From positions 937,001-1,001,000 of the forward strand of contig CAJHZI010000425.1 of assembly GCA_905160935.1 (NCBI GenBank): DNA of 64,000 nt, in the 5' to 3' direction. The translations under genes were made by a program, and so were the position numbers. Positions within the stretch are counted from its first letter, which is position 1. Every line of letters starts with the position of its first letter. Positions 1 through 64,000 of the stretch are shown here, in pieces. Below the pieces are notes generated by a model. The model did not search any database. It worked only from the letters and a program-made list of their open reading frames with translations, and was not told the origin of the DNA. The stretch comes from Enchytraeus crypticus (lineage: Eukaryota > Annelida > Clitellata > Enchytraeida > Enchytraeidae).

Positions 1-240
1 CAGAATCTTCTTAATTCTTTGCCGAGATTAAATAGACAATCAAAACAAGTTAAATAGTCAGTCAATCAATATGAGCCACAATATAATAGAGGCTCCGAGC
101 TGCGAGCACCCACTACTTTCCAGAGAGGCTTCTTCTTCTTTGCTGCGAGTAAATAGACAAAAATGCAAATTAGTTAGTCAATCAATAACAATACGCCAAC
201 AAAATTCGACAACAACATTTAGTGACTAACGTGCAACAAA
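1..240 (-). repeat. Tandem ~118-bp duplication at left edge
   Basis: Two related blocks, about 8-55 and 126-190, share the phrase AAATAGACAA followed by TTAG/AAATAGTCAGTCAATCAAT. On the minus strand the block near 100-165 reads a pyrimidine run, TTTACTCGCAG and then CAAAGAAGAAGAAGCC. It resembles the end of the exon-like units at 773-883 and 1076-1214 (shared CGCAGC...AAAGAAGA core). It could be a further, decayed or terminal exon of that gene, but no reading frame is decisive. Confidence 0.35.
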
Positions 241-563
241 ACCTACACCATTCAAATACAACCTACGACCACGCAGAAAGGTCTGCGTGGTCATACTGAT
301 GCTCCTAACTGGTGCTGCTCCTGACTGGTGCTGTTTCCGTGTGACATCTGACCATCCTCTTCTTTCTTCTTTCTTCATCCCAAGCAGGCAGCAACAATAA
401 ATGTTTATCAGGATACTTTTTCTGTCTAATCTACACTATGTAACAGATTCCAATAGGAAATCTATTTCATAGAATCCGAACGCAGTAGTATATTAGTGCA
501 GCATGTGCAATATAGTCAACTGAATCCGAAATTGAAAAAAATACGATAAAATGAATTACTAAC

Positions 564-668
564 CAAGAAGAGTCCACCGGATAACGTTGCCGCAACCTCT
601 TCTCCGTCGTAACGGCAACGTCACCACTGCGTCTGACCCCGGGGTGGAGATCTGCGCAGCATTAAAAC
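564..668 (-). CDS. Candidate exon, third unit of a duplicated exon series
   Basis: On the minus strand a TTTTCAG acceptor precedes 105 bases ending CTTCTTG before the donor GTTAGT. Read from the phase supplied by the unit at 773-883 (two leading bases) it is open and ends in phase 1, like its neighbours. A different frame of the last 45 bases (D-G-E-E-V-A-A-T-L-S-G) matches the 1076-1214 unit (E-G-K-E-A-V-A-A-L-S-G) far better. That frame has an upstream TGA, so this unit may be a decayed duplicate rather than a working exon. Product unknown. Confidence 0.3.
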
Positions 669-772
669 CTGAAAATATAAAATAGTGTGGTACAATAGGT
701 GTGCAGCTAAATACTTACTTCCACATGAAACATATCATCCTGACTGGTAGACAAATTATGTTTAATAGTTAC

Positions 773-883
773 CAAGAGCGCGTAGGAGACGCGCTGCCAC
801 AGCCTCTTCTTTGTCGCTGCGGCCAGGAGTCCGTGCTGTAACCCCGGGCGTCAGACCTCCGGTGCAGTGGCCCGGTGGAAAAT
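773..883 (-). CDS. Candidate exon, second unit of a duplicated exon series
   Basis: An acceptor TTTTTTGTGTAG and a donor G/GTAACT bound 111 bases (2 + 36 codons + 1). This fits the phase-1 ends of both flanking units. The translation ends R-S-D-K-E-E-A-V-A-A-R-L-L-R-A-L, aligned with R-S-E-G-K-E-A-V-A-A-L-S-G-I-Y-L of the upstream unit, which suggests exon duplication. The intron to the next unit would be 104 bp. No domain recognised; the product is unknown. Confidence 0.4.
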
Positions 884-1075
884 CTACACAAAAAAGCCAG
901 ACTGGCAATGTATGAAGTATACAACTTACAACAGGATAACAATGCTGTTGTCGTGTAGTGGCCGAACCATAGCAAAATAATAATAGTAGTAATAAATATT
1001 ATTGTTATTATTTTTATTCTAATTATTCTGTAATCTATAATATTATCACTACTCTGTACAAAATTAATTACTCAC

Positions 1076-1214
1076 GCAGATAAATTCCAGATAACGCCGC
1101 CACAGCCTCTTTTCCTTCGCTGCGGCCAAAATCCAACCGCAGCTGACCCCGCAGGGCCAGACTTCCACAACTGCGGCAAATGAGATCTATAGCGAGCCCA
1201 TTCAGTGCCGAAGC
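1076..1214 (-). CDS. Candidate exon with CRSCG motif, first unit of a duplicated series
   Basis: A good acceptor (GTGTCTTTCAG) and a consensus donor (GTGAGT) bound 139 open bases. The translation contains D-L-I-C-R-S-C-G, a Cys-x-x-Cys pair of the kind seen in small zinc-binding or CULT-like modules, and then the shared R-S-E-G-K-E-A-V-A-A block. It ends in phase 1, as the next unit requires. Upstream exons were not found. The gene would run leftward off the window. The exon call rests on splice signals and internal homology only, so a non-coding tandem repeat remains possible. Confidence 0.42.
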
Positions 1215-1872
1215 CTGAAAGACACTGAGATCTCTGTCTGTACGGCGACATACAGACGTGGAGACTACCCAACGTGGACTGTCTCATCGAATTCCGGCGA
1301 ACCTTTGCTTATATATACAGACAGTAATTACTTGTAGTAATTACAGTCCGGTTTTTTCTCATGGTCACTAAAGGTAGCCAGTTGTCTGCAGACTTATTTT
1401 AATTTAATTTAATTTAATTAATCAATTAAGGTCAGTGTAATTAACGCCTACAGTCTGTCACTAATAAATGGTGTAATCATTGTATTTAATTTGAAAGCTC
1501 GAGATCTCGAGCTGTCTGACTTTGCAAATCTGGAACGTGATGTACTGGAGGACAAGATCGAGTATAATTTCACTGTCTGGACATGCGAGTTATTCCATCT
1601 TGGCTTTATTCTGTCTTAACATACAGAATTCCGATATTGATTGATCAGAAACTCAGACAGTCTGATGTTTTATTAACCGACCCTCAATCCAATGCCTCAT
1701 ATATTGACCACAGTTGTCTTCCATATAGCCACACACTGTATAGTGACCACAACTGTCTGACATGTTGCGTCGAGCAATTGACTATTTAAGTACAGTTTAT
1801 ACCAATTTTCAGACTCTTTTATTCGTCAATGTCGACTACACTCAATATCTGCCCCATATAGATATTGAAGCA

Positions 1873-1907
<35 letters not shown>

Positions 1908-2140
1908 CTCTCTCTCTATTGTTCTGCAAGTGGCATATCCGAGGTTCATATTCACACTCAGAGTCTGCTTCCACGCTCCATACAGAGCACTCCATTGATC
2001 AACAAGTTAATCCCTTCACCCATGGCTATCCCCCATTCCTCATGTAGCTATAGCTTGAGAAAAGTATGACTAAAATTTGGCTTCTAAGTTGCCTACTTCA
2101 GTTTGCCTTCTTTGCTTTGTCGCCTCTTAAGACATGTGCA
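1873..2140 (+). repeat. Family E retroelement copy next to (CT)n
   Basis: A (CT)n tract is followed by a partial copy of a ~370-bp interspersed repeat. Recognisable phrases are the 'ggttcatattcacactcagagtctgctt' region, 'gatcaacaagttaatccc' and the 'tagctatagcttgagaaaa' region, which recur at 31535-31900 (same strand), 5690-6060 and 4900-5150 (opposite strand) and 27290-27460. I call it family E. It appears non-coding, SINE-like or a LINE 3' piece. Confidence 0.6.
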
Positions 2141-2301
2141 GCTAACTATTGGCTTAATCTTAAGTATCCCAGGCACAACCGTTACTCGGGCTATATAGAT
2201 CTAACTGTCAATTTAGGATAGATTTTATATTACAATTAGTTGGCGCTTTGCTAAGAATATTACTGATAATATTTGCCTATATAGCAAACGTAGTAAACTA
2301 G

Positions 2302-2440
2302 TCATCTGAGATGATATCTATCACGTTTAATACCACATGATTAATTATTAGGCAATTTAGACAATTATCCATATTGCCTGTCCTCTGAAAATATGAGATT
2401 TTACTGCCTGATCTGCTCTATCGGGAATTGATAACAGGAC
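2302..2440 (-). repeat. SINE2 3' fragment
   Basis: This matches the 3' half of the second tRNA-derived SINE family (GATATCTATCACGTTTAATA, TACCACATG, TTAGGCAATTTAGAC, GAGATTTTACT). The full-length copies are at 9203-9448, 19205-19450 and 32117-32345. Here the terminal hairpin reads TCATC-TCA-GATGA in place of ATCAAC-nTA-GTTGAT, a paired change. Confidence 0.6.
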
Positions 2441-2585
2441 CTCATGTACAGCATGACGTTACCTTAACGCAGTTACACACTGAGCTGTTTAGACATTAGA
2501 ATTAAGTATCTTTTAAAGTCTCTGTTTTTATAAGTACAGAATAGTGGTGTTCTAATTAAATATATTACACTATATTGAACAAAAC

Positions 2586-2775
2586 TATGAGGCTGCACAT
2601 ATATAGAAGTCTATGAGGCAGCACATAAAAGTCTGTGAGGCAGCACATAAAAGTCTGTGAGGCAGCACATAGAAGTTTATGAGGCAGCAAATAGATGTTT
2701 ATGAGGCAGCACATAGAAGTCTATGAGGCAGCACATATATGTCTAAGAGGCAGCAAATAGATGTCTAAGAGGCAG
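2586..2775 (+). repeat. 22-bp minisatellite
   Basis: About nine units of roughly 'gaggcagcacatagaagtct' with substitutions. It lies between the left-edge exon-like units and the 3' end of the receptor gene. No coding role is seen. Confidence 0.85.
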
Positions 2776-3689
2776 AGTTGTCAAATGCCGTTTTTAACTT
2801 GGCATATGCAGCCTAATTTCACTCAGTTTCATTCAATTTCAACAATAGCATTCCTTCCCACTGCTGGCTGTCCAAGAGCTCACATCATTAACTTGCACCA
2901 CAGATCTGGAATTCTCTTCCACTCGCGTACTTTTATACTCTATCCTTCATGAACATATAATATACATATTCTTCCTATCAGTTCTTCATGAACATATAAT
3001 ACACATATTCTTCCTATCAGTTCTTCCCTTCATATCAGCAGTTTCAAAGAAGATTGTATTTAGACCTAATTTATTCTTTGATCTCGCCTCTCAACCTTCT
3101 ATTCATTTTTGGAATTGCGACCTATACGGCGATTTATCAGACTGCTGGATTTAGCGCATTTGGTTTAGTTGCGTGTCAATAATCGAAGTTAACATACATT
3201 GGTCTCGGTTAGTACTTTGTGGGTGACCACCTTGGAAGACGGAGTGTTGACAGCCTCGAAGAAAAAAATCCCTGGTTGGTGGAAGATTATTCTTTAATCC
3301 GCGCCGGTGTAATTAATGCGCCATCAAAAGGCAAAGATTACTAATAACCATGGACAGGAAGGAGAAAATGGACCTTAAACAAACACCTGTGCTTCCTCAC
3401 CCAGTGTGCCGTTATGTTTTTATACTTATGTAAACTTCCACTATACTAGCATAATCCCACATACGCTTTCTTGGAAAGGCTTTTTTGACTTCCATTAAAT
3501 AAACAGTCTGCTTGAATCCTTTACATAAATTTAAGTGACATTAGAGAGTCCCTGTCCGCTCCACATCCATATTATCGCTCTTACTTGAACGATGGACAGT
3601 TTCAAAGACACAGCAGATCTAAATTTGTCTTGGGCCGGAATTATAGACTAAATCTTGACATTTACGGCTAAGCCGTTCAACAGTATCTC

Positions 3690-4034
3690 TCAGAACGGTT
3701 GAACGCTGAACACTCGTGAAGTGTAGTCACACTGAAGCGCCGGTCTCGTAGCCTTCGACTTCTTGTTCAGGCGCAGCTTCTGCATGAGCACCAGACGAAA
3801 CTGAGGGTGAAATATGCAGTAGAAGACGAAGTTGATGGCGAAGGTGAACGCCTCGAGAACGTTGACGATGACAGTCTGCAGACCGTACTCGGGCTCGTAG
3901 ATGCTGCAGGGGCCGTTGCGATCAGTGTAGAACCCCGTGTGAACAAAGGGCTCGACGATGTGGCAGCATATGAAGAGAACAGAAATACTGATCAGCATCA
4001 CAGTCAGGCGCTGCTGCATCCGCTGTCTTCTCAC
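3690..4034 (-). CDS. GPCR exon 3: helices 6 and 7 and C-tail
   Basis: The acceptor is CTACTTTCAG. The exon encodes residues 236-349 and the stop. It includes basic V-R-R-Q-R at the end of loop 3, helix 6, a loop with N-G-P-C-S, helix 7 with N-F-V-F-Y, then a helix-8-like H-P-Q-F-R-L-V-L segment and a basic tail rich in K/R and S/T. Confidence 0.88.
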   Translation of the reverse strand: MRRQRMQQRLTVMLISISVLFICCHIVEPFVHTGFYTDRNGPCSIYEPEYGLQTVIVNVLEAFTFAINFVFYCIFHPQFRLVLMQKLRLNKKSKATRPALQCDYTSRVFSVQPF

Positions 4035-7000
4035 CTGAAAGTAGATCATTATAGTTCATGACAATAGTGAGCATTCGACAGCAGTTAGAATCCATGACAA
4101 CAATGAGTATTAGACAGTAGTTAGAATACATGACAACAAGGAACATTCGTTAATAGACAGTAGTTAGAATCCATGACAACAATGACCATTTGATAATCGA
4201 CAGCAGCTAGAATCCATCACAACAACGATCACTCGTTAATAGACAGCAATTAGAAAAAAAAAAAAAAAAGAGAACTTCATAATTATCGATCAAGTGATAC
4301 TGAGAACAGATATTAATGGTAAGTTGTGATTGACAAATAATCTGTAATGAAGAGTGCAGCGATTCCCATCTCAATGTTCCTATCTCAATGTTCCTATCTC
4401 AATGTTCCTATCTAAATGTTCCTATCTAAATGTTCCTATCTAAATGTTTCTATCTCAATGTTCCTATCTCAATGTTCCTATCTAAATGTTCCTATCTAAA
4501 TGTTCCTATCTAAATGTTCCTATCTAAATGTTCCTATCTAAATGTTTCTATCTAAATGTTCCTATCTAAATGTTCCTATCTAAATGTTCCTATCTAAATG
4601 TTCCTATCTAAATGTTCCTATCTAAATGTTTCTATCTAAATGTTCCTATCTAAATGTTCCTATCTAAATGTTCCTATCTAAATGTTCCTAACTAAATGTT
4701 CCTATCTAAATGTTCCTATCTAAATGTTCCTATCTAAATGTTCCTATCTAAATGTTCCTATCTAAATGTTCCTATCTAAATGTTCCTATCTAAATGTTCC
4801 TATCTAAATGTTCCTAACTAAATGTTCACATGTCAGCCATTTAAACAAATGACGAACTGCGCATGGATGAGATTATAAATACTACATGTATATAGGCTAA
4901 CGTCCCGTGTTGTGTACGCGTGACACTGATGAATAGAGTAGCCGATAATTAAATGTGTCGAAAGAGGCGACAAAACTTTAACTAAGGAAGGCAACGGGAA
5001 ACAACCTCGTAAGCCATATTTTTCCCAAGCTACACGCTGCAAAATATATGGGTAAGGCATGGACTATTGTGAAGGATTAACTTGTTGATCTATGGAGTGC
5101 TCTATGTGGAGCCTGACAGCAGATTCTAGTATGAATATATATAAATATGTTTTTCTGCAAACAGGATAGAGTTCTTTAAACTCTAAAAATTCTCTTCATT
5201 AGTTAACTTCTGCCTTTTGCTTTGATAGTGCTAGATGTTGTCATAATTGAGAGTGCCTTATTCTACCCGTAAGATTTTCTAATTCAACATTTCTTACCCT
5301 CATTGTGTTAGGAAAGACTAGTCTGCGCCGCTGCATGCTCATCTGACATATGACGTAGACGAGCAGGACGTTAAATAGGGCTATCAGGGCTATAGGGATG
5401 ACCTTGACAATGATCATGCGTATCCAAAGCAGGATAGAGAATCCATCGGAAGTCCCGAAGTCAGTGAGAAGTGCATGCTCGTCCTCCGCATTCAACTCCT
5501 TCGTGAATAGAAACGGGATGTGAATGGCCAGAGAGGCAACGATGATGATGATGATGTAAAGTCTGGTTAACTTGATGCTGTGTTAGAAGAGATACAAGCG
5601 AATGTAGCAAATAGAGTTTTATGTGGGATATTAAATTATACGTGTATGTACGATAAGGTGAAAGTTTAACATTTAAATATACATAGGACAGGACTGTGTT
5701 GTGCTCGGGTGTGGTTGGACCGCTGCAGAATTGGGGAACCGCAAACAATCTGCCGCGTGTACGTAAGAGGCGACTAAAGGCAGGAGCTGAGGATAGCAAG
5801 AGGGGACCCACATCACCATGAAATATTTTCCCCCAGGATTAAATGCTAATTAATCCACCTAACTGAGGAAGACAACGGGAAACCACCTCAGAAGCCATAC
5901 TTTTCCCAAGCTATAGGCTACATAATGTATGGAAAAGGCATAGACTTTGTGAAGGGATTAACTTGTTGATCTAAGGAGTGTTCTTATGGAGCGAGAAAAC
6001 AGACTTTGAGTATGAATATGTACCTTGAACCTGCCACTTGGCAGTGCACTGAAGAAGAAGGACTGAGGTGGATAGGATAATAGATCTATGCTACGTGAAT
6101 TGCTCATGTATTTATGCACTTTGTTTCTTACACTCCTTCATCACTAGTATAACTCATTGGTTAGAAAGTTGAGACATTCATTAAGCAACGATGAATGCAT
6201 TTTTGCCTTAAGTTATTTAAATTTTTAGTATATTCCGTAAAAAAAAATCACCTTAAAATATAAGTTTGTCAAACACAGTAAATATAAAACGGTTATAAAT
6301 TATTTACGTTAATATTTATTGCAGTACTCCAATGATGTACAACATGATCATATTCTGTACACATACGCGTTGCTGCAAGACATAGCAGGAAAGATTATGT
6401 ATTCACTGCATTCAATGTCGCTAAAGTAATGTAATGCTATTAGTTAGCAAAACATCATGAATATTATACTGTTTTCCTTGATATAGCATAATAGTGCTAT
6501 CTGCATCGGTCGATTCATAAGAACACATGCAGTTTGCTACATACTGGCATTTAATCCTATTTATCCACAGAATATTGCTTTTAATGGATTGGTTAACTGA
6601 AATGTTACACACTTCGTTAATAAGCAACAGAGGCCTGCTTCGAATACAGCCGAATCTTTTCGGCCAATGTCCATTTTATACGAAGATATGCTAAACTTAG
6701 TTTATTTTAATTATAATTTAATTTTATCATTATAATAATACATCTATTAGAAGTAATTTTATTAACAGAATTGTTACTGATAATATTGTCATTAACTTAG
6801 CATACGGTTAAGACTACAATGTGTACGAGTTTGTGCTGTTGTATGTGTGAGTGTATGTGTGTGTGTTTGTGTGCGTGCTTATAAATCAAGAAATACGTAC
6901 GTGAATATTTTCCTGGCAGTAAAAGAGTGCTTAATATGAACATATCTCTCGACAGAAGCCATAACCGTAAACCAGATGCTGATTGATCCAAAAGTGTTGA

Positions 7001-7325
7001 TTAGCGGAAGACAAGCTATCTCATACAGCTGTCGAGCGGTCCATTCCCAACTAGGATCATTCGCTTCGAGACACCTAACCGAACCCATAGCCGAGCACAG
7101 CACGAGGTATGCCAAGTCCGAGATGGCCAAGGAAACGAGAAAGGTCTGCGTACAGCTCTTGACTTGAAAGCTTTTGAAGCAGAAGACGATGAGGTTGAGA
7201 ATGTTGAAGAAGACGCCTATAATACAGATGGGAGTGAGAGCGTACATGTACGTGATGTAGGTGCTCTCAGTGCCGCATTGCGCCACTTCCGTGTTGTTAC
7301 ACATAGCAAACGTTGCCTGCGCCAT
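3690..7325 (-). CDS. Rhodopsin-class neuropeptide GPCR (FMRFamide-receptor-like), whole gene
   Basis: Three exons (7325-6901, 5577-5298, 4034-3690) join in phase to give a complete 349-residue seven-helix receptor with its own start and stop. It should sit in the plasma membrane, bind an extracellular peptide and couple to G protein. Seen in the protein: N-glycosylation sequon N10-N-T, helix 1 about 27-50 with N41, L-A-I-S-D70 in helix 2, E-R-Y at 126-128, proline in helix 5 (V-I-P-I-A-L), helix 6 F-I-C-C-H, and N-F-V-F-Y replacing NPxxY in helix 7, followed by H-P-Q-F-R. The overall pattern resembles invertebrate FMRFamide and related peptide receptors; the exact ligand cannot be told. Odd point: the usual Cys 3.25 and its partner in loop 2 are absent. 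A plausible polyadenylation signal (AATAAA on the minus strand) lies near 3069-3074. No promoter motif stands out. Confidence 0.88.
4055..4255 (+). repeat. Degenerate ~45-60-bp repeats beside GPCR exon 3 acceptor
   Basis: About five units share 'gacagcagttagaatccatg' and 'acaacaatga'. On the gene's sense (minus) strand each unit carries TTCTAACTG or close variants, which resemble branch-point sequences. The array starts about 20 bases upstream of the acceptor of exon 3. An A-run follows at 4253-4270. Confidence 0.75.
4367..4827 (+). repeat. 14-bp minisatellite in GPCR intron 2
   Basis: Roughly 33 units of 'tctaaatgttccta', highly uniform with C/A and C/T variants clustered at the left end. 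On the sense strand of the receptor gene each unit reads ...ACATTTAG/ATAGGA, so every unit contains a TTTAG acceptor-like triplet context. Confidence 0.95.
4900..5150 (-). repeat. Family E copy, partial
   Basis: It shares 'ggcaacgggaaacaacctcg', 'tttttcccaagct', 'ggattaacttgttgatct' and 'ggagtgctct' with the longer copy at 5690-6060. It lies inside intron 2 of the GPCR gene, in the same orientation as the gene. Confidence 0.7.
5298..5577 (-). CDS. GPCR exon 2: helices 4 and 5
   Basis: The acceptor CTTCTAACACAG has a TTCTAAC branch-like stretch inside it. The exon encodes residues 143-235: helix 4 (R-L-Y-I-I-I-I-I-V-A-S-L-A), an acidic second extracellular loop without cysteine, helix 5 (K-V-I-P-I-A-L-I-A-L-F-N) and the start of loop 3. 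The donor is G/GTAAGA. The 280-bp length closes the phase-2 join and leaves phase 0. Confidence 0.87.
5690..6060 (-). repeat. Family E copy, near full length
   Basis: A ~370-bp repeat matching 31535-31900 on the other strand along its whole length: 'ctcgggtgtggttgga', 'aagaggcgactaaaggcagg', 'tttcccaagctataggct', 'ggattaacttgttgatct'. It ends in the hairpin CTGCCA-CT-TGGCAG followed by TGCACTGAAGAAG. It lies in GPCR intron 1. Confidence 0.78.
6901..7325 (-). CDS. GPCR exon 1: N-terminus to intracellular loop 2
   Basis: It begins at the ATG at 7325 (M-A-Q-A-T-F) and encodes residues 1-141 plus two bases of codon 142. It carries helices 1-3 and the E-R-Y motif. It ends TTCAC before the donor GTACGT. 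The next exon supplies the third base of Thr142, so the join is phase 2. This ATG is chosen because it gives a short extracellular tail with a sequon directly ahead of helix 1, typical for the family. An upstream non-coding exon cannot be excluded. Confidence 0.88.
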
Positions 7326-7399
7326 TTTACTTTTTCTCTTTCAAACTTTTCTTTCCATAGAAATAAACGACAACGATAATATCTTTCTTTGTCTTACAA

Positions 7400-9080
7400 A
7401 TTTGTTTAAGAATTTGCATCTGTCTGTCGCAGTTTGATATTCATGTAGATATATGACGAACGTTTCTGTGATGTTGTTATATATTTTATTATTGTAATTT
7501 ATGTAGGCCTAAATTGTGTATAGACTTGAGTTACAAATCTAAATATGGCTTCATGAACTTGTATAATTAAGTAACGTTATAGGCTTACTTCCACGTACCG
7601 TGCTTATGACAGATAAACGCACGTTGTAAATGCCTCAGAGATTTGTACATTCATCGTACTTATTCATATTACCTATTAATAATACATAAATAAGTAATGG
7701 AGGTAACTAAATAGTTTTTGTTTAATCTTTAATTAACTACTGAATTACTAAAAATTATTTATTAGTCTAATTATCATGTAGAGCATCCAACATTGCTCAC
7801 CGTACAAAATCTAGTGACATCTAGTTATAGTGACCTTAACACCAGTTAATCAAAGATATTTTCTTTAGGGAGGAAAATTGACTTCAGTAAATTCTTGTCT
7901 TATTAGTGTTTGTTTTTATAATTTCATACCTATATTTCATAATTTGTAGCCTTAGTACGACCACTACAATTTTTATCATTTTTGGACAGAAGAAATAGAA
8001 ATATTCCTGAGTTTGAACAAAGCTGAATATTAACTTAAATTATTGAAATGTTGATCTGCAGATTGAGGTACATATTTTCTAATCTTGCTATCGTACCTGT
8101 GGGTACAAAGGCACAGTACGGGTGATCAGATCTAATTAAGAAGGGCTTCCTATTTCAAGCTATTGCTATGGCACAATTATTGGCCTAATAAATTCTCTAT
8201 TACAGGAAGTGTACCAGAGTAGACAGCGAGTATAGAATATTGGCGAGTATTAAATGTTGACCTATGGAGGGGCGAGGATGCCCCAGGGGCTGGCTCCCCT
8301 TAACTCCGTATTTCAACATTTCTAAAAATTAAATAAATTTCATCAGGGCGTAATCTCAGCAACTGATCAAAATTATAAGTTTACACTATGGGTAGTTTAC
8401 AAAGAATTTTATGAATTATCTACGAATTTTTTAACAATTAGGCATATATGTGTCTAAATGTGACAGCTAATCTCATGTATAACTAATTTTGAATTATTCT
8501 AAAAAAATTAAATATTTCACGAGTTAAACAAGAATATATAATAAATCAATATATAAATGTTAATTAAATAATTAATTGTATTAATATTCAAACGGCACAC
8601 CATACTCTAACTCTTGCAGAAATCGATTATCCTCCAATTTATAGGACACGTCTCTATGACAAGAATATCTTTTGCAAAGATTTCAATCCTATAGGAGGCG
8701 AGTGGAAAAGAATTTCGTAGCTGTTCATGCACTCCCTCTATGGAATAAAATTTTCCAGATTCAGTTGTAGGTTAAGGTGTGATACTTATCAGCGAAATTG
8801 ATCAATCTTAAGAGAGATTAGATTTGATTGCTGTCCTGATTCAGTAACATAAGGCTTCGATAGGCAAACACTTATCCATCCTGAACAATGTGTTCAGAGA
8901 TTATGAATGAGACCAGATGCTATAGTGTGGAAGTTTTTATGACCCATTTCATTCTCAGTAGTATGCCTAATTAAGTTCCTGTTACTGACAGTATGTATTT
9001 AAGTATTCAACATACAAATCTAAATTAAACTCATGTTACCTAAAATATTCTAAGGCATTTAGCATGTATGCTTAATTAGG
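7400..9080. other. No gene seen
   Basis: AT-rich DNA upstream of the receptor gene. I see no splice-bounded open frame, no tRNA-like structure and no long repeat. A short GC-rich phrase (aggggcgaggatgcccc, near 8270) is isolated. Promoter elements of the GPCR may lie in the first few hundred bases, but no TATA box or initiator is convincing. Confidence 0.5.
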
Positions 9081-9082
9081 TA

Positions 9083-9119
9083 AAACAGCCCGTGAAAAGC
9101 TATTTTTCACGGGCTGTTT
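9083..9119. repeat. Perfect 16-bp hairpin
   Basis: Arms AAACAGCCCGTGAAAA and its exact complement flank a 5-base loop (gctat). It is isolated in AT-rich DNA. It is too short and T-poor downstream to be a known termination device for polymerase II; its origin is unknown. Confidence 0.9.
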
Positions 9120-9202
9120 AACTTAACTTATATTTCTATATTACAAGAGATACCGTCATAGACTGTCCGGCTAACATACGAATAATAATAATAATAATAA
9201 TA

Positions 9203-9448
9203 ACACACATTATAGTGAAATGATCAACTACGTTGATATCTATCACTTTTAATACCACATGTTAAATCCATTAGGCAATTTTGTCCATTTGCTGTATAGC
9301 AGTCCAGTGACTATCAGAGATTTTACTCTCAGATCAGCGCGGCTGAGATTCGAACCCACGAGTATTCAGTTCACCTCAGTGTCTGTCATTTAAAACTTCA
9401 AGAAATTATATACACCTCTAACCACTGTGCTATTGAGACATTCAAGAA
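9203..9448 (-). repeat. SINE2 copy with (TTA)n tail
   Basis: On the minus strand it reads an A-box-like head (AATAGCACAGTGGTTAGAG), a B box (GTGGGTTCGAATCTCAG), the body GAGAGTAAAATCTCTGA and GTGGTATTAAAAGTGATAG, then the 3' hairpin ATCAAC-GTA-GTTGAT and a (TTA)n tail at 9179-9203. This is a tRNA-derived SINE, transcribed by polymerase III when active. Confidence 0.85.
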
Positions 9449-9568
9449 GTATTTTATATAGCACAAGTATTTTATGTATAAGTATTTTAAATAACACAAA
9501 TCAAGTAGAGAGAAATTGCCGCATTTAGATATTTTTGTGTACGCTGTGCATATAGTTGTCAGTCAAAA

Positions 9569-9672
9569 TCGTCATATAAATATTTTGTTGCTTACATGTT
9601 TATATCATCAAATATAAATTTATATAATTTCGTTATTTATGTCAACGAATTAATTGTGTATTAATGTTTATC
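9569..9672. repeat. Left arm of perfect 104-bp inverted repeat
   Basis: It begins TCGTCATATAAATATT and ends ATTAATGTTTATC. It is the exact reverse complement of 10561-10664, base for base. Confidence 0.97.
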
Positions 9673-10560
9673 TAAATTTTCTACATGGATTAGGCCTAAT
9701 TACCTTGTGCCTTGTACATGTAAAGGGACCTATACTGACATACACCAGGAAATATTAACAATATATGAACTAAATTATTCATAATATGTAATGCAAAAGC
9801 TAGCCTACTGAATACGTATATATAATTGTATAGTGTATTGCTAAGATCTTCAAGAAGTAGTTAATGCTTTAATTCTGACCCAGTGCTGTTATGCCATATG
9901 CAGAATATTCGGGATATATCCTTATTTTTGGAAATTTTCAGTTTTTCTAACAATCCAGGTATGAAAAATCGAAATCCCTTTAGGCAACACATTTAATCTG
10001 AACAATGGTGAAATCTGAAATAGGTCTACACATTCTACAGTCCCTATATAAGCAGAAGTTTAGAAAATGTTAAGCGCACATATATATGACCGAGTAGTAA
10101 CCAGTTTGCTAGTCTGACACTTTTTTACAGAACCATTAAGATAAGTTAGAATTACTACAGGTTGATAAACCGATAGAGTTGACAGAAAGTCAAGTCCAAA
10201 AAGCAAGAATTACAGATATTTAAATCAACCTAACTTTCGATATCTGGGAGTAAATTTAAGATATAAAACATAGGATAAACTTTCGCTGTACATGCATATT
10301 CCACTATCTCAGGTGGAATTAGCACAGAGAACATTTGCATTAAGCTTACTTCATTTAATTAAACACTGACTCCCAAACATGAAATCGCAAAGAATAATAC
10401 AACAAAAAGATGTTAATGTAAATTAAAGACCAGATTTAAACGCTGATTGGTTCATAAGCTCTTTCAGGCAGCTGCTTACCAGATTGCTGCACTGTTACAC
10501 ACCCAGCTAAACGCTGATTGGTTCATAAGCTCTTTCGGACAGCTATAAACATTATAAACG
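9673..10560. other. Spacer of the inverted repeat, no ORF
   Basis: 888 bp of AT-rich sequence without a usable open frame. It contains a 29-base direct repeat starting at 10437 and 10508 (TAAACGCTGATTGGTTCATA then AGCTCTTTC). The unit between the arms could be a non-autonomous transposon body, but no target duplication is evident at the outer edges. Confidence 0.6.
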
Positions 10561-10664
10561 GATAAACATTAATACACAATTAATTCGTTGACATAAATAA
10601 CGAAATTATATAAATTTATATTTGATGATATAAACATGTAAGCAACAAAATATTTATATGACGA
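10561..10664. repeat. Right arm of perfect 104-bp inverted repeat
   Basis: Exact reverse complement of 9569-9672. Homology stops abruptly on both sides of both arms. Confidence 0.97.
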
Positions 10665-11127
10665 AGCTATTGCACCCTACTTTCAGGCAGGCTTAGCTAA
10701 TTAGGTGTCAGTTTCGTCTCACAAGAAAACTTGGAGCTTTAATTTATCCACAGTCCTGGAAAGACAAGCAATCTATTACGTTACGAAATGCATCAAGTTT
10801 AAAAGTTGTAATTATGACTAATTAGTCATACAGTAGAATGAGGCGTGCCACAAGAACAATGCAAGCCGGATTGCAAAATTTAACGGAAGAGGGAAAAAAT
10901 CTGTTTGATATGGAACTCAATGAATTAAAACGAACATATAATAACATGTAAAATTTAAGTCAAATTAATATTCAATATTTAAGTAGTAACTGGCTTAACG
11001 GCACTTATCGATTTCTTCAAAGTGAGGTAGAGAGGAAGGGGAGCGTATGTTGGGGATGGATTAAAGCATTTTAGAACCAATTTTAATGATTTTAATAATT
11101 ATATAGTTATATTGATTTTTTTAAAAT

Positions 11128-11832
11128 GCCCTGGGCTGTATAAGGCCCTGGGCTATAATATAAGATAAAAAAGACTTTATTTAATTAAAAGAAAGATGAA
11201 AAATATTTAAAATAGTTCCTCTACGCTCTGGGAGACCACATTCGCCAATGTGCAACGAACGCATACAGCATTAAAACGCTGGAGTGCAACAGATAGGCGC
11301 TGCCATAGAAAGGCTTTTTTAATAATCGCTGGTCGCCTGTAATGGCACTGGTTCTCCTGCCTAATTCGTTAATGAAGTCAGACGCGGCAGAGTTGATGGG
11401 GCCCAATGTCTCAAAAGCAATCGGCAGGAAGATGTAGCTGCTAGAGACTGCGGCATATTTAAGTGTCTTCCTATTGGCAGCGGCTTCAGCAGCTGAGCCA
11501 GCAGCAGCGCATGAAAGACTGAGATTGCTTGCTGAGAATGTGTCCGTCACAGTGACATCCCAGCTGATACACTTGCCTTCCGCCCAAGGAATCTGAGATA
11601 CACCGTCCGGTCGTTTCCCATCAGAGCGGCTGAAACCCTGGGGCTCTTTTATGGCCGGAATATTTGCGCGAGTTAGAGCACGCCATAGCAGATCATTCAG
11701 ATACTGGTGTCTGCTGATTCTGCCAGCGCTCCGCATGCACGAAAGGCCGTGAGTGCCCTGAACATTGACCGATGCTCCGCAGACACAGTAGTGTGGCTCA
11801 CAAAGCGTAGAGCCCAGCCGAAGATCAACCGA
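11128..11832 (-). pseudogene. Retroelement C-terminal fragment, copy 1 (PD-(D/E)XK-like domain)
   Basis: On the minus strand it reads a Cys-rich knuckle (C-E-P-H-Y-C-V-C-G ... G-T-H-G-L-S-C), then S-G/A-G-R-x-[20 protein letters not shown] and W-D-V-T-V-T-D-T. The order knuckle, R-H, P-D, D-V-T-V is that of the restriction-like endonuclease domain of R2/NeSL-type LINEs. The family assignment is inference, because no reverse-transcriptase part is present. The frame is lost near 11320 (normal G-D-K-R-E-K becomes a shifted tail). The 3' end is a hairpin (11128-11153), GCCCTGGGC arms around TGTATAAG. It is 5'-truncated near 11832. Confidence 0.72.
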
Positions 11833-12517
11833 TATTCTGATTATATTGATTATTAAAAATTACATAGTTGTTGCTCTATGGTTTAATTACAACTATTCAT
11901 TCACAACTATTATTACTCACTGCTCTAATTACAACTATTCGTTCAATATAGTGGTTTTTACTTATTTCTCTCTACTTTCATTACATCTAATTTTTTTGTC
12001 CATCACCCGCGATTGCTAAGCACGAAAAGCATTTTGCGTAAATCATCACAGTAGACTTCGAATAAGAAAATAAAACAAATTTTCTTGATTTGTCTAATAG
12101 TGAAGTTTGTATAAAACGCAAAATGTAAAATACTTTTCTTTTTTACTTTTCTTTGTCTTTCTTTCAGGAACTTATATACCCAAAAAGCGAAAAGAATATC
12201 TAGTGACAACGATCATTTAAAAAGTTTAATATTTTAAAATATTATAGGTATTTTATTGCTTCAAAGATACTTTTAAAAATGTTTGATTGATTTGGAGACT
12301 CGTATTGAAGAGCAAATATAAGGACCGATATATTTAGACTACGAAGTTTACTTTTGTTCTCTAACTCAACAGATGTCGGTTACATTTCAACATTATTTTG
12401 TTACGTTAATCTGCCGTCGATTGTAATAGTCTCTTGTTCAATGATACTACTACTATAATAATAATAATAATTATTATTATAATAATAATAATAATTATTA
12501 TTATTGTTATTTCTATT

Positions 12518-12702
12518 GCCCTGGGCTGTAAAGGGCCCTGGGCTAAAAATAAGATAAAAGAGAATTTATTTAATTAAAAGTTTAAAAAAGAACGATTAAA
12601 ATAATTCCTCTACACTCTGGGAAGCCGCATTAGCCACTGAAACAGATAGCATTGAATCGCTGGAGAGCAATAGACAGTCGCTGCTAAAGAAAAGCTTTTT
12701 AT
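12518..12702 (-). mobile_element. Same retroelement, 3'-end copy (copy 2 of 4)
   Basis: It holds the terminal hairpin (12518-12543, arms GCCCTGGGC) and the 3' untranslated and C-terminal coding end, ~75-85% alike to 36355-36660. A (TTA)n tail lies on its 3' side (12455-12510). It is 5'-truncated after about 185 bases, as expected for target-primed insertions. Confidence 0.8.
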
Positions 12703-12949
12703 TATAATTATTAATTATTATAATAATAATTACTAATATTACAATTAGTTAGTGCTAATTATTACATTTAAGCTGAGGACTCAAGGGGCTGATTTAGAAC
12801 TGCAAGATACCAAGACGAACTATTAGCTGTTGTCGTGGCAACATCTAATACAAACTTTTACTGATAATATAATTACTGCACATATAATCTATTTCTCACA
12901 CAGAATCTATTCCAATATGTGTTCTTTAGCAATGCCTCTCTCTAGTCTT

Positions 12950-13385
12950 CAACTTAATTAAGTCATCAGCTGCAGCTAAAAACAGGATAATCAAATATTA
13001 TTGGTAATGTATTTAATCAAATATCATTGGTAATGTATTTAATCAAATATTATTGGTATTTATTCTAACATTTTCCTTATTTCTATTAATAAAACCAATA
13101 CCAATTTTCACGCCCCTATCGCTCTCCCTCCCTCTCTCACTCTCTCTCGTTAGCTCTTTCTCCCCTGCTAGCTGCTTTACTCTGTTCTCTGTTTGTCTAT
13201 CTATCCCAACTTCATATTCCATCTTCCAAAGTAGAATTGCATTATTAGTCCGGGATAACTGGAGGTTTCACAAGGACTCACGCCTGGACTTGATGGTGTC
13301 ATGGATGAGACTCGATGACAAGTATTCACGCATGACCGGCATTAATCTTGTTATAGATTCTGCATCAAGTAAACTATCCTCATCC

Positions 13386-13416
<31 letters not shown>

Positions 13417-13620
13417 ACTCTGACCCTCTCCATGTAATCTACCAGTATATAAGATGTGTGATGTAAGCTATGTGAGGTAAGCTATGTGATGTAAGCTACG
13501 TGATGTAAGCTACATGTATGTGATGTAAGCTATGTGATGTAAGCTATGTGATGTAAGCTATGTGCCGTATATAAGCTATGTGATATAAGCTATGTGCCGC
13601 ATATAAGCTAGGTGATGTTA
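12950..13620 (+). repeat. Low-complexity block with two tandem arrays and one ORF
   Basis: It holds a 29-bp repeat 'aatcaaatatcattggtaatgt...' near 12988-13058, (CT)n tracts near 13110-13150 and 13386-13420, and a ~14-bp array 'tgatgtaagctatg' at 13450-13615. An open frame spans 13053-13466. Its middle (R-D-N-W-R-F-H-K-D-S-R-L-D-L, M-T-G-I-N-L-V-I-D-S-A-S) is not low-complexity and could be an exon (acceptor CTTCCAAAG near 13232, donor A/GTAAAC at 13369), but it matches nothing I recognise and its phase does not fit the downstream gene. Confidence 0.4.
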
Positions 13621-13800
13621 GGTACCGGTTTAAAGCCTATTCTTTCAAAAAATGTCTGCTACCTCGCTTCTTTATTAGCCCATAATCCATGAAATGTACT
13701 TTCCAGAATCGCCACTGTTGGTTTCCTTGATACATTTAGACTGATATGAAAGAAGAGATAGAGATATAATAACAAGAGTGAGTTGAATGAGAGAAACAAA

Positions 13801-13950
13801 GCAACATTGCACTGATTTTCAGGATTTTGGAATTTGCACTGATTTTGGACCTTCTTTTTGCTCGCCGGCTTGATTTTGTCTCAATAATGCTCGATGTTGT
13901 CATTGATGAATGTAACACTCTAATTGTTGTTATTGTTATTATTGCAGTTG
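13801..13950 (+). mobile_element. L2-like LINE 3' end, truncated copy
   Basis: It is nearly identical to the 3' end of the LINE at 22604-24783: GGAATTTGCACTGATTTTGG, TTTTTGCTCGCCGGCTTG, TCAATAATGCTCGATGTTG, then TCTAATTGTTGTTATTG. The terminal stem-loop has decayed on one side (GATGAATGTAAC). Confidence 0.85.
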
Positions 13951-14095
13951 TAACGAGAGCTTCAGAAAGATGAACACAAGGATCTTGGTACTAGGATCAA
14001 AGCTTGTTTGTAGTGTGAGCGAAACAGGTCAGCGAGACAGACAAGAACTTGATCTTGATGTCACTTTTCAGATGAAGCATTAAATTTCTTGTGTT

Positions 14096-14172
14096 GTATC
14101 CGGGTTACCTGTGTTCTGTCCGGGTTATTGAAGAATAGACGATCCATGGACTGCACGTATCGTAACAGGCTA
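14096..14172 (+). repeat. Family D fragment
   Basis: It shares 'tgtccgggttattgaagaatagacgat' and 'ggactgcacgtatcgtaac' (split phrases) with 45905-46110 and 46285-46360. Non-coding interspersed repeat. Confidence 0.5.
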
Positions 14173-14839
14173 TATATCGCTAATATCCTAGAACCCCGAC
14201 ATAGATAACACTAATTTACAGAAATTTTGCACAACTTAAAACATTGTACTTTTCTCATGTAATTTATTGCGCTGATTTCAAATCTGCTTTTGGTTTTGCT
14301 CCATCACCCTCAGTTGCTGAGATATTAAGACTTATATGATTTTAAAGTTTTAGAGAATTATAATTTTTGAAAAAATATGTTAGTCATAATATATATTATA
14401 TATATATAATTATATAACTTGGATTTAGTAATATAAAATTAGTATATATCTTATATATTACAGAATAATGTTAAATATTAATTAATTAGAATGGATTTCT
14501 ACGTTTTATGTAATTTCAACAGTCTAGTAAGCATTACAATGATAGAATTGAGTAACTTAATTAAACACCACAATTTCATTTCGTCTGTAATTAATAAATG
14601 CCTTATACGCCAATATTAACTAATTTGCTAGTCTAACTTGTCTAATTATAGTCAGCGTGTACGAGATATTGCGACAGTAGCTCGAGTGTGTCATATCGTC
14701 CTGAAGAGCCTTTGTGAGCATCTGAACCTTGACGTTAAACACAATACCACTTTCCTACCTTCTGTCTCCTGTAAAAATGGCTGCAACGTTAATGTCAATT
14801 GCTGACCGCACTTGAGGATCATCAAAGTCTGCTAGGCGT

Positions 14840-15790
14840 TGTTGTGTGAGCGATCCAGAAAAGTTCTGCTACGTTTGTGGATAATTTGTGCCCAAGAAGA
14901 ACATGAGAGAGATCTCAATCCATGATCGAGCAGCATATCATCTTTACTTTGGGTGTAAAATGGGCGATCAAGATAAACAGTGGGCTCCACATGTAATCTG
15001 TTCTACATGCTCAATATCGCTCGGTAAACGGTTGCGTGGTAGAAGGAAATCTATGCCGTTTGCTGTGCCCATGGTGTGGCGTATGCCTCTTGATCATGTC
15101 ACCGACTGCTACTTCTGTTTAAGCGTTATAGCTGGCTTTCATGTCATGAATCGTTATGATATTACATATCCTGATATTGATTCAGCCAGGAGACCAGTCC
15201 CACATGGTGAGGGTCTTCCAGTACCTCAACCACATGTGTCGTATGTTCCTGGAACTGAGAAAGAATCTGATGTGAATATCGACGGAGATATATTACTCAG
15301 ATTACATCCAGGATGACAATAGTGAGCTGCACCTGATAACAACTGACGAATTGAACGATCTTGTGCGTGAATTGTCTATTTCAAAATCTCAATCATAACT
15401 ACTGGCATCAAGATGGAAGGAATGAACCTGCTGCAGAAGAGAACCTTTAAGGCTGTGGTTAGTGGTTTTCTGTGAAACCATTTTGTTCCTAACCGCAAAA
15501 AATGTGTAAGGAACGTGCTGGAGTGCTATCGGCTAATGGGATGCAATATGTCACTGAAAATACACTTCTTGGATTCCCATATTGACTTCTTTCCAGAAAA
15601 TCTCGGAGCTGTTAGGGATGAACACGGAGAAAGCTTCCATCAGGACATATCGGTCATGTAGTCACGTTACTAAGGTAAATGGAATGCCTCAATGCTCACG
15701 AACTATTGCTGGACGTTGTATCGTGATGACCCGGATGCTGAACATAGGAGAAAGTCAAACTCTAAGAGATTATGAAAATTATAAGTAGTT
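14840..15790 (+). pseudogene. Decayed copy of a widespread uncharacterised animal gene family
   Basis: The conceptual translation contains Y-V-C-G, V-P-K-K-N-M-R, A-Y-H-L-Y-F-G-C-K-M-G-D-Q-D-K-Q-W-A-P-H, M-P-F-A-V-P-M-V-W-R, D-C-Y-F-C and P-V-P-H-G-E-G-L-P-V-P. It later shows M-S-L-K-I-H-F-L-D-S-H-I-D-F-F-P-E-N-L-G and D-E-H-G-E-S-F-H-Q-D-I. From memory this is a repeated family of unknown function common in arthropods and other invertebrates, often present in many copies per genome. Broken here by an in-frame TAA just after Y-V-C-G, by stops after 15316, and by loss of several hundred internal codons between about 15400 and 15510. Confidence 0.75.
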
Positions 15791-16104
15791 CTGTAGACTT
15801 ATTTATAGGCTGGACTAAGTTTACTTAAGGTTTTTACCTTATCTGAACGTTTTACTAAGATTAATAAAGATTTGGTTGTAAATGTTAAAGAATTACATAT
15901 TAATATAGTGCTTATTTTGGTGCGTAGTTGGTAAAATTTAAAACTGAGATACCTCAAAAACTGAGGGTGATAGAGAAAAACGGAAAACAGATTTGGAATC
16001 AACATATAAAACTATACTAAAGACACCCTATGCCATTGTTTGTGCGCTCCGAAAATGCTTTTTGTAGACCAGTGAATATAATCCATGATATACATGTATA
16101 TAGA

Positions 16105-16272
16105 TACGAGGTAAGATATACCACGGTTCAGTATGAACCGTCGTATATCTTGAACGTTCGATGAACCGCGGTTCAGTATGTGCTAGGATCAAATCCTGGG
16201 CTCGCCCGTCGCTGACATCGCTTTCTAGTGAGGAAACAGACGTCAACCTTAGCTTTACTAGCTTTACCAGTA
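16105..16272 (+). repeat. SINE1 copy, rearranged head
   Basis: tRNA-derived SINE of the window's commonest family. The body reads GGATCAAATCCTGGGCTCGC, TGACATCGCTTTC, GAGGAAACAGACGTCAACC, CTTTACTAGCTTTACC. The head contains a local duplication (GGTTCAGTATG occurs twice). Confidence 0.75.
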
Positions 16273-16518
16273 TGAAGATGATGTTGATTAGATTTCTAAG
16301 TCTTCAGCCATAGATCGGAGTCTATGTGTTATGTGTAGATCAATCAATCAAGCTGATTACTGAAGATGAACAGCAGGTCAAATGTCTTCAACACGAGTAA
16401 TTATGTAATAATATGTTAGGAATTTATTATATTATTGTATTTATTGTTATTTGTTGTTATTTGTTATATTATTGCAAGCTCAAAGGTGATTTTTAAATGA
16501 ATAATAAAATATTAGTGC

Positions 16519-16523
16519 TATAT

Positions 16524-16612
<89 letters not shown>
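16519..16612. repeat. (TA)n microsatellite
   Basis: Two AT runs separated by 'tatagagtata'. Confidence 0.95.
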
Positions 16613-16939
16613 CATGTTTAAACTGGCAATAGCTGTCATATCAATAGCATCTATAAATATAGTACAATATTTTCAGCCAAGCTCACCTGCTTACAGTGTA
16701 GACGTCATTGAACTATTACTGTTACTAATCTAGGAAACGGAACATTACAACAATTGTGCTTTAAATCTCTCACTAATGGGATTTAGTTGATTAATTGAAT
16801 ATTTAACAAATGATCGTTAAATTTTGACACGTCCATATAAAATGCGCTTTCTATTTGTGTAATTTTTGAAGCAGAATACGTTGCAACCTGTGTGCTTGAA
16901 ATGTGTTTATGATTGGCCAAAAGACAAAGTATTTAAGTG

Positions 16940-17073
16940 CTAATAAAGCTAATGTTAACGTCAGTTTCCTCACTCGAAAGCGATGTCAGTGACGGGTGGG
17001 CCCAGGGTTTGAACCCCGCAAATACTGTTACCCGATCGAATATCATGCCGACAGCGCCACTGGCTCCAGCCGG
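16940..17073 (-). repeat. SINE1 copy
   Basis: Minus-strand copy with A-box region (GGCTGGAGCCAGTGGCG), B box (GGGGTTCAAACCCTGGG) and the body GACATCGCTTTCGAGTGAGG, AAACTGACGTTAACATTAGC. Confidence 0.88.
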
Positions 17074-17085
17074 TTTATCCATGTG

Positions 17086-18000
17086 AATATATTTAGATCA
17101 ATTCACATGGACCAATTCATATGGATCAAAACTGAAACAATTGGCAGTAACGTGCCTTCACAAACACACTACACCGTGTTATATTGTCTATCAACATAAT
17201 TTGTAAATATCAAAAATGGATCATTACTCTATGTATATGTGAATAAACTTTGATTTTGAAAACCCAACTTACAGTAAAGCCTTTGCGATTAAATCTCCAT
17301 TTTGCAGTCATCCTGAAACGAAGGGCTTAAATGCTCCTCACTCCTCCACTCTACTCACATGGTGACTATGATCTTTCGGTAAGATTGCAGCAGTTGTACA
17401 CTGTCATGCATAAAATTGACTTTAAAAACTGGTTTACTTTTCTCATGGCACGTTTTTCGCTGAGTTTCAACGAAACGCATACAGTATAATGTGGCCTCCC
17501 AGTGTTCATACTTTGTAACATTTTGAGAGCAAAATTGTTACTTAGACATTTGTAGCGCTTACCGATAGCCGACCACGTTCGACTGTGTTTGGTTATGTAA
17601 GTACACTTTCCAGCACTCGACATTTACGACTTCGTCTTCTAAATAGGAAGTTCACAGCAATAAAAGCGACGCTTCTAAAAGAAACTAATGGCAACATTAT
17701 TTAACGATGATGCTGATGTCGTCTACTCGATATAGGATGATTTGTGCCACATTGTAACATAGTCAGCGGGCTCTCGGATATACTGTGTCTCAACGATATA
17801 GAATATATTGCGCCCATAAAATCATTATCTTGTGAAAAATGTTAGTTTTCTAAATGTTAAATTCAGATTGTTAATAACTCAACCGTATACTGTTCGTCAC
17901 GAATGGTTGGTTCAAATGCAAATTTTAGGATAGGAAGAGGAAAACCACATCAGTAGATATGCTCTCAAATCAAAGGCCCCGTTAAAAGTTTGGTATGTTT
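17086..18000. other. No gene seen
   Basis: AT-rich sequence with only short open frames (for example 17366-17623 on the minus strand) that lack splice context or recognisable motifs. Confidence 0.45.
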
Positions 18001-18005
18001 CCATT

Positions 18006-18160
18006 CTTACCGACATAGCCACTGGCTGGAGCCAGTGACGATGTCGGTAAGATATACGACGGCGGATCAGTATGTGCGAGATTCAATCCTGGGCTCGCCC
18101 ATCATTGACATCGCTTTCGAGTGAGGAAACTGACGTTAACATTAGCTTTACCAGCTTTAT
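18006..18160 (+). repeat. SINE1 copy with inverted head fragment
   Basis: A standard plus-strand SINE1 from 18023 is preceded by an inverted piece of its own 5' end. CTTACCGACAT (18008 on) mirrors ATGTCGGTAAG at about 18043-18053, and CCACTGGCT mirrors AGCCAGTG. Confidence 0.85.
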
Positions 18161-19204
18161 GTATATTATTTGCGAAGACATGATAAAACTTGAAGTAGAA
18201 GAAATAGTTTTAACTGAGTAAAAGAATCAATTGTGAATGTGCGACGTGCACCACTAACCTGCCATTTCATGTGACACACGAAAGAGTGAGGGAGAAGGAG
18301 TTTGGTTTTGGCTGTGCAGTAGATGAATATAGCCAATTTATAATTAGTTGCATTTAAAAATTGCAATATCTATCCCCAGTATTTACCCCAGTAAATATCT
18401 ATCGCAATCTCTATATCCAGTATTATATATCGAGATCAAAATTAGCTACATTATCTGCAGGCAATCTTGAACTGCTTTCCATCCTCCATCTTGTATTTTA
18501 ATTGCTATTAATGTTTAACGTTGTGAGCCTACCGCACATGATGACAGTAGAAACGAGTTAAATGTATAGAAGATCTACGAATGTATCAGAGATCTAGAGC
18601 AGTAGAAGAACTCAAGGTATCGGGTTGCTATTGGAAACACTGTCTCGCGCTTCCGGTGTGTTCTAGGCCTTCCTCTGGAAGCTGTCTGTTGTGGAACACT
18701 GTTTTAACTTAACAAGCCGTCGAGATCTTGTTGACTTTGAACTTCTTTATTGAAAAATCCGCACCGCCCGAGGTTAGAGTGATAAAGTGTGTTCAAATAG
18801 ATCAGAGATGATTAATACGTGAGTTGAAATCAATGAACTATCCGTCAGCTGCACACAATGGGTAGAAGCGACCAACAGAGATCTATCTCTCAATTTAACG
18901 CGTCTGCGTTACAAGTTTCCCGATAATTAATATAGTCTTCTCTTACACTATTTTGTAATTTACTGGACCGAATAGCAATAAGAACGAGACTAGGGGTAAC
19001 TTTGGTGCTCATCTACCACCCATCTCTAAACCCCTTGTCCATGTAAGCTACATAGGGATTAGAAGCACATGTAAGCTAAATAAGGGTTAGAATCAAGTCC
19101 CCCGTTATAGTTCCCACGCCCATCTACTTCATGATCCTAGTTTTGTCCCAGAGTAACAACAATTAGAATCTAAGCTAAGTAATAATAACAAAATAGTAAT
19201 ACAC

Positions 19205-19450
19205 ATTATAGTGAAACTATCAACTATGTTGATATCAGTCACTTTTAATACCACATGTTAAATTCGTTAGGCAATTTAAACCATTTTCAGTATAACCAGT
19301 CCAGTGAATGTCCTAAATTTTACTCTCAGATCAGCGCGACTGGGACTCGAAGCCACAAGAGTTCAATTCATCTCAGGGGCTGTCATTTAAAACTTGATGA
19401 CGATATCTACACATCTAACCATTGCGCTATTGAGACATTCAATAGAGGTG
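19205..19450 (-). repeat. SINE2 copy
   Basis: Full-length minus-strand copy. It has an A-box-like AATAGCGCAATGGTTAGA, a diverged B box (GGCTTCGAGTCCCAG), and the 3' hairpin ATCAAC-ATA-GTTGAT followed by an A/T tail. An open frame across it (19255-19629) is accidental. Confidence 0.82.
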
Positions 19451-19639
19451 TTATGGGCTCAAAACACGGTGTTATACAACATGAGCTTCTAAATGTAACT
19501 TCTGCGACCACAGACGATGGAAGTCACAACTTCTCCGTAGACTTTCGTGTGTATTCCACCAATCTCATCAATAATCGTTTGCTGGTCACTACTGGAAATA
19601 GCTATCCAAATTCACAATTTTCCATCTAGGATAAAAAGA

Positions 19640-21370
19640 ACGGAGAACAACAAATCTACATCAATATCCCGATTTTACTGAGATAATTCGGTAATGGAGA
19701 CTATATTTAGTTAATTTGCTGGAAAGAGTAGGTAGCAAACAGAAAAGACGGAGAAGAGACAGAAAAATCAAACAAACGGAATAGCACAGTCCAAATGCAG
19801 ATGATCAGACGCAAGATTCCAATTCAGTAGTCGTTCTGTCACTACATTTTTGCGACCAGTAACTGATTTTAAATTCTGTTTAGCCTCTGGTTATTATCCC
19901 TGACTTCACACAGAGCTAGTTTTTAGAAGGGTATTTAATGTAATGTTAATGTATAATAATTAATATAGAATATAGAATATAACAAATAATTTTATTACGT
20001 ATTTAATATAAAAATTACAATAAATGCCTGCCGAAAGTGCAAAATGTATGCAAATTTTAGTAAACTTTTCTTGTACTAGCAGTTTAAATGGTCTTTAGTC
20101 TATTCATTCTAATTTTAGTCCGCGCAGGGTATGGAAGCGCGGACCAATGGAGTATCGCAAATAGAGTCACCCTGAATTTAGCAGTGGGCATTAGATCCAA
20201 AACAACGACATACTGTTTCTTTACTTCTGCTAACAATTTTTTAAATTTATTTTTTACATTTTAAAAGTTAAGAAATAGGTTTACAATTTAGTGTTAGGGA
20301 TAGGGTAATAGTTAGGTTAGGATTTAGTTAATTTAATAGAATTAGCGTTAGACTTGATAGAATATAGTAAAAAAGCAATAAGGGGCTATTTTGGCCCTAA
20401 TGCCTACCTAATTTAGATGATTATTCGTGAAGTAAGACAGACAGAGGGCGCAGTTCATTGGAATATTGATTGGATCTTGTAAGAACGGTTGTAGAGTGCC
20501 TTAACGACAATATAAATGCGCGTAGCTCTCTCCAGAATAAATCTCGACAGAAAGAGTTACAGCTGTCGCTGCAGTGCGGGATTGAGCCAAATAGAGGAGT
20601 TATTGCATCGTAAAACTTCTGCTTATTTCTCTAAATTTAATGTAGATAGTTTCAGACTACGCTAAGGTCTTGTCAAAGTGAGAGTGAGTAATACGATTTA
20701 GTTCTCTTCTACTAGTTAGTACTCGGCTCAACATTCAGTACAATAATAAGTTTAAGTTCAGTATTTGCAATAAATGTACAGAATTCTTCTGGATCAGTAA
20801 CACTTTTCTAATTCAAATCGACATATCTATATAGACAATGAATGCAGTTTGTTAACACGATCACTGTGTTACAACTAATGTAATAGTGCTAAGACATTTT
20901 CAGCTTAACTTCAAATAAATATAATATATAAAATACGAAGAATTTGAATAATATGATAATTGCAACTTGAATGAATTTGATTCGGAAAGGTTCACATAAC
21001 GATTCTTAATTTTAAGAGAGCTTTTGGAATACTTACATGTATTTGTTATCAAGACTTATATTCAATAATTCTGCAAAATAAAGCGCTTAGGCCTATTAGA
21101 CTTTGCTGCATTAAGTCAAGCGAGAATCATAATTGATAATTTAGAAATGAAGCTGTAATAAGAAAGGTCTTATAAAAGATTTAAAATGTCTCGAGCCAGC
21201 CACCTGTGGCGATACATATACGAGAAATGGAAAAATTCAACGAGAAATTCATCACCGGATATAAATTACAACAAAAATGCTTTGAACAAGAACCATACTG
21301 AACGACGGTAAGATTTTAAAAATTATTACTTTTAATTATCTACACTCTATATACAATGCACATAACATAA
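19640..21370. other. No gene seen
   Basis: AT-rich. It contains an 8-bp GC-rich hairpin (GTCCGCGC ... GCGCGGAC, 20120-20147). Otherwise there are no repeats shared within the window and no convincing exon. Confidence 0.45.
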
Positions 21371-21371
21371 A

Positions 21372-21490
21372 AACAATTAGAGTGCAACAGTCATCAATGA
21401 CAACATCGAGCACTATTGAGACAAAATCAAGCCGGTTAGCAAAAAGAAAGTCCAGAAACGGTGAAAATTCCAAAATTCTCAAAATCAGTA
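21372..21490 (-). mobile_element. L2-like LINE 3' end, truncated copy
   Basis: It carries the conserved terminal ~115 bases including the stem-loop (GTGCTCGATGTTGTCATTGA then TGACTGTTGCAC), ending TCTAATTGTTTTTA. Single mismatches from the 22604 copy. Confidence 0.87.
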
Positions 21491-22381
21491 CAAAGAACAT
21501 GTTGTATTAATGAATTGTGTGCTTTGCTTGCTTGCGAACGAAGACAGAAATGTAGCATTAGAAAGGGTTCTGGGTTTCCTAGTTTAAAATCGTTACTTTC
21601 GGGCAGAGTAAATGTATATTTTAAAAACATATTTTAGTAATTTTCATACCTTTAATCATAATTTTACCGCTTTGTTGTGAATTGTAGACTAAATAGCTTA
21701 TTTGATGAATTATTTGTTGTTGATTGATTATTTAACTGCTGCAATTGCTCGTTGAGAGACAAATTGAAGAATAGTGAAGATAAAAGACTGATTGAAGGCA
21801 AATAAATAAAAGAACAAATAGATATACAAAAAAGGATTGGGAGACTAAATGGTAGATATAAAAGGAAAATGAGGGATAAAAGAGTGATAGTGCAGTAGGT
21901 GTTATGATGTCAATCAAATTTTTTTATTCTTGTTGTATTTTCTCGAGGTGGATGTTGCTAGATCATTCTATTTCACTTAAATTGATATAAATTTGGCATA
22001 TATAAATACATTTTTACTAACCTGTAGATATAACATTTTAAATTTAAGAATCGATCAAAGGAACTAAATCAATCAATGATTGATGTTTTTCAAAGTCTTA
22101 GTGTGTAGAAGCATGCGGCGTTAAAACTGTTATTTTCTGGACCATTAAGAAGTTCTTGACCTGCTTTCAGCGAAAGTATTTACTAGCTAACAATGTCTAG
22201 ATTTACAATATTTACTGGGGCTACTTTATTGAATCTTTTAAGTGAATTCCGCGCTCCTGTCGCCAAAGATTATTGATCAGATTGGAAATGATAGTGATTG
22301 GAAAAAGTTTCTGTTATTTTATTAACTTTATTAATTGGGTTGGGCAGCTTTAAGCATAGATTCATCTAAGTATTTCTCGTC

Positions 22382-22383
<2 letters not shown>

Positions 22384-22430
<47 letters not shown>
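22384..22430. repeat. (TA)n microsatellite
   Basis: It directly abuts the 5' end of the SINE1 copy that follows. Confidence 0.95.
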
Positions 22431-22433
<3 letters not shown>

Positions 22434-22560
22434 TGGAGCCATTGGCAAACGTCGGTAAGATATTCGACCGCAAATCAGTAGGTGCGGGTTGAAATCCTGG
22501 GCTCGCCCGTCACTGACATCGCTTCCGAGTAAGGGAATTGACGTTAACATTATCTTTTTT
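22431..22560 (+). repeat. SINE1 copy
   Basis: Plus-strand copy with GGCTGGAGCCATTGGC head, B-box region GCGGGTTGAAATCCTGGG and the usual body. Confidence 0.87.
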
Positions 22561-22753
22561 GTGTGATATAGGTCTTTGTATGTATTTTTTTTAGCTATAT
22601 AACTATCATAATAACATAATAATAACAACAATTAGAGTGCTACAGTCATCAATGACAACATCGAGCACTATTGAGACAAAATCAAGCCGGCGAGCAAAAA
22701 AAGAAGGTCCAAAAACGGTGCAAATTCCAAAATTCAGTCCAAAGTAAAGGGAG

Positions 22754-23926
22754 TTAAAGAAAAGGTGGTTTAGGCACAGGTCGCTGCTCATGAACACTGG
22801 ATGGAAAAGAGAGATGGAAAAGATAGGTCTTCAACTGCTTATGGAACTGCTCATAGGAAAGCAAAGGGTGATGTGATTCAAATGAAGATTTCCGAAGATT
22901 GGATGGAAGAGAATTCCAGATCTGAGGTGCAGCATGCTGGAAAGCACGATTAGATAGCTTAGAGCGCGAAGGTAAGCTAGGTCTCACAAGAGTAATTAAC
23001 TTAGAAGACCGAGTAATAGCAGGCTGCATCACTTTAATCAAGTGAGACATACAAGTTTGTCCAGGGATGGTGATAGACTTATAGGTTAACGAAGTTGTTT
23101 TGCAAATGATACGCTCTTTAATCTTTAGCCAGTGCAAAGACTTCAAAATAGGGGTAACATGTGAGTACTTAGAACTACAAAGAATTGCTCGGTCAAGAGA
23201 ATTCTGAACAAACTGCAACCGATCAGTCTCACAGTCAGGTAGATTTAAAAACAGGGAATTGCAGTAGTCCAACTTCGATTGCACATGAACAGCACCAATT
23301 GTAGCAGCTGTCTCACGTGACAAATATGGACGTATTCGACGAAGATCACGGATATAGAAGAAACATGCTTGTGAAGTTTTAGTTATGCGTTCATGGAAGG
23401 TTAGGTGTTTATCAAGGATAACACCGAGATTTCTCACAGAAGAAACAGGTGATATTTTAATACCCGAAGATAACGAAAGAGTTTTCCCATTCAGCTTCAG
23501 AAGTTGCTGAGGTGTCCCGACCAACAAGAATTCAGTCTTAGATGGATTAAGTGCCAAGAAATTAGCAGACATCCAAGAGGATATAGACTGAAAACTTTGT
23601 TGCAGGAGGGTTTCAGCATTAGAATAGGAGTTAGTGGTGAAACAAGTGTACATTTGGGTATCATCAGCATATAATTCATGATCAAGAGAATGAGAAGAGA
23701 TTAGAGTGCTTAGGGGTGTTGTATAGAGGATAAAGAGGATAGGACCAAGAACGGAACCTTGAGGCACACCACACTTTAAGTGAGAAGGCGAAGAGATGTA
23801 TTCCATCACTTTCACACTAAAAGAACGATCCGTCAGATAGGAGGAAAACCAATCAAGAACAATTCCACGAACACCAAAACCAGGAAGAGTTGTGATTAAT
23901 GGTATCAAAAGCGGCCGAAAGATCAA
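22754..23926 (-). pseudogene. LINE reverse transcriptase, C-terminal open segment
   Basis: The longest intact frame of the LINE (390 codons, no true start). It begins just after the deletion near motif A, continues G-I-V-L-D-W-F-S-S-Y-L-T-D-R, C-G-V-P-Q-G-S-V-L-G-P and Y-A-D-D, and ends in a thumb/C-terminal region with Y-C-N-S-L. The catalytic aspartates of motif C are intact. Confidence 0.85.
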
Positions 23927-24146
23927 GCATACATAATCCAGTTAAGCGTTGTGTGCTCATGGCATTAACTATAGAATTGCACACAGATAGAAGCACCGTT
24001 TCAGTTGAGCGATGCTTAGTATAAGCAGCTTGATGCTTATTAAATAGATCATTGTAAGAGAGTTGAGTAGAAAGCCTCTGAAGAACAATTCTTTCAGTGA
24101 GCTTAGATATGTATGACAGATTAGATATAGGCCTGTAATTCGACAA
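23853..24146 (-). pseudogene. LINE reverse transcriptase, finger/palm segment
   Basis: It carries N-Y-R-P-I-S-N-L-S-Y-I-S-K, H-Q-A-A-Y-T-K-H-R-S-T-E-T and motif A (L-D-L-S-A-A-F-D-T-I-N-H), then loses homology. It overlaps both neighbouring frames, marking the two frameshifts. Confidence 0.85.
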
Positions 24147-24775
24147 TGATTCCTTATCCAGTGTGGGCTTTTTAAGCCATGGAGTAATAACTGCACGCTT
24201 AAAAGCACGAGGAAATTTGCCAGTAGAGAGAGAGAGCGGTTAACAATCAATGTTAATACTGGAGCAAGTATGTGAATACACTTCTTTAAAAGAGAGGTTG
24301 GGATAGGATCCAAGTCCCAATGTTTAGCTGGAGAGTCTAAAACTAATTTAGTAATCTCATCAATTGTAACTGGAGTGAAATTAGAAAGCTCATCTTTGGA
24401 ATGATTCTCTACTGGAGTATGAGGAGTAGAGTTAGGAGCTGGAGTGATAGATTCTCTAAGATTGCTTATCTTATCTGTAAAGTATTTGAAAAATTGTTCA
24501 GGCAGTGACTCCACAGGAGTAGAAGGAAGAGAAGGAGAGATAGATCTATGTAAAAGCTCATTAACGGTTTTCCATAAACTCTTGACATTCACAGCCTTAC
24601 TGACCAAAGAGGAGTAGTACTCTTTCTTAGCATTAGCAATAGCAGTGCGATAAATCTTGTGTTGCAAATTAGAAACAGTTTTCCAAAAATCTGAATGGGT
24701 ATGACGCCACTTTCTTTCAGCTCTACAGCTTGCAGCCTTTAGCTTTCTCAGACCAGAAGTATACCAAGGGTTAGA
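23969..24775 (-). pseudogene. LINE pre-RT segment
   Basis: It starts at the truncation point with a basic W-Y-T-S-G-L-R region and runs through K-E-Y-Y-S-S-L-V and P-E-Q-F-F-K-Y-F to D-P-I-P-T-S-L-L-K-K-C. It shifts frame in a CTCTCTCT stretch near 24225. Confidence 0.8.
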
Positions 24776-24977
24776 TTTCTTATATCATGTTATTTCATAT
24801 ATCATGTTATATATATACTTAAATAGTTTCTATATTCCCTATTTGCATTATTACATCCTACACGGGTGGTATGATAATTTCGCATATCTTATCTCGGTCT
24901 TCCTCTAATTTGTTTTTCTTCTTTTCTTTAATTTATCAAGTTAGAGCTTTATCTTTCCTGTTCTTCTTCAGATTATG

Positions 24978-24989
24978 CACACACACATA

Positions 24990-25062
<73 letters not shown>
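24978..25062. repeat. (CA)n(TA)n microsatellite
   Basis: A pure dinucleotide tract switching from CA to TA. It lies 45 bp from the left end of the mariner element. Confidence 0.95.
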
Positions 25063-25066
<4 letters not shown>

Positions 25067-25106
25067 CATAAATATATGTAATATACATATAATAATATTA
25101 TATATA

Positions 25107-25892
25107 CACTGTGAGTAAAAAAAACATGTGCGCAGTCTTTCGCCCATAACTTAGGTATTAGTGAACCGATTTTTTAAATTTTTGCATAGGTATAATCAGG
25201 AACACATTTGCTATAAAATAATGTTAAGTGACTCTGTTAATTATTATTTTTGCGTTGAAGCAGTGCTTGAAAATATGCGCGACTGAAAATATTCAGTTTA
25301 AGTACATCAATCGCTACAGAATGTTTACAAATCCGTGGCTTAACAAAAAACGAAACAAGCAGTATTATACTGCTACTGTCAACTGTCAAAGCTTAATTAT
25401 GCTCAAAGTGCCCTCCTTTAGCTGGAATACAAGCTCGGAGATGCTTGCGCCACTCATCTATTGCTTATCAATGACAGATTGCTTCATGTCTTGCCAAACG
25501 TCCACCAGGCGTTGCTTCAACTCGTCCACGTTATTTATTTTCTTCTTTTCGGTGTAATTTCTTTAATAAGCAATCTAGCCCTCCCAGAATCCAGTTTTTT
25601 GTTGGAAATTCGGCAATCAACCAATGTGAGCCACAACCCTTTAAGAGGTACAAGTTTTTGTGAACTCTTAATCTGCTTTAGTAAACACCATTTTAAAATT
25701 TAAACAAAGACAGACTATGTTTGTAAAATCTTCTGTTATTGTCTAAAATATACCGGAATTGTCACAAAAAGTAGATTTAAGATTGATACTTTTCTTGTAC
25801 TTTATAATTCTGAAACAATTTTCAAAATCGGTTCACAAATGTCAAAGTTGTGGATGAAATACTGCGCACATGTTTTTTTATGACTCACAGTG
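25107..25892 (-). mobile_element. Internally deleted Tc1/mariner transposon
   Basis: 786 bp bounded by inverted ends: CACTGTGAGTAAAAAAAACA on the left and CACTGTGAGTCATAAAAAAA as the complement of the right, both continuing CATGTGCGCAGT. Weaker inverted homology extends to about 75 bases (GTGAACCGATTTT on both sides). TA flanks both ends, the family's target site. The minus strand keeps a remnant of the transposase C-terminus: V-D-E-L-K-Q-R-L-V-D-V-W, D-M-K-Q-S-V-I-D-K, then in shifted frames W-R-K-like and K-G-G-H-F. There is no catalytic core, so it could move only in trans. Confidence 0.9.
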
Positions 25893-25948
25893 TATATATA
25901 ATATACCTAGATAAATAATTAGATAGAGATGAGTGAGGGCGCTATATA

Positions 25949-25974
25949 CCATAGACCTGCCAGTAGGCAGTGCA

Positions 25975-26053
<79 letters not shown>

Positions 26054-26105
26054 GATATGGCGCGCGCGCGTGTGTATGTGTGTGTGTGTATATGTGTGTG
26101 TGTGA
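25949..26105. repeat. Family E terminal hairpin plus (TA)n and (TG)n tract
   Basis: Minus-strand family E end (ACCATAGACCTGCCAGTAGG, then CAGTGCACTGA on the plus strand) abuts ~70 bp of (TA)n and then (GC/TG)n. Confidence 0.75.
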
Positions 26106-26285
26106 AGTCTATTTTAATGTCTTCATTTATATCACATCGCTACACAATGAGATGATGTCATATTACATGTAAATATAATATTGTTTTTGTAACTTTGCAA
26201 TGTCAATTTTTGAATCAGAATTTCCGTTATCGGATTGTTTTCCTCGAAAACTCTAAAAGTGAAGGCCCACTATCTAAATTCATTT

Positions 26286-26452
26286 TCAAATGAGCGGGTA
26301 TTTTTTCCTCAAGGATTCTACACTGATCTGCTTGGCTAAAACCTCAATATACTGTGAAAGCTCTGAAATGTGGTCCAGTTCTGCACGGATGTAAGATAAC
26401 AAATCCGTTAATTCTAATAGTACACTTTCGATTTCTTCACTTCTAAAGTGGG
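26286..26452 (-). CDS. Candidate terminal exon, unknown helical protein
   Basis: A good acceptor (CCCATTCCTTGCAG) precedes a frame of 54 codons and a stop. It reads H-F-R-S-E-E-I-E-S-V-L-L-E-L, D-L-L-S-Y-I-R-A-E-L-D-H, Y-I-E-V-L-A-K-Q-I. The composition is that of an amphipathic helix, quite unlike the surrounding random frames. It could be the 3' exon of a minus-strand gene. No upstream exon was found with confidence (26721-26981 has a weak open frame) and I do not recognise the family. Confidence 0.3.
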
Positions 26453-27269
26453 CTGCAAGGAATGGGGTCAATCGATTTCATATTGCTGTGTTAACTTCAG
26501 TCGACCATGTCTAAATCAGAGTATAGATTTGTATTAAACGTATAAAGCGAAAGACATGATACGCATGTATACATCATAAAATAGACAAGATTTTGCAATA
26601 TAAGAACATTAAATTTCTCGTTTAACTTTTGCATATGAACTAAAACTTAGCATAGCCTATTAGTTCAATTCCATTGCCCCATTTTGATAATTATCATCTA
26701 TATAAGATTTTATGTAATTTTTAGATAATTATTAGTTTAGTATAATATCGTCGTCCATCAATCAGTACAGCATTAGTTAGACGTTTAACGTCGTTTTCTC
26801 GTTCACACATGTCCCTAGTGACGAGTTCGACTGCCTGAGAATTGACAGTTTCGACTGCACCTTGGCTCTCTCGGTGTAATATAACATCTTTGTCTGTCTC
26901 GCACTGAATAAGCAAATAACGATTCGATTTCTTATGTCGGTGTGTGTATGTAGAAGTCCTCAACAACTGTGCCGATATCAAGAAACTTCTAGGCCAAATC
27001 CGTGTTCAAAAATAACCAAATCCTGCTTGGAATGCACTTACGACAGGGCTTATATCAGGCCTAGTAGAATAATTGATGAAATGAATGGTTATGACTAAAA
27101 ATTCTTTATACGCTAAACTTTATAAAAAAAGAAGACAGATTAACGTGTAGCTTTAATTGAAAAATATATATTTTCGTTTATATGTTTGAGGAACCGCGAT
27201 TTCTAAAGTGGAAGATTTTTGATAATTAAGTAATAACAATGCTTGTATACAATATTCTCTTTTTCTATA

Positions 27270-27465
27270 GTTCATTAGTGTTTTGCGAATCTACATGTTT
27301 CTATTCACATTCTGCTTTCACTTTCCACAAAAACCACTCCATCGATCAAAACTTTGGTCTCTCAACAAAATATTTTGCTATATCCACAACTTCATGTAGC
27401 CCATCGCTGGGAAATATGGCTTTTGAGATGATTTCGCGATGTCTTCCTCAGTTCCTAATTAATCG
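27270..27465 (+). repeat. Family E copy, diverged
   Basis: It retains the phrases 'cactccatcgatcaa', 'gggaaatatggcttttgaga' and 'cttcctcagttcc' in the same order as 31535-31900. Confidence 0.5.
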
Positions 27466-27529
27466 CGTGTTACAACAAGTTCACTTTACGGATGGTCTAT
27501 TCTTCATTGGCCCTGATATATCAAGGGAT

Positions 27530-27615
27530 ATTAGAGTGCTACTGTCATCAAGCCGTACATTGTGTTTAATGTTGTCGTGGACGACAGTAGCACTCTAATT
27601 CTGTTGTTGTTGTTG
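27530..27615. repeat. Head-to-head LINE 3' ends forming a 17-bp inverted repeat
   Basis: ATTAGAGTGCTACTGTC at 27530-27546 and its exact complement at 27583-27599 flank 36 bases. The right half continues into CTGTTGTTGTTGTTG, the tail of the LINE 3' end. Its inner hairpin reads GTCG-TGGA-CGAC where other copies have GTCA-TTGA-TGAC. Confidence 0.85.
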
Positions 27616-27999
27616 ACTATTTTTGAGTCATCTGGATCACATGAAAGAGTCTTTATTCTGTATAACATTAATACACAACCCACTCCACGTGTGCATAGAT
27701 TCAACGTACTCAGGACATGCTCAGTCGAAATATTTCACTTCACAAACAAGAATATAGTCGGCAGAATAAAACCTACCAGTTGGCTGAATTTCACTTCATC
27801 TTCAAAGAATCTCGGCCCTGCTAGTTTTAACAGTTAAACTCATAACACGTTCAACAGTCAAGTGAAGTAGGCGCTATAGGCCAGTGAGATAGGCCCTGTA
27901 GAAGAGTGAGGTAGGCCTTATAAACGATTGAGATAGGACCTATAGGCGTTAGTTGAACGAATGCGCTAAGATACGGTGCATATCCAGCATCGAGTCCTG

Positions 28000-30000
28000 G
28001 ATCAACAAGCATAAACTAAATTAATTTTCAAATTTGTTTAATTCTTTCGACCAATATATTTGCTGTGAACGTTAGGGTTCAATATCCGTTTGTATTGAAG
28101 TCACAGGTTATAATTACAACATCGCAAACGTGGACATCAGAAGAGTCAAGAACTAAAGATGCTCCAGTACTTGATCTAGATTGACAATGACAAGTGGAAG
28201 AGATTTTAGTGCCCTGTCTAAATCGATGTTCACTCCAGAGGAATGTCTTCTTTCATTCGATATTAATAACATACCTAGAAAGAGTGTTACGCCGTGTTTG
28301 AAGCACGATCATTCATAATGCTTTCTTTTTCAGAACAGCAAACAGCTGATTATTATTATTAACAACGAAAACTTATATAGCAGTGTCATGGCCGAACTCG
28401 GTCTTCGAGACTACTTTACATGAAGAGTTCAATTGTAATCATGAGCTGAATAACAATTACATTTAAATTAACATCTAGTAACAAAATATTAGTAGCTTCA
28501 TGCAATATTAGTGGCGATATGATGGTTCATCAGAATAAAATATTAATTGATATTATTTATTCTTTTTCTATATCTATCTTTATGTCTTTATTTTTCTGTC
28601 AAATGGCAGGTCCAATGTATATATTTTTACACAAAGTCTACTTTCAGGCTTCAGAAACGTCTTACGATTGAACAGGAAGTTTATGCATTCATTAAGGGTT
28701 AGTTTCATTCAAACATCGATGAAGGCTTTAGATTGAGAAAAATTTGACTCCTGAGATAGTAACTAGATGGCTAGGATTTATTTTGAAGCCATACTTTACA
28801 GAATTGTATTGATCAAGGAGAAACGCTCCGGCCTGTCTATATGAAATCCGTGCAACATTTGGAAAAACTATAAAACCGCACCTAAACAAGAGTTGAAGTT
28901 TTGGCTGAGTCTTAAATGAAATTGTCTCTGGACGAACATCTTGAAGAATTCAATTATTATGCAGCCGTCACGTGCTGTAAACCAGAATAAATAAATGATG
29001 GCCTAGATGCAAAATATTGTAGCACAAGAAGCTTGGAGATATATTTTAACACACCCCTCTGAAAGTGCAATTATAATTAGAGATAGCAAATTCTTTTTTG
29101 AAACTACTAACTTTACTTAATATGGAACGTACATAACGAAATGTCAAAGATTTTTCGTCGTTGCAGGGCGTCGTATTGGATAATAAGTATTGCCACAACT
29201 ATGATCTGCTTGATGTTTTTTTATGATTGATGTGATAACTAAATAATTAAATATTTTAGGTGTAGAACACTTAGGCACATGAAAACATTGCGTTGATTGT
29301 TTTAGTTGCAAGAAAAGCTATCACATAGTTCAGCAGTCAATCTGTCTAAAAATGCAATTTCAATAGCAAAAATGGATGAGCGAATTTATAAGTCAAATTA
29401 ATTAATTTATCAAATCAATTAATAATCTATCCGTCGACGAACAAGCTTCTGAAGTGCTTTTAAGCTAATTTTGAACATAGCTGCATATTGAAGGAAATGC
29501 TTAATGGAGTTCTACATGTAGACAACAACGACAGGTGTGGCCTGGGTTTATTGTGCAGTTAAGTTCATTTGATTCCTTGTAAATTTAGTAATAAGAGAAA
29601 AAAGATAAAAGTAGATGAAACTCCAAGCTTTCTTCTCATACGATCGCATGGAATTATTATGTCTTAACTATTTCTTACTAAAAAGTTAAATTTATCATCA
29701 CTTCCTATGCCACGAGAATGCAGTCAGAGACTGTTAATCTAAGTTTGTCCAAGATTGAAACCTACATTTTCCTTCTTCTTGAAGAATTTTACCACCTACT
29801 TGACCTCATCCAGACATTGATGCAAGAATCAACAAAGCTAGTTAAATGTAAACATTTTTCACACTTATATTACAGTGGCAGAGAGATCAGCAGAAGCGAA
29901 GTGTCTAGAATTAATGATATACTCGTAGTTCACTGGTAACATCGTTATATGACAAACGATATCAACATTTATTAGTGCTCTAACCCCAGTGCACTAGCGC
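28000..30000. other. No gene identified
   Basis: AT-rich. A short open frame at 29718-29939 has no splice support. The text around 28740-28990 has a run of near-coding sequence interrupted by stops that might be transposase debris, but nothing is recognisable. Confidence 0.4.
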
Positions 30001-30104
30001 AAAACATCTCTATGTTAATATTTGTAGTGCTTACAAATAGTTTAGGGAATCTACGACAACACAGGAAATATATATGAATATATATGTATACAAATGTGTA
30101 TTTA

Positions 30105-30107
<3 letters not shown>

Positions 30108-30169
<62 letters not shown>

Positions 30170-30212
30170 GTACATATGTATTCTGTATATATGTATAGAA
30201 ATGTATAATATC

Positions 30213-30260
<48 letters not shown>

Positions 30261-30380
30261 CCCATATATATATATATATTATACATGTATATACAGTATA
30301 TATATATATGTGTGTACACGTATGTGTGTGTGTGTGTGTGTGTGTATGTGTGTATGAGTGTGTGTGTCTCTGTGTGTGTG
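30108..30380. repeat. Compound (TA)n(TG)n microsatellite
   Basis: About 270 bp of TA runs interleaved with TGTATG and ending in (TG)n. Open frames crossing it are artefacts. Confidence 0.95.
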
Positions 30381-31037
30381 ATCTCACCCCAGAGCACTAG
30401 CTAATGGTACTTATTTTATTCCTTTAATCGATGCAGTACAGACTGTTACATCAGCTAATTCTTCGACTGTTCTAAACTGAACTCGTTCATGAAAAGAATT
30501 TAATTTATTGGAAAATTCCAACAAAACGAGTGTAAAATCGTTGCGTCAGTAACATTTAATTTAAGATTCTTGTACAGTAGTAAATTAGAATTTCAAATAG
30601 CTAATCGATTTCTGTCATATCATTTTAATATTTATTTATTTATTTAAATGATACAATCATTTCACACAATACAGCTAGTAAAGTCTCACAAAATACAGCA
30701 ATTCGCATGAAATGAAAAGGACACAAAGGACCGAAGATTCTAACATGTGCCCTTATAAGAGAATAAAATAATAAAAGATTTGAGCGTCACTGCAATATCC
30801 TAGAATAGCATTTACAATATTTCAATGGCCACATTACTTGTAAAATAAAATACATGGGGTGACATGAAGCTTTGACTTAAATTTTGTTATTTGATTCTAA
30901 TCGGTGGGGGTTTCAAACTCTTCACGCCTTAGTTCAGAAAAGTCACTGCAATGAATAAATTATTAATGCCGCGCAATGATTCACACAACAACATGCTTCT
31001 TCGATCTCTCTTCGTCACTTTTTGAACCCTACAGTAG

Positions 31038-31175
31038 TAAAAGCTAATGTAAAGCTAATGTTAAAGTCATTTTCCTCACTCGAAAGCGATGTCAGTGACA
31101 GGCGAGCCCAGGATTTGAACCCCGCACATAGATCCGCGGTCGAATAACTTACCGACATCGTCACTGGCTCCAGCC
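31038..31175 (-). repeat. SINE1 copy
   Basis: Minus-strand copy with 'ccactggctccagcc' head and GATTTGAACCCCGC B-box region. It has a short duplication of 'aaagctaatgt' at its 3' end. Confidence 0.86.
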
Positions 31176-31415
31176 GTTTTTATGTTAAGTTTCTCCAACC
31201 CTCTTCCTCCATTGATCCCGGTCCGTAGCATATTCATAATCATCATCATCATCATCATAATTATCATCATCCGCAAGACTGAATTTAACATCTAATATAC
31301 GTGTGTCTTTATTGTATTGTTTAATTACGTTATATCTATTTCCCGTACCTATCTTTAAATTATATTTTGATAATATAAATGCAAGCGCTTACACAATAAC
31401 GTAGATTAGGTATAC

Positions 31416-31460
31416 AACAATTAGAGTGATACAGTCATCAATGACAACATAGAGAAAATG
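31416..31460 (-). mobile_element. L2-like LINE 3' end, very short copy
   Basis: Only the terminal ~40 bases (CTATGTTGTCATTGATGACT, then GTATCACTCTAATTG) remain. This is about the length of the terminal stem-loop. Confidence 0.75.
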
Positions 31461-31534
31461 ACAGCAAATAAGAGTTTGGTTAGTCTTAAACAAGCATGTA
31501 ATTGTTTCCTGACTCTGTAATGTTTTGTTCACTT

Positions 31535-31900
31535 CTCTTCAGTGCATTGCCAAGTGGCAGGTTCAAGGTTCATAGTCAAAGTCTGCTTTCTCGCTCCATA
31601 AGAGCACTCCTTAGATCAACAAGTTAATCCCTTCACAATGTCTATGCCTTATCCATACCTTATGTAGCCTACAGCTTGGGAAAAATATGGCTTCTGAGGT
31701 GGTTTCCCGTTGCCTTCCTCAGTTAGGTAGATTAATTACCATTTAATCCTTTTGGAAAATATTTCATGGTGAGGTGGGTTCCCTCTTGCCATCTTCAGCT
31801 CCTGCCTTTAGTCGCCTCTTACGTACACACGGCAGATTGTCTGCGGTTGCCCTATTCTGCAGTGATCCAACCACAACCGAGCACAACATGGGGCGAATGT
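31535..31900 (+). repeat. Family E copy, near full length
   Basis: Complete relative to 5690-6060, ending 'ggatccaaccacaaccgagc'-like text with 'gcacaacatgg'. The hairpin end lies on the left (TGCATTGCCAAGTGGCAGGT). Not coding; a frame at 31774-31962 is incidental. Confidence 0.8.
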
Positions 31901-32116
31901 TTTATTATGTTATGTTAAAATGCGCGGTAAATGATACAATCATTTACTGTGCACGTACTTAAACATTTAATATGAATTATATAACATTTAGCATAATATG
32001 CATTCCATGTTATTGGTTAAGGGACTGACATTCTATGTTATTGACTATATGACCATGTTATGTAACTGTGACTATTGCAATCATGTTGATATCTTACCTC
32101 TAAAATATGTACCAAT

Positions 32117-32345
32117 GTCTATTGAATGTCTCAGTAGCGTAGGGGTAACGTCTTGAAACTTTAAATGACAGATCCTGAGACGAATGGAACCCTCGTGGGT
32201 TCGAATCTCAGCCGCGCTTATCTGAGAGTAAAATCTCTCACATTCAGTGGACTGATTATACGGAATATGGTCTAAATTGCCTAACGGTTTAATCATGTGG
32301 TATTAAAAGTGATAGATATCCACATAGTTGATCATTTCACTATAA
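32117..32345 (+). repeat. SINE2 copy directly upstream of an ANKFN1 exon
   Basis: Plus-strand copy with TCAGTAGCGTAGGGGTAACG (A box), CGTGGGTTCGAATCTCAGCC (B box) and the body to GTTGATCATTTCACTATAA. Its T-rich tail runs straight into the acceptor of the exon at 32368. Confidence 0.87.
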
Positions 32346-32367
32346 AGCGTGTTTTTTACTTATTTAG

Positions 32368-32567
32368 ACGAATGTTCCGGAAGGCTCAGACAGTCGATGT
32401 GGTGTCCAGAAGGAATGATCCGGAGATAAGTGACCTGTTGAACTCATACGGATACCCGGATAGGGCTTCGAGGCGGAACAGTGGCATGAGAAGATCTCTG
32501 ATGAGAATTAGAGCTGATAGACTGGTGCGCTCTTCTTGTAAGAAGATGAGTCAAGTGGCGTCATCAG
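32368..32567 (+). CDS. ANKFN1: ANKFN1 candidate N-terminal exon
   Basis: The acceptor TACTTATTTAG and donor G/GTGAGT bound a 200-bp open exon. It encodes a basic, serine-rich segment: [19 protein letters not shown] and R-R-N-S-G-M-R-R-S. It ends in phase 1, which the exon at 45533 completes (G + TA, Val). Its first base completes an upstream codon, so either an earlier exon exists or translation starts at the ATG at 32372. Membership in ANKFN1 is inferred. Confidence 0.62.
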
Positions 32568-33108
32568 GTGAGTAGATCTGTGATTATGTTTTGTCTTTAT
32601 TCTTTAACTAGCTGTGTCAATTCTGAGTAAAAATAAGCGATATTAGTGACGATTCATCATCGTCATCATCTTCCCTTAAATCCCAGTTTAACCAGTGTCG
32701 GGATACGAATAGACTATATTTTTCATTCGTTTAAGTTTTTGTGGCAATTTCTGGAGCCAAGGCGCGCACCAACCGAATGCCCCTTCTGACGTTGGTGTTA
32801 GTAATGTTTAATAATGATTGTTACAATAGTATTGTATATCGTATCATGTAATTGTAGTGTACAATTGCGAGGTGGCGTTAACATCTGTGTCAGTCTATCT
32901 TACTCTCTGTCTCTCTCTCTCTTTCTCTGTTAGTATAAACTAAGCTAAGCTAATGTAAACGTCAGTTTCTTTACTCGAAAGAGATGTCAGTGACGGACGA
33001 GCCCAGGATTTGAACCCCCACATACTGATCCGCGGTCGAATATCTTACCGACATCACCACTAGCTCCAGCCAGTATTAATTTTCTCTCTCCCTCTCTCTC
33101 TCTCTCTT

Positions 33109-33141
<33 letters not shown>

Positions 33142-33189
33142 TTATTTTAGTGTACTCTTTATCTCTCTCTCATTTTCTATCCTTCTCTC

Positions 33190-33234
<45 letters not shown>

Positions 33235-33571
33235 TAGTGAACTGACTAACAAAAGGTCTATGGCAGGTGGCTCTACAACCTATCTAAATTGTAATGGAAT
33301 AAATGATTATGAATCAATTTGTCAAATTAATTATTGCAGAGGAAATTAAGCATTTCTTGAATTAACGACGTACGCTGAAACTAGGTCAAAATCTATAAAA
33401 CAGCAGTTCGTTTAAATGTTATATCGATCTGTCTTTCTTCAATTGAGAGAAACGATTCTAAAACTCTTTCTTTATTATTACCCATTGACGCCGATAGGTT
33501 TCGTTAATTTATAATGGCATTAAGATATTTTATTTGCCCCTATTCACTGTTATCCATCATTTATGAGAGAT

Positions 33572-33647
<76 letters not shown>

Positions 33648-34073
33648 TCTGAATCAAAGTACTTACAAAGCATATAAATCATGACAGACCACACGCTTAT
33701 CAATATACCTTAATATTTAGTACTAATTAGCAGTACTGTTTTAATTTAGGGATGTGTGTTACGTTACTTAAGAAAGTTACTAATAATAATAATAACAACA
33801 ATTAGAGTGCTACAGTCATCAATGACAACATCGAGCACTATTGAGACAAAATCAAGCCGCCAATCAAAAAAGAAGGTCCAAAAACGGTGCAAATTCCAAA
33901 ATCCAGAAATTCATTTCTTTGTCATTCGTCATTCTACTAAGAAGTAGAATGACGCTCTCGGCTTTAGAGAATTCCCTGGCACAGTTCTTGCGGCATTCAA
34001 AGCCTGCAGAGGTACTTACCTGGTCATTGCTTGTCATCAGCTACTGTATATTCATAACAAGTCTGATGAGAGT

Positions 34074-34129
<56 letters not shown>

Positions 34130-34236
34130 GGGGGGGAGAAGAGAGGGAGGGAAGGAGGAGAGAGAAAGAGAAGGTGTGTGTGAGAGAGAGAGAGAGAGAG
34201 AAAGGGAGAGAGCAGGAGAGAGCTAGAGAACGAGAA

Positions 34237-34275
<39 letters not shown>

Positions 34276-36662
34276 GATGTAATTGTTGCAACTACGAGTG
34301 GATACAATTTTCTCACTAATTTGGATAATACTATAATTGATGTGAAAAGCCTTTAGGATATTAATCTTACGTAGATAGTTGACTAATTGACTATTTCTAT
34401 GGACTACATACATGTACATGTAGATCTGTAAAACCTTTTCATTGCAAAGTCTAGATTTACGTCATTTCTCCAGTAAACACTTGAAGCTAAATTATTGCGG
34501 AATGTTCTCTAGAGAATAGAATAAAAGACAGTAGGTGTATACTATGGAAAGCTAAACGCACACAATTTATCACGGACTGACTTGTACAGAATCAGATATC
34601 TGTCTAGATTTCATTGTGAAGACTCCATTAAAGAGTTAGTGCATAATATCACTGATATAAAATCATAAAATTCTGTAATATTAGAGACTACGTTGAGTGA
34701 TTTACTGACTGATTGAGCTTCCAATGATTAGTTAATTAATGCTTGATTGATGACTTGATCAATTGATCATTAAAATTGATCAATTGATTAAGTATTAACT
34801 GTAAATTAACTAAATCAGTTGATTCATTGATTTATTGAATTTTTAAATGCGACTATGACGCGTAGTCAATAAGCCGCATAAATTAATTAGAAACAGAAGA
34901 TTTTTTGGTATTTTTATTATTTTTTTGAATATCATTAGGCTCCTATTTAATAAATTTCCATCTATCACTTACGATGTATATTCTCCCATTCACCAGATGG
35001 AACAAGCAGTACAGTGTTATACTAGATTAACAACTCTAATGTAAATCTGTCGTAAAACATTTAGTAAAAAGAAACTTTAAGAAACAGCATCTTTTATAGT
35101 AATATCTTGAGCTATCAACACTTTCTAGTGCATAGCCATGCAGCTCATTTACAGTTTTTATCATCGGACCGGCACCGTTTAGAATCCTTTTCTTTCTCTT
35201 CAGTACATATTTTTCAGATCGTTTGGGGTGAATCGATTTGTAGTAACATGTGATGAGGGGGCGGCCCTGACATCATCCTGGTATGATGAAGCGGACGCTA
35301 AACACTTATTATTATTATTTTTTATTATTATTATTTTTATTATTATTTTTTTTACCCCGGTGTAAAGAACCTGGGGTTTGATAAAAACGAGTCAAGCAAT
35401 ATATGCTGAATCGCCGCCCGGCTACTCGAGGTCATCAATCGGCTTAAAAGAATTGTTGAAGCAGACTGCATTAAATCTTTGCAAAGTCATGAAAAGCCTT
35501 TGCCAAAGAAAAGAGGTCTCTCGCTTATCGCCGGTTTGCTCTGCAATAAGTCTGCCTATGCCATGAATTAAGTCAACTCCTTCGGGATTCATCGGGCCCA
35601 TGGTTTCAATGGCCACCGGAACAACTTCATATCCTAACGACAGATCACGGTATTTATCAAACTTCCTAGGGGCGGCATGAACAGCAGCTCCACCGGCTGT
35701 GACTGAAGTCGTATTCGGGTAGGAGTTTGCCATAGTGTCAATGACCGTGACGTCCCAAAACGGTCCCATACGGCACATTTACCGTTGCACCAGGGCACTA
35801 AAGTCATGCCGTCCGGACGCTTGCCGTCTGATCTGGAAAACCCACTTGGTTCCATATAGGAAGGGATTCCTGCTCTTGAAAGTGCTCGCCATATTAAGTC
35901 ATTTAAATTGTGATGGCGAGACATTCTACCTGAGCTTCGTACACATGAGAGGCCGTGGAGACCTAAAGCGTCGACTTCATGACCGTAGGGGCACATGTGA
36001 GGCTCGCAAGTTTTCGCCCTTAAACGGAAACTAACGGCTACTCGAGTCGCCTCATTGTCTAAAAAAAGCCCACAAGAAGCAACAGGGAGAGCGTGATGCC
36101 AGTCGCTGCTTCTTTTGGTTGATACAGATAGGAGTCGTTCTCTGTCTACTGCATTGGACTGGGATTCTAACAGACTGTTATAAATCCGATCCACTATAGG
36201 ACGGTCCCATGATTTCTGGTTACTGACTGAGGTAGAAGGTGGAGCACTGGAGGTGAGACTTTTGGACCAAACTGACAACGCAAAGTCAATGGATCTATCG
36301 ATTTATTATTTTTATTTTTATTATTATTTTATTATTATTATTATTTTTTTAAATGCCCTGGGCTGTAAAGGGCCCTGGGCTAAAAAAATAAGATAAAAGA
36401 GACTTTATTTAATTAAAAGTTTAAAAAAGCGATTAAAATTATTCCTCTGCACTCTGGGAAGCCGCTTTAGCCAAAGTGCCACTGAAGCAGACTGAATTGA
36501 ATCGCTGGAGAGCAATAGACAATCGCTGCCACAGAAAAGATTTTTCGCGCTTATCACCAGTAATGGTGCTGGTCCTCCTGCCTATTTCGTCATTAAAGTC
36601 TGATGCGAGAGAGTTGATGGGGCCCAGGGTCTCAAAGGCAATAGGCATGAAGATATAGTAAG

Positions 36663-36711
<49 letters not shown>

Positions 36712-38545
36712 GTAGGAACTCTGTATCAGAGGCAGACATTTTTACACTTTCATAGCGCTCACTGTTAACAGGCTTCATGGTCATTAAGAGTTTATTTGAG
36801 TTTACTGCTTGATGTGTCTTATTCATTCTGTAATAGGTATTTATTTGCAATTGGTGTTTTACTATAAATTATTATTTTATTTTATGCATATATTACATTA
36901 CTAATTCATTATACTTTTCCTGTCGATTAGCTTCAAAGGTTCAATCAAATAAATCAATTCATCAATTCAGACTGTCATTAATATCTCTGCCCCAGTTTGA
37001 CGTCGCTTTCTTATTTAAAACAAGGCTGCTGTTTAGCATTTCATAGTGATGATGATGGTAGCGATGATGATGATGATAATGATGACGACGATGATGATGA
37101 TAATGATGACGACGATGATGATGATAATGATGTTGTTGATAATGATGATGATCATTCACACATTTTTGCAAAGACAAGATAAAACAATTTTTTGGTGGAT
37201 CAACTATTTTATTTGATATTCCAGCAATGGCGACGAGATATGCCTACTCTAATTGCCATCGTGTCCTTGATTCCATATCGCAGAGTAAGCGCACGATTCG
37301 AATATTGAGTCGAGAAAAAACGGAATTAATGACGCCGAGATAGCTCGCTTGAAATACAGCCTTGATTTACTTGAGCATTCAACTATTTCTTTTCAGATTC
37401 TCAGATTAATTATAAGTAGAACGGATGAGAGTCAAGGATAGAAAAAGCCAAGGTTAACGTCAGTTTCCTCACTCGAAAGCGATGTCAGTGACGGGCGAGC
37501 CCAGGATTTGAACCCCGCACATACTGATCCGCGGTCGAGTGTCTTGCTGACTTCGCTACTGACTCCAGCCAGTGAAATAACTGAAAGTATAAAGTTCTGC
37601 ACAAAAACTTGCGGGTGTCTAACGAATTTTTTCTGAATTTTACGAGGCGATTATGAATGAACTAAGAAGGCAATAGAAAATCACATAACACGTAGCCATG
37701 TTTTCACAAGTATCAGGAAGGCTAATTGGAATTTGGATTTCGGTAAGGTAGAGCCGTGCTTAGCAAGTAACCTAGCTATTGAAAAGTAATTCATAGCTAT
37801 GCATGAACGTTCTGCAATACAAGTGCGGATAAAAAATCTGCATGCGTGGCGTGCACCTGGTAACTTCCATTCAACAGACATCGGCAGGCATGTATTACCC
37901 CTTTTTATTTGATATAGTTCATTTATTTAATGGGGAAATATTCTCTAATGTTATTCTGTGACGCTATATCACGTAATTTATCTCGTGTTTAAGCTGATTC
38001 AGAGTCATCCGAGAGAAACAAGCTTCTCTCACTGCGAAAGGTAGGATCTAACGTCGGCTTTATGGCATAATGCGATGGCTTTTTTCTAACTCTTCGTGTG
38101 TAAAATTGCAACACTGGTCACAAAGATCTTTGAGTAGCACAGTTGTAGAATACGAATAGAAATCATAAATTGTTAGCTGACAATCACCGGTGCAGCAGAA
38201 TTGATTCGGTGGTTGCACCGTGAAGTGATAATAGTCTAGAAAAACACTTTTGCCATACTTGATATTAGCTTTTCTCTGAGTGTGTCTACTATAGAGAGAA
38301 ATGATACTGGTTTGACGAACTTTTTGCATTAATTCATTAATTTAACAAGCAAATGGCTCTCGATTTGTATCAAAATACTGGATTGATATATAATATTGAT
38401 TTTGATGTATACGATGAAAAATTTAAACGAATGGAAATTCTCATATAGGGGATTGACTGATGGATGATATGATGTTGGACAGAGAGGATTTGAGACAGTC
38501 TATTCTTATCCCGACCCTAGTTAAACTGGGATTCAAGGAAAGATG

Positions 38546-38595
<50 letters not shown>

Positions 38596-41500
38596 GATTG
38601 ATGAGTATGATGAATGTGTGGCAGAGGTTGTGGCGTAAGCAGGGATATATAGCGGCGGAAGAAGTATTCCACATCCGGTCTCTGCAATATCCTCCCAGTG
38701 ATCATAACCTGGAGGTCATTGTACGAATGTTGTCATTGTACGAATGACTGGATCTATTCCACACCCACGTCAGCTGGAATAGATCCAGTCATTATATAGC
38801 GCTCCATGGAGGATAGACGATAATTACCTCTAGCCTGTGATGTAGCAGAGAAGTGGCGGACTCTGAACCCATGTAAGCCACTGATCACAATGCCTGAACA
38901 GTTTTCTACTCTCTCTCTCTCTCTCTCTCTTTGTGCACTGCCTACTGTCAGGTCCATGGTATATAAAGCCTCCACTCTTCCCTGTCTTTCTCTTTTCTCT
39001 TCATTTCCACAAACGAGTGGGACTTTAATTTTTCTAGTCTATTAGCCTGAAATAGATACTACAGAGTAACTAATCGACAGAGAGTCGACCGGTTACTGAG
39101 TCTAAAGTGCGGTTCAGCGAAACCTGATATTTCTTCAAATGATGACTTAGAAATAGAAGATTGCATTACGTTTTTATTTTTTCAAACTCTTGTATATATA
39201 TACTTGACTGATTTAGTTTTTGGTCTAATTCAAACCACAATATCCATGTCAATAGAACTACATATAGATATTCAGTAGGCAAACAATATCCGCATTCAGA
39301 CATTGCTGGTTTCATAAAACAGGCGCCACCCCTTGAAGGGATTCTACCTTTTCAATCGCAGTCTCTAGTAAGTTCATGACGTTACCATTCTGAGTATATT
39401 TATACCTGCCTAATTTAGTCTTTATCACCGCACAAATCCTATCTTCTCTCTACTCAGAACATCTAATTGACGAATTTTCTTCGTGCTTTGAAATCTATAT
39501 TTTCCTTTCCTCTGGAGGCCAGGTTTAGCGGAGATAATTCCATTTCCATATATTTGCTATTTTTCGAACTTCATGGTAATTGATTTTTCTCCAGCTAGCT
39601 GTAATTTCCACTCAAACATAGATACTTTATGTTAAGATAAATTACAAAATTATCCGCATTCAGCTGTTAAGACTCAAGATATTGATATTTTCATTCGTAA
39701 ATTAGCAATAAACGTAAAATGATGATTCCTTGATATTTCCATTTGGATAGCAATTTAGCCATCTCAGACAGTGAAAATAAATATAAAATTGATTGCTTGC
39801 TTAGTTTTATTATTTATTTGATGTCTTATTTCTATATTTAATTTGATGTCTAAAATACAAACCGCAGTAAAATAAAAGAGTTAACATATTTTTTGGAAAA
39901 TTAATTAATTTATATTGTATAAAGATAGAATAATTACAAATGGAGATCTGAGAGGTTGAACGATATAATGGTAACGGCGTCATGCTGCAAATTATGTCGT
40001 ATTTATTTGTACACGTCATAAAAACTTTCAAAATTCTAAAAATATAATTCAGAACAATTAAAAGCAAGAATTCAATACTGTTATTGAAAGCAATATAAAA
40101 AGCAAAACAGAACGACATGTTTTTATTAATATCAAATTTTAAATCTTGCAGGTTAATTTCAAAGATGATTTTATGAATTAGATGCGAAACAGTTGTTTTC
40201 ATTGCTTATATAAAATAGCAAATTGTTGCCGAAACCAGAGCTTCTGATCTTCATAATTTTTATAAATGTTAAATTACATGCAGTCTATCGGAACTTATGG
40301 TCGCTGCCAATTTTTATCATCTTGCACCTATATGTCTTTGTTAAAACGAGTAGTAAGTCTACACAGTGAATATTCATGCTTACATCTTTACTTTATAGTG
40401 ACAAAATGTCAGGCAGTCGACATCAATATTTACACATCAATATGCAATTAAGTGCAAAGTCTTTACTGTCCAACTCTAAAAATGATAGATTTCTCACAGG
40501 CATATCAAAACACATCACTAGGTTAGTCCAATTATACCTGTAGTAGATAAGATACACTGTAGTTTTAGATAACTGTCCTAATTATGAGTTGACTTTGTAA
40601 AATACGGCAGATATCTATTATAAACATAAATGCATGTCAAATACAGGGAAAATATCATAAATAAAGGTATTTTAGTCTATGTCACACTCGTTCAGTTAGT
40701 TGATGCTAGAAAAATATCTCGGCTGAGAACGTCCTAAGTTATATACGTTGAACCTGTACTAAAGGACCCAGGGGATTTTTCATTCAAAGCTGTCAACTCT
40801 AGGTCTTCTAAGAAGATGGTCGTCCATCCATGTGCTAACCAGGCTTAACCTAGCTTAACTGCGTTTATTGTCGCGCAGCTTAACCAACGACATTAAATCT
40901 CGCAACTAAACATAAATGAGCATCAGGTAGAAATGCAGTGGATATTTAACAACAGCACACTTGCGTTACGCTCATTGATATCTGGTGTACACACGCTCAG
41001 AGATATCTGATGTACATATGATCATAGACATCTGATGTACATATGATCATATATATCTTATGTACATATGATCATAGATATCTGATGTACATATGATCAT
41101 AGATATGTGATGCAGTCATAAACATGCAGTCATACACATGCAGTCATACACATGCAGTCATACACATGCAGTCATACACATGCAGTCGTACACATGCAGT
41201 CATACACATGCAGCCATGCACATGCAGCCATACACATGCAGTCATACACATGCAGTCATACACATGCAGTCATACACATGCAGCCATACTCATGCAGTCG
41301 TAAGTGCTTAATATTGACTTCCACAACCCGCACAAGAGCACTAGTTTCACCTACAGTTGAAAGATTTGCCTGAGACGACCATGACATCGCCAGTCCACGT
41401 CAGGTTCACCATGATGTAATTCAAGACCCTCACGTCGGGTGAAGAAAAGTACGTTAAAATCCTGATTGATAAGTGCTAAACTAATAGAAACATTATGAAC

Positions 41501-44500
41501 AGTTTTAATGATATAGAACCTAGCTAAAATCTCCATCTCTTCAATAGTATCATTTTATTCCATAATATAAGTACTATCTATCCTATTCAGTAATAGGCCT
41601 ATATTAAGCAACGTACTGGTTTTAGGATAGTACTATGATGGTTTTAGGATAGTACTATGATGGTTTTAGGATTGTATTATGATGGTTTTAGGATTGTATT
41701 ATGATGGTTTTAGGATTGCATTATGATGGTTTTAGGATTGTATTATGATGGTTTTAGGATTGTATTATGATGGTTTTAGGATTGTACTATGATGGTTTTA
41801 GGATTGTATTATGATGGTTTTAGGATTGTATTATGATGGTTTTAGGATTGTATTCGGATGGCTTTAGGATAGCATAAGGATAGCTCTAGGAGATTTTGTT
41901 AGTCAGTCGGCTCGTTAAGTTAAGCCGTCGTGATGTGAAGCCATGTGCTTCTGAGCTTGACATGAAGCAATCTTGAGTGTATGCTACTCTGCAGTCTCCA
42001 TCTGAATTAGCCGGAAGCAGTCATATACAACGTAATCAGGTAATGGCGATCAAGAGGATGGGGGGGGGCGGCTTATGCCCATTTTATTATTAACTAAAAC
42101 TTTAGCCGATATTGTTATCTTTGACTTTTAGCGGCCAATATATAAAAAATATTTATCACTACTTTAATTCAATATTCCCCAGATTGAATTTGTCAAAATC
42201 ACCAAATACACGAAGAAGTATCACATAGTGACGTGAGAACTGTAACAAGTCGAGTCGATCTCATTTCTCACGCTGAGGTAGCACTGTGTATAGTGATATA
42301 GAACACTGTAGAGTGGTGACACTGTAGAGTGGTAGCACTGCAGAGTGGTAGCATTGTCTGTAGAGTGGTAGCACTGTAGAGTTGTAACACTGTAGAGTGG
42401 TAACACTGTAGAGTGGTAGCACTGCAGAGTGGTAGCATTGTCTGTAGAGTGGTAGCACTGTAGAGTTGTAAAACTGTAGAGTGGTAACACTGTAGTGTTA
42501 GCATTGTAGAGTGGTAACACTGTAGAGTGGTAGCACTTTAGAGTGGTAACACTGTAGAGTGGTAGCATTGTAGAGTGGTAGCATTGTAGAGTGGTAACAG
42601 TGTAGAGTGGTAGCACTGTAGAGTGGTAGCACTATAGAGTGGTAGCATTGTAGAGTGGTAACAGTGTAGAGTGGTTATTCGGTAGATAACGTGAATCGTT
42701 GGAAATATAAAGTATTTTATTCACTAGTAATGCAAGTGTAAATGTATAGGCAAATCATAATATAATTACATGTATACAGCTTTCAGAATTATTAGATTAG
42801 TCTTTAACCAAATCAGTTGTAAAAAGTTCAATAATCAATCAATCAATAAGAATTTAACGTCCGGTTCCTCGCCATAAGGCAATATCAGGGACGTCTCTGA
42901 TAGGATAGGATTTTTGTTTTTCTTATGGATAGCCTAATGTAGAGATTTTGGATAAATACACATTTGTCAAAAATCGTCCAAGACAACCTCAAGCACCAGG
43001 AAGATAAAGAGAGGATGTAGACTTAGGTTGACCTTCTAAGTGTCAGACATTTTATTCTCCGACTGACTCATCTGGCAAAAGAAAAAATTTCCAACTCAAA
43101 ATGTAGTATTTTAAATTTTTAATTCAAGGAACGTCAAGGAGTATTTGAGTGGCTAACAACTGATAGTTAATGTTAGATAACTATTTAACATTTCATCTCT
43201 CATTAGTTTAATATGACGACATGTTATAGCTAGTTACAATACGCTATGCATAATATTTTAGAATATTTTAACGGATTATAGATATTTTAACAGACATTTC
43301 TCTGCTTAGTTTAATACTTTGACATTGTAACTCAAGTACTTCAATAGGGATAATTTAACATTTCGAGCTGATTATAGGCGATTCAGTGGATCAACAATTC
43401 ATTAGGATGGCTTGCTGTTTGAACGTTCAAGGTTCTGTGGAATCCGGGGATTTAGACCTTAAATCTCTAGCAATCAAGGACAGTTCTAGCAGCGGTAAAA
43501 AGGATTCAAATGGTAACCATTCAATGCACGTTACTATAGTTCTATCCATTTAATATAAGTATTAATGATATAAGGAGTAATGATAAGCCGATAAGTAGCA
43601 ATGATGTAAGTAGTAATGATGTAAGTAGTAATGATATAAGTATTAATGATATATCAGTTGAAATATAAGTAGTAAACAGGATAGTTTGGGTAAACAGGAT
43701 AGTTTGGGTAAACAGGACAGCTTTGGTAAACAGGATAGTTTGGGTAAACAGGATAGTTTGGGTAAACAGGACAGCTTTGGTAAACAGGATAGTTTGGGTA
43801 AACAGGATAGTTTTCTCAGGTAATGACGCCCCTGCCCAGTAAATGTTTGTCGAAGCTGAGGAAGGCACAGGGGGCCCACCTCGTCCCCAAGAATTCCCCA
43901 AGAAAATTTTATAAAATAACAAGAATGCTAGATGATTTAAAGTGCTACTCATATGTAGACATGTCGAGGAAAACAGAAGAGTGGAGGCGTTATGTACCAT
44001 GGACCTACCAGTAGGCAGGGCGCTAAGAGAGAGATAAGTAGTAATGCAACAAGTAATATCATGCCACAAATGCCTCTCCTGTTTATTGTACGCGTGTTAT
44101 AAATCTCTACTTAATAAATATTTGATTTTAGTTTAATGCGGACATGCAAATGTTACTGATTACAAAAGTAGTTATTCTAGTTTAGTTTTAGTAGCATTCG
44201 AGAGATGTTATAAGTAAGTTCATTTAATAAATTGTGTAGTTGTCATCGAAAGACATAGGAACAATCGATTCATCAAATCATTCTTCATCAGTCAATCGAA
44301 TCAGTCTTCATCAAATGCGGCATTTTATCCGATAATTATAAAAGTTAACAATATAATTACATTCTCTGTCTGACAATTAATTGAAGTTTGCCGTTCAGTT
44401 TTCATAAATAAGTGTTGCGATACTTCAGTAATGCCACAGAGGAAGCTACAAAGCCGTTAGCGCCTACATGTATTTCGATATGAGAATTATTTACGGTGAG

Positions 44501-46572
44501 GTAATGGTGAAAATCTAGAATTTTGTTACTTTAATGTATCTTGAGCAAAAAGCGGATCAAATTATTATGGTTAGCCTATGGGTTATTTGATGGGTTATAA
44601 TAAACGTTTAAACGTTAGACGCCTAGGTAAAAATGTAACGGTTAGATATGTACGTATGTAAAATGGCGTGAGGGTCAACTCTCCTTAAGAAACGTAAATG
44701 AATAAATGTACACGTATCTCTTTAAAGTATTAAACTAACTTATTAAAAGTACTAGTAGAGTTTTTATCATTTTATTTATTTAGTTCAAATGTATTTAATT
44801 CAATTTGCGATCATCGTGTGAGGCATAAAACATGTCATTGCAGAATTAAGACGTATTTTTCTGAGACAACTCGTATTGTACCTCAGTAAACAAATAGATG
44901 ACACAAAAGTTTCCATTACATGTAAAGCATATCTGTGACGATTAATGCTCGCATTATACAACATGGATTATGATTGATTCGTTTAGTTGACCCTGAATGA
45001 AGCTTATGAGAGAGAAATCCCAGAACACTGCAGACGATGTTGCCGTAAACAATATGCATAACTATTTTCTGCATCTTCTCACAACCCAGACCACAGATCT
45101 ATGCCGTGGATCAGAACTATGGCCCAAATTTCTGCAATAAATCTCTACTAACTTTAGGATTACAATACTTTAAGCTGTAATGATTTAAAGTTCGCTCGTC
45201 CGATGTGGGTTGAGCTAATTGCATAACTAATTAGTCTACAAATTTAATTATGAGCTTATCTTCAGGTTGAGAGGAGACCGAAGAATAAGGTAGGCCTACT
45301 CTATAAGTAGGTAGGTTGTAGTGTGTTTAACGTCAAGGTTCAGAAGCATAACGCTTCTCTTCAAGAAGACTGGACACACTCGAGCTACAGTCACAAAGAT
45401 TAAGGTAACAGTAAGTTACTGGCAAAACATAATAGGCCTATTAATTTTATGAAAGCACTAGAAGTAATTGAATAGTTTTAATTTATATATTTATGGTACT
45501 TTGTTTAATTACATTCACATGTTCAGCTACAGTATGGACCGTGGATGGATTGGAGAGTCAGGGACTCGATGATGACTCCGCTAATTCCATCAGTCCATCT
45601 TCCACTTCCGTCACAGCAAACGACAAGTTTCTACTCTGGACGGTGAGAGATTTTAAAGATTTAAGTAAATAAATGAAAGATTTAATTAGTAAGATTAGTA
45701 ATTAGTAAGATAAGATTTAATTAGATTTAATTTTATTTAGTAACTTAAAGATTAAATCAATTAAATTAAAGATTTAAGCAATTAAATTAAAGATTTAATG
45801 ACGTAAATTAAAGATTTAAATAAGTAAATTAGAGATTTAATTAAGTAAATATTGAATTTAATGAATTAGTTAATCAATTAATCAATTAATAAATTAAGTA
45901 TCCCCGCTTTGTGTCCGGGCTGTTTGAATAATCGACCAACCGGTGACTGCACGTGTCGTAGAAGGCGACTAAAGCAATAAGATCCACACCAACGTCAGAA
46001 ATGGCATTCGGTTGATGAGCGTCTAGGCTCCAGAAATTGTTGCAAAATTTCCTAATCCCCGACCCTAGTTAAACTAGGATTCCTGGGAAGATGATGAAGA
46101 TGAAGTTGTATAACCAGATCGGAAAAGTCAGGCTGTTTCCTACAATAGACATTTAATTACAAATTAGCTACTGCAGACACGCATGACCTTGAGAAACTGT
46201 GCATATTTCATAAGCTACGCCATCTGCTTGAACTTTTATCGCAAATTATCTTGAATCTCAAAAGTGATTAATAGCACAAAAACATTGCTGTGTCCGGGCC
46301 ACTTCAGAATAGACTGTGCGTATACAGCGGGTATCGGTAGAGGAGACTAAATAAGAGAAGTGAACGTCAATCTCAGAATCCTTGTTTGACAAGTCAAAGT
46401 ATTCCCCACATGAATTTATTTATATATTCTTTATTTTTTCATGTGTGTTGTAATGTAGATTATGTTAGTTTGTCACTGTTGTATTAATATGCTGTCTTTT
46501 GGAGAAATAAAGATATATATATATATATATATATATATCTATATATATTATACTTATATATATTATATATAT

Positions 46573-46608
<36 letters not shown>

Positions 46609-46784
46609 AAGGGTGTGCATTAAAAAATTATCCTCCTAGCACAATTGCGATAGCTTAGTCAATCCTTAATATTTCGCCTTGAAATTTTAAGGTTCTCTTG
46701 TGGAGGAATTTAGCCACAAGCGGACCATATTTTGTAAAAATATCTTTAAAGGAACCGGAGTTATCCAAGTTTTTGCAAAAAACA

Positions 46785-46828
<44 letters not shown>

Positions 46829-47140
46829 ACTTTTCACATGAAAAGATGCACTTGCAGATCAATGATGTGCTCTTTAGTCAGCAGAGGTAAAACTGAGAGT
46901 AGTAATGTGCTCCGTGGATTTATCATTTCACTGATAACTCAGTGTGAAAAAAGCTGAAAAGTAACAGGATATGAAAATGTCCTTGATGTTCTCTCTTTTG
47001 AAGAAGTAGCGTCTATATACATGTTAGTACTTGAAGATGTAGTAGGCCGATTATGTTCAATTGATATTAAATGGAAATTTACATAGAGAAGGTTGTAAAT
47101 AGAAGAATATAATACTTTTATTTAATAACTTATTAACTAA

Positions 47141-47200
<60 letters not shown>

Positions 47201-50200
47201 GTATATATATGTATATATATATATATATATGTATACATATATATATATATATATGTATATTACATAAATATATATAATTTTCCGTTAGAGTGTCATTTAC
47301 TAGGTATTTAAATTTATTGTCGGTTTTAGACTATTTGGGGAGATACTTCTATGTTAAGTAGTATACACCGCGTTTTGCATTTAACGCATACGCAACTCAA
47401 TATAGCAGAATTGAAAAATCATAATACCTCCTGATAAAGTAAATCTATTCTTCTTTTGGATGGAAATTGCAAGCACGTTTAAGCAACGATTTACCTTCTT
47501 TTCCATCCCTTTTAACGTTTGTGTTTTTACGATAATTATGACTAAATATAAATTATTTTTAAATGGTCCCAAAGCAATTAATTATTTATTAAAATAGAAT
47601 TGAATATTATTTATCGCATTAGGATCGACTATGCTATAGATAATATCGGTAATCTTCTTTTATAGTATCTAGGTAAAAATAAATTTATTACTGGCCATAA
47701 AATATACGGATGATTTCCGTGGGATTGCTTGATTAAACTCTAAAGTCCCATACAAATTAAAGACTAAATGCCATGTGTCAGAAGTGCTAGGAAATATAGC
47801 CCAATCCATTCTCACCTTCGCATAAATTCTGTAAGAATTTTTTTGTTTTGTTTCTTCGGTAAAAAGCTAAGAATTCTATTGCACTACGGATCTTTGAAGC
47901 TGCAAATGACAGAGGTTAATTATTCCTGCCTTGTTCTACATTAGAGGTGCTAAAAGCTGGAGTGCATATCTCGATGTTATTTTAGTAATATTGTTCAATT
48001 TGACATTTAGTGGTGCAGGAGTTAGATAAATTAATAAATTATGCAGTGGACAAATGAGTTATTCAGCGATAAACCTGTACGGCGAGTACCTTTACTCTAA
48101 GAGTAGCCTGAAATAAACAGGATTATCTTTCTCTCGTTTTCTTCTAGTCAAGCTTCAGTAGTTTTAAATACAACCTCATCAGAGAACATTAATCGTAGGT
48201 TCACCAATCACCGCAATTCTTTGAAGTTGTAGTAATAAATGTAAGAAATGTAAGAGATGACGCGTAGCCTCTTCCGTTATAGATTGAGGTAAAACTTTAC
48301 TGATGTTAAAATTTAATCGAACGGTTTCTTATTTAACATTTTAGACACATTTTTGTCACATTTTCCAAAGAGTATATTATCAACAGTATAAGCCGTATAT
48401 AAACAGTACAATGACAATATCTTCAGTATAAAAGATAGATATACATGGAGAAGAAATAAGTTTTTGTTGAAAGTAAAGGCACTAGGTCTAAATAATATTA
48501 ACTTAGGCAATTTAAACATTTGAGGTGCATAAGGTATATTATTTTCACTTTCTATATTTGTTTGTTTTTTGTTGCACCTAAATGTGTATGCATTTTTGTT
48601 CTTTTGATTTCTTTCTACCATTTGGTGAAATATAGATTAATATAATATGTACTGCTAAAATAAATAACGCTATTTCAAATTTTGTAAGCTGTTGTTTCCG
48701 TATTTCAGAGTCTGATAACGGCAGCTAGAAACAAGGATGATGGGTGAGTTACATATTTAAACATAGCTGTTAGATGCATTTTAATTAGAATTTTGTCAGA
48801 ATCTTGGTATTTAGATGTCATTGTTTATTAGCAATTTTATCGAATTATTTTAGTCTCAGACGAAGGTGATAAGCTTAAGTAGGCCTACTGCTTGACGACT
48901 GTAACTTGGGAAATATTGAGAGCCGTTAAGTAGTTTCCCTTCTTGACAAAGTTCTGGTCCAAAGCACATACATGTACTTCCAAGCATGGTGTGCTTTCAC
49001 GCCTAATAAAGAAAGCACTACCCACCAGTGTGTCAATCCAATCTCAATTAATAGGCTTCAATTGCTAAATTTAATTAAACTTTCAGAAGAGAATCTGCTT
49101 CTTATTCAGAAGAGAATATAGCTTCTGACGCGATTTGTCGTTGCTTTCATCAGTTCAAGGTTAACAGCCTTTACAAACATTCATTGAACGTTTATGTTAC
49201 TAAAATTTGCCTCATATTTTCCTGATATACTTTCACCAGTAAGAGCAACCAACGCTCGCGTGTAATTAAACCGAACCTCTATAATACAAATTAAATTAGT
49301 CGGTCAGTTCTAGCAACTGTTTATGGGATTGGAGACAAACTAATAAAATAGGATATAAAATTCTATTTTACTAGTTTGTCTCCAATCGCACTTTACTTAC
49401 TTATCTCCAAACTTCGTTGCCGTGACAAAGTTTCGTAGGTTATTGACACAGGAGCGTATCATCTTTAATCTACACAACTCCATCACCGCCAATTAGCGGA
49501 ATCCTCTGGAGACCATTGTGGAAAAGATTTTATCGCGGAATTGGCGCAAGGAAGTCAATGACACATGCGTCGAAAGATCTGATTAATTGGAGATCGTATT
49601 TTTTACTGAAAAGATAAATGAGTCTGTTGGAAATACTAAATTTCAAGGTTTTTCTCTTGCTGAAGCGAGTAACGGAAATGCCGTGGGGATTTCAACGAAC
49701 CATTTTTAAAGTCTTCTTGTTAGAAGATTCGTTTTGTAAGGGCAAAAGGCGGAGGCTGACGAATAAAAGAACTAAGTTCTTGTGGAAAACTAAACGCTGA
49801 GATATTGCCTGCGATCAAATATGTTGCTGGAATGTTGAAATTTGAAGCAAAAAGGGAAGAAGAGAAAAGCGAAAGAAATATTTCACAACAGAGCAGGGTA
49901 TAATAGGAAAATAGGAAAAATAGGAAATCAATTTTGAAAATGAGAATAATCATAAGTAAAATACGACAATTAATATGAGCACACGACAACTAAATAATAT
50001 AATAGCTCTACTTTTACTTCTCAAATATCTCTCTAAGTGAACAAGAGACATGGCGTATAGCCTTTCACAAGAATTCGATACTCAACTTTCTTATTAATCA
50101 ACATATGCGAAAATGTTATTAAGTGATCCAGCATCTTTTGTCTCAATCTGGCTCTACATGTAGATGTCTACTTGCGTCTTTCACTTGATCTAACTAGTCG

Positions 50201-53200
50201 TAGTGTAATATTTTATAATTCTTTCTGGATAATTAAGAATCATCAAGGTCCTAATGGTCTCAAAAAACAACATTATCAAGAGTTAAGGTCCAATGGTTGA
50301 TTGCATTGTAAGAGTCATCATTTAAAATATCTCCTAGTGATTTCGTTTTATATAGATAACCCCACCCCCTTGTGGTGGTTCACTAATATCTCTCACTCTC
50401 TCTCTCTCTCTCTTTTAGTGCACTGCCCACTGGCAGGTCCATGGTGCATTTCACCCCACCCCCACTTGTGATGGTTCGTATTAGTTCTCAGCATATGGCA
50501 GACACACATTCGCCGTGGGAATCCAATTTCTTCATTATGAATAAGAGATAAAGCCTCAAACACTCTACGATAAATTCTCTACTGCTTTACGCTTGAGGGC
50601 AATCATCGTACATGACAAATAACTTACTCGCTCAAATACAAGCTATCTAATTTTTAATATTTTATCATGTTTAATGGAGTATATCATGCAAACGCATCTC
50701 TGTACTATACAACAATTACTTTCAGTAAAATTAGCGATATACATTGTATAGTATAAAATAGAATAAAATAATAAGAAGAATTACAAAACTAAATAAAAAT
50801 CCTCTTTACTCTGGCTAATATTATCAATATAAATTAGCAGTACTATAATAGTAAACTCATATGGAATTCACTATTATTTGTTGATTAATTACTATGCAGT
50901 ACTATTTTGACGAAGGAGTCAACATAAGAAATAAAATTTGTATATAATTAGAAATAGATTTAAAATTAACATCTAGTACAAATAAGAGTAATCACATATG
51001 TACATACAGATGTAAATTTAAAATTAAAATTAAAATTATTCTTCTTATTCCCATTTTTAGCCTCACTTCTACGTCTTATAATATTTCATCAAGTTCTAGC
51101 TGTAGGTTTGTTAATTTATTCAAGTGGTAACAGAGAAAGACTGTAAGTTATGTAATTTCAGTAAGGGTCTTGCACATATTGCAAAATATAAAAGAGGTAA
51201 TTTACATGTATATGAAAATATGATATGATCCCATCATATGATATATATATCTCGCTATTTGGTAGTATACTGTATATCTCTAGATTTTATATAGGGAGAT
51301 ATATTATGATATTTTATGTTTTCAAATTATATGAAATTGCTAAGCACGAATATCAGTGCATGGGTTAAGCCTGCAGTATGACATGTTAGGTGTTCAACTG
51401 TAGATGAGTGAATACAGGGTTCAATTCCTGTTTTCATACCATCGCTGATACGCTTTCGAGACAAGAAACTAGCGTAAAACTATCTTTTCGGCATTACCAA
51501 TTGGCTGAGAAAATATCCTGCCGGTAGTTTTAGAGTCACTCGGCCACTTGCATGTCTGCAACGTAACTCTTCTCCACGAGAAATTGTTTGTAATTTCCGG
51601 TCTGGAAGCGTAGTGACAAATAATCGACCAGCGGCTAAACAAAATACAACCGAATTGTTCCAGGAACCAGCAGCCATAGCTCTGCTCCTAGCTAAATGTG
51701 GCTAAATTATTTCCGACAAAATCTCTATTTAGTGGCTAATGAAATATAGATGAACCAAATGATATAAGTATGCCGTAACCTATATTTGAAAAAAGTAATA
51801 GTAGACCAAAGGGGTAGACCAAATCTTTAATTCCTTTTGTAATTCTTTAGCTGCTTCAAAAGTCAGGAGCAAACAAGCCTAGTATTAAATACAACAAATT
51901 ATTCAGGTAAATAGAAATCTTCCTCTTCTTACGAATATCTTTAATAATTTCTGAAAGATTTGCTCATAATTATGAGTTTGAGATTGCATTAAAGCTGGTA
52001 AAGCTATGGTTAACATCATCTTCCTCACTCGAAAGTGATGTCAGTGACGGGAGAGCTCAAGATTTGAACCCGCACATACTGATCCGCGGTCGAGTATCTT
52101 ATCGACTTCGTCACTGGCTCCAGCCAGTGGTGAAGAGCTGCCAATATAAAGCATGAGTAAAGCCTCAATGAATTGGATATTTCATCTCATTTTCTCTCTC
52201 TCTCTCTCTCTCTCTCTCAATATTCTATTGTAACGAGATTGAGATGGTTTATTGGCCGTTGTAGTAGCTCGAGGTGGGACCTGGCACGAGGGAGGCTGAC
52301 TCGATGGTCTCGCCGCAGATCGAGCATCAAGGATCGCTCGACGGGGGGAGCGGGGGCCCCCGGGGAGCAGAGACGAGCCGCCCCCCGACAACGCTCAATG
52401 AGCCTGGATGCGTGAGTAGCAGAAGTAATAGATACCGAGGGCTGGAAAAATGTCATAATTAATTCACTAAATCAATAAATAAATCAGATTGTTGATCAAT
52501 TATTTCAATTAGTCAATATAGCAATCAATAGGCTATCACTCGTTATTCAACTTATTATGATTTAACGTCCTGTTCCACGTCTTGATAAAGACGAGCAGGG
52601 GCGGATCCAGGAATCTTTTAAGGGGGGGCCGAAAATATTTTTTGAGAGTGTACACATTTTTTGCTTACGCCACGCCTTCTTCGGGGTATGTGACGAAACT
52701 AGAAAAAATGCTGTGGGGGGGTAAATTTTTCACTACTTCGCTCGGCTCACAGAGCGAGTGTATTCCCGTATCTTACCCCCCCCCCCCAGTCTACCCGTAC
52801 TAAAGTCTGGGGAAAACCTAAAATTCCTAAAATCCTACATTTGTTGTGGACAAAAGCAGGTTAATATTTTCACCTTCGAAGAAACTCAGCGGATCTGGGC
52901 GAATTGCAAAAATGACCTAATTTTGGCGGTATGGGCCCCTCCTAGCCGTGGCTGTTTGCACCACTGCTCCGGGATAGAGTTCACATTTTTTACTCAAACC
53001 CTTTTCTCCTCTTATACGTTGGTTTATGTGAAAATTAAGAGGTAGTGAAACGGTCAACCTTTTTTGGCCCCCCCATCCATACAGGCCTCCTAGTGTGCAA
53101 ATATATAGGACCCTAGTGGGGTCCACATTTGAAAAAATTCGAACAATAGTAGAACTAAGTTCCCTCTCTACCCCCCCCCCCCCCCAACCACTGCCCTTAC

Positions 53201-56200
53201 AAACATATTTATACATACAAATTATCATAGAAACAATGAAAATATAGTTTACCTTTCTTCGACGGACCTAGGGGGGGCCCGGGCCCCCTGGGCCCCCCCT
53301 GGATCCGCCACTGAAGACGATATATTTTATAAAGTTGGAGAAATCGATAATAATATAATAATTTAAGGTTCTCAAGAACAGCACTTATAAACTTAAAACT
53401 TCAAATTTGGTACAGATTTCTTAAGCTAGGTTCAAATACAGTAACATATGACAATAAGGAATTCATGTAACCATAAAATAAAGACTACCTTGATTTCATT
53501 TGATTCCTCAGAACGTTTTAGATAAATAGCGTTAAAAACTAGACATTATTTCGGAGAAATAAAGACCATGCATATATTTGTGCTACTCATAAATGATTCG
53601 TACAGGGCTGAGGAACTCTGGACTTCCACTAAGGACGCTATGGAGCTGCTGCATCCATCAGGATCTGCGTCCACGAGTCCCAGTCTTAGAGAACAGGTCG
53701 CCAAGGCCAACAGGATCCTTCGACGTTCGCATCGCTTGGGAGGTCTGTTCATGTTCTAGCGTTATTACACAGATCTGTTACTTTAAATTTACGAACAACT
53801 AACTATAATTATTATTCAACATTGCACGTGGTTTTAACGTCGTCTTTTCGCTGCTGAAGATAATGTTTGAGACATCTAAAGCTGATTAGATAACCACGTA
53901 AAGATTTGAAGTCCAAGACACATTTTAATTAGAAAAGACCGAAGAAAAAAGACGTTCTTAAACTATGAAAATTCGTTAATTTTATAGTATTTCAAGAGAA
54001 AATATTTGCGTTTTACACGAGATCATGGACGGTGTTTGAACAGCTCAAGCAAAATTGATTTATTTTATATATTCCGACTACACAAACAATATAACATATG
54101 CAATATAAAATTATCAACTGCTCAGTTTTAGCAGTCAAGTTATTCAATGAAATAGAATTGTATAATTTCGGTTTTGTTTTGTTTCAATTGGACTGCATAT
54201 TTTTATTTTTTATTTGAAAGGATCTTTATACAAGAATAGAAAGAACAATATTACCGGTGATGTATCAGGGAGCAAAGATAAACAGAAGCGCTCATCTGAC
54301 ATTATGCAAGGTTTGGTTTTAATGATGTTTGGCTATTAGAAAATCTGTTTTTGACGTTTAATAATTTGTGTAAGATTTTTAAAAATTTGTATTGAAGTTG
54401 GCGATTTTCAAAATAGTTATATTACTATGACCTGACATATGGTTAGTAAGCTGTTAATATAATGGCCTTTTTAACTTTATACCTGAGAATTTTTGATCTC
54501 ATGGCGTTTTTACAATTTAGAACCGTATACCAGTTTTTCGCATAGAATGCCTGTTCAGAGATAATAATAAAATGGCACTGCACTAAACAGACAAATGTGA
54601 TACCCAGATCTTTTTCTCCGAAATGAAGAAATTTTAAACCTTAGCGAAAAATTGAAGAAAATATTAAATGTTTAGAGGAAAACAAAAACATCATGAAACA
54701 AAAGGCATCGGTCGTTGAACAGGAGTTGGCATATGGAGAGCACTCTTAAGTAGACTAGGTACTAATTGACGAATAGACTTAGACTTAAAAGACTTAGACT
54801 TAAGATACTTAGACGAGATAATAGACTTTGACTTAATAGACTTCGACTTAGTGGACTTAGACTTAGTAGCATTAAACTTAATAGATTTAGACGAGATAAT
54901 AGACTTTGACTTAATTTATATACTTTGACTTAATAGACTTCGACCTAATAGGCAGAGACGAGATAATAGACTGCGACTCAATAGACTTAGACTTTATAGA
55001 CTAAAAATTGATTACAACATTTAGATAGATACAAATTTTGCTCATACAGCAAAAACATCAATCTTGGCATCATCCATGCTTTCTCAGGAAGGAGAACGTA
55101 GATCATGGAAAGTGCGATTCAGTCGTATTATATAGGATTGTAGGTGTATAGATGAGGTGTAATATCTCAGTCCGAATAAATAATAACAATGGCTTACTTA
55201 CCGAATCCGTAACTAGTTAATCATCCTGGGCTCTATCATATATACTACGAACATTTGCATGCAATGTATGTTTTGATTTTGATATTCGTAATATTAGAAA
55301 TTTTCATAGACGACAGTAGCGCTCTAATCATGCTGCTGTTGTTGTTTGTTTAGTGTTCGATGTTCTCATAAACAATTACTGTAGAGTAGTGATGTTGCTG
55401 TAGCGCTGTTCGAAGCCGTTGAAGATGGAGATTTGGTTAGAGTGCAGGATATGCTCACAGAGGCAGATTGGAATGACCTGGATATAAACAGGTGTGTGTG
55501 CGCACGTATGTATGGTTGTATGCGTGTATGTGTGTGTGTGCATGTCTGTATGGTGGCATGCGTGTATGTGTGTGCACGTATGTATAGTGGTATGTGTGTA
55601 GGCCTATGTGTGTGTGTCAAAGACGCATCTTCTAAAAATATAGAACGCCATTACAAGCCGATCTACTGAAGCTATCTGCAGAAAAATAAATTGTGCTGAA
55701 GAGAACTTATGTTTTAATTACACGGTGCCAGTCAGATGTTCTGTATCTAAGGTTTTCCATAGGCATTTGTAATGAGCTCCCATATGAAACTAAGTGGAAA
55801 ATTAAATTGTGATACAATTTTATTTGATCATAGCCTACCTACTAGCTTTTAGTGTATAAAGCTGGTAAAGCTAATGCTAACCTCAGTTTCCTCACTCGAA
55901 AGCGATGTCAGTGACGGGAGAGCCCAGGAATACTGCCATCAATGGATGCACTTTAAATAAAGAATTTAAACACCGTCTAATCTTTCCTAGACCATAATAA
56001 ATGTGAGAGATTTATATCATTATAGTCCAATATTGTCCCACATTTTATTGTATTTTCACAATTCACATAGAATTTATGTGCGGTAGCTTTATGTGAATTT
56101 GTATTGCAGTGTTAACTCTGACGACTTGACATGTCTTGATACGGCCATGCTCACAAACCACGCCCACATTGCTCGTCTGCTCATCCTTCACGGAGCTCAA

Positions 56201-59200
56201 GAAAACCGAAAACGTGGGTGTTAAACTTTCACTTTTCTGTTTTCCGAAGGGTCATGCATTTTTAATCATTACTTCAAAGCTTTCTGACTTTACGTAAGGA
56301 TCGTTTGTTGTTGTAGCGGCCTTTTTTTCTCTAACAAGTCTCTAATAATTTATACATCATTATACAGAAAAGGAAAGAAGAAATGACAGGAGCAGCATGT
56401 GAATTATTGATGTAAGCGCAATTACATTACAGTAGAAACACTAGCGCAATATTAAAGCAATAGAACGTGATCCGCAGCTGAGATCTGTTAAGGAGTTAGA
56501 TTTCCCAACAAGTTAAGCAGAATGCATAAATTTGCTTAAGTCCGACACCAGAAAATTCTGAGTCAGGTGTAATAATATTTGACGGTTTAGTAGTACTATT
56601 CATCTTTCTAAAGATTATGTCATATTCATAGCCGACTTTTCTGATATTGGTAGTAATTTGAAAATATGCTTATTATAAAGTATCTGCAATTAAAGATATT
56701 ACATGAGATACTCTACATGTATGTATTTAAAATAATAATACTTCTCCTGTTCAACTTGACATTCAGTAGTTTACGGACAAATGGTATTGCTTCATTGCGC
56801 TCATGTCCTTTATGAAGTAGGCTAACAAGAGAGTGTAGCACATTACTAGAGCGTGAGACTCTGAATCGTTGGAATTAGACTCAAATCCATGTACTTGATT
56901 CCATGTTCAATGTACTTGTATGTCGTATGTGTATGCTCTATATTGGTGCGTATATTTGTTGTATGTATAGTCTATGTTGTTATGTATTTTTAAATGTTGT
57001 AAGCTCTATGTGGTTGTATGCATTTGAATTCCGTATGTATGTTTAATGTTGTTGCGTGTATTTAAATGCTATATCTATACTCTCTGTTATTGTATGTATT
57101 TGGATGCTGTATTTATACTCTCTGTTGTTGCATATATTTGGATGCTGTATGTATAATCTATATTCCTGCATTTATTTGAATGTTGTATAGATAGTCAATG
57201 TTGCTGCATAAGAATGTTGTATATAGGCTCTATATTGTTGCATCATTGCATGTATTTGAATTTTGATTATATAGTCTATATTGTTGGAGTACTTGTATGT
57301 TGATGTACGTTCTATGTTATTGTTGTTGTTGTACACACAGTACAAGAGTCAGTGGGACAGATGGTGAGGCACGTTGAGGGACTGTACGGAGAGGCGGCGC
57401 TGAGAGTCTCGGAGCTGAGACTGGCCCTCAGCTCATCTACTTCCTCGAGCAACAACCAGTCCAGTCTGCTGAAGGTTAAATTAACCCTAAGTAATTTAAT
57501 AAAAATCTTAAATCTGCATTTATATATTGTTATCAGATTCCAGTTATTTTATTGTTTGATGGCAACAACCAATCCAGTCTGAAGAAGGTTAAATTAGCTA
57601 AACTTAGTTTCATAAAAATCTTAAATCTGCATTTATATATTGTTTATATTAGTCAGATTCTATCTGTATGAAGTCTTTTATCTTTATGATTTTGCCTGAT
57701 GATCTCAATGAAATAGAAGGTTAATATCCAGAGAAATAAAGAACTTTCATAGCTTATTATTTATTGAGGGCATATTAACAAACAATATCAATGATGCAAC
57801 ACTGAAATTTGAACAAATGAACATGCAGTTAATCCCAGGTCCAAAAGCATTTCGAAAATGTATTCTATCATCAACTCTATACGATCCGATAACTTTAAAT
57901 TAATTGTTACTTTTTCGACAACTTCGAAATAAATCAACTGTTTTACATTATACTTATGTGCAATTAAATGACTAAAGATAGCAAAACCTACATTTAATGG
58001 ATCTATCCTGCGGGAATCAAAATGTAAAGTATTATAAAAAATATGACCTAGTAAATGCATGTAAAGGCTGGTAAAGCTAATGTTAACGTCAGTTTCCTCA
58101 CTAGAAAGCGATGTCAGTGACGGGCGTGCCCAGTATTTGATCCCCGCATATGCATGTACAGATCCGCATTGAATATCTTACCGATATCGCCACTGGCTCC
58201 AGCCAGTGAACAGTTATTTCTTCTGGTGCTAAATGCAATACGTTATTTACTGTTTAACCACCAACATCTATCTGCAATATCTAATATATAAATATCTGCA
58301 ATAAATAATAAGATGAGGTAAAGAAATGTCGAAATTTTTCTACGAAAAAAAATACTTCAACCGCTGACTGATGCCGTATATCACAAGTCATTTAATGTGC
58401 TACTTTATTTTGCAGGAAAATGAGAAATCTTTGATTCATTGGCAGCTGAGGAAAAATTTGTTCAGTCAGATGAAATCTGTTCTCGTCTCTTCAAGTAATA
58501 TAACTATCTGCTTTCTTATTACCCGATACCTTAAACCTGTTTTCTTACGGCCTGCTTTATAAAAGTGCGCTTTCTTACTGCCTACTTTCATACTGCCTGC
58601 TTTCTTACTGCCTGCTCGATAACTCGGCGCTTTTCTATTTATCTAATTAATTTTTGCAAAATTGAGTCTGCAATTTGAGTTGAGATTATTAATTTTAGCC
58701 AGAGAGAAACTTTGAAATTAATTAATTAATTTTAACCAAATCAGTGCGCTTAGTTTGCTATTTGTTCTAGTTGAATTTTAACTACTTCTGTCATTTAGAA
58801 TACTTCCTTGTTTTATATTATCTACGTTTAGTGTATACGTATTTTATTTTGATATTTTTCTAAACATTATATTTAGAAAAAAATATTTATAAATATTTGA
58901 CTTGACATACTGATCATATTACTGATTGTATAACTATGGTATTCAGTAATATTCATAATTTTAGCAAACTATGTTTCATAAATAATTAATATTTAATAAA
59001 TAATTTTTTGTGGGATACGGTCTTTAAGAGAGGTATGAAAATTAGGGGATTAATTGGTGCTAAGGTATGGGATAGAGAGATGTGGAGAAGGTCTCTTATT
59101 ATCCCGACCCAATCTAAACTAGGTTTTAAGGGAAGATGATGATGGTGATTTAATAACCTGGAGCCAGTGGTGATGTCTATAAGACATTCGACCGCGGATC

Positions 59201-62200
59201 ATTATGTGCGGGGTTCAAACCCTGGGCTCGCCCGTCACTGCCATCGCTTTCGAGTGAGGAAGCTGACGTTAACATTAGCTTTTTATCAGCTTTAATAAAT
59301 AATGTATGCTGTTTATATGACAATACTGATGTCGTACAGTTTTTGAAATCTCATTGTTTCTCTTTTCTAAGATCCACCCAAAGAACCTGAGAGTGTAATT
59401 CTGAACGTCTCGGGTGAGAGTTCAATCACCATCACATTCCTCGAATCAGCTGATACATCTCATGGCCTAGCCACACACTACAGGGGTAAGGCTAACAATT
59501 TATACGTGAACATTTTCAGATTAATTTAAGTGCCACAAAATGATAACCAGCGGAGCTTAGCTTTTTTACAAAACAGAAATTGTTAGTCATTGTCCATCAC
59601 ATTGTGGATGATTTATCTGTTTCAATTTCCATCTTTCCATTTCTCTCTCTTTCTCTATTCCTATTTCTCCCTGTCTATATCTCTCTCTTTCTCTCTCTCT
59701 GTCTCTCTCTCTCTTCCACTTTCTCTCTTTCTATTTAATCTCTTGCAATTTCGCTTCTAATTTCAGTTGAGTGGAGTAAGACGGAAACATTCGAGACCTT
59801 ATATGGTTGTAAGATTGTGGATGAGCCGGATTTTGAAACGACTACAAACGAGAGATTTGGCTACCGGATCTACATAACGAATCTGTCCCAGGGAGAACTC
59901 TACTACATCCGGTTGTCAGCAGGAAACTTCAGCGGATACAGTAAAAGAGTCCCAAGCTCTCCACCTTGCGGGAGACCTTCAAGTATGGGACACAAGTTTA
60001 CATCTATCAACGATCAGTCAATCAATCATCGAGTAGTTAATCAATCAATCAATAATAATTTAACGTCCGGTTCCTCGCCATGAGGCAATGACAGGAACGT
60101 GATTAACGGCCATATAAAGCTAGAAGCTAACGTTGACGTCAGTTTCCTGACTCGTAAGCGACGATAGTGACGGGCGAGCCTACGATTTGAACCCCGCACA
60201 TACTGATCCGCGGTCGAGTACCTTAACGACGTCGTCACTGACTCCAGCCAGTATATAGTTATACAGTAACATTATTATCTGTAACTATAATAAAGTAACT
60301 ATAATAAATGACTTTTTTCACTTTTGCAAAATTTGACTCGATTTTGCACAGTTTGGCGGAACCAGTTTTTATATATCAACGATCAGTGGATCAACCACAG
60401 AGTATTTACTGGCTTTTACAATTATGGCTTTATGTACACAATTGTCTGAATTATGTAACTATAATAAAAAGTTACATTTCATTTTTGCAAAATTTGACTC
60501 GATTTGCAGCAATGGTGATATATCGTTATTCGATTCACAACAAATTATTTAGTAAATGAAACTAAAAACAAATTTGCTAAAAATTGTGCAAAATCCAGTC
60601 TAAATATCAGCAATTAAAGCTGTCGCTAAGTCATCACGCCAATGCACACTAAAATGGAATATATGCAGTCTATATAAAAAATTGTTCATGGGCTTGAAAG
60701 TTTTGAAGTAATTTTATAAATTTTATATACAGATTTCTTTCTATGTTACTGCACTTTGGATCGAGAATTCGCTATGTTAAAACCAGTCAACTTTATAGGA
60801 GTTACATGTATAACAGATCCTTCATGGATTTTGTATATAGGCCTACATATGTAGTAATCTGTCATCTTCCTCGAGCCCATGCTTAAAGAAATACTATAGA
60901 GTAAAATGCTTTGATTAAGTCATAACATTTTTATCCTGTTTCATCATGCCATTCATATGCTTAATGTTTAATGTTTAATTGAGTATATCATGCAAAGGAA
61001 TCTCTATACTTAACAACAGTTACAGTAAAACGTGCAATATTCAATAAAACGCACACAGTAAAAATCACTAAAAAACCAAATAACTATCATACGTAACGTA
61101 GCTTAAATATTGGAATCTGATAAATTTATTAGTGAGTAGAATTTAAATGGAATGATCTAGCTAAACTATGTGTCGTAAGACTCTTCTTAAAGCTATCAGG
61201 CTTATCAGAGTGTCTGTTTCTTATGCGCCATTACGTTTCACAGATTGGAGAGAACAGAGCGGAATGAAGCCGCGCTGCGATGGAAAGATTCAGCTTATGG
61301 ATCAGCTCTTTCAAGACTTGAAGGACTTAAGACTCCCTGATGCTGCAGAAATTAAAGGTATGATGAAAGTTAATAAATTAATTATAAAATAACTCCTTTG
61401 CAAATTAACATGATTGAATTTCTTTACTGCACACACTGCTTGATCGATGGCTGATTAAAAAACTGAACTAATGTGAATTCTCAGTTGCTAATTGTCCTCC
61501 TCTTACTTCGCCTTCAGTTATTTTTTTATTTCTATATTTCGTACCTGTTTTAGATGAAACGGTATGTAATACAATCCCGGTTCCGGGCCGGAAACTGACG
61601 GTTAAGAAGAGTCTAAAATACATTTTTTCTACTTCTCCCAAAAAATTTCAACGGACAGTGAAAAGGTATGCCTATGTCAGTTGCATTTTGTAATTAATTA
61701 CTTAGTTATACTTTGATATTGCTGAACATTTATTGTCATGTTTTAGAAAGGTTTTTATCTTGACTTGTAATTCAAATACCCATAGTGAGTGGAAATATTT
61801 TCATGGCGGTTGAAAGCGCATGATTAATGCATTCTTTCTGAAATAATTTAAAATTTAACGGAGACTATGTATTTCTGATAATTGAGCGGTTGTCAGTTAT
61901 ATTTTTCATTTTTTTCATCTCACTGATTCTACAGACATGTATGGTTATATAGCTGTTTGCATAAGTGCTCGATTTAGTCTTGGACAAGTGTAGCCCTCCA
62001 ATCATGCTGTTGTTGCTCTTATGAAATATATTAGTTTATTTCTGGATGTCGTAATGTATTGTCCGGTGTACATGTATATCTGGGTAATATATTTCAATTT
62101 TTTTCGAGTGCATATAATGACGCTAGGATTGCAGCGCTGTATTCGGGCTGTTTTGTGTATTACAGGGGTATATGGGTTCTCTGATACATTATAAGAGTGC

Positions 62201-64000
62201 TCATTTGGGTGCTCTCAATATGGTAGAGTTGTGTATCTGGATACTCTGATATATTATATAGGACTATGCAGCTGAGAGTTTTGCTATATTTTATTATATA
62301 CTGTCGGTGTATATATCTTGGTGCTCTGCTATATAATAGAGATGTGTACCCGGATGCTCTATTGTTTTAGGCGTCTATATGTGTATATGGCTGCTCTAAT
62401 GTTTTAGAGGTGTATATGGGTGCTCGAATGCTTTAGGGGTGTATATAGGTGCTCTAATGTTTTAGGGGTGTATATAGGTGCTCTAATGTTTTAGGGGTGT
62501 ATATGGGTTCTCTAATGTTTTAGGGGTGTATATAGGTGCTCTAATGTTTTAGGGGTGTATATGGGTGCTCTAATGATTTAGGGGTGTATATAGGTGCTCT
62601 AATGGTTTAGGGGTGTATATGGGTGCTCTAATGATTTAGGGGTGTATATGGCTGCTCTAGTGTTTTAGGGGTGTATATGGGTGCTCTAATGTTTTAGGGG
62701 TGTATATATGGCTGCTCTAATTTGCTGTGGAGATCGTATACTTGTCACACACGAGGATACCATTCCAGTTGTAGAAGTCCACGAGGAGTTCTCGTCCAGT
62801 TCAATTCTCAGTGATTACTACTGGCTGATCAAGGTTCGAATCTTGCCAAACCTGATCAGTCTCATCTCATGTATTTGAAAATATTCGAAAGTTTCTATAC
62901 TAAATCTTCGCAATAATTATCAATATTAACAGCTTAATAATAATGCCTGAAGGAATAATATTATAATTAAATATAACAATAATAATAGTAACATCATTCC
63001 TGATGTCAGTCTAGAAGCGGAGGCAGAAGTTAAACCTATATAAACGCTAATAATTATTATTTAGTAGAATTATAAAAATAAATAAATATTCTTTTAATAT
63101 TGTGTTTCCAATTATAGGTCTCTTATAATTGATTGCTCTCAGATTCGATCAGTAAATTAAATAAACGGGCAAAAACCAATTACTATAACTATTACTAAGT
63201 ATAACTAGTGTAACTAATTTACGGGGGTATACAATCTAACGTGTAAGCCCGATAGTAAGTATTACAATTAATCATATCTCTACGTGTGTGACGTCATTCG
63301 ATACGTCATGCTGTATAGAAAAGTATTTTCGTATTAACAGATAGCGTGCACGTGGAAGGATGTCAAATCCTTGAGGACTGATCTCGAGAAGAGTTCCAGT
63401 TCCGGTTCAATGCAGTTCAGATACAGACTCCTGCAGGCTTTATCTCTACTCCAGGTACTACTATATCTCTACTCCAGGTACTAATCTATCTCTACTCCAG
63501 GTACTAATCTGTCTCTACTCCAGGTACTAATATGTCTCTACTCCAGGTACTAATATGTCTCTACTCCAGGAGATTAAATTTATTTCGAGATTAATTTGTA
63601 AGAAGGCATTCTTACATGTATAATTAAACCATGAGTTTAATCATAATTCTATTATTAAAATCATAATACTATTATTAAAATCATAATACTATTATTAAAA
63701 TCATAATACTATTATTAAAATCATAATAATATTATTAAAATCATAATACTATTATTAAAATCATTATGATAAATCATAATACTAAGATTTTGTTTTAGAC
63801 GGCGGTTGGTGTGCAAGATTTGGGTCAGTTTTATCACAAGCCGATCAGAGACAACGCTGGGGCCATTGTTCTCACTACCGTAAAATGTGTTAAGACCACC
63901 AAACACATTTCTCTCGGGCAGTTCATGCGGTGGATGCCGTTGAGTAAGGTCTGCAGAAGATCTGCGGAGACCAACTCAGGATGCGAACCCACGGCACTGG
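32368..64000 (+). CDS. ANKFN1: ANKFN1 (Nmf9 / wide awake) orthologue, 18 exons, 3'-incomplete
   Basis: Eighteen exons join without a phase conflict into about 737 codons, running off the right edge. The match to ANKFN1 is strong from the ankyrin region onward: [10 protein letters not shown], then L-L-I-L-H-G-A, then a fibronectin-III domain (Y-R-V-E-W-S ... [12 protein letters not shown]), [26 protein letters not shown] and I-R-D-N-A-G. In vertebrates and flies this cytoplasmic protein is needed for neurological function; the fly protein acts in clock neurons to adjust excitability and sleep. The N-terminal exons (32368-55111) are less conserved, and their membership rests on splice phase and colinearity. 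Introns are large (first 13 kb) and repeat-filled. The true start may lie upstream; an ATG is available at 32372. Confidence 0.85.
32650..32805 (-). repeat. Family D copy with (GAT)n tail
   Basis: On the minus strand it reads 'ctccagaaattgccac', 'tcccgacactggttaaactg', 'ggatttaagggaagatgatg'. It shares its body with 45905-46110 ('accaacgtcagaa', 'ggcattcggttg') and its tail with 38510 and 59085. Confidence 0.75.
32895..33240. repeat. (CT)n tracts interrupted by a SINE1 copy
   Basis: Pyrimidine dinucleotide runs at 32905-32935, 33079-33142 and 33166-33236 flank the SINE at 32938-33073. Confidence 0.9.
32938..33073 (-). repeat. SINE1 copy
   Basis: Minus-strand copy inside (CT)n. It has 'ccactagctccagcc' head, GGATTTGAACCCCC B-box region and GACTGACGTTTACATTAGC-like end. 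Confidence 0.86.
33567..33647. repeat. (GA)n microsatellite
   Basis: About 80 bp of pure GA. Confidence 0.95.
33781..33905 (-). mobile_element. L2-like LINE 3' end, truncated copy
   Basis: The terminal ~105 bases, intact stem-loop and (TTATTA) tail, almost identical to the 22604 copy. The near identity suggests recent activity of the family. Confidence 0.88.
34072..34271. repeat. (GA)n-rich tract
   Basis: 200 bp of imperfect GA repeats with G-runs. Open frames on both strands here are low-complexity artefacts. Confidence 0.95.
35354..36298 (-). pseudogene. Retroelement C-terminal fragment, diverged subfamily (copy 3)
   Basis: Longest copy of the PD-(D/E)XK-like region. It encodes [23 protein letters not shown] ... 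[26 protein letters not shown] and W-D-V-T-V-I-D-T, then E-T-M-G-P and L-Q-R-F-N-A-V. Broken by an 11-bp insertion near 35755 that repeats TGGGAC exactly at the W-D step. The 3' end is the hairpin ACCCC(A)GGT ... ACCGGGGT (35354-35377) with an (AAT)n-type tail. Parent element probably a restriction-endonuclease-type LINE (inferred). Confidence 0.75.
36300..36354. repeat. (ATT)n/(TTTTA)n tail
   Basis: A/T simple repeat forming the 3' tail of the copy at 36355-36660 and separating it from the truncated 5' end of the previous copy. Confidence 0.9.
36355..36660 (-). mobile_element. Same retroelement, 3'-end copy (copy 4)
   Basis: Terminal hairpin GCCCTGGGC-TGTAAAGG-GCCCTGGGC (36355-36380) followed on the minus strand by coding sequence for [16 protein letters not shown] and [14 protein letters not shown]. 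The 5' truncation point abuts a second (ATT)n run (36664-36709). Confidence 0.85.
37046..37153. repeat. (GAT)n-rich minisatellite
   Basis: Nested GATGATGATGATAATGATGACGAC units, about 24 bp, three copies, in GAT background. Confidence 0.93.
37451..37572 (-). repeat. SINE1 copy
   Basis: Minus-strand copy with 'gtcagtgacgggcgagccca', GGATTTGAACCCCGC and 'ctactgactccagccag'. Confidence 0.86.
38060..38329 (-). other. Unassigned 89-codon open frame, cysteine-rich
   Basis: The frame reads [17 protein letters not shown], then [10 protein letters not shown] and L-C-D-Q-C-C-N-F. The composition is more protein-like than its neighbours and an acceptor-like AAACCAG lies upstream on the minus strand. 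No homology is recognised. It lies antisense inside the first ANKFN1 intron. Coding status uncertain. Confidence 0.2.
38510..38602 (+). repeat. Family D 3' end with (GAT)n tail
   Basis: CCCGACCCTAGTTAAACTGG, then GATTCAAGGAAA and (GAT)n. Only the last ~35 bases of the family are present ahead of the tail. Confidence 0.75.
38910..38965 (-). repeat. Family E terminal hairpin with (GA)n tail
   Basis: On the plus strand (CT)n, then TTGTGCACTGCCTACTGTCA and GGTCCATGGTATATA. Reading on the minus strand, hairpin and then GTGCAC and (GA)n. Confidence 0.75.
39000..40970. other. No gene seen (ANKFN1 intron 1)
   Basis: AT-rich intronic DNA without shared repeats. The minus-strand frame at 39810-40202 is AT-driven and lacks motifs. 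Confidence 0.5.
40985..41302 (+). repeat. Two adjacent tandem arrays (25-bp and 14-bp units)
   Basis: The first has ~5 units of 'tgatgtacatatgatcatag', the second ~13 units of 'acatgcagtcatac'. An open frame through the second is an artefact of its period. Confidence 0.93.
41622..41880 (+). repeat. 22-bp minisatellite
   Basis: About 11 units of 'gatggttttaggattgtatt' plus 'at'. Each unit contains TTTTAGG, which looks like a 3' splice site on the gene's strand. Confidence 0.93.
42285..42680 (+). repeat. 16-bp minisatellite with longer-period variants
   Basis: About 24 units of 'actgtagagtggtagc'. A ~95-bp block including 'gcattgtctgtagagtgg' is repeated within it. Confidence 0.93.
42836..42905 (-). 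repeat. Family C 3' end (SINE/LINE tail) with (TTGA)n
   Basis: On the minus strand ACGTCC ... GCC-TTAT-GGC ... GGAACCGGACGTTAAATTC followed by TTATTGATTGATTGATT. This is the same 3' end as the long SINE1 copy at 60027-60252. Confidence 0.8.
43672..43812 (+). repeat. 18-bp minisatellite with three-unit higher-order pattern
   Basis: Units of 'gggtaaacaggatagttt' (A) and a 19-bp variant with GACAGC (B) are arranged A-A-B-A-A-B-A-A. Confidence 0.93.
43985..44035 (-). repeat. Family E terminal hairpin
   Basis: TACCATGGACCTACCAGTAG then GCAGGGCGCTAAGAGAGAGA: hairpin end followed by a short (GA)n. Confidence 0.7.
45533..45642 (+). CDS. ANKFN1: ANKFN1 exon 2 of window
   Basis: The acceptor TTCAGCTACAG and donor G/GTGAGA bound 110 bp (2 + 36 codons). 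It encodes [15 protein letters not shown] and a Ser/Thr-rich stretch ending K-F-L-L-W-T. Phase joins both neighbours. Confidence 0.68.
45905..46110 (+). repeat. Family D copy, near full length
   Basis: 'tgtccgggctgtttgaataa', 'gtagaaggcgactaaagcaa', 'aacgtcagaaatggcattcg', then CCTAGTTAAACTAGG and a GAAGATGATGAAGATGA tail. Confidence 0.75.
46285..46360 (+). repeat. Family D 5' fragment
   Basis: 'gtgtccgggccacttcagaa' and 'tagaggagactaaataag' match the head of 45905-46110. Confidence 0.5.
46510..47280. repeat. (TA)n clusters
   Basis: Long TA tracts at 46510-46605, 46787-46826 and 47143-47275 with ordinary intronic DNA between them. Confidence 0.93.
48709..48743 (+). CDS. ANKFN1: ANKFN1 microexon (35 bp)
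   Basis: A strong acceptor (GTTTCCGTATTTCAG) and a consensus donor (GTGAGT). It encodes [11 protein letters not shown]. Phase 0 in and phase 2 out fit both neighbours; because 35 is not a multiple of three, skipping it would break the frame. Confidence 0.66.
49327..49387. repeat. 25-bp hairpin with one mismatch
   Basis: Arms GATTGGAGACAAACTAATAA(AATAG) and complement, loop of 11 bases, a single A-C mismatch. It lies in an ANKFN1 intron. Confidence 0.92.
50389..50450 (-). repeat. Family E terminal hairpin with (GA)n tail
   Basis: (CT)n, TTTTAGTGCACTGCCCACTG and GCAGGTCCATGGTGCA on the plus strand. Confidence 0.75.
51395..51495 (+). repeat. Strongly diverged SINE1-like copy
   Basis: ACAGGGTTCAATTCCTGT resembles the B-box segment, and ACGCTTTCGAGACAAGAAAC with TAGCGTAAAACTATC follows the SINE1 body order. 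Low identity. Confidence 0.4.
51991..52128 (-). repeat. SINE1 copy
   Basis: Minus-strand copy with TCACTGGCTCCAGCCAG (plus-strand text) and AGATTTGAACCCGCAC. Confidence 0.86.
52265..52411 (+). CDS. ANKFN1: ANKFN1 exon 4 of window, basic Ser/Arg-rich
   Basis: 147 bp between a tandem acceptor (GTAGTAG) and a consensus donor (C/GTGAGT). It encodes [13 protein letters not shown] and [10 protein letters not shown]. Strikingly GC-rich (runs of G and C in 52335-52385) against an AT-rich background. One leading base completes Gly from the microexon. The R-R-x-S and R-Q-R-S-x-S sequences look like basophilic kinase sites (inference). Confidence 0.66.
52548..52590 (-). repeat. Family C 3' end, interrupted by hAT element
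   Basis: The minus strand reads CGTCTT-TATC-AAGACG, GTGGAACAGGACGTTAAATC: the same hairpin plus GGACGTTAAAT terminus as 42836, with a different stem sequence. The other half of the stem region continues at 53314 beyond the inserted element. Confidence 0.65.
52596..53313. mobile_element. Non-autonomous hAT-type transposon
   Basis: 718 bp with inverted ends CAGGGGCGGATCCAGG and CAGTGGCGGATCCAGG (complement of right end). It is flanked by AAGACGAG and AAGACGAT, an 8-bp target duplication with one difference. The interior has poly-G/C stretches near both ends and no transposase; short open frames are incidental. Confidence 0.9.
53606..53742 (+). CDS. ANKFN1: ANKFN1 exon 5 of window
   Basis: The acceptor GATTCGTACAG and donor G/GTCTGT bound 137 bp (1 + 45 codons + 1). 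It encodes [15 protein letters not shown] and [15 protein letters not shown]. Low-complexity-free, and phase-compatible on both sides. Confidence 0.7.
54221..54310 (+). CDS. ANKFN1: ANKFN1 exon 6 of window
   Basis: The acceptor TTTTTTATTTGAAAG and a weak donor G/GTTTGG bound 90 bp. It encodes [12 protein letters not shown], then S-K-D-K-Q-K-R-S-S. The L-Y-K-N start recalls the segment ahead of the ankyrin repeats in vertebrate ANKFN1. Phases fit. Confidence 0.65.
54755..55010 (+). repeat. Degenerate 'gacttaatagacttagac' tandem repeat
   Basis: Hexamer-based array (AGACTT, AATAGA) with longer-period variants in the intron just upstream of the exon at 55050. Confidence 0.9.
55050..55111 (+). 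CDS. ANKFN1: ANKFN1 exon 7 of window
   Basis: The acceptor TTTGCTCATACAG precedes [10 protein letters not shown], comparable to K-T-S-V just before the ankyrin region of the vertebrate protein. The end is chosen at TGGAAA before GTGCGA, because this is the only donor in phase with the next exon. That donor is weak, so the 3' boundary is less sure than the 5'. Confidence 0.62.
55303..55355 (+). mobile_element. L2-like LINE 3' end, short decayed copy
   Basis: GACGACAGTAGCGCTCTAAT followed by CATGCTGCTGTTGTTG. Only the 3' half of the terminal stem-loop remains. Confidence 0.7.
55385..55491 (+). CDS. ANKFN1: ANKFN1 exon 8 of window: first ankyrin repeat
   Basis: 107 bp encoding [16 protein letters not shown] then V-Q-D-M-L and W-N-D-L-D-I-N. 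It aligns with the first ankyrin repeat of ANKFN1 (M-F-E-A-V-E-x-x-D-L). The acceptor is ATTACTGTAG and the donor G/GTGTGT, which starts a 120-bp (TG)n-like tract (55492-55615). Confidence 0.85.
55856..55930 (-). repeat. SINE1 3' fragment
   Basis: It covers only the SINE1 body and 3' end. The 5' truncation falls near the B box, after 'gagcccagga'. Confidence 0.83.
56110..56213 (+). CDS. ANKFN1: ANKFN1 exon 9 of window: second ankyrin repeat
   Basis: 104 bp encoding [29 protein letters not shown]. Classic ankyrin pattern (L-x-x-A, I-x-x-L-L-x-x-G-A). The acceptor is TGTATTGCAG and the donor C/GTGGGT. Confidence 0.9.
56890..57335 (+). repeat. Degenerate ~40-bp tandem repeat in intron
   Basis: About ten units built on 'tctatgttgttgcatgtatt' and 'tgaatgttgtatgtatagtc', running up to the acceptor of the next exon. 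Confidence 0.85.
57341..57474 (+). CDS. ANKFN1: ANKFN1 exon 10 of window: linker helix
   Basis: 134 bp encoding [15 protein letters not shown] and [10 protein letters not shown], then a serine/asparagine-rich end. It corresponds to the helical linker between ankyrin and fibronectin-III regions of ANKFN1. The donor AAG/GTTAAA is duplicated 113 bp downstream. Confidence 0.85.
57449..57674 (+). repeat. 113-bp tandem duplication spanning an exon-intron junction
   Basis: The unit begins with the exon's last ~26 bases (GCAACAACCAGTCCAGTCTG) and continues through the donor into the intron (AATCTTAAATCTGCATTTAT). The second unit starts at 57562, with its donor copy at 57588. Confidence 0.92.
58064..58206 (-). 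repeat. SINE1 copy
   Basis: Minus-strand copy with a small insertion (CATATGCATGTACAG) after the B-box region. Confidence 0.87.
58416..58494 (+). CDS. ANKFN1: ANKFN1 exon 11 of window
   Basis: 79 bp, phase 0 in and 1 out, acceptor TTATTTTGCAG, donor A/GTAATA. It encodes [14 protein letters not shown], like the W-x-x-R-Y-K-L-Y-x-x-M-K segment ahead of the fibronectin-III domain in the vertebrate protein. Confidence 0.85.
59085..59150 (+). repeat. Family D 3' end with GATGAT tail
   Basis: CCCGACCCAATCTAAACTAG, GTTTTAAGGGAAGATGATG. Only the terminal ~45 bases remain. Confidence 0.72.
59157..59294 (+). repeat. SINE1 copy
   Basis: Plus-strand copy with B box GGGGTTCAAACCCTGGG, the best tRNA-like B box of the family in the window. 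Confidence 0.88.
59372..59485 (+). CDS. ANKFN1: ANKFN1 exon 12 of window: fibronectin-III, first half
   Basis: 114 bp encoding [23 protein letters not shown] and T-H-Y-R. These are the A-C strands of an FN3 fold (P-x-x-P ... I-x-V/I-x-F). The acceptor is TTTTCTAAG and the donor G/GTAAGG. Confidence 0.9.
59767..59982 (+). CDS. ANKFN1: ANKFN1 exon 13 of window: fibronectin-III, second half
   Basis: 216 bp encoding [32 protein letters not shown], then S-S-P-P-C-G-R-P-S. The Y-x-x-R-x-S-A-x-N-x-x-G pattern is the F-G region of FN3. The donor is A/GTATGG. Confidence 0.93.
60027..60252 (-). repeat. Long SINE1 copy retaining the family C 3' end
   Basis: Minus strand: the standard SINE1 head and body, then CTAGCTTTATATGGCCGTTA and a 3' end with GCC-TCAT-GGC, GAGGAACCGGACGTTAAATT and (TTGA)n. 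It is the only copy here with this extension, and the extension occurs alone at 42836. Confidence 0.85.
61244..61357 (+). CDS. ANKFN1: ANKFN1 exon 14 of window
   Basis: 114 bp encoding [11 protein letters not shown], then [14 protein letters not shown]. It matches S-N-W-K-D ... L-E-S-L-L-Q-Q-V just after FN3 in the vertebrate protein. The acceptor is GTTTCACAG and the donor G/GTATGA. Confidence 0.9.
61554..61665 (+). CDS. ANKFN1: ANKFN1 exon 15 of window
   Basis: 112 bp encoding [24 protein letters not shown]. It is equivalent to the T-G-R-K-x-x-x-x-x-S-L-K-x-L-F segment of ANKFN1. Phase 2 at the donor (AG/GTATGC). Confidence 0.9.
62365..62697 (+). repeat. 29-bp minisatellite made of the splice acceptor of the next exon
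   Basis: Eleven units at exact 29-bp spacing (starts 62402 to 62692) plus one outlier at 62365. The consensus is TTTTAG followed by GGGTGTATATGGGTGCTCTA and ATG. The last unit is the genuine acceptor and first ~20 coding bases of the exon at 62698. All twelve keep the AG. Confidence 0.95.
62698..62833 (+). CDS. ANKFN1: ANKFN1 exon 16 of window
   Basis: 136 bp encoding [20 protein letters not shown] then I-P-V-V-E-V. It aligns position by position with G-L-Y-I-A-V-I-F in the vertebrate protein, so the first residues, although written in minisatellite-unit sequence, are genuine coding. The start is fixed by phase 2 of the previous exon. The donor is AAG/GTTCGA. Confidence 0.9.
63341..63454 (+). 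CDS. ANKFN1: ANKFN1 exon 17 of window
   Basis: 114 bp, phase 0 both ends. It encodes [11 protein letters not shown], a serine-rich turn and [15 protein letters not shown]. It matches S-C-M-W-E-D-I-R ... L-x-A-x-A-Q-L-Q. The donor CCAG/GTACTA is the first of a series. Confidence 0.9.
63441..63569 (+). repeat. 23-bp minisatellite made of the splice donor of exon 63341
   Basis: Units 'tatctctactccag/gtacta' with CAG/GT donors at 63455, 63478, 63501, 63524 and 63547. A sixth copy reads CAG/GA and has lost the GT. Confidence 0.95.
63640..63785 (+). repeat. 20-bp AT-rich minisatellite
   Basis: Six to seven units of 'ttaaaatcataatactatta' between the last two exons. Confidence 0.92.
63799..64000 (+). 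CDS. ANKFN1: ANKFN1 exon 18 of window, cut by the window edge
   Basis: The acceptor AAGATTTTGTTTTAG is followed by an open frame to the edge: [37 protein letters not shown] and E-P-T-A-L. It aligns with L-G-R-V-Y-Y-E-P-I-K-D and W-M-Q-I-S-K-L ... E-P-T-A-L of ANKFN1. Remaining exons lie to the right. Confidence 0.9.

Follow-up and report, generated by a model that had tools for sequence, protein, structure and literature searches.

How did one exon come to be preceded by a row of copies of its own splice acceptor, and do these copies influence splicing? The case lies in 64,000 nucleotides of Enchytraeus crypticus DNA (hereafter, the window), in an ANKFN1-like gene modeled as nine exons that join in one consistent phase with no stops. 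A downstream exon of this gene (L010:993) carries GLYLGYLK, described as an ANKFN1 motif in the available text of two reports (PMC4488434, PMC9210315), and comparison with Pfam and PDB gave no matches over exon I, the exon behind the copies. The features concerned are collected in Table 1.

Table 1. Splice-junction copies and neighboring exons, in positions of the window
Feature	Position	Strand	Description
Duplicated exon D donor	57449..57644	+	83-nt segment across the donor (57474), present twice; spacing 113, 87% identical
ANKFN1-like exon H	61554..61665	+	Upstream neighbor of exon I; ends in phase 2 (...AAA AG|); stop-free, phase-consistent chain
Older degenerate part of the array	62145..62370	+	~6 weak, irregularly spaced copies and the AG-bearing copy that ends at 62370
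29-bp minisatellite	62381..62721	+	11.7 copies; ten decoy AGs in exact register, then the real AG
Real acceptor AG of exon I	62696..62697	+	First no-stop AG of 57 (61682-62831); phase chain
ANKFN1-like exon I	62698..62833	+	Opens with the exonic part of the repeat, here 24 bases long, two (AT) more than in the units
ANKFN1-like exon J	63341..63454	+	3' end and donor seed the second array; phase chain
Donor minisatellite at exon J	63441..63570	+	23-bp unit (CTCTACTCCAG|GTACTAAT), 5.7 copies

Tandem Repeats Finder described the array before exon I as a repeat of period 29 with 91% matches and no indels (score 559). Each unit joins seven intronic bases (GTTTTAG) to 22 bases derived from the start of exon I, where the corresponding stretch has 24 bases, the 22 of the unit plus the AT. 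The AGs follow one another in 29-bp steps (ends at 62407, 62436 and onward to 62697; 11 sites with the real acceptor counted), and a further TTTTAG ends at 62370, 37 bp upstream of this register, bringing the total to 12 AGs, 11 of them decoys. A 29-base pattern of the unit, with up to three mismatches allowed, matched the window ten times versus 0.00 expected from 100 shuffles. Farther upstream, positions 62080-62350 contained nine local maxima of similarity (two of them adjacent ties), compared with a mean of 1.165 among 1,000 random window blocks, one of which attained this count. A preliminary description had reported a 12-copy minisatellite of acceptor and exon start with the AG kept in every copy, and the repeat analysis, AG register and shuffles confirm it (12/12: ten in register, one 37 bp out and the real acceptor). 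Elsewhere in the window, a TTTTAG-bearing array at 41617-41870 lies without a recognized exon.

The reading frame distinguishes the real site from its copies. All 11 decoys lead to a premature stop within 13-20 codons, and for the nearest (exon start 62669) the stop is a TAA at codon 18, within 54 bases, as had been described. With exon H joined and the frame read through exon J, the AGs ending at 62697, 62799 and 62811 were the only ones without a stop among 57 between 61682 and 62831, and use of the latter two would remove 34 and 38 codons, respectively, from exon I. Phase and the absence of stops thus suggest that the last AG of the array (62697) is the one used in the animal. Because local motif strength cannot separate the real site from three decoys that are identical to it from -18 to at least +10, this AG is probably chosen through definition of exon I jointly with the donor at 62833. 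A branch-like CTAAT lies 8 nt upstream of the AG at nine of the 11 register sites, including the real acceptor; the other two, decoys with AG ends at 62436 and 62668, carry CGAAT and CTAGT, respectively. An AG very near a branch point can be bypassed, and the next unit's AG, 37 nt from CTAAT, may be the one reached after such a bypass; CTAAT spacing alone does not favor the real acceptor over the decoys. As with acceptors of the NAGNAG type, which are spaced 3 nt apart, multiple AGs here compete for one exon. The exon I array differs in its 29-bp spacing, compared with less than 12 nt for closely spaced tandem acceptors (PMC1431707, in its available text), and in having exon sequence within the repeat.

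Treating the exon I array as a special case was not borne out. In the same gene, the donor of exon D is duplicated and that of exon J is followed by four decoy GT donors (after 63477, 63500, 63523 and 63546) and by a copy ending at 63569 that has lost its GT. In a small survey of this gene and one protein family, which counted matches of at least 18/24 identity within 900 bp of intron, 11 of 77 junctions had an intronic copy versus 0.56 expected from the flanks of other loci, so that more than one in ten sampled splice sites adjoins similar copies. Among myosin junctions, set by an automatic rule with one corrected by hand (L026), 8 of 56 had such a copy, with AG or GT intact in six; the remaining two (L022 and L037 donors) had copies with no intact splice dinucleotide, and the L022 'junction' was misplaced and falls inside a dispersed repeat. 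Mid-exon anchors had no copies (0/180, with two reaching 17/24), and random positions had them in 102 of 2,000 cases for the window and its flanks and in 125 of 2,000 for myosin exon flanks. Copied junctions are not much commoner than tandem copies at random intronic positions and, because random positions match at only 5-6%, junctions are not avoided by tandem duplication.

We interpret the exon I array as a minisatellite built on a splice junction, like the 'mirages' of amphioxus, and as one product of a genome whose introns gain tandem duplications frequently, with no sparing of junctions (probability about 0.82). The anatomy of the array, two more cases in this gene (the donors of exons J and D) and the frequency of copies in a small sample are direct observations. 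Tandem duplication, through slippage or unequal exchange, would have captured the seven bases at the 3' end of the intron together with the ~24 that open the exon. Repeated duplication with later homogenization would have left a young, regular array by the exon and, upstream of it, an older stretch that has decayed. Coding duty would hold the exon copy fixed while the intronic copies drift freely, two bases having been lost from them. The preliminary description had also taken the exon as the source and the array as the derivative, a direction that we favor because the units lack the two bases that the exon frame needs.

The same missing bases argue against the opposite order, in which an intronic minisatellite spread across the junction and then either rewrote the start of the exon or supplied it. 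Such an origin would fit the near-complete match between the unit and the first 24 bases of exon I, as well as the TTTTAG array that stands without a recognized exon, but it is unlikely given that the older copies are those distant from the exon and that a 23-base pattern of the unit (no mismatches, one two-way position) was present in one of 48 loci, the array's own. At exons D and J and at the myosin loci L026 and L037, inspection by eye shows copied pieces made up of ordinary coding sequence and the junction.

We found no support for the earlier proposal that copy number is a dial on productive splicing, whereby decoys would send a controlled fraction of transcripts into stop-bearing isoforms and be maintained in working order by selection. 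The early stops behind all decoys, the three decoys identical to the real site and the AG in each copy would suit this idea, but the 14 differences across the ten register decoys would leave every AG intact by chance with P = 0.37, so AG retention is no sign of selection and is expected in so young an array. Junction copies are also little commoner than random intronic tandem copies, matching expectation without function, and comparable amphioxus copies are reported not to disturb splicing (PMC3087553, PMC3902484, in their available text), which leaves a dial very improbable. An assembly or sequencing artifact is least credible of all: tandem arrays are difficult to assemble and a genome search with a 601-base query matched this place alone, giving no second-haplotype cross-check of copy number, but the units differ from one another and decay with distance from the exon, and other junctions have similar copies of varied lengths.

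This kind of repeat is already known. Amphioxus mirages are exon-intron boundaries copied in tandem and, in the available text of the reports (PMC3087553, PMC3902484), affect Adh3, the globins BflGb6 and BflGb9, PGBD5 and, via citation, troponin C, with units of 10-72 bp (Adh3) or about 150-160 bp (globins). The same text reports copy-number variation and normal splicing, and RT-PCR and Adh3 data are said to suggest that splicing is regular. As described there, mirages share with our cases boundary-spanning copies on either the 5' or 3' exon side, AG or GT kept in many copies and inner units homogenized, unlike cluster edges. Our host is an annelid, to which its mitochondrial gene order also points, rather than a cephalochordate, and 11 decoys at one acceptor compare with up to six units in the globin mirages. 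Because our literature search found mirages in lancelets alone, the worth of the case lies in the new phylum and in the frequency of junction copies.

A related human case exists in recently duplicated genes, whose variable internal tandem repeats (~30-bp units, four copies on average; PMC2812944) are likewise minisatellite-size, can sit at an exon-intron boundary and alter gene structure. Most of these extend exons or are proposed to switch on cryptic sites, creating new introns, and the available text of that report does not describe arrays that copy an already present splice site as decoys. The exon J donor array (CAG|GTACTAAT), with AG|GT present in its first five copies, resembles tandem duplications that copy splice signals (PMC2891723, in its available text; see also PMC4974935); it differs in showing no new intron, the copies lying within existing introns.

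The array in front of exon I of the ANKFN1-like gene is real and well formed, was correctly spotted in the preliminary description and belongs to a kind that is already known. Tandem Repeats Finder placed it at 62381-62721, with a period of 29, 11.7 copies, 91% matches and no indels. As first proposed, the unit joins a 3' splice site to an exon start: it consists of GTTTTAG (seven bases, the intron end) and 22 exon-derived bases, which correspond to the first 24 of exon I, where an additional AT is present. Ten more AGs share the register of the acceptor AG at 62697, with ends at 62668, 62639 and onward in steps of 29 bp as far as 62407, and an extra TTTTAG ends at 62370, 37 bp beyond 62407, which matches the eleven AG-bearing decoys originally reported. 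Together, the ten in-register decoys carry 14 departures from the consensus. Beyond 62370, some six weaker copies could be followed upstream as far as ~62145 at spacings of 29-47 bp; with the AG columns masked, 62080-62350 gave nine local maxima (two being adjacent ties) compared with a mean of 1.165 in 1,000 random window blocks, of which one matched this count.

The ANKFN1-like gene lies on the + strand near the end of the window (C332:937001-1001000), in a genome assembly of 524 Mb and 802 contigs. Nine exons from 57341 to the window end join in one phase without a stop (see table); because exon H stops in phase 2, the first base of exon I has to complete a codon. The three regions that mark ANKFN1 (Nmf9, wide awake), namely ankyrin, FN3 and GLYLGYLK, occur in order, with the ankyrin-like exons B and C assigned by visual inspection only and a weak fn3 match (23.2 bits, under the Pfam cut-off of 25) that shares its stretch with a weaker match to Pur_ac_phosph_N. 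A motif scan found GLYLGYLK, described as nearly invariant in ANKFN1/Nmf9 (PMC4488434, PMC9210315), intact in a downstream exon (L010:993), and the idea that the start of exon I (GVYMAALI) is a worn copy of this motif eroded by the satellite was dropped on that ground. Searches of exon I against Pfam and PDB returned no match over the exon.

Exons of the ANKFN1-like gene and repeats at splice junctions, in the window and in loci (L numbers) cut from the same genome
Feature	Position	Strand	Description
Exon D	57341-57474	+	one-phase stop-free chain
Exon X	58416-58494	+	one-phase stop-free chain
Exon E	59372-59485	+	one-phase stop-free chain
Exon F	59767-59982	+	one-phase stop-free chain
Exon G	61244-61357	+	one-phase stop-free chain
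Exon H	61554-61665	+	one-phase stop-free chain
Exon I	62698-62833	+	one-phase stop-free chain
Exon J	63341-63454	+	one-phase stop-free chain
Exon K	from 63799	+	one-phase stop-free chain
Exon J donor array	63441-63570	+	period 23, 5.7 copies of CTCTACTCCAG/GTACTAAT; mirror image of exon I array
L026 repeat			70 bp, 3 copies
L037 repeat			54 bp, 2 copies
L047 repeat			37-44 bp, 5 copies
L023 repeat			2 copies, 140 bp apart

Repeated tandem duplication across the junction would have made the array, with the exon copy held by coding and the other copies free. The exon is most likely the source, since the units lack two bases required by the reading frame, the copies remote from the exon are the decayed ones and the copied piece at other junctions looks plainly coding.

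Exon H was joined in turn to all 57 AGs in 61682-62831 and the frame followed to the end of exon J; it stayed free of stops only for the AGs ending at 62697, 62799 and 62811, the last two of which would remove 34 and 38 codons, respectively. The nearest decoy had been said to run soon into a TAA, which we found at codon 18, and the remaining ten also hit stops (codon 13 for the 62370 site and codon 20 for the other nine). The AG that the animal uses, which we infer from sequence, cannot be chosen on the local motif, because decoys 5, 7 and 8 match the real site base for base between -18 and +10 or beyond, which leaves the choice to position and exon context. Our preferred cause is that exon I would be defined together with its donor at 62833. 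Branch-point scanning was rejected as the sole cause: a branch-like CTAAT stands 8 nt before the AG at 9 of the 11 in-register sites, with CGAAT and CTAGT in its place at the 62436 and 62668 decoys, respectively. The real site is one of the nine and is not set apart by the motif. According to PMC1431707, splicing can skip AGs that lie within ~12-15 nt of a branch point, and such bypass would shift use to the next unit whether the site is a decoy or the real one. Concealment of the decoys by RNA structure was also dropped: folding of the array gave nothing decisive (z = -1.63, with 5 of 100 shuffles equally good) and a small hairpin that each unit can form would cover the real AG too.

The preliminary description also cast copy number as a dial on productive splicing, a proposal that gained no support here. 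Regulated unproductive splicing has in its favor the stop found after each decoy, and some leakage into stop-bearing isoforms may occur on this sequence evidence. Against a dial, AG retention in all ten in-register decoys is at the level expected without selection (P = 0.37), so that selection on the decoy AGs is not supported; junctions do not clearly exceed other intronic places in how often copies occur; and myosin genes, too, have junctions with decoys. Among the old copies, with AG columns masked, an AG stood in register at only 2 of 10 listed positions (62208 and 62352), which tells nothing about selection either way.

Copies were also present at other junctions of the gene. The exon J donor array retains the GT in four extra copies and has lost it in the last, with each of the four decoy donors leading to a stop at codon 36 or 10, while the exon D donor occurs twice (83 nt, 87% identity, 113 bp apart). 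At the acceptor of a myosin exon (L041), the exon start is copied in four decoy acceptors with intact AG, interleaved with GATT repeats and with the best match ~320 bp upstream.

We then estimated how frequent such copies are across 77 junctions (21 ANKFN1 and 56 myosin; 41 acceptors and 36 donors), the sample outside ANKFN1 being 30 loci from 81 listed myosin-head matches, with junctions placed by an automatic rule. The 24 bases centered on each junction were sought in 900 bp of intron, and 18/24 or better was counted as a copy. The donors of L024 and L028 (where the rule found none) and of L035 and L041 (low complexity) were left out, the L026 donor was hand-corrected after its repeat had been seen and the exon B acceptor was hand-set. 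Overall, 11 of the 77 junctions had a copy (3/21 in ANKFN1 and 8/56 in myosin; 4/41 acceptors and 7/36 donors) versus 0.56 expected from the flanks of other loci, and nine (6/56 in myosin) kept the AG or GT in a copy. Among the eight myosin cases, the L022 donor was wrongly placed and falls within a dispersed repeat, which explains its match. This repeat, with GTCAGTTTCCTCACT-like sequence, was seen at ~55885-55920, 58090-58130 and 60135-60170 of the window, in L022 and in others; its exact 15-base core occurs four times in the window (both strands) and in 12 of 48 fetched loci.

Recurrence was found for 102 of 2,000 random positions in the window and flanks (exons not filtered out), 125 of 2,000 positions 200-580 bp from myosin exons and 0 of 180 mid-exon anchors (two at 17/24). 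With the ANKFN1 cases known beforehand, 11/77 gave p = 0.015 against 125/2,000 and p = 0.0024 against 102/2,000, and 9/77 with an intact site gave p = 0.042 against the pooled 227/4,000. Myosin alone gave p = 0.025 and 0.0086 with the misplaced L022 counted (8/56), and p = 0.17 and 0.07 for intact sites (6/56). Given these intact-site values, the pre-known ANKFN1 cases and the L022 error, a true excess at junctions over other positions is not established, and our claim goes no further than that tandem copies do not avoid junctions: they share in the introns' tandem duplications and are not spared. A less strict count, made beforehand from exon edges, gave 11/80 at 20/24 versus 0.56 expected, from a control that took in overlapping ANKFN1 flanks; it includes L048, missed by the stricter count, and its other controls recurred at 34/600 and 49/600 (random) and 0/60 (mid-exon). 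Extrapolating from the sample, one could picture splice-junction minisatellites as a genome-wide layer, with thousands of junctions carrying polymorphic decoy arrays and, at some (ANKFN1 included), copy number setting transcript loss to stop-bearing isoforms as a fast-mutating output control; we regard this as highly improbable.

The known kind is the amphioxus mirage, a set of tandem copies of an exon-intron boundary. As in mirages, the unit here includes both intron and exon sequence of one boundary, the array is intronic and abuts the authentic boundary, its last copy being the exon I start at 62698, and copies occur at acceptors and donors alike (exon I acceptor, exon J and D donors, and myosin cases of both kinds). 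The host differs: the cases named mirages in two reports are all in cephalochordates (PMC3087553, PMC3902484), whereas ours is most likely an annelid, and we take the host as circumstance rather than as a defining trait. Amphioxus mirages were reported with 6 and 3 units on two haplotypes (PMC3087553) and also in PGBD5, with troponin C cited (PMC3902484). Copy number that varies somatically or between haplotypes, and splicing that stays regular despite the decoys, are further marks of mirages; a search of the present assembly found the exon I array at a single place. No mirage outside lancelets was recognized in the literature searched, which was limited to open-licence papers. Related descriptions include variable tandem repeats at exon-intron boundaries of human genes in segmental duplications (PMC2812944), earthworm intronic minisatellites, not seen to span a splice junction (PMC12783039), and a C. 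elegans intronic minisatellite linked to multiple alternative splicing (PMC4039745).

On the mitochondrial contig (C802), the order is COX1-COX2-COX3-ND6-CYTB-ATP6-ND5-ND4L-ND4-rRNA-ND1-ND3-ND2, all on one strand. Pfam matched COX1 and ten further frames, nine above cut-off and ND6 below, with the ND2 frame matching the general family Proton_antipo_M only and named by eye, and ND4L read by eye; an rRNA search of the contig found the large but not the small rRNA. Traits described for annelid mitochondria are ND6/CYTB right after COX3, ATP6 between CYTB and ND5, ND5 and ND4L/ND4 interchanged, and ND3 between ND1 and ND2 (PMC2639372). Three of the four are directly readable in C802. The interchange of ND5 with ND4L/ND4 presumably fits as well. 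Gene order thus most likely places the host among annelids, not lancelets; an amphioxus host, suspected because the arrays resemble mirages, was rejected on this evidence. Nuclear contigs C361, C424, C796, C373 and C166 (L003-L007) contain short, stop-bearing COX1-like matches, which are probably nuclear copies of mitochondrial DNA.

The interest of the structure lies in a new phylum for a known kind, the number of near-identical decoys and the apparent frequency of such junction copies. Where near-identical splice sites are arrayed round a single exon, spliceosome choice among equal sites is put to a natural test. Copies at this many annelid junctions (11/77, 9 intact), far from lancelets, would make junction copying a common result of tandem duplication, one that may routinely supply new introns, exon ends and splice errors.

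Several further arrays were observed in the window. A GT-rich 38-bp array (55492-55600) begins exactly at the exon B donor GT (55491/55492) without exon sequence, and a 20-bp array (63639-63764, 6.3 copies) stops ~35 bp before exon K and does not include its acceptor. At 41617-41870, a 22-bp array of TGGTTTTAGGATTGTATTATGA (11.5 copies, 96% matches) has TTTTAG in its units and no recognizable exon adjoining, so such arrays need not derive from splice sites. Finally, an 18/54-bp array (GTAAACAGGATAGTTTGG) at 43672-43813 ends beside an open frame from ~43826, which may be an exon.
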